A DNA stretch of 64,000 bases from Oryzias latipes. Its lineage: Eukaryota; Chordata; Actinopteri; Beloniformes; Adrianichthyidae. Shown one piece after another: positions 1 through 64,000 of the stretch. Below the pieces are notes generated by a model, which worked only from the letters and a program-made list of their open reading frames with translations, had not been told where the DNA came from and did no database searches. Location of the stretch: positions 5,673,240 through 5,737,239 of the forward strand of contig NC_019859.2 of assembly GCF_002234675.1 (NCBI RefSeq). The letters run 5' to 3'. A program made the translations under genes and the position numbers. Position 1 is the first letter of the stretch, and the number at the start of each line of letters is the position of its first letter.

Positions 1-140
1 ATTTGGAATATTTGGTGTTTATGTGCACTAATGAGGAGGAAAAAGCTGTTTAAGATGAATTTCATTACCCGGAATCGCCATCTAGTGCATATTGTTCTGA
101 TACTCGCAGCTCGGCTCACCAAAATGTTTCATTTGTGCAG

Positions 141-1950
141 CTGGAAAGAAGCCGAAGATCCATCAGACCACTTTTTCTAACGGCTCCGTGGATCTCAGCA
201 TTAAGAAGAAGCCGAGAGAAGGCAAAGGTGTGTGCCGGCCACGTGCGGTCAGATCTCCAACCGCGTTGGTCACAATGCAGGTTTTGATGCTCTGAGGAGC
301 AATGGTCTGTGGGTAAAGTTTGTCTGTTTTTTTCGGTGTGCACCAGGGAGCACCACGTACCTGTGGGAGTTCCTGCTGGAGCTGCTGCAGGACAAGAACA
401 CCTGTCCCAGGTATATCAAGTGGACTCAGAGGGAGAAGGGCATCTTCAAGCTGGTGGACTCCAAGGCCGTGTCCAGGCTTTGGGGCAAACACAAGAACAA
501 GCCTGACATGAACTATGAGACGATGGGACGAGCGCTCAGGTGGGGAGTGTTTGCACTGTCAGGAAAATTCTTCATAAAAAAAGACAAAACTACAGAATCT
601 TAACATCAGGGTTTTGGTTCGTCTTCAGATATTACTACCAGCGCGGCATCCTCTCCAAGGTCGAGGGCCAGCGGTTGGTTTACCAGTTTAAGGAAATGCC
701 CAAAAACATCATCATCATTGACGACAAGGCGGACATGTCGGATGACCTGATGGCCTCAGACACGGCGGCGTCGTACGAGCGCGTCCCTCCTCCATCCGAC
801 ATGTTGCTTCAAGCCTCTGAGCTCCCGCCTTCAAAGAAACCCAACATTCTGAGAGGAGCCAACAGAGCCGGCGTGGTCCAAACCTCCGTCGCCGCGAGCA
901 GCAAGTCGCCATCAGGAGGCGGAGCCACCATCACTACAGCAGGGCCGAGGATTGTCGCCGTCTCGTCGGCTCCGGACGGGAGCCAGAGCCGGCAGCAGAG
1001 CACGGCTGGGATGTCCAACGCCGCCGGGCCGAGGTTAGAACCCCTGAAGGGGCAGCATCGGTTACCCAACGGACCGACATCTCACGTTTTCTGCTTTTCA
1101 ATCGCAGGACGGTACGGGTGGCAATGCAGGTTCCTGTCGTCATGACAACATCACAGGGCCAGAAGATCTCCACCGTGGCTGTGCAGCAGCCAGCAGGGGC
1201 AGCCAGCCCCACCACCATCCTCACCAGCGCCTCCAGCGTCGGCGCCGCAGCCAACGCCAACTCCCAGCAGAAGGTTTGTTGGACCCCAAGCTGAAGCTCT
1301 GGAAATGTTTTCTCTCTGAAAAGCTTCCCTAAGTGTTTCCTGTCCATGCTCAGGTTGTGATCCAGACTATTCCAACCATGGTCCCGGCCACAGCCGAGAA
1401 CGGGGATAAGATCACAGTCCAGCTGGCGAAGATCATCACCATCCCGGCCCACCAGCTGGCCCAGTGCCAACTCCAGGGAGGCGCCAACAAAGCCAACGCC
1501 GCCGCAGTCCCGCCTGCCGGCATCAGCCTTCTTGGAAGCCCCCTGACGGTCCGGGCGCTCACGCCCGTCAACGTTGTCCCGGGAACGCAGGTGATGAGGC
1601 TCACCGTGCCCCCCCAGACCCAACAACAGACTCTGGTGGTGTCGCAGCCGGGGAGCATGGGCGGCGGGGCGGGCGTGGTGACCGTGTCCGCGGGGAACCG
1701 GGCGGTGGGCGCGCCGCCGCCTCACATCATCGGCGGCATCATCAACGGCACAGAGCTGGTCATAGGACCGGGCGGCGTCACCGTGGAGAAGCTGAAGGCG
1801 GCGGGCGCCACTGCGCGGGCCCTGCAGGTGCAGCCCAGCCCGGCGAACCCCCAAACTGTTCAGAACCTCAAGCCGGAGGCTGCGGACGCTAAGGTGGTTA
1901 CCAAACTGTTAACTCCAGACGGGATTAAGATGGAGGAGCCCGAGTATTAA
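141..1950 (+). CDS. elf2: ETS-domain transcription factor ELF2 (3' part of gene)
   Basis: Five exons are visible: 141-227, 347-539, 629-1033, 1108-1273 and 1354-1950 (stop TAA). They join in frame into 481 residues; the N-terminus lies left of the window. The protein binds GGAA-core DNA through a winged-helix ETS domain. That domain spans exons 347-539 and 629 onward: [20 protein letters not shown], then [30 protein letters not shown] and YYYQRGIL, the recognition-helix side being split by the intron at 540. The basic stretch [11 protein letters not shown] before it and the tail motifs [21 protein letters not shown] and [16 protein letters not shown] match ELF2 (NERF) as I remember it better than ELF1 or ELF4. 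All introns have GT-AG ends. It converges on noct, as in human. An elf2 paralogue (a/b) cannot be told apart here. Confidence 0.92.
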
Positions 1951-2598
1951 AACATTTCTTCACCTCCTTTAGACTAAAGCTAGTTTTTACATTTCTGAGG
2001 TCAATTTTACTTTTACCTGTAATAACCAGCAGCAACCTGTGAGACTTTAAAGGTTTGTTTTTAGTCCTTCTCCCCGTCGCTGCCTAGAACTGACACGGAC
2101 TGACGGAACCTCCACAGAACCTCCACAGAACCTCCTTAGGTCTGGATCTCTGAATCATAGGAATACAGACTTGAAAAGGACCAACCTGCATCACTACAGG
2201 CCACGCCTTCTGGCCGGATCACTGACAAACGTCAACACTACACGAGGCAGAGAGCTGCAGCCAACCACATTGTAAAAAGACAAAAAGATAAGCTTTTTAA
2301 AGTGTTTCTACTTCTAGAATTGTTCAAAACCAGCAGTTTTTATTTGATTTTTATTTTTTTTTACACACGTGTATCACTGTGCAGGCCGAGGGCGGGAAGA
2401 GGAAGGTGAGCTGAGGGCAGTTTGTCAGACAGGAACTCGTCATGTATGTATATATATATAACCGTCTATACAGCTTATGGAGCTAATGTTAACAGCAATC
2501 CTAGATTTCAGCTTTTTTGGAAATGACGAGTAAAAATGTGTGTTGAAATACTTTGTACCAGGCGCAGTATTACGGCAACGGGACTAACATTTGTAGTA

Positions 2599-3345
2599 CA
2601 GTGGTCCCTCGTTTATCGCGGGAGTACCAAAAATATCATGACTTTTTCAAGGAGTCTGTATGTTTTAAGGCTGTAACCCCCCACCCCCCATACTTCTACC
2701 CTTTTCTCAAACAAACGCCAACATTTCCCCCTTTTTTCTTTTCTTGTTTCAATGTTTGAAACCACCTCGAAAAATAAGTTCAGGGTTATAGAATTAAAAC
2801 AAAAACATCTCAGATTTATATGGATTTGGCAAACTGAACGCATTCTGTACAGGAGACAGTACAGAGATTGATTGACAGGGTCAAAAAAAAAATTCAAGCA
2901 GACAAAATTACTGTTAAGTACTTTGATACTTAAGAGCAAAACGAGAGATATGAATAGTTGTCAGAAAAAGCTATGGACCACATACTCCAGGGCTGCACGG
3001 TGGTGCAGTGGTCAGCACTCTTGCCTCACAGCAAGCGGGCCCCACGTTCAAGTCCCAGCTGGGGGCAACAGGACACCAATGGGGAGTTGACACTGGAGCC
3101 TTTCTCCCTCCGGGGACTCCGGCTTCCTCCCACCGTCCAAACACATGGCTCTGAGGTTCATTGGTCACTCTAGCTTGTCCCTAGGTGTGAATGTGGGAGC
3201 ATGGGTGTGTGGTTTGTGGCCCTGCGACAGACTGGCGACCCCCCCCCCCCCCAAAAAAAAAAAAAAAAACGGTTTTAGAAGATGAATGAAAGTTACTCTT
3301 AAAAAATCTGCAAATGATGAACGGCGTTACATCAAGGGACCACTG
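2599..3345. mobile_element. Tigger/pogo-like non-autonomous DNA element, interrupted by a SINE
   Basis: The left end starts CAGTGGTCCCTCGTTTATCG and the right end finishes ATCAAGGGACCACTG, whose reverse complement starts CAGTGGTCCCTTGATGTAAC: matching inverted ends. TA precedes the left end; CA follows the right one, a possible mutated TA duplication. No transposase frame remains. The SINE at 2990-3269 occupies the middle. It lies in the probable elf2 3' UTR. Confidence 0.65.
2990..3269 (+). mobile_element. tRNA-promoter SINE-like repeat (copy 1)
   Basis: It begins GGGCTGCACGGTGGTGCAGT, with a pol III A-box-like stretch (TGGTGCAGTGG) and a B-box-like stretch (GTTCAAGTCCC) near 3048. It ends in the teleost motif CCCTGCGACAGACTGGCGAC, then a C-run and an A-run (to 3269). 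The copy at 43821-44187 is the same family in the other direction. Recognised as a widespread fish repeat from memory. Confidence 0.7.
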
Positions 3346-3837
3346 CATGGATCTATTTTGTTTCTGTTTCTCTGATGATCCAATCAGCTTGTTCTGACCC
3401 CCCCACTTTTTTTTTTTTTTGGCAGCGTGTTGCTCAGCGTTTCAGGTCTAAATGTGAAAAAAAAGGTGTCTTTCTTTACGTTTGCTCTGCGATTTGCTGC
3501 CTGAAAGCACACGCGGCTCTGAACTGATGCTGTCGGATGAAGTAGGAATGTGTGGAAAGCCCGTCTGGGAGCGGACGCATGTGGACTAAAGGTTTTCCGG
3601 CCGCAGAAGTCTGGGACCGCTGTGGCCGGCCGGTCGCCTCACACGGACTTACACAGAGGTCAGCGCGTCGGGCCGGTCTGCCGCATCGACTCTGCCCCGA
3701 CGTTTCTTTATCTTATCTGGAAGAAGGGAAGACGTTCTTTGTTCAGACTGAACCGTTTGTATATTCAACATTTGAAGTATATTCTATTTTGTTGTACTCT
3801 TGTTTCAAAGTGTATTAAAGTAGATTTTACTGAAATA

Positions 3838-5190
3838 TCAATCCAAGTTTTTAGTGATGCTGAAAAACTCATCCATGCTTTTGTTACGTCGAGGCTGGAT
3901 TACTGTAACTCTTTGTTAGCAGCGTGTCCTAAGAGTTCCTTAAGTCTCCAGCTTGTTCAGAACGCAGCAGCTAGATTGTTATCAGGAACTAGCAGAAGTG
4001 TTAGCTTCACTTCACTGGCTCCCGGTTGATTCTAGAATCAAGTTAAAGATCCTCCTGTTAACCTATAAGGCCTTACATGGACTGGCCCCGTCCTATATTA
4101 AGGACCTCATAGTCCCTTACCATCCAAACAGAACACAGGACTGCTTGAGGTTCCTAGAATTAGTAAAAGTATGGTTGGAGGTAGAGCGTTTAGCCACCAA
4201 GCGCCTGTCTTATGGAATAAACTCCCAGCTCATGTAAGAGAGGCCGATTCAGTTTCTACATTCAAAGTTAGACTGAAAACATTCCTCTTTGGACAGGCTT
4301 ATTGTCAGACTAGTTAGCATTCAGAGATTATTGAATTTACTGTTAATTTGTTTAAATTAAACTTAACAACAATTAGTTGTTTAGTAGGCTGGTAGAAGTT
4401 GGAAGCTGGGGTAACTATGGTGCACTGGGGTTCTGTCCTCTTTTCTCATCTACTTCTACCCTCCTTCTCTTCTCTATTCTTGATTTTTATTCATCATTTA
4501 GTTCTCCATTCTTCTGTTTGGTGCAGTGCGATTCATGTACTGTCACTCTTTTCCCTCTCCCCTCTGGGGGAGTGGGAATGCTTCCAGATTCCAGTTGGCT
4601 CATCCGTGCTCCTGTTCCTGACCGAGTACCTCGTCTCTGCTCCTTCTTCTACACCTGGCTGTGGATCCTGTCTCCAGCTCATCTCGCGCCCCCAGACATC
4701 CCCCAACTTTAACTGAATGAAGACCATTTGCTGGACTATTAATATGTAGTTTTAGAGTTGGATAAGCTAATTCTCTCTAAGAATTCTGGTACACCTCCTG
4801 TCCGTCCTGGGGGAGGATCCCTCTTTCATGTGGGCACACCTGAGGTTTCTTCCGGAATCCGTTTTTTAGGAGTTTTTCTTTACTGCGTAGGCGGGTCTAC
4901 GGGCAGGGATTTCAGTTTAGTTTAGTTTGTTTAGTAAAAGTTTAGTATTCTCCTATTGAATTCTATGCATTTATGATCCTTTTGATGTACGTTTACCTTA
5001 CAATTACAGGTACAAGCCCATTGAGATGACTGTTGTTGTGAATTTGGGCTATTTAACCCTTGTGCTATCTTAGATGACCCCACCCTTACATGGACGTGTT
5101 CTCCCTACCATGACAAAGATGGATAAAGGTGGAAAGATTTCATGTAATAGCACAAGGGATAAATGAAATTGAATTGAATAGAAGTTTTTG
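3838..5190 (+). mobile_element. L2-type LINE, 5'-truncated: reverse transcriptase C-terminus and 3' UTR
   Basis: Frames near 3860-4230 encode the end of an L2-clade ORF2: VTSRLDYCNSLLAACPKS, LQLVQNAAARLLSGTSR, then after a frameshift LASLHWLPVDSRIKLKILL and LTYKALHGLAPSYIKDLIV. Then comes a long 3' UTR with the conserved tail GAGATGACTGTTGTTGTG, TTTGGGCTAT and GAATTGAAT repeats. It is dead because of the frameshift and missing 5' part. A piggyBac-like MITE (5053-5163) sits inside the tail, separating the GGGCTAT motif from the GAATTGAAT end. Confidence 0.85.
5053..5163. mobile_element. piggyBac-like MITE, internally deleted (copy 1)
   Basis: Starts TTAACCCTTGTGCTATC and ends in a damaged TAGCACAAGGGATAAA. 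About half of the roughly 210-bp element is missing between the CATGTAA motif and the right end. It sits in the tail of the L2 LINE. Confidence 0.75.
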
Positions 5191-5211
5191 GCTTGTTTGT
5201 AACATTTTTGG

Positions 5212-5424
5212 GTAACCCTTGTGCTATCCTAGGCACTTTGACATTGGGAGTTGGGTCATCTAGACCCACTAGACAGTGCTCTGAACCTTTTTTCTTCAAT
5301 GATTTGTGATCTTCACTGGTGTCCATGGATTACATGAAATCTTTCCACCTTTATCCACCTTTGTCATGGTAGGGAGAACACGTCAATGGAAGGGTGGGGT
5401 CATCTAAGATAGCACAGGGGTTAA
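5212..5424. mobile_element. piggyBac-like MITE, full length (copy 2)
   Basis: About 210 bp, with ends CCCTTGTGCTATC and GATAGCACAGGGG, and GTAA/TTAA at the borders (TTAA is the piggyBac target). The middle carries the family landmarks TTGGGAGTTGGGTCATCTAG, GTGATCTTCACTGGTGTCCA and GGATTACATGAAATC. No coding capacity. Confidence 0.85.
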
Positions 5425-5903
5425 AAGGGAATTGGGGACTTTTGGAAACTTTAGGTATTTCTTTCCAGACGTCACAGGTGGCTTTTTGTTTTAAAATATC
5501 TGGAAATTAGGAACCTTGCTTCAATCCTGCTAAGTTGTTTATGTCAAATGTTAAGAAAAGACCTTAAACATCAGGCAAAATCTTTTATTTTCTACTATAC
5601 ATCAAAAGTTTCTCTTTTTCCAGCATGGTCATAAAAGTCAAAGTTCAGTTTTCGTCCAGATGGTGGCGCAAAGCAGTGACCGGGTGAGCAAAAGCCTTCA
5701 GAGTTTATGGAGGTGGACTCTTTCAGGTCCACATCTGGCCGTCAGGCTCTTCCATCTTTTCCTGAACTTCACATTCCTGCTTTCCGGCCTTCTTTCCTTC
5801 CCGGTTTCACTTGCTCGCCCTTCTCCTCCTCGTGGAGTGAAGGGGACCTGCAGCAAACCTCGGGCTCCCAGCATCGGCGCTCCCTGGATGCGGCTGTCCT
5901 CCT

Positions 5904-7859
5904 TCATTCCTTCTCCCGAAACGTAAAGTCACAGACCAGGGAGAGGTGGTCGGACGGGTAGCTGTAGGATGGGAGCCGGTCGGGTCCGATCTGCTCCTCG
6001 GTGGGCATGTCCAGAACCGCGTTTACTTTGAGGGTGTCTCTTGTGTACCAGATGTAGTCCAGAGTGGAACAGCACTCCCCCGTGGCCCGGATCTTCCAGG
6101 ATGTGTACTTTGGTTCCGTCGAGCTGTCTTGGCTGAGTTTTTTGTAGGCGGAGTCCAAACCGAGAGGAGAAACGGCAAAGTGGCGGTACACCTCCTCTGT
6201 TGGGACGGCGTTGAAGTCTCCACAGATGAGCAGAGGTATGCTGTCTTCGCCGAGCCTGGCGCAGAGTTTATTGGTCAGATCCTGAAGCTGCCAGAGGAGG
6301 TCTGATCCCTGAGCGCTGCGAAGCCACTCCCAGCCGGAGCGAGCCTTCAGGTGCGTCACGGCCACGCACACCAGGCTTCCCGTGATGCGGCAACGCAGAG
6401 TGGTCACTACGGCGACCTGCGGAAGGAAGACGCAGCTTAATAGAACGTTTCTTCTCCCCATCGTGCAGAGGAGAGTGTGATGGGACCCACCTGGTTGGTG
6501 GGGATCATGATGGCGTAGAGGCGCGTGCTCGTGCTGTCCAGCAGCTCAAATCTGGACCGGTCGAAGAAGAGCGCGCAGCCGTCGGGGCCGTTGTTGCCCT
6601 CCACGTAAAGACACGGGGAACAGGGCTTGGGGCAGAAGTGACCGCTGTACCCCAAGCCCGCCAGCACGGGTTCAAAGGTGTCGTAATAGTGGTCCACTTC
6701 CTGCAGGCACAGGATGTGTGGTCGGTAGGTGAGGATCTCCTCCAGCAGAAGACATTTTCGTTGGGACCAGCAGAGGGCGTCCAGGGGACACCGGACGAAG
6801 TTGTCCACGCCTTCTCCCAGAGCTGAGGGACACAAGAGTCAAAGGCCACGCCGGTTTAAAGCAGACCTGAGGTAACGACAAACGCGGAGCTACATTAACA
6901 TGAAACACTCCTTTCTAATGCGAACTTCTTGATTTTAACATCCCTTTAGTCATTTCAATTCAGTTCTTGTTTTTCAATGACAATATGAAAAACGACAATC
7001 ACATTTTTACTATTTTCTTTTAAATTAATGATCCATCCATCCATCCATCCATCCACTCTGACTCTGCTGATCTATTTTCAAAGCGCTCTCGGTTGTCTTT
7101 TAATGACGATTATGCAAAATCAGGAAACCTGTGTGGGCGGGACCACTAGCGTGACGTAAGCACGCCCCACTTCCTTTCACCCATAACTGAGAGCTCTCTG
7201 TTTACACTCTCTCCCGCTAGCTTACAGCCCCTCACAACCCCAGCCTAACATTATCAGAGGAACCAAAATGGCGAGTGATGTTTTTATTTGTTTTTATTTG
7301 TTTTTAATTTGAATAAAGAAATACTCAGAAATGCAGTTTAATGTCCTCCATCATCAGCGAAATGTTAAAAAAAGTGGGTCTCTAACCTTTTTAACAGTTC
7401 ATTTTAAATCAATACATATATTTTGTGAATCGTCTGCAGTACCTTGAGCCAGGATGTTCCACTGCATTACCCTGACGGGGCTGTTGGGGGCGCCGTGGCC
7501 ATTATTATTGAGATGGACAAACTGCCTGTGGAGGCGAGGGGGCCGGTCCCTGAGCGCCTCCTCGCACTGCCGCAGCAGCTCCTCTGGGTCAGGAGGCCGG
7601 ACGGAGGAGCCGCTCTGCTGCTGCTGCTGCTGCTGCTGCTGCCACAGAGCACCACAGGTTGGTGTGAGCACCCACCTCTGCATTCAATCCGTTCTTAAGG
7701 AGAGAAAAAAAAAGTCACCAACCTGGTGGAAATCTGGATCCAGGTTGGTGTTGTCCAAATGGCGGGGGTCCAGGTAAGGGCGGGGGGAGCTGTTGCTGCC
7801 CAGGCTCTGAGTCAGGGTGCTGTACAGCCGGGTGGCCCCTCCACCCATCTGACACACTG
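5904..7859 (-). CDS. noct: Nocturnin, NADP(H) 2'-phosphatase of the endonuclease/exonuclease/phosphatase fold
   Basis: Four exons on the minus strand: 7859-7723, 7638-7443 (or from 7677), 6822-6491 and 6416-5904 with the stop. From the Met at 7848 this gives about 388 residues. The catalytic domain shows the Mg-binding LCLQEVDHYYDTF, the VTHLKARSGWE histidine motif, ICGDFNAVPTEEVY and the terminal YPSDHLSLVCDF, all diagnostic of nocturnin. Vertebrate nocturnin removes the 2' phosphate from NADP(H) in cytoplasm and mitochondria and is rhythmically expressed. The first visible exon reads MGGGATRLYSTLTQSL, matching the internal start of the human protein; the codons before it (AVCQ) also resemble the human VCS that precedes it, so an unseen upstream exon probably encodes a mitochondrial N-terminus. 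A (CAG)9 tract sits at the second exon's 3' splice site. Confidence 0.92.
7064..7392. repeat. Interspersed repeat family R (copy in a noct intron)
   Basis: Shares long blocks with 14640-15200 and 37018-37330: CTAGCTTACAGCCCCTCACA, CCTAACATTA, and the right-end block ATGTCCTCCATCATCA before GTGGGTCTCTAA. Reverse copies lie at 16985-17330, 33425-33600 and (partial) 10525-10690. No coding content. Confidence 0.6.
7615..7641. repeat. (CTG)9 microsatellite, CAG/Gln in noct
   Basis: Nine perfect CTG units, read as CAG on the noct strand. They encode up to nine glutamines and provide overlapping AG acceptors at the exon start. Confidence 0.9.
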
Positions 7860-8159
7860 CTGAGAGAGAGAGAGACCAAAACAGAGGAAACCGTCATTTA
7901 CACGGAAAGGAACCCTCAGCTCAGCTGGAGGTCAAACAGTCTGAGGGTTGAGGGTTCCTTTCAGAGGAAACCTTCATCCCACACCCCTCGGACCGTTTGA
8001 CCTCCAGCTGGTGGCGGCGCTGGGATTAACCTCCACCGAAGCATCTCTGAGTGACGGGGAGGCGCTCATCTCATCCGTGCTCACATATCAGCCAGGAGGA
8101 GGAACCGTCCTCTATAGATCCGTTCCCAAACCGGTTCATTCAACTTTTAGAGAATAGCC

Positions 8160-9820
8160 GCTTAATTCGTTTCTGTTTTATTTCTTTCTCACAAAGATAG
8201 GCCACGCCCACAAACAAAAACAACCCACACCGCTTTGTTTGTTTTTTTTGTCTGGTCTGGGTTTCCTTCGTTTGTGGTCAAGCCACGACGGCGGCTTTAT
8301 CTATGGATGAACGTTGCGACGAATCAGAAAAAAAACACAACTTTTGTTGTAAATAACAACAAAGGGATCAGAATGCAGATAAGCCTGGTTGTGTTCTGAA
8401 TGAGTGAAAAGGCGGCACACCTCCCAACCAACTGCCAACCTTGTGGACTCCACACCGGGTATAAACAGACAATAATAATAGACATGAGTTCATGACAAAT
8501 GAAAAGCATCAGCAGGTTTAGAGCACAAACGTGCAGCCTGAACTCCAGATCGGTTCATTTTTCACGTCTTCTACGTGGGTTCAAACCTTCAAGTTTGCAT
8601 CAAAATGCACTAACGTCACGCCGATCCCTGTTACTTTTCTCACAAGTAGAATGCAACCCAATAAATGTGGGTAAAGTATAAAAGAACTGATGAGACGTTA
8701 AGAACTCGATACTGATCTTTATGAGAAGCTTGACATTAATTTGGTTTCATAAACTTTCCAACCGTTAAACCGTTTCCAACCCCAAACATTCCCATCCAGA
8801 AGCTTCTAGAAGAGCATATTTATCAATGAACAGCTCCCTCTTCCTCCAGGTCTGAACCTGCTCTCAGTTTTCTTCAGCTTAGAATCCAGTGTCGGCAAAC
8901 GGCGGATGGACTCGGTCCACAGATTTATAATCGACCCAAACGGATCTTCTGCTTAAAGTCGAGCCAACACCCCCCCCACACACACACCAGAAAGGGTCAT
9001 GGGGGGGTTTTCATGGTCGTCTTTTACTGCGACGCACACTGACTGTGATGAGAAGAGCAAAAGGATTGGTGCCTGAGAGCTGAAGCCGACCTCTGCTCTG
9101 CCGCACAAATCCTTCTGTCTCCCTGCAGATTAGCCTGAGCAGATACAGTCACTGTTTCCTACGTCCTTCACAACAACCTGCAGCGTTTCTACACTTTAAA
9201 AAAAAAAATCTTCCAGTGAAATGGCAGTATCGTCACAGACAACATGCAGATTTCAGAAGGAGCTGCTTCTTTTCTTACCCATCGTCTGCATGGTTTTCTG
9301 CTGTTCTTCAGTGAAAGGAGCTTCTCTCCTTCAGTGTGAGCATCAAGCTCAGCAGAAAGTGGGACTGAAGACAAACCGCTGAGCTGCCGCCCGTTTAAAG
9401 CCGGCCAGATTAGGAAGTGGGACGTCACCGAGCCACATGGAGAATTCCAGCTCACGTGCGGCTGGACAGGTTCAGTGGGTTACTCGCTTTATGCAAACCG
9501 GCGGCTGCGGCTGCGGCTGCATAAGCAGAGCGGGGCTGCGCAGGTGCACACATGCAGGAGCTTTTACAAAACATCTTCCCGTGTCTGTCTTATGTAAAAG
9601 CAAAAACTCCACGCCTGAGAGGAAACATATCAGGGCTGTGCTTTTCCACACGCCTGAAGTTCAAACTTAAAAGTAAGAATTTACAAAATGAGGTCCTGAG
9701 ATTAAAACTTTCTGCACATTTTTTTAATAGACTTGGGAGGAAAAGAACAGCCAAAATAACAAAAAATCCTCAACAAAAAGTTACTTTCCTAAACTTTTCA
9801 ATGTCACACATTTTCATTTT
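8160..9820. other. Non-coding stretch, noct 5' side
   Basis: I see no exon with protein similarity. The missing first noct exon may lie here or further right. It holds short simple repeats only; a CACGTG E-box occurs near 9453, but its link to noct is not shown. Confidence 0.4.
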
Positions 9821-9821
9821 G

Positions 9822-10135
9822 ATCCAAAGATCTTTGTATTGAAGAGACAGACGTTTTCTTGGGCATTCCAGAGATTGGTGGGGGCGTTAAGGTCTGGATA
9901 AATCCCAGTCTCGTGCGCCATCTGAACCCCTTTCACATTATTTCCTCCACCTCTAAATCCTGATTTTGTTTTGCTGGAATTTGTTTCGTCACCAGAGAAG
10001 GAAAAAACAATGTGAAAGCAGAGCCGGTACCCAAGGAGAGGCAGCAACCCCAGACCATAATACTCCCCCCACAAGCTGTTCTCTGCAGGTGAGTCTCTGA
10101 TCTTTCTATTCTGGACTCCTCAGACCACACCACCC
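9822..10135 (-). mobile_element. Degraded Tc1/mariner transposase fragment
   Basis: The minus strand reads SEESRIERSE followed by GGSIMVWGCC, which resemble the W-S-E/D and GGGSIMVWGCF motifs of Tc1-family transposases. The rest is unrecognisable and no terminal repeats were found. A relic. Confidence 0.5.
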
Positions 10136-10149
10136 TGTCTTTTCTGCTT

Positions 10150-12584
10150 CACCAGGGTCCAAACTGAATGCCAGATTTAAGAAAACTTGATGGCATTTTC
10201 AGTGCTTTTCCAAAGCAGGATCAGAGGAGTTTTGTGAAGGAACCCTTGTTTGGTCTGCCTGTAAAAACAATGGCTGTCCGCGCTGGTATCTCAGACATAC
10301 AAGTCCAGCGAGTTTTCTTCCCTTTCTCACTTTCAAACTTAAAACTCGATCAGGCCTTGAAGGGTCAGGAAGTGCATTTATGGAATTCATAGGTGGCTTT
10401 TGTTTTTGGTTTTTGAACTTGGAATGAAAGGCTTCTAGTTTTGTTATCAGTTTGAAACGATAATGTTTAAATACAGATATGACTTTATCTAAGACAGCAA
10501 ATGAGAGAGATTGGCCTTATCTCAAATAATAAAGACCCACTCTGATGAAAGTAGTGCTTTTATCATGATAGAGGGCTTTATATTGAGAAAATAAAGCTTA
10601 AAATTGCATTTCTGTTTTCCTTCATTCAGATCGGTGTGAATCTGGAGCAAAAAGAGATGACAAGATGATTTACTCTTTATTTTTTGTTAAAAAAAAGAAT
10701 ATTTGGAGCTATTTCAAATCATTTTTGATGAAAAAAAAGTTCCTTTGTTTGTGAAATGATTCGTTCTTTCTCATAGCTTTCTCTATTAACTGTTTTTTCA
10801 TCTAAACTGGGAAATGAGCTAAAGACTCTCCTGGACTGGTGTTATGTATTTAGTACTTTTCAGTCGCATATTTTCATTTTATTTTGAAATAATGAATTTC
10901 TTTTTATTTACTAATTTCTTTTTCACCTCACAACTCATTTGTGTTGTTTTTTTTAACCAGCATACTTCTATAAGGAGCTTGGAACTGCCATGCCTTTGCT
11001 TCACATAAACGCGTGTTTCATAAATATAACTTTATGATGCAACATCCTCTCAGAACCATTGTTTCTCCTGCAGGATGAGTTCAAACGTAACATATTCCCT
11101 ACTGGGGTGTTTTTGCTTTCACATTCTGCAGGTTCTTGTGTTTTTTTTCAGAAAAAAACCCCCCAAACTTTTTGCTGCAGTTAAATGTTTGTTTTTTCCT
11201 TGAATCTATGTCAGCGTGTCATCAAATACACAAACAAACAGAACATTTTGTTAGTTCTTAGTGATTTGACACTTTATCACAACTGATGAAAGATTAAACG
11301 TGTGGAACCGCACGCAGCGGACACGTATGTCAACGTGTCAGAACGAACACGAATTGGGTTTCATTGTGGGAGAATCTTCGCATCAGCAAAAAATACTCAC
11401 AGACTTCCTCTTTAGTAAAGAAAAAACTTAACAGAAGTTATGATGATTTGCAGTTTTAAAAAACTAAACTAAACATGTACTTCTCCAAGGGAGGAATCAA
11501 TCTCAACAAATGCAATCTCATATTATTAAAAATATGCTAATAAAAAATATCTATTTAAATAATAATATGGTCTTCAAATTATAAATTGAGCATAATTACA
11601 AATTGGACTGATTTTGGCTCCAACAACTGTAAAAAAGAACAACTTTATAGCTAACTATAACTGACAGGACATTTCTGTGTCTGCCTTTGTTTGTTTATAT
11701 TATTCCATACATTTCATAATTCTATGCACACAAACGTTGAAAATGCTAAACATGATTTGTCTCTTCACTGCTGCAGGCAGCATGACAGCGGTGCACGTGG
11801 CAGACATGTGCAGCTCTGGTAACCACTTCCTGAGCCGGTTTTCTGCAGAACTATGCAGGGATCGGACAAACCCAGGCAGACGGCAGCTGTGCAGCCCGGC
11901 AGGGACAGTTTGTTGCATAATTCAGTAATAATTTCATAATTCTACTGCTTTGTTTTTGGTGCATTATCCCAAAAGTAAAGCTCAGAATGTGGAGCACAGA
12001 CTGAGTTATGGAAATGTTTTTCTTTGTTTCTTAAGAATATTCCACCTTTTATAAACATGAGAAATGCAATATTTTTCTTTAAAAGTAGTCTTAAGTTTGT
12101 AATTAGCCCAAACAAACAAACAAAAAAACAAATATTTTAGGGAACTTGAAAAAAAAAAAGCTTCCAGTAAACGATTGGATTAAGTCAGCAAAATTTTCTC
12201 TGCAGAGGCAGATCTAGTGTTGCAATTCTCAAGTTTTCCTAAAAAAAACATTTTAACACACACTAAATATATTATGTACATATATAAAATATGACTGCTA
12301 TAATTATTATATTATTAATATTTAAAAATAATTACTAGTTTTAAATGTAGACCTTTTCCAAAAAATTTGAATTCCATGAAAAAGTGTATATATTTTCATA
12401 ATTCCATGCAAAAGAAAATAACTTCGAAAGAATTAATTTTTTTATAAATCAGGGTTCCAGCTCATAAAATCCACAAAAACGGGATTTCAGAAAATAAGAA
12501 GAATGTGGAGAAATCATTCTTTGATTTTTGGAGAAAGCATAAAGAAAGATTATGATCACATCAAATCCAAAGAAAGTATTTTCT
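10150..12584. other. AT-rich intergenic DNA
   Basis: No gene seen. A reverse partial copy of repeat family R lies around 10525-10690 (AAAGACCCACTCTGATGAAA). The rest is A/T-rich with short homopolymers. Confidence 0.4.
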
Positions 12585-12672
12585 AACCCTTGTGCTGTCT
12601 TGTGGGGTCCAGATGACCCCACTCCCAACGTTGGGAGTGGGGTCATCTGGACCCCACAAGACAGCACAAGAA
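12585..12672. mobile_element. Mini-MITE: 82-bp perfect palindrome of the piggyBac-like family
   Basis: Bases 12589-12629 are the exact reverse complement of 12630-12670 (41-bp arms, centre AAC/GTT). The arms contain the family end CTTGTGCTGTC and the GTTGGGAGT/GGGGTCATCT landmarks. It is like the family's terminal region fused head to head, without the usual middle. Confidence 0.8.
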
Positions 12673-13168
12673 CTGAATGATGATTCCATCTTCAATCCTT
12701 CAGCAGTCTGGGCAGAGAGCAGGTCTGCATCTCCATCCAGATCCTCATGAAGTCCTCCAGAACTTTCTGCTAGACTGTTGCAGGGATTCCAGGTTGAAGG
12801 AAACTGAGTTTCCCAGCGCCGGACATCGCCGCCCAAATCCCGACAGAGTGTGCAGATTTCACACTGGACCTCCAGCAGCTTGGGTTCTGCTCCAAACCCT
12901 TGGACCTTGACTCTGAAGGCCACACTTGACTTTCTATCAGGAAACAGGACATGGGTCCAACAGTCCAGCCCTTCTTCTCCTTGGCCCAGGGTCAGAAGTG
13001 ACCCGGGGAACCCGACAGCTGTAGCCCATCTCCTGAAGCTGTTCCTCCACCTCATTCTTCCTGAATGTCTGAAGGTTCTTGAGTCTTGTCTTCGTCGTCT
13101 CCAAACAGTCGCCTCTCAGCGACTGTTTGGTTTAGTCGCTACAGTAGATGTTGTTGGTTAAACTCAGC

Positions 13169-13381
13169 TTAACCCTTGTGCTATCTTAGATGACCCCACC
13201 CTTACATTGACGTGTTCTCCCTACCATGACAAAGGTGGATAAAGGTGGAAAGATTTCATGTAATCCATGGACACCAGTGAAGATCACAAATCATTGATGA
13301 AAAAAGGTTCAGCACACTGTCTAGTGGGTCTAGATGACCCAACTCCCAATGGTAAAGTGCCTAGGATAGCACAAGGGTTAC
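13169..13381. mobile_element. piggyBac-like MITE (copy 4, reverse of copy 2)
   Basis: Borders TTAA and TTAC; ends CCCTTGTGCTATC and GATAGCACAAGGG. Same landmarks as copy 2 in opposite order. Confidence 0.85.
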
Positions 13382-14639
13382 AACATTCATATTTGGGAAA
13401 ATTGAATGTTTGTTGTGTTTTTTTTTTAGCTGGAACCCCAATTTATGTAAAAAATAAACAAATAAATACTTGAAATCAATAAAAAAGGGGAATCTATGTT
13501 CTATGAAAGTTATATTTTTTATTGGAATTGTGGAAATGAATACACTTTACCATGATAAGGGTGTGTACATGTCTGTGAGTGTGCATATACAGACACACAC
13601 GTGTGCTAGGGGAGGGTGATAACAGCAGCTCATGTGAACCTGAGCTGCGGTTAAAAGGTCAGAAGGTGTCAACATTCTCCATTTACTCCACACTGGGCGT
13701 TTTTCCAAATTCTCTCATGGCTTCTTGCAGAATTTTCGTTTTGAAATTCTTTTATGAATTGAGGTTTTTGTAAATTTTATAACACTGTTGTTTCTTTTTC
13801 TTTTACTTATTCCACGTCACTCAACACTGTTGGTGACGCTTGGCTTTCTACAAATGTGCTGGGTAGAGTTGATCTTTTATTTTGAAAACATTCATTTATT
13901 TTCTCCTCACTTCAGTAGAAACACATCAGAGGACTGACGTGGACTAAGAACTTAAATCATTTTCATTTTTAACACGACTATAAAACAAATGCAAATAAAG
14001 TAACGAATAAAATCTACAGTTTTTTATTCGTTCATTTGCCATTACGACATAAAAATGTTTCAGTATTCCTTTTTAAATAGACAATAGAAATATGACTTAT
14101 GCAGATGTTAGTACGTTTTTTTCAGGGCTAACAACACAGATTTCATTTAATTATCTGTTCATTCTGTTTTTTATGGTTGTTTTTTCTTGAATGAAGTAAA
14201 GGAGTTTAAAACTGTTCGACATGAAGTCTGCAGTTGTAATAAAAACCTACATTAGCAGGAAGCAGAAATGTATTTTGTTTGCAAAATGAACTTTGACGAC
14301 ATTTTTCGTCTTTTACTTGTTGTTTTTCCAGGTTTGCTGTCATCCAAACTCGGTAAAAGTAGAAGAACAAAATCTGGAGTCAGCGTCTCACGTTTGAGCG
14401 TTGGGGGGGGGGCTCGTCCGTAAAGGTCAGGCGTGCCTGCTTTCCGTGATGTTCAGTTGCTGGAGTTGTCTTTGACCTTCAGCCAGCCCGGCTCCTCCAC
14501 AGCAAACCCAAACAGACGGCGTTCTGTCAGCCAGGAGGCTGCAGCCTGTTTGACGACCCCAGCAGGACAGAGCCTGAGACGAACGAAGACGAATGTCTGA
14601 ACGTTTCCCCTCTGGCTGAACAGAAGTCTACCGTCTCTC
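13382..14639. other. AT-rich intergenic DNA without visible gene
   Basis: No exon-like block or clear transposon. Short G-run near 14403. Nothing else supported. Confidence 0.4.
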
Positions 14640-15200
14640 CTCCTCTTTTGTTTAAAGTCATCTTTTCATCCATTTTCAAAGTGTTCCCAGTCGTCTTTTG
14701 GTTGTAATTATGCAGTTTTTAGACAAAATTCTAGGACATAGTTTCTGCAGAGCAACAGGAGATTGTTAGGAAATTCACCTCGGAGTTGTGGGCGTGGCTG
14801 TTGGCGTGGGGTAAGCTCGCCCTGACTTCCCATCATGCCTTTGTTAACACTCTCTCCTGCTAGCTTACAGCTCCTCACAAACCGAAACTAACATTAGAAA
14901 TGGCGAGCAGCACCGGAGCTCTTCAGCCGTAGACAGATGCCCCATCAGGCGAGGAAAACAAAGACGTACTTGGACTTTTTCATCTACGAGTGGACGCATC
15001 AGAATGGAGCGGAGCAGGGGGCTAGTGGCTTCCTGTGGTAGCTTCTATGTCACTTCTACAGGCTTTTCCCTTAATGAATTGAATAAATAAATACTTAGAA
15101 ATGCAGTTTTAATCTTAATTTCCTTTATGTATGTCCTCCATCATGAGAGAAATGCCACAAGAACACGTTTAAAACCCCCATTTTCATTATAGTGGGTCTC
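14640..15200. repeat. Interspersed repeat family R (longest copy)
   Basis: Left part carries TTTTCAAAGTGTTCCCAGTC, then TAGGACATAGTTTCTGCAG, CTAGCTTACAGCTCCTCACA and the right end TATAGTGGGTCTCTGA. Shares these blocks with the copies at 7064, 16985 (reverse), 33425 (reverse) and 37018. No transposase or pol III boxes seen, so class unknown. Confidence 0.6.
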
Positions 15201-16984
15201 TGAAGCCTTTACTGGTTTACCGGGGCTGAAGAGGTTTCGCCTCGTATCCGACAGGCTTGAGAGAAGAGGCGGAGCATCTTCAACTTTGAAAAAGAGTCAT
15301 TTGGACTGAAACTGTTTCAACTTTTTCTGCTATATAACCATGCTGGACGGATGACAGTATAAATCCCGACCCTCCGTGAGAGCGAGAACCTGCCAAAAAA
15401 ACGTCACCAGAGGATCCTGACGGCGTCTTCCAGATAACGTGTTTTCATGTCAGAGCGTTAAATGAAACGGAAGTCGGAAATATGTTGTATTGTTGACACA
15501 AATTATTTTTAGGGGGAAGTACCCGAGAAGTGGAATCCTTTTTTGTTTCGATTAAAATGTTGGCGCACTAAAACAACAAAAACAAACTATTTTGGGTGCA
15601 GTCCCTCCCCCAGGACAGAATGGTTGGTATTTGGAGGACTGATTTCGATGGACGATTTGGCTTTCACTTTGTTGACACTGCAGCCTGGATTCAGACCAGA
15701 ACCGCTTTGAAATAGAAACTGCAACTCATTCTGAGCATTCCTTTCAGCTAAGTCTGACTTAATTGCCACTTAAGTAAAAAAGAAAAAGAAAAAAGCACTT
15801 CTTTTCTGAGAACTTACCTTCTTAAAAAGTGTAATCTGGTAATGTCCCTCGACTTCCAGCTTTTAATGAAGCGGTGTTTGACCTGCGCCTGACTGAACGG
15901 ACTGAGAAGGTGGCTCCTCCAGCACGTGAGTCTGTCTTCAGGGTAAACAGAGCGTAGGTTGCTGACTGACCCCCCCAGCAGCGAGGCAAGGTCACGGCGC
16001 CGAAGGGCGGCTCCCTTCTGCCATCTGCTGGCCGGGAACAAACCAGAGTCCGAGCAGAGCAGCCTGAGTAGAAGGAGAGGTTTGCAGCCGTCAGGAAGAA
16101 TCAAACGAAACTCCGGAAGCTTTTGTCCTTCTTTTAATTTTCCAAAGTTCAGAGCAAATCAGAGGAACCGGAGAGAACATTCAGTCAGTGATTTGATCCC
16201 CGTTTGCACCAGTCAGCAAGTAAAAATGTACTTTAGACATTGAACCGAGCTTTGCCCTGATGACTTCAGTGACTGAAATCGACTTTACACAGAACAACAA
16301 TGGTCTAATACGTCGCTTAAAAGAAGCTTTGGTAAATATGTGAACAGATTCGCACAGTAAAAGTGCAGAAATGAAGCATCAAGGGAAAATGTTTTGTTTT
16401 TAATAAATGAGATCTCTTTATCTTGGAATCAGATGAAGAAAACTTCCAAAAAGTTTGGAACGTAGTCACAATAATTTGTACCAAAGAAACGCACAAGAGT
16501 CATCAGCTTGAAAATGACAAAAGCTATAAAAATGTATAGAATATCATTAGATATTGCTTTTAAAAAATCCTAAAACCAATGTGCTGTTCTTTTTCACGCC
16601 CTTCATATGCTACCATTGTTCAGTCCTTATGAGCGGCTGTCTGAGGCTTACAGGGTGTCTTCAGCAGACGGCATATTTCCGTTTCCTTACAATAGGATCA
16701 CAGAAGAACGTGTCAGAAAAGTCCCGTCTTGTTTTTTTATCCGTTTTGTGTCATCTTGACCTGAGACTGAGAACAGGCTTTCTGATACCACACAGCAAAT
16801 CTGACTCCAGAAAGGCTTGAAATACTTTAGATTTCTCTCCGCAGATTCAAAATATGGGTGTTCCAGATGCAGCAAAGCAGCCCAGACCATAACCAAGCCT
16901 CTGCCGTGTTTACAACGGGGACAGGGTCCTTAAAGACAAGGATGTACCGTGACCTCCCAGATCTTTGGAGGTTGTTTCTGGGTT

Positions 16985-17330
16985 CTTTAAAGACCCAATC
17001 TGACAAAAATGGTGTTTAGAAAATGTTTTTTGTGGCATTTTTCGTATGATGGAGGACATATATTAAGAAATTTAAGCTTAAAGTTGCATCTCTGAGTTTT
17101 TCTTTATTCAAATCATTGTGAATCGGGAACAGACAGAAAAAGAAACGAGCTGTTTAATGAATAGTGTGTTTGTGACGGAGAAAATATACTGGGCGAGCCA
17201 CATGCTATAAGGAACGGAAAAGGAAAGGGGGGGCGGGGTTTCTCCATGCCAACTGATGATCCGCTGCCCCTCTGCAGAAACTATGTCCTAGAAAGTGTAG
17301 GACTGGCACTTGGGAAATCAGAGTTCGTTT
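16985..17330. repeat. Interspersed repeat family R (reverse copy)
   Basis: Begins AAAGACCCAATCTGAC, the reverse of the family right end, and includes GCAGAAACTATGTCCTAGAA, the reverse of the TAGGACATAGTTTCTGC block. Adjacent bases near 16850 resemble other repeat debris that I could not classify. Confidence 0.55.
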
Positions 17331-18735
17331 CCCAGGGGATGCGATGAGCTTCATCTAGTGTGAGTCCTTGGGGGCAAGACCTTTTGTTCTACTATGTACC
17401 CACAAGGGGGCCCCCAAGTCTGGGTCCCCCTTTGCCGGTCCCCAGCCCGGATCAAATACAGGGTTGTGTCAGGATGTAAAAATCTCCACCCGTGACTCAC
17501 TGATTCGCTGAAAGGTGAGCAACATCTGATGTTGGTTTCTATTGAATGCTTTTTCAAATGCCTGGCATTGCAAACAGACAAGTGAAAATGTCTGATTTCA
17601 TGATTCAGTTTCAGTTTGTGGTTCCTGAAGATGTCAGTTTCCCATAAGTCATGTGTCATCTAACCAAAGCCTAAAAGAATGTGGCGTTTTCTGTGTGGGG
17701 ACCATGTGACTCTCCCACGTGTGCGTGCATGTGTCTGTTTGTCCTCTTTGCTCCAGCATCAGCAGCTGACTCCGGCTTTTGTTGTTGTTGTTGATGATCA
17801 GCAGCTTGCCTCTCCGCGCAGCACAATGCCACGCTGCCGCTCTGCATCCAGAGCTTTTTCTTTGTCATACGACCGGCGATTGGGGGGCATGGGTGCACAC
17901 GGCAAACAAGAGGGAGCTGAGCACGCTACACGGGGGGGGGGCTCCGGTTACCATTTGTGACCTTATTAGTAACCAGATAACTAGCTTCATTTTTCTACAA
18001 ATGGTACCAAAACAAACCAGCACTCGCTTTGTGGGGGTTTTCACAGATTTCTTTTTCAGTAATTTACCCCCCAAATACCACTTCAGTTACTATATTACTA
18101 TGTTACTAAATTAAATTAAATGTAGCCCAAACTATGCCATCTGTGGTGTAACTGATGAATGTTGGGTGCGGTTACATGACCTAGGGGTTTGTTTAGAGTC
18201 CAGGGGGGGTTGGACTCCAGAGCTGGTGGGACCCTGCTAGTGTTTTAAGAAAACCCCGCCCCATCTGCTGCTGATTACCTGGATCAGGTGTATTTTGGCA
18301 ATAAAAAAAAGCTATAATGACAGGTTAGTTAGAAAGCAAGCAGCACACCGGCGGCCCTCAAGGAGTGGAGATGGGCATCCTGACCTTTGGGAGGAAAAGA
18401 TCGTCCTTTGTCTATTTAAATATAACACGTTGGTTGTTTCATTTCCACGTTAAAGGTTAAGTTAAGGATAAGTTAGATTTAGTAATATTATAAACAAATG
18501 TTCAGGATAAGTTTAGACCTTAACCTTTTAAGGATGAGTTCAGTTAAAAGTATTTGTTGAACTAGGTCAAAGCCAATGTGAGGCAGCAACAAACCAAGTA
18601 AAGACAAGTAAAGACTGCAGGTCCAAAGTGTTTGTATATTTTGGATTTTGCTCCAATTTATAGGAAGTCTGGGTTATACAGAGGAAATCCAGTCATTTGG
18701 AATCATCGTCCTATCATGGCGTTCTGCTGTGACTG
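17331..18735. other. Intergenic DNA, 3' side of the coiled-coil gene
   Basis: No gene recognised. Open frames here lack similarity and look random. The transcript end of the coiled-coil gene should lie in this stretch, but I see no clear minus-strand AATAAA close to the stop. Confidence 0.35.
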
Positions 18736-20946
18736 TCACGTTGTTGTTGTTGTTTTTTCTCCCAGTCGTTTGCTAAAGTCCAGCATCCGTCTGTCCAGCG
18801 TTGTGCTGAAATGCAGCAGCTGCTGCTTCCGGCTCTTCAGCTGCTCCGCCAAAGACCTGATGGACGCCAGCAGGACGCCGTCACGACTCTGCTGGTCCTG
18901 AACCAGCACTTCGTCCTGCTCAAAGGCTTCCTGCAGTCTCTCCTTTAAGGCTCTGTGGTGGCGCCTGAACCTCTGGGTCTCCTGCTGGTGGTGGTCTCTG
19001 TGCTCGGCGGCTGCTCTGACGTCCTCCGTCACCTGCCGGATGCGGAGGCGGAGTCTGCTGTTTTCCGTGCTGACCTGCTCCAGCTTCACGCTGCAGTCGT
19101 AAATGCTCACCTCCACTGCTCTCAGCTCGGAGGCCTGCTGGTCCAGAAGCGCCGTGTACCGCGCTCGCAGCTCCTCCAGCTCCGCCTTCATGTCGGCTTT
19201 GGCCAGCAGCAGCCCCCTGGTTCCTTCCTCCGCCTCCTGACTCTTGAGCTCCAGCTCGGCGGTCCTCCTCTGCAGCTCCAGAGTGAGTTCTCTCAGAGTG
19301 TCATACCTGGTCAAAGCTTCGTTCCGCTTGGCCTCCGCCTCCCCCAGCGTCTTCTCTTTCTCCTCCACCTCCCTCTGCTTCTCTCTGAGGTTCTCGCCGA
19401 CGCTCTCCGCCTCTGTGGTTTTCTGCTGAACCCTCTGCAGAAGGACGCTCTCCTCTTCTCTGAACTCCGCCTCCCGTCGGGCGACAAGGCTCTTCAGCCT
19501 TTGGAGATCCGCACTTTGAGGCTGTCGCTGGTGGAGAGCGGCCTTTTCCTGCAGCAGCTCCTCGTACCTCCTGACGCTGTTACCGATCTCAGCTTTCATC
19601 TTCTCCGCATGCTCCTCCTGCCTCCTCCTCTCCTCCTCCAGCTGCCGTCTGAGCTGCTTCACCTCATCTCCCAAAAGGCCGACGTTCTTCTTCTCCGCAT
19701 TGACGCCGATGAGAAGCTTCTCCTTGTTTTTCTTCAGGAGTGGCCGGTTGGCCGCCTCCGTCTCCCGTAGGTCTTTGACCTGCCTGTCCATCAGCCGGAT
19801 CTCGTGGTTGCGTTGGGCGATGGCGGCGGCGCTCTGATCCAGCTGCCGCTTTAGCCGCTTCAGCCGCTGCGACACACGCAGAAGCTCCGCCTTTCCGTCG
19901 TTTTCTTCCGCCTGCCTCCGCTTGCAAATCTCCTCCATGTGAGGCAGGGACTCTTGATGGAGCGCCCTCGCCGCCCGGCCCGCCACCACTTTAGCTTCCA
20001 CCGCCGCGATTTGCTCTTGAAGATCGTGAATCCTCTGACTAAACGTCTCCTTTAAGTCGTGCAACTCCTGTTTACGATTCTCCCACTGCTCCGTCAGTTC
20101 TTGATACCTTCGGGTCTCATCTTCTAGCTGTAGCTCACACTGTTGCCATGACGACTTCAGTCTCACCACATTGGTCTCCAGTTCGGCCACATGAACACTG
20201 TGTTCCTCCAGATTTCTGCGCGTTTCCTCTTTCCGTTTGTTGACTCGGTCTATTTCTTGGTTTCTCATCTTCACGGCTTCAAACCGGCGATCGATTTCCT
20301 CCTGGATCTCCTCCACCTGTCCGAGGAGGCCGGCCTTCAGCTCCGGAAAAGCCTCGCGCTCCAGAGTCGTGCTCTGCTGCAGAGTTTGGAGTTCTTGCTC
20401 CGCAGCATTTATGGAGGACTTCAGCTCCTCCATCAGCTCATAGCTCTCCTCCAGCTTCCCCTGCCGCCTCTCTTTTTGGATGAGGAGATCCTGTAAGGTG
20501 GCAACAACCTCCTCCAGGTGACTCCTGGCTGTCTCCTGCTCTGCCTGCAGCTCCTTGTTTTGGCTCTGGACTTCCAGCAGCTTGGTGGCGGCCTCCTGGT
20601 GGAGCTCGGAGGTGGTGCTGAGGTCTTTGCGCAGCGCCTCCATCTCCTCCGCGTGGGCTGCCCGGGCCGCGGCCGCGTGCGCCGTCACCTCCCCGCGTAG
20701 GCGCTCGCGGACGCCGCTCACCTGGTGCCCCCGCTTCCCGTTTTCTCTCGTCTCCACCTCCAAACGCTCGTGAGCCGCGCGCCGGTCCGCCTCCAGCTGG
20801 GAGACCGTGGCGCCGACGTCCGACAGCAGGATGCTGGCTTCCGGGGCCCCCGGGGCCCCATCCTCCCGCAGTTGCCGGTTCAGCTCCTCCAGGTGCTCAA
20901 GGGCCACCAGAACGGCGGGGAATTCCGGGACCAAACGGGACGCCAT
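18736..20946 (-). CDS. Intronless coiled-coil protein, CCDC175-like (tentative)
   Basis: A single open frame of 736 codons, almost entirely heptad-like coiled coil rich in E, Q, L, R and K, with no enzyme motif, signal peptide or membrane segment. The start MASRLVPEFPAVLVALEHLE has a good context (GAAATGG). The N-terminal pattern (ALEHLEELNRQL, then EASILLSDVGATVSQLEADR) resembles the opening of vertebrate CCDC175 as I remember it; other axonemal coiled-coil families are possible, so no symbol is given. The C-terminus ends in a threonine run. Absence of introns in such a long gene suggests a retrocopy that kept function, or an ancestral single-exon gene. A perfect RFX X-box lies about 106 bp upstream, hinting at expression in ciliated cells or sperm. 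Confidence 0.8.
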   Translation of the reverse strand: MASRLVPEFPAVLVALEHLEELNRQLREDGAPGAPEASILLSDVGATVSQLEADRRAAHERLEVETRENGKRGHQVSGVRERLRGEVTAHAAAARAAHAEEMEALRKDLSTTSELHQEAATKLLEVQSQNKELQAEQETARSHLEEVVATLQDLLIQKERRQGKLEESYELMEELKSSINAAEQELQTLQQSTTLEREAFPELKAGLLGQVEEIQEEIDRRFEAVKMRNQEIDRVNKRKEETRRNLEEHSVHVAELETNVVRLKSSWQQCELQLEDETRRYQELTEQWENRKQELHDLKETFSQRIHDLQEQIAAVEAKVVAGRAARALHQESLPHMEEICKRRQAEENDGKAELLRVSQRLKRLKRQLDQSAAAIAQRNHEIRLMDRQVKDLRETEAANRPLLKKNKEKLLIGVNAEKKNVGLLGDEVKQLRRQLEEERRRQEEHAEKMKAEIGNSVRRYEELLQEKAALHQRQPQSADLQRLKSLVARREAEFREEESVLLQRVQQKTTEAESVGENLREKQREVEEKEKTLGEAEAKRNEALTRYDTLRELTLELQRRTAELELKSQEAEEGTRGLLLAKADMKAELEELRARYTALLDQQASELRAVEVSIYDCSVKLEQVSTENSRLRLRIRQVTEDVRAAAEHRDHHQQETQRFRRHHRALKERLQEAFEQDEVLVQDQQSRDGVLLASIRSLAEQLKSRKQQLLHFSTTLDRRMLDFSKRLGEKTTTTT

Positions 20947-21051
20947 TTCTTCTTAAATCCCGCTTTTGGTTGTTTCTAGCTTCGCGTCAGAACGAACGAA
21001 CGGGACGCCGAGTCAGGTCACGAACGGATACCGTCGCTAGTTTATGATCAG

Positions 21052-21065
21052 GTCGCCAAGGCAAC
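21052..21065 (-). promoter_or_regulatory. RFX X-box upstream of the coiled-coil gene
   Basis: On the gene's strand it reads GTTGCCTTGGCGAC: two half sites, GTTGCC and GGCGAC, with a 2-bp spacer, fitting the X-box RYYNYY-N(1-3)-RRNRAC. It lies about 106 bp before the ATG. X-boxes bind RFX factors that drive ciliary genes; function here is inferred. Confidence 0.6.
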
Positions 21066-21099
21066 AGCTAACCCCACCGAGGCCCGCGAGGGAGGAGAG

Positions 21100-21990
21100 A
21101 GTGTCGTAAAAAACTATTTTTCATGTAAATGTCAAGAAACAACAAATAAAAAAAAATACTGTTGTAAAAAGAGGCCCGTGTGAGTCACCTTCGGAAGCTA
21201 CAACTATCAAGACTCGGTCTGTGTTACACTCTTATGTCACAATGAAAAATTACAAGACACAAATACATAGATAAAACTGATCTAAATGTTAAAAATGATT
21301 GATGTGCTTACCTAAAACTAAGGTCAGCCGTCACAGACGTTTACGTTTACCCGCAGATTCGACGAAAATGTCAGTGAAAGTCAGGTTTGCCCGAGCTAAC
21401 GTCCCACTGTGCACAAGCATTTGCCCGTACAAAGGCAAGCTACTGTGTTGCCAGGTTTGACAGTTTCACGGAAATAAGTCCCACGGGTCTCTGACACAAA
21501 GCAAGGCAGCTTCTGCTTATCAAGACAAAAACGGGTAGATTTTGCTTCATAGAAAGGCCGAATGTGGTTTAAAGATTTTAGCAGAACCAACTTTTTCACA
21601 ACTAACTTAATAATTTTATTGCCTCTTTGTGTCAGAAAAGTCTTGAAACAAACAAAGATTGGACAAAAAATAAATAAATAATAATAATAAATAAAAGTAG
21701 GGGTGTGACTATTCATTTTAACAACAATTCGATTCAAATCATAATTTGTGGTTGATGATAAGATTCAATGACAATATTGATTCATTTTTAAACAACCTGA
21801 TTCACTTGCCAAAATCAACCCAGGACATCTTTAGCCAAAACTTCAACCAGCGTGACTCAGAGATAAATACCTGGTACTGAAAAGTGCAGGTGAAGTTTTC
21901 CAGATTCCTTGTAATTCCTGCAAGATAAGCAAGTGTAAATTGAATATGTGTACAAACAAACAAGTAAACAAGCATTAAGGGCAAATCTAT
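21100..21990. other. Intergenic DNA without visible gene
   Basis: Nothing recognised apart from short A-rich and AATAAT simple repeats near 21670. Confidence 0.35.
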
Positions 21991-22005
21991 TCACATTTTC
22001 ACATT

Positions 22006-22216
22006 GGGAGTTTTTCCTTACCGCGAAGGGGGGTCTAAGGGCAGGGATGCCAGTATAGCTTAGTCAGTTTGTTAGTTCATTTTAGTATTTTTCTACTGAA
22101 CTCTTTGTATTCGTGATCCTTTTGATTTCATGTTTTACTTCGAAGCCCATCGAGACGACTGTTGTTGTGATTTTGGGCTATACAAAAATAAAATTGAATT
22201 GAATTGAATTGAATTT
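22006..22216 (+). mobile_element. L2 LINE 3' end
   Basis: The stretch from GTTTTTCCTTACCGCGAAG through GAGACGACTGTTGTTGTGAT and TTTGGGCTATACAAA to a GAATT microsatellite tail matches the 3' UTR of the L2 copy ending at 5190. No coding part. Confidence 0.75.
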
Positions 22217-22314
22217 TAGTTTCCGAGTTCAGCCCACTGTTGTTTTTCCACATCCAAAGAATCCAAAGGGAACATTATTAGAACATTATAGCACACCTTC
22301 TTATAAGACAGCTC

Positions 22315-22315
22315 C

Positions 22316-22363
<48 letters not shown>

Positions 22364-22388
22364 CGTCCGTCCGTCCATCGATCGATCT
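22315..22388. repeat. Compound microsatellite (GTCT)n-(CCGT)n-(ATCG)n
   Basis: About eleven GTCT units followed by CCGT units and two ATCG units. Confidence 0.9.
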
Positions 22389-22675
22389 ATCATCAAAAGC
22401 GATCTATCATCAAAAGCTTGTTTTTGGTTTGTTGACAACAGGACCTGGCAGCCCGTGTGTTCCAGTTATACCACGCCGGCGCGTGCCTTATAGTGGGCGG
22501 GGTTTGTGTGCTCCCAAACTGGACTTTCTCTTTCACTGTTCTACAGAAAACAGCGCTTTTGCGGATCTGTGCGTCTAATCTCGAGACTAAAATAAGTCAT
22601 AGTTACGAAAATTCCACAATTAAATGACTTATAATTCAGAATTTCATAGTTTTGTATTTGGTGAAGGTGTGGGAG

Positions 22676-22956
22676 TGAGGCGTTGTTGTCGGTCGACGGA
22701 AAAAGACGTAAAAAGCATAGAAATGTAGCGCATAAAATGGACGTTAATAACCCAAACAGGTTGCTGATGGTTTAAAAATTTAAGTAGTAATTTCTGTTGG
22801 AATAAATAAAATCATTCAGCTGTTAGGTGGACTTTGTGTTTGGTTCTTGAGTCGCGTTCTAAAACGGACACACGATTGCATCTCCGATCTATGTGCTGCA
22901 TCTCTAGCTGCATGGAGCCAGTCGGAAGCTGGCCGGCGTGCAGCTCTGCAGGAACC
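22676..22956 (+). promoter_or_regulatory. Upstream region of BED first exon A, similar to that of exon B
   Basis: Two blocks recur before exon B: GTCGGTCGAC followed by AAGACGTA and GCATAGAA (22690-22720 against 29562-29592), and TCCGATCTATGYGCTGCA (22881 against 29764). Their order and spacing to the ATG are roughly kept, so exon, leader and promoter were probably copied together. Confidence 0.5.
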
Positions 22957-23197
22957 ATGGCTCTGGTCTGCAAGCCCAACTGCAAGTCCGTCGTTTGGAT
23001 GTACTTTGGCCTGAAAGCGGACGGAAACGGGCTGCCCGTGAGGAGCGACGAGGCCGTGTGCCGCCTGTGCAGAAGGGTTGTGCTCGCGAAAGGGGGGAAC
23101 ACCACCAATCTGAGGAGTCATCTGGCGCGACGCCACCGCGCCGAGTTCCTGGACACGTTCCCCCCCGGTACCGCCACGGCTTCTCCGAGAGCCCAAG
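22957..23197 (+). CDS. Alternative first exon A: BED zinc finger of the BED-PR-hAT gene
   Basis: From its own ATG ([20 protein letters not shown]) it encodes 80 residues with a complete BED finger: aromatic WMYF, CRLC, then HLARRH (CX2C...HX4H). It ends at an AAG/GTAATT donor in phase 1, exactly like exon B (29831-30068), so either can splice in frame to 31303. About 60 percent of residues match exon B. The finger should bind DNA. It may be an alternative promoter product, or the remnant of a duplicated gene; no transcript evidence is available. Confidence 0.65.
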
Positions 23198-26100
23198 GTA
23201 ATTCCTCCAACTGAATGGGCACTTTTTTTGTAGAGAATTTAGCTGCTTTGCCCGAAAAGTCCTCTTTAAAGTTAAAGCAGACACATTTTGGACTGAAGAG
23301 TCCGCTCGTCTGGAAAGATTAGAAGAAGATCCACGTTTACTGCACGAGCTGAAGAAGTTGGCTTCCGATTCGCGAGGGAATTAAAGAAACATTCCACTGC
23401 ATCTTTCACACTAAGACCACATAGGAGCGGGTCCTGTTCAAAACCTGGATTAAGTTATAATTACATAGTGAAGAATACATTCAACACTGTTTCTGATCTG
23501 TGAAACCTTGTGATGATTTGAAATAGGATAATTTATTGCATTTTAAATTGATCAACAATATTTATATAAAAAAAATTGGGCAAGAGAGGATGAAGATTAC
23601 TCTGCCAAGAATCTTCTCAACAGTGAGTTGCTATCCCTTTCTCACACACAAAAAAAAAAAAAAAAAACCCCAGCAGCAACCCCCCAACACCCTAACCTCC
23701 CAAGCACATTCCTCAGGTGACTACCATATTTACTAGGGGGGGGTGTATTGGCAAGAGTCTGGCTAGATGATAAATACGCCCCACGATATGATATGTATCC
23801 CGATATTGTACCGGAACACATTTTCTTTTTTTTAAATATGACTTTTTACATTGTAATAAAATTGTCAAATTCTGTTCATTTAATGATCACAATGTTGAGT
23901 ACTGCAACTGTATCTCATATATAAGTTGCTTTGACCCAGGCAAATTCAAAGAGGTTTTATTTTGGTAACTTAAAATATAGAAAGGTAAGAGACAGAGTCA
24001 ACAATGTCTTATTTCCACAACAAAATGTATTTCAGTATAAAAAAAAGGAATGAATGTGCCCTAACAAATAAGGTTCTAAAGTATGATTGAGGAATAAAGT
24101 GCTGTTTATTTTCAATATTGCTAACTGTAGCTTCTCCAATACTTTTAAACGGAGCGTGAAACAGGAGCGGTATGAATCGTACTTCAAAAATAAAGGGGGA
24201 ACAAAAGCACTAATGCTTCGCAGAAACATTACAGTGTGATGATGATGCAGCAGCATGACAGGATGAAGGAGACGCTTTGGTTACATATCAGTCTGCACTG
24301 CACCGCTGCAGCCACGCTTTCTCACACACACGGAAGTAAACCAGTAACGGTCATCGCCGCGATGTTGCCCTTTTTTCAGAGCGTTGTGCACATTAGTAGG
24401 GCTGGGAATCACTGGGTACCTCACAATACGATTTGCGATACATTGCTCACGATAACGATACTATCACGATATGGCGATAATGTGATAATCGGTTTATATC
24501 GTCTCTAACAACTCACGATATATCAAACTTTAATGAAAAAGAACTTGATTATTTTTTAGTTTTTAAACACAATGATAATGAACTGTCCTATTTGGTGTAA
24601 TGAATAACAGACTCTTGTGTAACGTTGCTGAAACTATGACAATTTTCATTTGGAAATATCTTTAAAATTTGGTTAAAAAAATAGTGAACATGAACAGCAG
24701 TGCTATTATTTAGTAAATAATTGCTGTAAACAGGATAAAAAATCAACAAGTCAAGTAGCTGCCAGGCACATTGGTATTAACTTTAAAAAAACAAAGCCAT
24801 AGCCATCACATTATTTAAAAAAATAGCTGTAAATCAGATATTAATTATGTGAACAAATTATAGTGTCTTTGTTAAAAATAAATGACACCATTTAGTGCAA
24901 ATGTGGTGTAAACAAAAATAAAATTCTCCCAGAAAACAAAAATCAAGTAGCTAGGAACTTTCCTTTAAGTTATTAAATACATTAATTGCTTTTAAAATAA
25001 ATGACCAGGGATAAAATCCATGAACTTAAAGTGCATCTAAAAATAAACGTCTTTGTGGGGAAAAGCTGCATGTGATGCATGTTTATATGTTCATGTTTTT
25101 CTTGAGAACCACAGGCTTTTTAGCGTCAAGACGCCGCTCGTCTACCGGTGCTCTGAGAAGAAGCTGTCTAAGGACAGGGATGCCACTCTTTCTGCTGTTT
25201 CCAGCGCCATCTCAACCATAGTTCTGGTCTGGCCGTACAGTGCAGGGATCATTTTGTCAGTATTTCTGAGAGGGAATGTCAAAGCGTGGCTCTGAAGCAT
25301 TCAATAGGAACCCAAATCCCTCATTCTCCATGTCGCTGTAGGGACGGAGCTCCTTGTACATGTAAACAGCAATCCAGTTTGTCATTGCCTCTGCTCTCGC
25401 AGAAGACGGTGGTAGCTTCGCTTGGAAAAAAGTATCCACGCCGGGCTGTGTCGGTTTCAGGCCAGCAACAGCCACGGCTTTCTCACACAACTCCAAGTGA
25501 TGCAGCTTCAATGCTGCCGGCGCGTCTTTTAACTTGCTGCTCTCGCTATTTTCCTCATTTTTCCCTTTGCCGTTTTTGTTTGACTGTGTACTCTTCTTCA
25601 TCCGTCCGCGACAGCCAATCTCGCAACGAGCGCTCCCTATCGACACTCAGACGAATCGTCTTACCAAAGGATGATTAATATAAGGTTTTACAGGGTCTCC
25701 AAACGTGAAGAAAAGGTCGATACTTGATGAAGACGCATCGAGAATCAATCGCGGGACAAAATATCGCGAAAAATCACTATATCGATATTTTGGCACACCC
25801 CTTTCACATCAGTCTGATCGATCTGGTTGCTAAACTAGAATCCATTGCTGGGAGGTTCTGCAGAACTTTGGCCCACTTTGCCAAAAGCATTTTAGCCGAT
25901 GCTAAGTGCTTTAGCCGCTGTGAAGCTGCATTGCTTCACTCATTCTTGTCTGAGCCCGCTAAAAAGCACCGCAATCCGTGTTTTTATGTGTTAATGGCAG
26001 CAACATAGCACAGAGTTTCAGTTCAGTACGCATCCCAAGTAAAAACTAAGTAGTTCATGTCTCATAACAACGAAAAAAGCTGCCTCTAGCTGCAGACTTC

Positions 26101-29100
26101 CTGTTGTCTTGTGTGGTGTAGTGCTGCTCAGAGGATCTGTGTGTTCTGCTGCCAACTAGTGGTCTGAGGGTGAAGTGGACAACAAGAGTCAGACGCTGAA
26201 GGACGCTCAGAAATAATTAAAGAAATATCGTCCTGACAGCATTTTGAATCGATACAAGTATCGCCAAATGAACTATCGCAATATATTGCCTAAACAATTT
26301 TTTTAACACCCCTAATATTTACATTTGAAGTAATGCTAATTAAGCCACCAGAGATAGCCAGCTAGTTTCTACTAGTCAAAAGCAGGCCCTGAAAAGCCTG
26401 AGATTGCTAGTTTAAACCTAACACTGTGATGGAATCAACCTGGATTAATGAGAGTCTTCATAGACATATCTAAATCACAGTAGATGAAGCTTAACGTCCT
26501 CAGGTGGGCTGTTCCACAGGTGAGGCCCACAGTGCTGAAATGTGAGTTTTTGTTCTGACTTTTCAGACCACCAGTAGACCTGCACTTGTGGACCTGAGGG
26601 AACTGGGAGGGTCATAAACTAAACTAATCTGATTGAAAGGATGGGCCAATTCCATGTCAACTTTAATAAACTAATAATACAATAACCTTAATATCGACTC
26701 TGAAGCTGACTGGGAGCCAGTGCAAAGATTTTGAAATTGGAGTAATGTGCTCCTTCTAATCTATATATGTTATGGGGACTTTCCTATTAATCTGACAAAT
26801 ACTGTCAATGTTATTAGAGGAATGATAAACCAATTAGAATGTTTAAACAATACCATGTTACATGGTTTTTCAAACGGAGAAGCTGCAACAAAAATCTGCT
26901 GTTTATTATTTTCTGCCTTTCCTGGAGGGCGTTTCAGTTTGGCCGCTAGGTGGAGCACCCGCTAAGCATTCCACTTTATTCCAGAAGATTTAAGCAAAAA
27001 TCTGTGCTTTAGACCACAAATTGTGACTTTTTAAGAATGTTCCTTTAAAAAAGTTTGATAAATTTATGCCTGTGTAGCATATAAAGCTGTTCACTTAGTC
27101 AGCAAGGTATGTTTAGGTCGACCAAACGTTAGCATTAGCCGTCCAGTGGGAAATTCCATTATACGTTAGCATCAAGCTAACAGACTTTGGCCTTACTGCT
27201 GTTTTGCATTAGGTCACCGGAAAAGGAAAGGCATTAAAGATCGATCTCCACTTTTATGGATCGATTTAGATCAGTTAAGTGATTTTATCAACCCAGCCCT
27301 ACTGATTTAAATTTAAAACATTATGTGCAGTCACATTTAATACATGAAGCTTATGAGGTAATTTATTAGGTCCCCAATGAAACTCGTGCTTACTGTCTTT
27401 TTGACCGGTTCTTTTGTCGTTTCTCTCAAGATGGTGGACATATAAAGAAATTTAAACTTGAGTATTTTTAATTTTTTTTTCAATTTGACAGGGAAAAAAA
27501 TGACACAATCTTAATTAAAAGTCCACTGGAAATGCTGAGAAAATAGCTTTCAAGATAATTGGGGTGGGCCTTTAAGTTAAGTAATGTGCAGTAGCGTGCA
27601 GCTCCACCTACAGCTGACTGCAAAGAAAGCGCCTTCTAGAACCCACACTTCAAAATGTATTAGGTACAGAGGAGCAAAAAAGTATTTCGTCAGCCACCAA
27701 TTTTGCAAGTTCTCCCACTTTAAAAGATGAAAGAGGCCTTTAATTTCATCAATATGATCCACAAATTGAGGAAAAAAATCCAGGAAATCACTTTGTTTTA
27801 TTTTAAAGGATTTGTTTGTAAATTACGGTGGAAAAAAAGTATTTGAATGACCAAAGTTCAACTGAGGTTGAGCTAAGGTCACTTTATCTTCTGGGTATGC
27901 CAATTCTTTTCCTGTTTGTATTTCTGAATGTCTTTTTTTGCTGCTGAAGATAAGAGAATTTCCCCATTGTGGGATGTATAAAGTTTATTTTATCCAATCT
28001 AATCTAATCTAATCTATATATCCTTGTTGGCAATGACAGCGGTCAAACGTTTTCTGTGAGTCTTTACAAGGTTGTTGGTATTTTGGCCCATTCCTCCATG
28101 CAGATCTCCTCTAGAGCAGTGATGTTTTGGGGCTGTCACTGGGCAACACAGACTTTCAACTCCCTCCAAAGATGTTCTATGGGTTAAGATCTGGTGACTG
28201 GCTAGGCCACTCCATGACCTTGAAATGCTTCTTACAAAGCCACCCCTTCATTACCCTGATAGTGTTTTTGGGATCGTTGTCATGCGGAAAGACCCAGCCA
28301 TGTTTCATCTTTAATGCCCTTGCTGATGAAAGGAGGTTTTTCACTCAAAATCTGACGATTCATGGCCTCATTCATTCTTTCCTGTACACGGATTAGATGT
28401 CCTGGTCCCTTTGCTAAAAAATAGCCCCAAAGCACGATGTTTCCAACCCTTATGCTGTACACAATTTGTGTTGTGAACCAGTAATTCATTGGCAGCGACA
28501 GGGTGTGTGTTAGCCGGGGGTCGGTGCTGGCAGCACAGACTCTTCCTGGAAGGGGCTGTTCTCACTTGTCTGGGTCACAATGTGAGAACCCACTCGTTTC
28601 TGTGGATTGGGAGGGGCTGCTCCAGGGTTTTAGAGAAATACTCTGTAATGCATTAACTGATCAAAATACCGCTTTTTTACAGTGTGGAATGAACATTATA
28701 ATACACTTAAAAGCTTAAAAAGTTGATTTTGCATGATATAGGCCATTTAAATTACACTATGGAGAACAATTTAATAATCAATTCCTTCTGTCTGGTTAAT
28801 AACATTTAAGTTCAACATCCATCTCTGTTAATGTTTAATCAGTTTATCCTGAACCTTCCAATTGATTCATACGGTCTTTGTTCATTAAAGAACGGTTTAA
28901 GACAGTTGTACACAAAAGTTAGAATCCAAGTGTCCAGCACCAGTTTATTCATGCAAGGGACAAGCACATTTTGGTTTTTAAGAAAATAACCATTCTTTTT
29001 GTGAGGTCAATACAGAAACATTTTTTTTTTTTTTTTTTATGTAAACAGTTTTTGGGAGGAACTTTTTTTTTTTTTTTTTGGAGCTGGTTAACGGTCCCTT

Positions 29101-32100
29101 TACTTATATAATTACAAAAACACATAGTGTATTATTTGGAGTTGGTTCCGGGAATAAATTATTTAATTTGGCAATTGATGTTTTATTAATATCTGGGATT
29201 TTTTTCAATGTATCAAACCACAATGTAACACATCATCATCATCATCATCAGCCTGTCACGCCACTGCTGGCGGGTGGCCTGCACATCTTACTCCACTCAT
29301 CACGGTTTTGGGCACTTTGGGTCCACGTGCTGCCAAAAATGCAAGAAAACTGTCCAGTTTCATTGAAGATAACGAGTTGTATGAAAATCCCTAGTTTTGT
29401 ATCATTTGTTTGATTGTGATTTTGTTTGTACTGTTCATTTCAATTTTGTGTTATTTTTAATTTAATATTTTTTTCCTCATTATTTCTGCCTTACTGTTCT
29501 GCTCATAGGGTGGTGAGTGTAATAATTTTGAAGATATGAAAAAAAAATCTCTGGTTATTGTCGGTCGACACAAGAAGACGTACAGGGCATAGAATTAGAA
29601 CACATAGATGGGGTGCCATCGTGTCTATTTATCTTTTATTTGACGAGTTTTTGGAAATATTTTTGACATCATTTTACTTAATAAATTGTCAGGCAGTTCT
29701 AAACTGCACATGCAAGAGATGATGTCTAATTTTATGCAGAAGTGGCGCAGCCTTCCAGTGTTTCCGATCTATGCGCTGCAGCTCTGCGGAATCTGCAGCC
29801 GGGGTCTGCAGGGAGAAAGCCGCACAAAACATGGATCTGATCAGCAAGCCGCGAGGAAAGTCCACCGTGTGGATGTACTTTGGCTTAAAAGCCGACGAGA
29901 GGGGGAAGCCTATGAACACCGACAGGGCCGTGTGCCGTCTATGCAGAAAAGTCGTGATTTCTAAAGGAAACACCACAAATTTAAGAAGTCATTTGAGACG
30001 TCGACATCCTGCGGAGTTTATTGAAATCACAAACTTGGCGACCACCAGGGCTTTTGCGGAAGGCCAGGGTAATTATCGTGTGCATCAAATCTAGTTTAAT
30101 TGTTTGCCAAAATGTCGGTTTGCCTCGGACGGATCGATATCTTGCTTTAAGCCTGATACCAAAACAGTACGCGCACGTGCATTTTAAAGTGAGGGATGTG
30201 AGCGCGAGAGAAAATAGTCCCTCGATGTTCTTACTTGATTAAAGTTTAGGTTTCCTTATAATAATCCATCTATTTTTTATTTTCTTTTGTTAAGCTGTGC
30301 CTTTAAGAGTCAATTTTTATTGACGTACCGAAGAGAAAATCATTTCAGGAAAAACGAGCGCGTCCCCTTTAACAGAGACATTATTCTACGCATGCGCAGA
30401 TTGGATACGGCGCAGTTGGCAAACTTTATTGACAAGAAACAAAACAGTGGTTGGAGAAAGTCTTGTAAACATGACACCAAATCTAATGTAGTATTTCCAA
30501 TTTGCATAATAATTTCCAGATAAAACATTTTTAGGCATTAGAGTAACCAAAGTGCCGTTACTTGAAAAAAAAACATTACTCAAATAAAAGCAAATGGTGG
30601 TCACATAAAGATTTAGTTCTTGTTTACACACACACACATATATATAGATATAAATATACATATCACTAATAGAATAGGTTTGGGCAGTTTTTATATCATC
30701 AATAACATGGGAAATACAGCTAATTTAAATTGTCTTGTACTTGTTTTTCATTTTAAAACTTTATTCATAATAAAAGTGAATTACAAAATGTTTTGTCTAC
30801 GACAAAACTAATGGACTTAAAATATTCAAAAGGCAAAGAAAAATGCAAAGCCTTCCTTCAAATACATTTTTATAGAGGAAATAGTATTTGATTTGCATGT
30901 TTTTAATGGGTTTTAAAACTAGACGGTTTCAGCTCATCACAAAATGCACAAACGTCCTATAATTTAGAATAAATATATAAGTAACATTTAATGAAGTAAA
31001 ATATTTTATCTGCTGCAGAAATTCTTTCTCATCACTCAAAGTACCCTGTTTGTTTTTTGCAGTATCTTGTTTTGTTTGACAGCAAATGTTTTCTAAGCTT
31101 CAATATAAAGAAATTTGAAAGAAAAAAAAGATCTAATCTGCATTTTTGTCAGACATATTGATGAAGCCATTTTAGCCTTTTAATATCAGCCGACACAGTG
31201 ATGCTTTTAGCAGTATTTTAACAAAAGTGACATCGTCAAGTAACTTTTTTGAGTCCAAATAGGTAAATAAAGAAACCGCCCCTCTCTTAAATATTTCTTC
31301 AGGTGTGGACATCAACCACGATGAGCTCACAGAGGACGCTGCAATACTCCAAAACCATTCAAACTCCAGTTACGTCCCGGACGCCGTGATCCCACCAGGC
31401 GAGCCGTGGCTCCACGGCGGACCCTGCAGGGCTGTGCTGTCCCTGCCATCCTGTCTGTGCGTGTACCAGGACGGCGGCCCTGGAATGTCCAGTCCGGGGT
31501 TTCCTGGAGAGGGTCGAGGGGAGATGAAGGTGTACGCCAAGTGTCAACTTCAGCAGGGCGTCATGTTCGGCCCATATGTGGGAGAAGTGTGCAAAGGACA
31601 AATGCCAAACAACCTCAAATATGCTTGGGCTGTGAGTAGTTGGAAACAAAAAAAAAAAAAAAACTTTTTTTTAAGTTTACACGCAGGATGTTTATGCAGG
31701 AGACTTCATTGGCTTTAAGCTGATAAAACAACGGGTATCTTTGCAATTACACTGATCAAACATCAGAAAAAATTGAATTAACAGAAGTCATTTTAGGATC
31801 TTTAAATTACTTAAAGTTTACCTTAAATTATATCTTATGGAGGGCAAAAAAATTTAGCTACTGGTTTTATGGTGTCAGTTTTTTTAATGAAAGGTTTGGA
31901 AGTTACTAAATAAGTTTTACCAATTAAAGGGGGGCCCTTTAAGTTGTATTTCTTAAATCATGAAATAAGAGGATTTACTCAGGTTTTTGTTCTTTGAGAA
32001 TTTCATTAAAATAAAGTAGAAATTAGACATTTATTCTAGCTCAGAGATTAATTTTTTTATTGTTTTTTTGTTGCCCACAAATAAAAGTTCCTATTTGCAC

Positions 32101-35100
32101 ATGAATGCAACATTTGCGACCACATGTGCAGCCCTCCAGTCGCTTTCTCATTTAAGAAACTTAAAACAGAATCTGCATTTCAGGGTTTTTTTAATCAGGG
32201 TTTTTCCACTTTGTGGTTAAATAAAAATAAAAAAGGATCGTATTTTCAGGTCAGAGATGATTCTGGATTCTCCTACGTGGATGCTGTGGATGAAAACAAG
32301 TCCAACTGGATGAGGTGAGAAGCTGCATTTCAATAACGGAAAGCTCTTCTTCTGCAGACATGAACTTCTGGACGTTTCTGATCTGCGTTTTCAGATACGT
32401 GACGTATACAAGCAGCGAGGAGGAACACAACCTGGTGGTGTTCCAGTTCTACCGCCACATCTACTACAGGGTTTCCCAGCCTATCTCAGAGGGGACTGAG
32501 CTCAAGGTCTGGATTGGCAGGGATTACGCCTCCCTTTTGGGTCTGGGGATGGGTGAGTGCGCTAACCTGGCGTCATGAGAAAGACGTGAGTGTCGCTCCC
32601 TGAAGTCACACCTGTGCGTTTGGCTGTGGTGCAGGTGACAACGTCAAATGTGAAATCGGAGACAAAGAGGCGGCTCTGCGCCTCCTGCAGGACATTCAGC
32701 TGGTCACCCTGCCTGAGCTGAGCAGCACCTCCCTCTGGTCAGACAGCAGCCAATCACAGAGCCCCATGCCGGTCATCAGCGATGTGACGACCGTGTCAAA
32801 CCCAGAGGCAGCGGGGGATCCAGGCATGATGTCCACCTCTTCCTTCTCCTCCACCTCCCAGAACTCCTTGATCTCCCAGTGTTCTTTCCTCACGGAAAAG
32901 TACGACTTCCTGCCAGGAACGGAGAAGCTGTTGAGCAACCCAAACGCACCCCTGAACAGCCCGTGGCATTTCTTCGGGCTGGAGCCGGACCCCACCGGCA
33001 GGCCTCTGGACCGCAGCACGGCCGTGTGCAAGCTGTGCATGGAGCACGTGAGCTGCGGAGGATCGCTGGATCTCCAGAACCACCTGACCAGCAAGCATCA
33101 CATCAAACTCCGCGACATGGTGAAGGACCGCAGTCTGGCAGCAGGTAACGGCAGAGCTGAGGAGCGGTTCAGATGTTCCTTCCAGACTTTAAATCACCTT
33201 TTTGTTTAGTGTATTGGACACAAAAATGATGCTTTATTGAGGGGAAATACACAAAATGAACACAACTTTTGCCTCACAAACAGGCTGAATTAGATGGTAA
33301 AGTTTGGGTTGGCGTTTGCAAACATTTCCCTTCACTGAGTTTTTTCTCAGGAAAAAGAAACCGTCTCTACATCAGAGGGAAATCGCACGTTTCACCAAAA
33401 GAGTTCAAAATTTGTGGCTTAACAGTTTTCTGTGAGGCTGTAAACTAGCAGGAGAAGGTGTAAAGAAAGGGATGATGGGAAGTCAGGGCAGGCGTGTTAA
33501 CAGTCCTGCCCTCAAATCTGAGGCAAGAACTACTGCCGCTCAGCAGAAACTATGTCCTATAAAATCACACAGGTTTTTGATTAAAGCGAGAAACAAGCTA
33601 ATAACAGATTATGGCGGGCTGGGTGATACGACCTAAAAAAATAAATTATCAGATTAATTTCCAATTAAATTCCAATGATTTCTGATTTTAATTGTTTTTC
33701 CCCTCCCTTTACTTTCTTAAACAAAAACTACTATTTGTATTTTAGTTTAACATCTTTAGGAGGTTGAGCTGCATTTAAGGTGCAACTAAATTCAAGCTCC
33801 GAAAATGTTTTTAAATCAAAGCGGCAGCTGTTCTGGGAGCTTCCGTCTCCATCTCGTAGAGAGCAGAACGCCTCTCGTTTCTGTTTCTCCGACCTTTGTT
33901 GTTGTTAGCCGCCACACAGATTTTACAGCATGTGCTTTGTTGCACCAAGTCTAAAGTCGGAATACTAAACCAGCTCTATAGGGCGGCAGAAACGGATCCT
34001 TTTGTTGGGAAGAAGCTTCCTCTTTGCTAGTTGCCATTTTAACGTTTGTGGTTGACTTTACTTTGAACAACAAAATCCTAAGACAGCGGGATGCTGGGAA
34101 AAAAAAACTCTTCTTCGTGGGAAATTCGAATTAACTGATGAAATGGATTTATCGTCCAGCTCGACTGGGAACGCGTTTAAAAAGTGATGGAAGTGGGTCT
34201 TTTAATAAACTTTTTTTTTTTTTTAAGAAGCAAAACTCAGAGCCATTAAAAGCAGTAACCGTTATATCAAACATGCTTAACCCTTGTGCTATCCGGGGCA
34301 CTTTAACATTGGGAGTTGGGTCATCTAGACCAGTGTTTTTCAACTTTTTTTGAGCCACGGCACACTTTAACCTTGACAAAAATCCCGCGGCACACCAGCA
34401 TCCCAAAAAAAAAAAAAAAGAAGCAGAAACTCATAGTCTGTTTTGATCTACAGCCCCCCCCCCCCGGGCAATCTGACGTGCATTTTTGTGATAATTGTGG
34501 CAGAAAAAGCAGGAAGTTGCAGATGTTTTTTCTAAGAGATGTAATAAAAGTTAAGTTACATACAAACTGTATGTTCGTTGTGGTTTCAATCCGTGTAACA
34601 AGGACGACTCATGTACGCTGAGGCGCTGTCCCTTTAAGCCAATGCATCATGGGAGATGTAGTGTGAATACTGTGATAAAACGGCAGAAAGACTTGCGTCT
34701 CTGAGCTTCATTGTTTTGTTCACTTGTTCCACGGTCTGATACCGGCTTCTGTGGAAAGCTACACCACTAAAGACAAGCTTTAGCTGGTGTTTTTGTTGGA
34801 ACTGAGTGAGTTATGAGCTAAATTGGAACAAGGAAGTGAATACTTTAACCACTTCTGATTGGTCAGACTGATGACATGTGATTAAGCCTTCAAGAATGAT
34901 TGGTGGAGTCGTGTAGACAGTAAAAGCTGCGGGACTTTTCCTTACACAGTTATAGCTGCAGGTAAATCGCGGTGCCGTCATTCTTATCAAAATGTCTTTA
35001 ATAGAATCAATTAAACACAAAGAAAAAAGTATTTTACGATCTTTCACATTCCTAACTACTCAGTGTTTTATCAGGGCCTGTTTGGATGAACAAAGAGCTG

Positions 35101-38100
35101 ATATCCTGGAGATGGTTAATGTTTTTAGGATCAGTTAATGAGGGCAATTTTCCAAGGCACACTTGACCATCTCCCACGGCACACTGGTTGAAAAACGCTG
35201 ATCTAAACCCACTAGACAGTGCTCTGAACCTTTTTTCTTCAATGATTTGTGATCTTCACTGGTGTCCATGGATTACATGAAATCTTTCCACCTTTGTCGT
35301 GGTAGGGATAACACGTCAATGTAAGGGTGGGGTCATCTGGACCCCATAGGATAGCACAAGGGTTAAATAGACTTTTGCAGATGTGCTAAAAATGTACTTT
35401 CTGCATCTTTCTTCTCTATGGAAGCCGTTCCTCTGCGCCCTCTACCAGCGGTCGGCCAGACGGTTTCTTCCCAAGTGGTCAACGCCATCGTCAACTTTCT
35501 CATCACGGACCTCCAGCCGGCGTCTGTGGTGGAAGGCAGCGGCTTCAGGCAGCTGCTGCACACCCTCCTGCCCGCCCACAGGGAGCTGCCCAAGCCCTGG
35601 CTGCTGGAGGGCGTCATGAGGGACCAGCACATCCGCGGCAGGGTGAGCCTGGCTCAGCTGCTGAGGCAGAAGACCGGCGGCGCCGAGAGAGACGAGGTGA
35701 GCGACCACACCGCTCCGCTGGAATGCGAGCCCTGGAAGTGTCAGAGGCCCTCCACCAATCAGAGGGAAGCTCCGCCGTTTGTGACTCTGAGCGGGGAGTT
35801 GTGGCTGCACAGCTGGCAGGGGAACCCGGAGCGCTACCTCACCCTCTGGGCTCACTGCATCGACGAGAACTTCAGCTTTCACAACCAGGCGCTGGCGACC
35901 CGAAAGCTGACCAGCAGCGGGGAAAACTACTTCGAAGCCCTGGAGGCGCAGGTGAAGGCGATGACGGAGGAGTGGGGGGGCTTTCGGCCAAATTTCATCG
36001 TGCTGGGAGTGGAGGGGACGAGCAGGATGGGGATGGACCCCGCGACGAGCGAGAAGAGCGCAGAGGCCACAGGAAGCTGTGCTCACCCAAACTCAACGAC
36101 TTTCTTAGAGCGGGAGGATTCCGCGTCCCCCGAGGAGGTGCGCGCCTCGGAGCCGGGGGAGTTTGGCGAGGGCTTTCCGTTGGTGCCGTGCTTCTTTAGC
36201 TCTGTGCAGGCCGGCATTGAGGAGCTGATGGCGCACCCCGTCATCCGCAAAACTCTCAGCCAGTTCCAGGATCACCTGAGCGAGCTGTTCCTGCCGCCCA
36301 CCCAGAGCAAAGGCTCCCTGCTCGTCCACGCCCACAAGCTCCTGAAAAGCCTCCCCAAGGAGGAGCAGGCGCAGCTCACCTCCTGGGCTCACTGCCGGCC
36401 GGCCTGGAAGGACCTGTACCCTCTGCTGAGCACGCTGGTCAAACACAAAAGCCTCATCTCGGACGTGTTAAAGGAGGTCAAAGGCGAGCGTTCGGCCGCA
36501 GAGTCTGCTCTCGGCGGCTGCCCCCCGAGCTCAACCGCCGCCCCGCAGGCTCTGCGCTCCGAATGGAAGGTGTTGGAGGATCTGTGTCTGGTGCTCAAAC
36601 CGCTGGACGTCGCCTGTCAGACTCTGGCCAAGGAGGCCTTCCCCCGCCTGTCCCTCATCAAACCCATCCTTACCGGCCTGCTGTCGCGCCACTTCGTGGC
36701 CCGGCCGGGAGACTCCTCCTCCATCCTCAAGGAGGTGAAGCGGTTGATGAGGAGGAAGCTGACGAGCTGCTACAGCAGCCCCGCTGTCAACAGGGTCTTG
36801 TGCGTGGCGTGTTCCCTGGACCCGCAGTTCCGTGAGCTGGGCTTCATGGAAGAGAAGGTGAGCTGGGAATTTTCCTTCCTACCTGGCAGCAGACATCATT
36901 GGAAGTTCCTTGAAAGAAATGTTATTTTCACGGTTATGGTTGCTCCCCGTTTAAAGCCTTAATTTAATTTAATTTTTAATTATTTCTACCAATCTGACAA
37001 ACACATTTGTTGGCCTCGCCCTGATCATCTTTTGATCTATTTTAAAAGCGTTCCAGTAGTCTTTTAATTATAATAATAAGGCCGTTTCAATCCACATTTT
37101 TGAACGCCTGTGTTGTTTTCTAGGACCTAGTTTCTGCTCTTGAGTTGTGAACGGAACTGTTGGCACGGAGTAAGTCTCCCCCCTTCCCATCATCCATGCG
37201 CTCATGCGCTCTCCCACTAGCTTACAGCCCCTCACAACCCCAACCTAACATTAGAAACGAAAATAGCGAGCTGTATTGGAGCCGTCCAGCTGAACAGTTC
37301 TGATCCAGATGCCATCGTATGACGTCTGCTTCCGTATCTCCTTCTGGTCGCTGTTTTATTCCCTACATACTTTTGTTAGGATTCGTACATTTTGTAGGTT
37401 TGTTGTTTCAAGATCATAAGATTTGTAATTCGTTAAAGAAAAAAAAAATAAACCCAACTGCTGGAAAACTTCTTCTGCCTGAAGTTTGCGGTCGATGATG
37501 TTTGGCGCCGTCTCGTTGTCTGCAGTCAGGTCCCTCTCGTCTCGTCCTGTGACGGCGTTTGCATGTAACAGCTTTTCTGTCAATGTTCCAGGAGCAGGCC
37601 GCCACCTTCAACTGGCTGAAGAACGAGGCTGTGAGGATCACCAAGGAGAACTCCTTAAAGAAACCGAGCAAGACGGAGGAGCGGCTGAAGAGGAGCGTCT
37701 CCCCCGAGTCACCGGAGTCCGAAAACGACTTACGGAGGAGCAAGCGCCTCAAAGAGTGCCCCCCGATCAACTTCAAAGAGATGGGAGGTGAAGAGAGCGA
37801 CCCCGGAGAGGCGGAGGAGAGCGAGGAGCCAGACCCCGCTTTTCAGCCGGGGCTGTCTGGGATGGAGTTCCTGCTAGGAGACCTGTTCTGCTCCGCTTCC
37901 AAGAACCGGGAGAGTTCTGCGGAGGAGTCGGTCGACATGGAGATATCGGTCTTCAGGGCCGACAAGGGGGCCTCTCTGGGGATGGAGCCCCTGCAGTGGT
38001 GGAGGACCAAGGCGGTGCAGTTTCCTCTCCTGGCGTCAGTGGCTCGTGCCTACCTGGCCGCCCCCGCAGTGGCGGGGAACGCCGCGCAGGAATTCATACA

Positions 38101-38227
38101 GGACGGAACGACGAACAGGAGGAGATCGAACATTCCACCCGAAAGTTTGGACACCATGCTCTTCCTGCACCACAACCACATCTCTGTCACCGACGGCGGG
38201 CCGGCAGCAGCCAGCGACCGGGGCTGA
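22957..38227 (+). CDS. BED finger - PR/SET - BED finger - hAT transposase fusion protein
   Basis: Exons: first exon A 22957-23197 or B 29831-30068, then 31303-31631, 32250-32314, 32395-32552, 32635-33144, 35449-36857 and 37592-38227 (TAA/TGA region; stop TGA at 38225). All joins keep frame; with exon B the protein is 1114 residues. Order: BED finger (about 15-65), PR/SET (about 115-262, with [32 protein letters not shown]), linker, second BED (about 372-420, [19 protein letters not shown]), hAT transposase (435-1114, with [40 protein letters not shown] and the dimerisation region [20 protein letters not shown]). The PR part is PRDM9/11-like. The transposase acidic sites look lost (GELW where D-x-W-T is usual), so it is domesticated. 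Probable nuclear DNA-binding regulator. I know no named gene of this architecture. Confidence 0.8.
23735..26325 (-). mobile_element. Decayed hAT transposon(s), composite, in intron 1 of the fusion gene
   Basis: The ends look like fish hAT termini (GGGGTGTATTGGC at left, TTAACACCCCTAAT at right) and the inside carries repeated ATCGATA/CGATAT stretches. A further terminus-like sequence (GATATTTTGGCACACCCC, 25784-25802) suggests two nested elements. The minus strand from about 25690 to 25135 encodes a hAT transposase piece: [53 protein letters not shown] and [17 protein letters not shown], then a stop. It is broken and much of the C-terminal part is missing. Borders are approximate. Confidence 0.6.
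26395..26760. repeat. Unclassified interspersed repeat
   Basis: The motif TGATGGAATCAACCTGGAT followed by GAGTCTTCATAGACATAT recurs at 40460-40502, and CTGACTGGGAGCCAGTGCAA is a phrase I associate with fish retroelement debris. Class unknown. Confidence 0.4.
27660..28495 (-). mobile_element. Tc1/mariner-like transposon, degraded
   Basis: The terminal-type sequence AAAAAAGTATTTCGTCAGCC near 27677 is typical of a fish Tc1-like element. The minus strand of 28280-28490 encodes the catalytic-domain part [20 protein letters not shown] and frames nearby continue it with stops. It lies in intron 1 of the fusion gene. Not autonomous. Confidence 0.7.
28500..28760 (+). repeat. Interspersed repeat S (copy 1)
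   Basis: Matches the reverse complement of 58500-58775: both share the GTGCTGGCAG core, AAGGGGCTGTTCTCACT, GAGAACCC.CT.GTTTCTGTG and GAACATTATAAT. Likely a MITE; ends not defined. Confidence 0.5.
29553..29830 (+). promoter_or_regulatory. Upstream region of BED first exon B
   Basis: Contains the two blocks also found before exon A (GTCGGTCGAC...GACGTA...GCATAGAA and TCCGATCTATGCGCTGCA). No TATA box is evident at a fixed place. Promoter role is inferred from the shared sequence and the ATG-starting exon that follows. Confidence 0.45.
29831..30068 (+). CDS. First exon B: BED zinc finger of the BED-PR-hAT gene
   Basis: Begins [20 protein letters not shown] and carries CRLC and HLRRRH, a full BED finger, then a phase-1 donor (CAGG/GTAATT). 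It is the nearer of two candidate first exons to the acceptor at 31303. The shared phase and start position with exon A show they are duplicates. Confidence 0.75.
33425..33600. repeat. Interspersed repeat family R (reverse partial copy)
   Basis: Carries AAACTAGCAGGAGAAGGTGT and GCAGAAACTATGTCCTATAA, reverse complements of the family's CTAGCTTAC-side and TAGGACATAG blocks. In an intron of the fusion gene. Confidence 0.5.
34277..35366. mobile_element. piggyBac-like MITE (copy 5), split by a hAT element
   Basis: Left half 34277-34330 and right half 35201-35366, with TTAA at both borders and ends CCCTTGTGCTATC / GATAGCACAAGGG. The hAT insert sits after ATCTAGAC of the family landmark GGGTCATCTAGACCCACTAG. 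Confidence 0.85.
34331..35200. mobile_element. Non-autonomous hAT element inside MITE copy 5
   Basis: 870 bp with inverted ends CAGTGTTTTTCAAC and GTTGAAAAACGCTG, and 8-bp target copies ATCTAGAC (34323-34330) and ATCTAAAC (35201-35208). Subterminal phrases on the cost side (GCCACGGCACACTTTAACC) recur inverted near the right end. No transposase seen. Confidence 0.85.
37018..37330. repeat. Interspersed repeat family R (copy in fusion-gene intron)
   Basis: Shares CTAGCTTACAGCCCCTCACA, CCCCAACCTAACATTAGAAA and the TCTAGGACCTAGTTTCTGC block with copies at 7064 and 14640. Lies in the last intron of the fusion gene. Confidence 0.55.
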
Positions 38228-38436
38228 CGGGCTTTCAGCCCGACTTTGACCACAAAACACGCGATCGGCCGGGCAGCAGCGGGTGGAGAAGAAGCGGCGA
38301 ATCACAATCACTAAAGCTTTCTCCCTCCACTCACTCTGCTGCTCGCCAACGCAAACATTTGAGCGTGCGGTCACGTGACGGCAGCTTCATGCACGGGTCA
38401 CACAGATTAGAGCAGACTGAGAAATTTAAAAGGAGA

Positions 38437-38812
38437 TATATCAGGGCTGCACAATATGAGGAAAACTCGCGATTTGCAATATCAGTGATCAATATTGCGA
38501 TGATGATATAACTTGAGATACATGAACAAATGGCAAAACAACCAAAAACATCATTTCCATTTCACTGCAACAGTCTAATTTAAATGAGAAAATCCCTAAA
38601 ATTACACTCCAGACGTCCTTCGTCTACATAGGAGGTGAGCGTCTAATATTAAAGGGCTCAATCTGATTGGTCAATGCGTAAATGGATTTATTTGATTCCA
38701 CAAATAATTCAAGGTGCCGTAAGATCGTTTTAGCACATTTAAGGAAACCATTAATCGCAATTTTCGCCGTCTTTTGCAATGTGCGTATTGTGCAGGCCCG
38801 GTATATTTAATA
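38437..38812. mobile_element. hAT-type MITE (GGGCTGCACRATA family, copy 1)
   Basis: Left end CAGGGCTGCACAATATGAGG, right end TGCGTATTGTGCAGGCCCG, roughly inverted. Inside, TGAACAAATGGCAAAACAACC and other phrases match copy 2 at 56994. Just past the stop of the fusion gene, perhaps in its 3' UTR. Confidence 0.7.
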
Positions 38813-38829
38813 AATTGTCATCTAAAACA

Positions 38830-40719
38830 GTCAAATCCAGTTCAAAGTCCCAGAGGTCCATCTACGGTAATCCTTAAGCCTCATCCACCCTTAAACCCAG
38901 TCGTGGAGGAGGAAACGGCTTCGTTGCAGCTGGTAGGAACACAAAAGGGGGACGTTTCGCATCAACCTGGGGCACACGCATAAATCAGCTGGAGAGCTGC
39001 GTTATCTTTATCCATCCAGGCATTTAGTTTCTCTACGCAGCTTCCTGGCTGTTCGCGGCCACCCGTCTCACCAGGCTTCCGCACGCACCTCAGCCTCAGG
39101 GGATGTGATTCCAAGTCCCCGCCCCCTAAACCTTCTCAGAGGTCCATTTAAAGACTTTTCTGGTCATCTTTTGTGGTGGTAAGGAGTTCTGTCCAATCAG
39201 GTGTAAGGCTGTTATCCAAACACAAAGCATGTAAGACGAACAAGTTAGCGCAACAAAGTGAGGATCATCAGCATAGGATCGTTGCAACACGCCTGGTCCG
39301 CCTCTGACGCGCGTACAACTGCGCACACGGCTGAGTTTTTGCAGCGCTGAAGTCCTGCAATCGCCTGCAGACCGTGTTGCTCTAAAACAAAAATGGATCC
39401 AGCTCGTACCCAGTTTCCTTTGAACCTCTACAGAACATCCAGAGGATGTCGACATCCCAGAATGCTCAGAGTTGCCGTCACGTGATTGGCTATTTAAATA
39501 TTTGCACCTATAAGCATAGCTGATCAAGTTTAGACCCCTTCCAAGAGTTGAACTGACTGAAAACATTGATAACGTGAAGTGTATTGTTGTTGTCGTTGGT
39601 GTATTCAATGTGTTTTTCTAGAGTCTTAGGAGGACGTCTGCGTGCGTTTGACTTTTTAACTACTGATGGAGTCTGTTCTGTTAATTACCTCGTAACTCTT
39701 AGTGCCTTACCTTGTTTCCCATTTGATTATGCTTTTAACTAAACTATCAAAGACATTAAAACCCAAATTATGATGGAGGTTATGGCCTCTGAATGAAGGT
39801 ATGGTGCACCGTCTCTAGCTGCATTCTTTTTTTAAATAAAGCAAGATATGAGTTAAAACCAGTTATATGCAATGCTGCCGAGTCCTTTCTGTCTTTGCTG
39901 AATTGATTGAAAATCACAACCTTGTCAGGAAGAAGGAGCTGGTCTGTGAAGGAAATGAGAGTAGAACGGCCTTCATGGTGGCCGTTTCGCTGCTGCACTG
40001 AAGTCCTGGATGCCTGTGTCCTTTGTTTCTCACCGTTGAGCACAAAACGCTTCATTTTTGTCCTCCATGTCCTGTTGGCACTGGATGATTTAAAAAAAAA
40101 AATAACAATGTAAGCTGTCTGAATTATGATCATTTTTATCAATTACTATAGTAGTAGGTTTAGGGGCTGTCATCTGGACTTACAGCTGGTATAAATGGGC
40201 TCATGGGGGAGGAGTCAGACCTGAAACTGGGTGGTATTCTCAACTTAGCCTACATGGTTTCGGGTCGTTAAGAGTTCCTTGTCAGCTGGGGTTGGGGAGC
40301 CAGTGACTCCCTCCCCAAACTGGTCATCTCTTTCAGCTGTTTACAACCCAGGTGGAACTGGTTCGGTTTGTTTGGGTTTCAGAACACTGATGGATGGAAG
40401 AATAAACCTGATAAACCTTAAAAAACTAAATCCAGATGACGGCCCTAAACCTACTGCTATGATGGAATCAACCTGGATGAATGAGTCTTCATAGACATAT
40501 ATCTACAAAACTTTACCAGGGAGGCCCCCTACTGGTCATCCGTGGTACTGCAATGTAAGGGCAGTCTGAGTTCATTTCAGTAAATAAAAGTATCTGCAAA
40601 ATAGTTTTTGGAGATTTTTATTAAGAAATAAATGATCCACGTATTTAAAAATAAAAGTACAAGTGATTTAATTTATTTATTTCTTGTTAGAAAATCGTGT
40701 TTTTAGGTGGTTTCTTCCG
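38830..40719. other. Intergenic DNA between the fusion gene and slc43a3
   Basis: No gene recognised. An open frame of 160 codons at 39126-39608 (-) has no similarity I know. The repeat phrase at 40460-40502 matches 26420-26475. Confidence 0.35.
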
Positions 40720-51553
<10,834 letters not shown>

Positions 51554-54500
51554 GATGCCCTTCCTCTCACCCAAACTGGACTTCGAAGAGGTCGTTCTTC
51601 AGATCTCCTGGCAGGTTTGCCTCAGCTCTGTCTAAGACACAAGTTTCAGAGACATTCCAAACTAAGGAAAAGCTCTTTTACTCTGTCATCAGTTTGCTGA
51701 ATGTGTTAATACCTCCAGACTGGAGACAAAGCAGGACAAATCCCCAGCTGCTAGAACAGTGAATAAATAATGAAACATCCGTTAGGACGGTTATGACAGA
51801 TGTTCTGAGACTCGAATGATTCAGACACAATAGAAAAGAGAAACTCTGCAGGTTTCATGAGGACGAAAGGGATTTTTTTGGTCTAAGCTGTTAAATAAGA
51901 AATGAAATGATGTTCGCATTGTATTTTTGTTGTCTATCTAACCTTAAAAGCCTCTTAACATATTTATTACACTGCTGATGTTGGATCTAAAGTAAAAAGT
52001 AAACATTTGTTAAGAAAAATTGTCTTAGCTTCTGTCTTGCAAGAAAATAAATTCTTTTCAAGAAAGTTTTTCATCAGCAAAATATTCTTGTTTGGTAAAA
52101 AAAGTCTAATTTTTTTTAAGCTAAAAATAAGAATTCTTTGTAAGAAAGGGGTAAGAATGTTTTCATTTCTAGGGGTTATGTTTTTGCAGTTAAGTAAACT
52201 TTATTTTTTTTCCCCAGCAAACTGCCAACAAGGACTCATAACTATTCTCACTAAACTTTAACAGACCTTTAAACTTGCACCTGATAGTATAAAATAAGGT
52301 CATATTTAGTATTTGGCAACAATACGCCAATCACTTTTCGAACTTGCTTAGACTAAATTCTGCAAACACAATCTGTCATTTAAATGGAGTTTACGCACAA
52401 ATCTTTTCTTGGTGTAGCCTAGCAACCGCTGAAAAACAGATAACTGATCAAAATCATTCAGGATTACATGAATTGATAGCAAAAGTTTTCCTGTTTTACC
52501 TCAGAGAAGCCCCTCCACGCTTGCTCTTGCGTCTTTACGCAGCGAGTTCTGCTGGGTTTTGGCTCATCTCCCTCATGTTGAACTGACAGTGTCAGACCAG
52601 CCAATCTGACAGACTGCAGCAGTTATCCAGGAGGTACCAACATAATCCAGATTAGCAGGCTTAATCTAATGACACAGGACTGTAATGTCTTTAAACTACC
52701 TATAATATTCCCAAAGTAGCGGAAAATTGTAGCATCATCTTGTTGTTAAAATAGAAAACGGGAGCTAACAAACAGCCTGCACTAGTCAGGAACACTGGCA
52801 TGCAAACGGCACTGATTCAGCTAAACAGATTTTCTTCTGGTGGACATTTGGAAAATTGTGAGGCACCAAAGCCTGTAGGGTTTGCAGCGGGGCTCCTCAC
52901 TCCCTCCCTCCCTCTGTCCACATATGCAGCCATGCATCCAGACAGGCAGGGGACAGCTGCGGTGGTGGTTTTCTATAGCATGGTAAAGGTTTAGGGTAAT
53001 GGATCTGCAGCTCATGTTTGGATTTATGTCCCTGTATGTCATGATGTTACAGCTGCTGTGGATCCATTTACAGTTGCTATGAAGAAAATGACTTGCAGGA
53101 TCCTTTTCCAATTAATATGAGAACATTTATTTTGTAGATCTGAGCTTCCAACAGTATATATACGATTATTAATCAAATTATTCTAATAACCTATTATCAT
53201 AACAAAACAAAAATATATGTTTTCCTTATGTCATTTTAGCCATTGACATTTTGGGCCATCTCCTCTCATTTTTGTGGGAGTTTCTTCTACATAAAGACTG
53301 TTAAAAATTGTATGTAATTAATCCCTATTCATAAATTTTGAAATATATTTGTATTTATTACAGCAAAGATAAGTTCATTTCATGACCACTAAAATGTAGT
53401 TCTTCTTCTTGCATACCTAAATATTGTTTAAAAATGGTTTTATTTGCTACCAAGATGCTGTACATTTTGTTTCTTAGCTATAGTCAATGTTGTCACATGA
53501 CTACTGTGAATATCATATCCTTTTAAAACTAGTCGATCAAAATGAGTAAATACTTTGAAAACAATTATTCTATGTCCAATATAAATCAACAGATAGACAT
53601 TCAGTTTTAGATTATTTGCTCATTTGAAGGTAGTAGTTTTTAAAAGTTTTGTGCACTGAGTGTAGGATTTAAAACAAATTAATGGACAGACACACAAAGA
53701 AATACAAAATAAAATTTTAGATTTTTATTTTATATACAGTTATAATTCACATTTTTTTTTGTTGTTGTTTATGTTTACTGACAGAATTCAGACGACTGGT
53801 CTGTGTGGATAGGGACTTAATGAGGTTCTTCTTTTTACACAAAAACAACGCTTATTGATACAGCAAAGATAAAAATAGTAGAGACAACACTGCAAAAAAA
53901 GTTGTGGCTGGAAACGTCTTGCTTCAAGTTGGCTATTTCACAATTCCTGTTTAACAACTTTAAAAAGAATTTAAAGCATCGGGGAAAATTATTCTCCTGA
54001 CGATAGAATAAAAAAATGTGCGTAAATGTATGTGCTGTATGCACTTTTCACCTTAAAGGAAGTGAAAAGGGGCTACATTACTCTATATGACAGATATAAA
54101 TCACTTAATGTGATATTTTTAGCCTATTGGGATTTCTGAGCAATAAACAGACATTTTCATTTTATTTAAAGTGAAGAAAAAAGAATCTATAGTATCTTTA
54201 CTCATTCAAAAAATCCACATGTTCACAACGACAAAGACCAGTGCTGCCCTCTGCTGTTCATTTCTGGGATCTGCTGCCAATTGTGTGATGTATATTTTCA
54301 ACCACAATGTTGACCTAACATATTTGGCCTCAATAGTTATTATTTTTTTCTTTTTCTAACTTGTCCTGTCCAACAGCTGAGGAGACAGATGAGAGCTGAA
54401 GGCCTCTTGTGTTGGACATATTTTACTTTAACAACACGGGTCATGAATCTTCTGACACACCACAGGTATGTCTGAATAAACCCCTTTTGTAATCGATCAA

Positions 54501-55093
54501 ATGAATAGAATAAATGTTTAAAATGTCTCCTTTATTTGCATTTAAAAGCCACAGTCTAAAAAATATCATATTTATTTGCCTTTTTTTTGTTGTTGTTAAG
54601 TTTCCCTTTAAAATATGCTTGTCAGGGACTTTGCTTTGTAAATTAAGAACAAATTGGAGTATCTGTTTCAAATTCATTTTTAAATTTTAGTTCAATATCC
54701 AAAAAAGGTTTTATTTTCTCTGTGGACAAAAGTTTGGTCCTAATCCTCTTCCGTATTCCAAAAGATGGCAGTCGTTGTCGTTATGTGAAATTTGTCCCGA
54801 GTACTGCCTGCTAGGCAGCATCAAGTTGCCTTTTAATGTGGAATAAAATATTAAAATTTATTATCACAAATGGTGTTAAGTATGTCATATCCTTGGACAG
54901 TTCTTTGTGCAGACAGCCTAACACATCTAGCTTTTCCTCTGCGGAATGGGGAGCGCGGTATCCTGCAAGCCATGGTTCAGGGGTTTAACGTTTAACCAAG
55001 CGCGGGAGTTCTGCTGTGCAGAGTCACACCAGTTTTGCATCTTGAGCAGAGACGCCGCCAGTTTCCTGAAAGAAAAGTTTCAAGGAATTCACC
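51554..55093. other. Intergenic DNA between divergent slc43a3 (-) and dctd (+)
   Basis: The two genes start back to back, about 3.5 kb apart. slc43a3 5' non-coding exons probably lie on the left side. I see no other gene; the rest is A/T-rich. Confidence 0.4.
54990..55010 (+). promoter_or_regulatory. Possible E2F-like site before dctd
   Basis: AGCGCGGGAG at about 54999 fits a loose E2F core (GCGCGGGA) 90 bp before the ATG. It would suit a dNTP-supply gene, but a single weak match is not proof. Confidence 0.25.
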
Positions 55094-58000
55094 ATGGAAG
55101 AAAGTCAGCAGCCTCGTCTAGTTAACGGGTAACGTGCCTCTTTTACGTGACTTACTTCTTCATTTTTAAAGAAAAAGTTGTTATAAACCCAACTTCTCGT
55201 TTAGTCTGTGTTTGATTAAATGTTTTCCCCTCGTTCCTGTTGTGATCGTATATATGAGTCAAAAATCAGCTGTTTATCGTTTTACAGCCTCGTTAAAATG
55301 TACTCAGTCACTTATGAGGAATATTTACACCTTTTCAATCAGACAGAAGGGTGTGTGATTCACTGACTGGTTGATACGTTTCTTCGTTTCTCCACGAGCA
55401 GAGCGCGTGCCCGCAAACATGATTATTTGTGAATCTGTGTGATGCTGTTATTGAGTGCTGACTGAAAAATGCACAATATTAAGCAATTAACTTTATATTT
55501 AAAGTCCCCCCCATTTTTTTTATTAATCTGAAATATATTTTAAAAGGTCAAAAAGTAACAAACACCTTTTCCTTAAATTTACCTGAGCTTTTTTTTAAAG
55601 TCATCCACTCAGTTTATCAGTTGCTTTATGATTAGCAGCAATTGGCTGCCTTTTCATTTTGTCTTTATGCAAAAAAACAAAACAGAAACATAATTAGATC
55701 TGATGTTTTTGCCTTATTAACGTTAAGATTATATATCCTTTTTATGTGTTTGTTCGTAGTTGTTCTGCTAAGAAAAGAGAAGATTACCTGGAATGGCCAG
55801 AGTATTTTATGGCTGTTGCCTTTCTGTCAGCACAAAGAAGCAAAGACCCAAACTCTCAGGTATTTATTGATCAGAACAGCTTGGTTTTTTAGAGTGATGC
55901 ACATTTAGCTGATAATCTGGGCATTGGTGACGATAATTAAAAAGGTTGTAGTGTTTTTATTGTATTTGTTGTGTTAAAATAGCATCACAATTGTGGTTGT
56001 AAGATGGTCTGTCTAAAGTCTGTGACTAACTGGACTTTGAAAACATCACTTTTTATTGTTCCACAGAGTTTAGAAAAGCATGCAGTATGTGGACAAATAC
56101 TGACTATAGTGTCCAATTTGGTTCTGGAGGTTGAACAAATTCCAAGCCTGAATTTCAGGCGAATCCAGAATTAATAAAGGCTGCAGTTCCATAAATGACC
56201 GCTAGAGGATGTTTTTCTTTTGTCATTTCAGTCAAAATTCTTACTACACTAAATTCTGTTGATATGCATTGCTTATCTTTTAATTGATAACAACTAGGGT
56301 TGTAACAAGTATCCAAATTCTAGGATATTTGCAATCTGTTCCAGAAAAATAGTTTATAAATATTTGTGATGTCCAAATTTGCTGATTCCCGATCTTTATA
56401 ATAGAGTAAGGTAAAAATGTTATTGTCGTTCTGAAATTGGAGAACTGTGTTGAATTTTAAGTATAAACTAAACCCAAGGAATGCGCTACTGTCACCGGAA
56501 GTAAATTAAAGTACGTACTATAAAGTAAAGTGTCAGTGAAGGTTCTCATTCTAAAAGTAAAGCTATGAAGGGTTTTTGTAGAGGGGGGGGGGGGGGGATT
56601 AGAGCAAAATTTATGTTGCTGAAATAAGTTCTGAAAAATAAAAAAAAAGTCATTTTTTTTAAAACACATCTGTTGGAAACAGTGTTGTCTGTTTAGATTA
56701 CAGGACTGTGTTTTCTAGTTGTTACATTTTTGTTGAGGTCTTCATCAATTCTCTTCTTGTCATCGATCTACTGGAACGGTTGTCAGAAAAACTACAAGGA
56801 TGGAAAAACTTTGGAGAGCATTTTCAGAATTTTTTTGTTGCATAATACAAAGCAAGAGTGACATTTGTTTTGTTTACTGCTAAAGCGAATCGAGAAGTTG
56901 ACTGAAAAACTATCCAGAGGGACATTGTTTAAAGTACTAAATACAATTTATTTATTCCAAAAACTGTTTTTTGTCTGTTTTATTGATCCTGATTAGGGCT
57001 GCACGATATGAGGAACACTCGCGATATTAGTGATCAATATTGACGATATAACTTGTGATACATGAACAAATGGCAAAAAACCCAAAACACAATTTCCATT
57101 TCACTGTTACATTTTAAAAATTACACTTCAAATGACCGTCATCTGCATAGGAGGCGAACATCAAACATAAAAAGGCTCAATCTGACTGGTCAATGATATA
57201 AAAGGCTCCGATCCGATTGGTCAAATGCCTAAATAGATCTATTTGATTTCTTAAATACTTCAATTCGCCGTCTTTTGGGATATGCGTATCGCACAGCTTG
57301 ATTTTGCAATAACGAAAAATGTGCGATTTATTGTGCACACCTAATCCTGATTTCTTGATCCAAGTTGAGGTATAAATGATGCTGTTTAATTATAAAGGGT
57401 TATTTTAAATTTCCTTACATGCAGTAAATAGGCATTCAGACAAATTAAATTGAATGGTTTGAATCGTGGTGAGTTGTCGATCTTGATTTGTGAATAGAAT
57501 TACGTGGGAATCTACTGCCCTAAACTACTGTGTTTGTGGGTTGTCCTTTTTCAATTTTATTTATTTAGCTGTTTTGAGTTTTCATTTAATTCAAATTGGA
57601 TTATCAGGGGTGTATTTTCTCTGATTGGCGGGTCGGTGGGCTCATTTTCCTGTGTCCCGCCCAGGTGCTCATTTTCAGAGCGTTGCTCATTTTGGGAGAG
57701 TAAATTCCAGTCTTAATGTTCCTACGTCCAGCTTTGGATGACTTTAGAGATTATTGGTCCAATGTTAATTTTTTTGTGATGCATGATGTTTAAGCAATCT
57801 CACAAGTCTTTGTATTCTGCATGAGGATAGGCTCTGTATTAAAAGACTAATGTGAGGAATACATCTCACATAGTGAAGTCTCTTCCTGCAGGTGGGTGCA
57901 TGCATCGTGAACCAGGAGAACAAGATAGTTGGCATTGGTTACAATGGAATGCCCAATGGCTGTGATGACGACCTGCTGCCCTGGTCCCGCTCTGCTGACG

Positions 58001-61000
58001 ATCGTCTGGACACTAAATACCCTTACGGTAAGCTAGTTATTCACCTGAGATGCTTTTTACTGTGTATTCATCTGAGGAAGCAAATCTCTTCATGTTCAGG
58101 ATTGTGCTGCACTTTTCGTTCAAGCTTTTTGTCCGGAATGTTGAAAGTAACGCTTAAAATTATATCCTTTTGTCTTTTACTGTCCATAAACATCATTACA
58201 AATATTTATAATTTGCTTAATCAAGATTGTTTTCCTCTTCAAGGTCAACTGCAGTATTTGCATAACAGATTTGTGTGGAGGACGGTGAGGTGTGAAGCTC
58301 TGAGAGGACATGTTTTTGTTTTTCCTACAAAAATCCCTATATGGCTTTAGGTTTTCATGCTTTAATGCATGTAGATCAATAGCGATCATTGGTTTTTGGC
58401 TGGAGTAAGTCCTGATATCTGCAGAGGTTTTCTTTTGGCTGCACAGACAAGTAATCAGGAGAAGTCTTAAGTGATGGGGCTCTAAAAAAGGATCTTTATC
58501 ATTATGGGATCTTTGGAGTCACGATGAAAACTGATTTATTTTGAACATTATAATGTTCATTCCTCACCAAACAAAAACCCCAAATTATTTTGATCCATTC
58601 ACACATTCCTCTAAAAACCTGGGCTCTGAGCGCTAGCCCCGCCCCAATCCACAGAAACAAGCGGGTTCTCAGGAGCTGACGTAGATCAGTGAGAACAGCC
58701 CCTTCCAAGAAGAGTCTGCACTGCCAGCACCGCCCCCAGGCTAACACAAACACCCACTTTCTCCACGGGGGTAGCGGTGTTTGGCAAAGCGGTTTTCCTT
58801 TTATATACACAATACGCACATCCATGAGTGATGGGTGATGGCAAATCTGCAGCGAGACTGAAGGGTTCAATTTAGTTTTAATATTCCTCTCCCCCTTAGT
58901 GTGATCTGTGTTATTATATATTTTATATTTATTTGAATGTTTTGTAATGGATGTAGCCTATTTTTAATCAATTGGTATTTTAAATTGTTTCAATTTCTCA
59001 CTTAACTACAAAAACCCATCAGGACATATGTCCCATAATGCATTGTTTTGTAGTCATAGTGCAGCTTTTAGTCAGTTCAGTACTAAATTTCCAGCTGCGT
59101 TTGGTAGGTTGGGGCCTTGCTGCTCCCGCCCCTTTCTCCTGAAATTTTTGTGATGATTGACAGGTGATGTTGGAGCAAAAACAAAAATATGTCACACACC
59201 AGGTGATCTGAACAGCGTTGTGTCCACCTGGGTGATCTCAAACACGCTTATTGTGCTTCTTGGCTGCACTTATTTGGTGTCATCGAGATAAATTTCCATC
59301 AGTTTTTGAGCCCCTCTCTGATCTCAGGTATCTGTATCGATTGTTCTGATATCCAGTGAACATCGCCTCTTTTTTTTACAGTTTACCTTCTTCTGTCAGT
59401 TTACCTTGTTGTTGCATCTTCAAAAGTGCAGAATAAAATGTGACACTGAATTTGAAACAGAGCATTGTAATTTCTGCATCTATTATTAAAGTATTTATTA
59501 GTAATACAGTGGAAATTAGTAGATTTGGTTAGCATGCTGATTTACGGTATGCGCCCCTAAATTTTCTGGTTGTGCCCCTAAAATTTTCAGTTGGGGGCCA
59601 CTGTGCTCCTAGTGAAAAAAGTTAGTCTGGAGCCCTGTGTAATGTTTTTTTTTTCTCCCACCAGCACTGCTTTTGTTCTTGAATGAGCCGGTTGAATACA
59701 GAAATGCAGAAAAGCAAACCCAGCTGAGTAAATATGTGTTCGGCTTTAACTGGACGACAGAAGTCCAGTTGGAGGCATTCTTTTTCTTCCTCTGGCTGTT
59801 AAAGATCTGCTGTGAGTGTGGAGCTCCTCTCTGCTGCGTTTCCCCCCACTTCTTTCCTGGTTGGGAGCTCCAACCGTCCAAAATTCACACAAACACGATG
59901 CATTAAAACCCCAGCATCCAACAGAGCATCTAAAGTCTGTCGGCTTATTCTGATGACTGAACGAATCATTGTCTTATCCTTCATGTTCAGATGGATGCTG
60001 ATGTTCTCGTCCACAGTGTGCCACGCAGAGCTGAACGCCATCATGAACAAGAACAGCGCGGATGTGAAGGGATGCACCATGTATGTGGCTTTGTTCCCAT
60101 GCAACGAGTGCGCCAAGCTGATCATCCAGGCAGGTTTGTACCGACGACACTTTAGAGCCCTCAGTTCAAGCTTGATAAAGCAACCCAGATGCCCTTTCTG
60201 TATTTTGGGATGTGTAAATGTCAATTTCTTCAACCTGGAAAGAAAAAAACATTGAAATATTTGAATGACTGAAACCTTTTAGGTCATATTTTAAACATTA
60301 TTTTCCTCTTTAAAAGCTGCTCAGATTCCTGATTTCTGCGTACTCATGTCTGTCCAGGTCTGAAAGAAGTGATCTACCTTTCTGATAAGTACCACGACAC
60401 ACCTGAGATGATGGCGTCCAGAAGGCTGCTCAACATGGCGGGAATACAATACAGGTACAGTACAGGCTTTCTTCAGCTTTGAACAGCAGGGCAAGTTACT
60501 GAAAATGGCTTCTTTATAAAGGATAGAGTCTTGACTGAATTGTTGGAGGAGATCAGATCCATAAAATATTCTCAGAAAACCTTTTTAGACTTTTTAAGTC
60601 TTTATTTTAAATAGATGAGATTGGCAGGTGGATCCATTTTGATCTCTTTTAGCCTTTATAGTTGTGTTCTTTTATTATATCTAGTGTTATCTGTTGTGTT
60701 GAGATTTCGCATTCAGCCATCTTTGAAGCTAAGAAAGCACCTGGACCAGGAACAGTAGGCCTTTAATATAAAAGAGAGTTTACAGAAGACAACAGCAAAC
60801 TCCTTGGTGGTGGAGTCTGACCGCCGCCTGCATGAGTGACATGATATAGACGTGTGACATAGTGACATGACTAATAGACTGGAACCAGATATCAGATTTT
60901 TGGGGATATTTGGTTGTTTCATAACTCTTGAACTTTGGTGGATTGTCAGTTGGATGTAGTTGGTCTCCAGTCTTAGGCTCTGCAACCATTTGGACATAAT

Positions 61001-61303
61001 GTTGGACCTAATAAATGAAACCAGCGAGAAGGTGCTGGAAATGTGAAGTTTGCTGACTGACTTTAAAGAACTGAGATCTTAAAAATGAAAATCTGCAGAA
61101 GTTCTAGGTGAGACATTATAGGGATGAGAGATGCAGAAGTAGATATTTCTGCTGCTGTCCTACATCTGCTTCTCTGTGCATCACTGACGGGGGGGGGGGT
61201 TTGTTTGTCCTTTGTCAGGCAGTTCCAGCCCAAGAGGACTCAGATTGTCATTGATTTTAATTCCATTAACCAGGCTGGAATGCTGAATGGGGCCCCCCAC
61301 TGA
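55094..61303 (+). CDS. dctd: Deoxycytidylate (dCMP) deaminase
   Basis: Six exons: 55094-55128, 55760-55859, 57892-58027, 60017-60133, 60358-60454 and 61219-61303 (TGA). Frame is kept throughout, giving 189 residues (human about 178). It deaminates dCMP to dUMP, feeding thymidylate synthase in the cytosol. The zinc site is intact: CHAELN (His93, catalytic Glu95) and PCNEC (Cys119, Cys122). [20 protein letters not shown], the [14 protein letters not shown] allosteric-side loop and [10 protein letters not shown] follow the family closely. The start ATG has a good context (CACCATGG). The first exon adds [12 protein letters not shown], a slightly longer N-terminus than human. All introns are GT-AG. 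Confidence 0.95.
56994..57343. mobile_element. hAT-type MITE (copy 2) with perfect target duplication
   Basis: Ends TAGGGCTGCAC and GTGCACACCTA (inverted), flanked by identical 8-bp ATCCTGAT at 56986-56993 and 57344-57351. 350 bp, no coding content, related to 38437-38812. In dctd intron 2. Confidence 0.85.
58500..58775 (-). repeat. Interspersed repeat S (copy 2)
   Basis: Inverse copy of 28500-28760. In a dctd intron; ends not defined. Confidence 0.5.
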
Positions 61304-62193
61304 AAAAGACGGCTCAAGGATTTGCTGAACCTAAGAGAACCTGGAGCTGGAAAAACTCTATAGAATACTTTAAATGTTTTATGTTTATTATTATGACATT
61401 TTTTTGGCTGCAGGAGCAGATGAGCCAGAATCTGTTAAACCAGCTGCTTAATATGTTGGATATATTTTAACATCTGTAAAGGTGATAAACTGAAGAATCT
61501 CAGCATAGATTGGTCAGATTTAACCTTCCAGTTTTTTTGTATGAAAGAAGCTTTAATCCATCCCCTCCATGTGCAAACGTCAGGTGTGACGTCTGAAACT
61601 GAGTTATAGTTACTAAGAGAAAAAAAATCTAAGCTTATTATCTCGGTCAATATTTGGGATGTTTCAGTAATCATGCAGAAAATAAAGGATTGGGGGAAAT
61701 AAAAATGTGATTGCATTTCCTGCAGCACGTCTCCCGGTTGTTTGATCGATGTTAATCCATGCAGGTGAACGACAGCTTCTCTGTGATGTTTGAGGACTTT
61801 CTTTATCGTGAAGCATCAGTGAATTTCTCCGTTTTTGCCTTTTTAAAAGCTGTGGGATGCTTTTTAGTCTGTGGAGGATGGGATGTAAACACTGTAATGA
61901 GCAGTACTGAAATGCAGCCAGGGTATTATTTGTATTTTGGTTTATTTAGCTGCTTGGAGGCTTTTATAAGGTGCTTAATGACAAAGTGACCATTTTTATT
62001 CACCATCAAAAAGTTCATTAGTTCTTTGTACTTGGTGATTATGTGCGACTAAAATTGCAAAGTCTCTTTGTTTCATTTGTTAGGAGAGTTACTACCACAT
62101 GTTTGCCTCTTTAAGGTCAATAAAAATCTACTTTACAGTCAACTTACTGTTTTGAAGAGTGATTTTGAAACTAATCTCATCTTTTTAACAATC
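61304..62193. other. dctd 3' UTR and flank
   Basis: No further exon. An AATAAA at about 61679 (GAAAATAAAGG) is a candidate poly(A) signal. Otherwise plain A/T-rich DNA. Confidence 0.4.
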
Positions 62194-63272
62194 TTAACCC
62201 TTGTGCTGTCCTATAGGGTCCAGCTGACCCAGTCCCTACATTGGCGTGTTATCCCTAGCATGACAAAGGTGGAAAGATTTCATGTAATCCATGGACACCA
62301 GTGAAGATCACAAATCATTGAAGAAAAAAGGTTTAGCACACTGTCTAGTGGGTCTAGACCAGGGCTCGGCAACCCAAAATGTTGAAATACCCATTTTGGA
62401 CCAAAAAAACAAATATGTCTGGAGCTGCAAAATATTAAAAGCCTTATTGAAGCCTTATAATGAAGGCAACACTTGCAATATGTATCTATATTAGCTATAT
62501 TAGCCTGCTATCAAAATGACTAAGTTGCTACAAATACATAATGAGCATTAACGATTAAATGTCTATTTGCCCTGCAGTGCATTCTGCGGAGAACGACGCG
62601 TCACGTGACTGCTCTGTTGTGCAAGTTTAATTTCATTATCAATGAATTATGTTTCATTGCGTTGATAACATTAAAGAAATGTAATAAAGAAATCCAATTT
62701 TTGATGTCATTTTTATTTTGAGGATTCGAACACAAAACAATAAAATGGAACGTGCGTGCCCCATGACAGCCAGCTTGCGCTCGAATGACAAAACAGCTAC
62801 AAGCATTTGCGGTGCCTGGAGACTTTCATTCAGCTCGTTTAGGTGGCTTGTCACAGTCATATCCATGTTGTGTAGCAGGAGATCAGAATATTCGCTTTCA
62901 ACTTCATCAAGCAATGCACAGAACTGACGGTTTACATCAGCCACCTACCTAGTGGTCCGCTAAAAGCTTCCTCCTCTCTGAGACTGTTTGGAGTTGTGCG
63001 GTGTATGGGCCACGGACAGTTTTCTTATAGCTTTGGAAAATGTTAAGAATGTTTGTGTCTTCTTTTTCCTCCTACAGAAACCAAATTAAAACAAAAAGTA
63101 TATTTCTCTCCCCAATCTTTTTTTTATTTTCAAACATTTTTGAAAATGCTCCAGGGAGCCACTAGAGCAGCGCTAAAGAGCCGCATGCGGCTCCCGAGCC
63201 GCGGGTTGCCGACCCCCGGTCTAGATGACCCAACTCCCAATGTTAAAGTGCCAAGGATAGCACAAGGGTTAA
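62194..63272. mobile_element. piggyBac-like MITE (copy 8), split by a hAT element
   Basis: TTAA at both borders; ends CCCTTGTGCTGTC and GATAGCACAAGGG. The family order is reversed compared with copy 5. The insert lies between the two halves of the ATCTAGAC landmark. Confidence 0.85.
62360..63218 (-). mobile_element. hAT-Charlie-like element with transposase remnant inside MITE copy 8
   Basis: Ends CAGGGCTCGGCAACC and GGTTGCCGACCCCCG are inverted; 8-bp targets GTCTAGAC (62352-62359) and GTCTAGAT (63219-63226). The minus strand encodes a short hAT piece (MADVNRQFCALLDEVESEYS, then SHLNELNESLQA), broken and truncated. Confidence 0.8.
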
Positions 63273-63435
63273 ATGTGAAATTCTGACATGTTTTTGGCAT
63301 TTGCAAATAGTATTACTTATAAAAAGGTCAAAGATTTGTAAAGTAGTTGCAGAAATTAAAAATAAATGTGTTTTGCATGTTAGGACTTATTTATGGTGGT
63401 AAATTTCACTATTCTACACATCTGCCTTTTCATCG

Positions 63436-63648
63436 TTAACCCTTGTGCTATCCTAGGCACTTTAACATTGGGAGTTGGGTCATCTAGACCCACTAGACAG
63501 TGCGCTGAACCTTTTTTCTTCAATGATTTGTGATCTTCTCTGGTGTCCATGGATTACATGAAATCTTTCCACCTTTATCCACCTTTGTCATGGTAGGAAG
63601 AACACGTCAATGTGAGGGTGGGGTCATCTAAGATAGCACAAGGGTTAA
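63436..63648. mobile_element. piggyBac-like MITE, near full length (copy 9)
   Basis: TTAA at both borders, ends CCCTTGTGCTATC / GATAGCACAAGGG, complete middle. Best intact copy in the window. Confidence 0.9.
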
Positions 63649-63828
63649 AGTCCTTTTCCAAAAAACTTCACTAAATGCTAAAAATGTTCAGTTTGAATTA
63701 GTTTCAACTTTCTAATGCAGATGTTTTTAAGAAGTAGATGATTAGAAGCATTTACTGCATCAAAGGGACATAAAATCGGAGTAAAAATTGATGAGCAGGG
63801 GAAAAAAAGACAATTAGTTTCAAGAATT

Positions 63829-63834
63829 TTTATT
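63829..63834 (-). terminator. Candidate poly(A) signal of a gene extending past the window
   Basis: TTTATT on plus is AATAAA on minus. It could be the 3' end of a convergent minus-strand gene to the right of the window. No coding sequence supports it. Confidence 0.2.
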
Positions 63835-64000
63835 CTTTACTGTAGAAACACTGTACATAAATTACTTTCTCTGAGACTAATATCAATGTACGAATAAATG
63901 GATTTTCTCCAAAAAAAAAGAAGAAAAAAAATAAACGAAACATTAACTCATCTTTAGTGTCTGGAAAATAAAGATTGGTCGTACGTGATGTTACCTTTTA

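Follow-up and report, generated by a model that had tools for sequence, protein, structure and literature searches.

Does the series of open exons in this 64,000-nt window (C1:5673240-5737239) belong to one host gene, in which a PRDM-type PR/SET domain, BED fingers, and a domesticated hAT transposase have been fused? Using stop-to-stop frames together with reading of the sequence, we identified eight coding exons on the + strand between 22957 and 38227 (all gene coordinates given here are positions within the window). Every intron is GT-AG and exon phases match across every junction, in agreement with a first-pass annotation of this DNA; the phases run 1, 0, 2, 1, 1, 0 and stop along the coding blocks, and the donors are, in order, GTAATT, GTAATT, GTGAGT, GTGAGA, GTGAGT, GTAACG, and GTGAGC. 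The joined exons amount to 3,345 or 3,348 nt with zero internal stops, and the predicted protein of 1,114 or 1,115 residues has the domain order BED, PR/SET, BED, hAT. In the joined protein carrying the second of two probable BED first exons, Pfam matched PRDM2_PR (2.3e-34, residues 152-260), zf-BED (5.4e-16, in two stretches), Dimer_Tnp_hAT (9.2e-8), and SET (8.1e-5), while the match to the Hermes DNA-binding family was weak (0.018, under the family cut-off). The exons called in the first-pass annotation are thus all present, as an open chain with the domains in order. We consider the best explanation, with a probability of about 0.8, to be a single host gene encoding a domesticated, dimerising, DNA-binding chromatin regulator that fuses a PRDM9-type PR/SET domain, BED fingers, and a hAT transposase.

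The composition of the chain is that of coding DNA. Third-position GC is 0.57 to 0.85 across the eight coding blocks, compared to a total GC of 0.30 to 0.57 in the introns. The two transposase exons, of 1409 and 636 nt, had been described as free of stops; neither has an internal one in the joined frame, and the frame of the 1409-nt exon stayed open in one of 5,000 first-order Markov resamples. By a crude consensus score, counted here as support and not as proof, the seven donors rank in the best 0.8 to 14% of all GTs at 20-40 kb and the six acceptors in the best 7 to 14% of all AGs in the same interval. Composition, resampling, and splice-site scores all point to a real gene.

Two of the eight exons carry a start codon and a BED finger. 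BED1 (22957-23197, 241 nt, +) begins with an ATG in a strong context (GGAACC-ATG-G), has the CxxC...HxxxH ligands of its finger, and ends in a phase-1 donor, GTAATT; BED2 (29831-30068, 238 nt, +) is a diverged duplicate of BED1 with a strong start context of its own (CAAAAC-ATG-G) and likewise a phase-1 GTAATT donor. Both are preceded, within a conserved stretch, by another in-frame ATG (22891 for BED1 and 29771 for BED2). Because translation could begin at a strong start codon in either exon and both donate in phase 1 to 31303, BED1 and BED2 are probably alternative first exons rather than serial ones. Of the single exon series described in the first-pass annotation, the chain from 31303 onward stands, and the BED exons at its head probably replace one another. 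A serial BED1-BED2 product is unlikely, the single in-phase acceptor ahead of BED2 (29799) being weak.

Scored singly, the BED1 and BED2 exons and that of a third finger downstream, BED3, gave Pfam E-values of 2.8e-9, 1.1e-11, and 1.6e-4. BED1 and BED2 are identical at 48 of 79 positions in protein and at 161 of 237 in nucleotide sequence. NG86 estimates are dN 0.30 and dS 1.05 over all codons and dN 0.22 and dS 1.29 over the first 66 columns, giving a dN/dS of about 0.17-0.28, an estimate from some 80 codons and a dS close to saturation; taken with that proviso, the divergence of the two copies shows constraint. In the genome to which the window belongs (734,051,031 bases in 25 contigs, as searched), BED2 gave 36 matches, led by itself and BED1 (63%), with hAT copies of C7 and C21 next (49-51%), so that the first exons look like the beginning of a hAT transposase, and their duplication is old. 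These data bear on the view that the whole chain is a decaying relic, that is, a dead transposon plus debris of a PR gene, functionless and open by chance. The loss of at least two catalytic residues, described below, is what such a relic might show. Against it stand eight exons that are all open and cleanly bounded by splice sites, with coding-type third-position GC, a longest exon that stays open so rarely on resampling, intact zinc ligands in the BED fingers (those of BED3 judged by eye), and the dN/dS between the BED copies, and we regard this view as very improbable.

The PR/SET domain is encoded by three exons, all on the + strand. The first (31303-31631, 329 nt, phase 1 to 0) contains an FGPY motif, the second (32250-32314, 65 nt, phase 0 to 2) ends in ...SNWM-R and supplies the part of the PR domain that the two longer exons leave out, and the third (32395-32552, 158 nt) runs from phase 2 to 1. 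At 65 nt, the second exon is too short for a six-frame domain scan and was missed there for that reason. A linker exon with the BED3 finger follows (32635-33144, +, phase 1 to 1). Compared with PDB sequences, the joined PR region matched PRDM9 best (2.1e-24), then PRDM2 (3.5e-18) and PRDM11 (3.5e-17). In a PR tree of 12 rows with a midpoint root, which is weak, the PR domain of the fusion gene fell on a branch neighbouring the PRDM9/PRDM11 group and not inside it (support 70/86); it is therefore the intron evidence that carries the assignment to the PRDM9 clade.

A search of the genome with PF21549 gave 28 matches, made up of 17 PR genes assessable at the position NWM-R|Y, further exons of these genes, and one partial match (C16, 4.66 Mb) that was unassessable. 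A phase-2 intron lies inside NWM-R|Y in two of the 17, namely the fusion gene and a gene on C19, and the frame reads through the motif without an intron in the other 15 (C11; C16 at 26.69 Mb; C20; C24; C13 at 5.18 and 23.09 Mb; C5; C9 at 29.43, 31.28, and 32.46 Mb; C12; C14; C15; C4; and C23). The C19 gene is PRDM9 (1.8e-40, compared to 3.9e-26 for PRDM11), and its exons, as read, are 15485356-15485633 (278 nt), 15485716-15485783 (68 nt), and 15486727-15486917 (191 nt), with phases 1/0/2/1. The PR exons of the fusion gene match all four of these phases at lengths of 329, 65, and 158 nt; exon 31303-31631 shows no visible counterpart of the PRDM9 CxxC segment with which the corresponding C19 exon begins. 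PRDM9/PRDM11 is the best placement for this PR domain. PRDM11, which was unrecognised among the PF21549 matches, may have been the donor of the cassette instead of PRDM9.

We then compared catalytic residues, following the numbering of the PRDM9 tyrosines Y276, Y341, and Y357 in the relevant part of PMC5519329, which was carried onto the PRDM9 chain by an offset of 194 throughout. At these positions the fusion gene has Y, Y, and I, and C19 PRDM9 has Y, Y, and P; Y276 is conserved in the first PR exon of the fusion gene and Y341 in the third, where the isoleucine lies in VWIG. Because the Y357 equivalent is an isoleucine, the methyltransferase activity of the PR domain is likely to be altered, complete loss being less certain. 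Pfam analysis of the joined protein (eight families at E <= 1) matched no KRAB, no SSXRD, and none of the C2H2 arrays that most PRDM members carry.

The hAT part consists of two exons. The first (35449-36857, 1409 nt, +) encodes a Hermes-like DNA-binding segment, an RNase-H-like core, and an insertion region, and the second (37592-38227, 636 nt, +) an acidic linker and the C-terminal dimerisation domain, ending in a TGA stop. The first catalytic Asp, which lies in TAD-M-W in transposon copies, is Glu in the fusion gene (SGE-L-W), and the catalytic Glu of the SER-F motif is Ala in the BLAST alignments shown. At the second catalytic Asp, an ungapped count from the common EEW gives Glu, BLAST and MAFFT place a gap, and the profile match stops short. 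As aligned, the DDE triad is not intact, with changes at two or more of the three catalytic positions (D to E and E to A), and the transposase is probably dead. Genome searches with either hAT exon revealed no close second copy: the first gave at least 7 matches, itself and 6 at 26-33% identity (81 of 95 candidates scored), and the second at least 28, itself and 27 at 25-36%. None of the 25 longest inverted-repeat pairs, out of 460, encloses the gene, in a survey that short or decayed ends could escape. With no close copies and no bracketing repeat among those pairs, the hAT part appears low in copy number and immobile, as a domesticated hAT is. The same observations weigh against the possibility that a hAT element, still active or active until recently, picked up PR exons from the host, which the presence of the hAT domains would suit; given the lack of close copies and the changed catalytic residues, with no bracketing repeat among the pairs surveyed, we dropped this possibility as having almost no chance of being correct. 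A single-sequence AlphaFold2 model of the 469-residue hAT exon had a mean pLDDT of 38.6 and was discarded. When compared with PDB sequences, the exon matched only ROR1 kringle-like chains (E 0.016 or worse), which we took as chance, and a scan of viral_contigs matched one pattern stretch and returned zero relatives.

The intron between the BED3 exon and the hAT exons is where the chain might be divided. In that case, the locus would hold two adjoining genes, one of BED-PR-BED type with its end near 33209 and the other, a domesticated hAT, beginning near 35421, with phases compatible by accident. The frame of the BED3 exon does continue to a stop after 33209, poly(A)-like hexamers occur at 33580-35010, and an in-frame ATG lies ahead of the 35449 acceptor. 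However, the phase-1 donor at 33144 fits the phase-1 acceptor at 35449, which has a pyrimidine-rich tract; the intron has no GC-rich, CpG-rich 500-base window beyond exon sequence, the flagged 35251-35750 overlapping the hAT exon; and a separate hAT gene would be without a BED finger of its own. We consider two genes unlikely and favour a single one. The proposal in the first-pass annotation of a fusion between a PRDM-type PR/SET domain, BED fingers, and a domesticated hAT is supported by what is directly observed, namely the open exon chain and its domains, the intron positions held in common with the PRDM9 clade, the lack of a close copy, and the altered catalytic residues, together with the constraint on the BED copies. 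From these observations, we infer a single transcript and a product that binds DNA, dimerises, and acts as an effector.

We propose that a hAT transposase, with its BED finger, DNA-binding segment, RNase-H core, and dimerisation domain, was domesticated as a host gene, and that a three-exon PRDM9-type PR/SET cassette was placed between the hAT-derived BED fingers by exon shuffling. Shuffling would fit because the cassette has phase-1 introns on both sides and the BED3 exon also runs from phase 1 to 1. Alternative promoters would choose the N-terminal BED1 or BED2 finger, which together with BED3 would select DNA sites, and the protein would dimerise or oligomerise via the hAT C-terminal domain. 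At those sites, the PR domain would be the effector, most likely as a protein-interaction module or an altered methyltransferase, since its Y357 equivalent is isoleucine. In Hermes, according to the part of PMC10368747 concerned, BED domains bind the terminal repeats at the transposon ends and a dedicated domain dimerises; by analogy, the protein would most likely act as a DNA-binding multimer whose effector is the PR domain. A more speculative and rather improbable version is a PRDM9-type writer in which transposase-derived DNA targeting takes the place of the zinc-finger array, promoters swap the BED finger, and the hAT multimer brings altered PR domains to the sites. In such a writer, the sites could possibly be old transposon ends or meiotic sites, in a fish in which PRDM9 itself lacks part of its catalytic residues.

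The fusion gene shares features with several known systems. It resembles PRDM9/PRDM11 in its best PR match, the four intron phases of C19 PRDM9, and the retained Y276 and Y341 equivalents, but differs in having BED and hAT domains, in the isoleucine at Y357, and in showing neither a C2H2 array, KRAB, or SSXRD by Pfam nor a visible CxxC. Like ZBED1, ZBED4, and ZBED6, it has BED fingers ahead of a hAT transposase that ends in a dimerisation domain, and it carries several BED fingers, as do ZBED4, ZBED6, and ZBEDX (PMC3606216, in part); unlike them, it has a PR/SET cassette between BED fingers and a multi-exon coding region, and PRDM does not occur in the part of PMC3606216 consulted. CGGBP proteins, which combine a BED with a Hermes DNA-binding domain, are hAT-derived and have arisen many times in fish and others (PMC8097297, in part), but, to judge from that account, have no transposase core, dimerisation domain, or PR/SET. 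SETMAR, KRABINER, and CSB-PGBD3 likewise join a host regulatory domain to a transposase-derived DNA-binding protein, SETMAR having both a SET-type domain and a transposase that is dead (PMC12062965 and PMC8704517, in part); these host-transposase fusions differ in using mariner or piggyBac rather than hAT, another SET class, and another domain order.

New transcription factors are known to arise by the union of a transposase DNA-binding module with a host regulatory domain, and SETMAR with mariner is the known SET-type example that we found. PRDM is absent from the portions seen of accounts of transposon-derived metazoan factors (PMC10027918), of F-box/TE fusions and SETMAR (PMC12062965), and of CGGBPs (PMC8097297); the zebrafish SET survey names prdm9, prdm11, and setmar, the words hAT and BED being absent from the text seen (PMC2200798). 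No report of a PRDM-hAT fusion was found in searches of an open-access full-text library, and the gene may already carry an annotation in protein databases. We provisionally regard the PR/SET-hAT combination as new and place it in the established class of host-transposase fusions. If confirmed, it would be a second instance, independent of SETMAR, of a transposase joined to a SET-type domain, as well as a novel kind of chromatin regulator and a clear case of exon borders revealing the donor, through a phase-matched PR cassette in a hAT-derived gene. The paired BED first exons allow a direct test of whether swapping the finger changes the DNA target. Finally, intron 33145-35448 contains possible poly(A) signals (AATAAA/ATTAAA), through which a short BED-PR-BED product is possible.

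A stretch common to the upstream sides of both BED first exons, CCGATCTATG.GCTGCA, is well kept although the duplicated exons themselves have diverged to dS > 1. Within it sit two upstream in-frame ATGs, both in poor context, one ahead of the BED1 first exon (window 22891) and the other ahead of the BED2 first exon (29771). This conserved stretch may belong to a promoter or may provide another start of translation.

The frame of the BED3 exon stays open past its donor (33145-33209) and then meets a stop, downstream of which AATAAA/ATTAAA motifs are found at 33580-33664. Based on this in-frame read-through and these motifs, a short BED-PR-BED product is conceivable.

The genome's own PRDM9 gene has its PR exons on contig C19 (L036, G000:C19:15485356-15486917) and carries a proline at the position of Y357, the third catalytic tyrosine. 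The same substitution is reported for swordtail PRDM9-beta (PMC5519329).

Across the finger, the BED2 exon is about 50% identical to a hAT transposon copy on contig C21 (L059, G000:C21:543000-552000), which has a 389-residue open frame and in which the first two Asp motifs are intact; related copies are carried by contig C7. Within the first intron, on the opposite strand to the gene, an open frame (25257-25646, - strand) appears by eye to resemble a hAT DNA-binding segment, and no Pfam match was obtained for it at 1e-3.

The gene is flanked by exons matching the Ets domain (205-1142, +), Exo_endo_phos (5907-6545, -; presumably nocturnin-like), and dCMP deaminase (59803-60252, +), which are useful synteny anchors. 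The window also contains a single open frame of 738 residues (18739-20952, -), rich in coiled-coil-like sequence and with no Pfam match, and, 3′ of the gene, a perfect (TA)56 tract (41133-41244).
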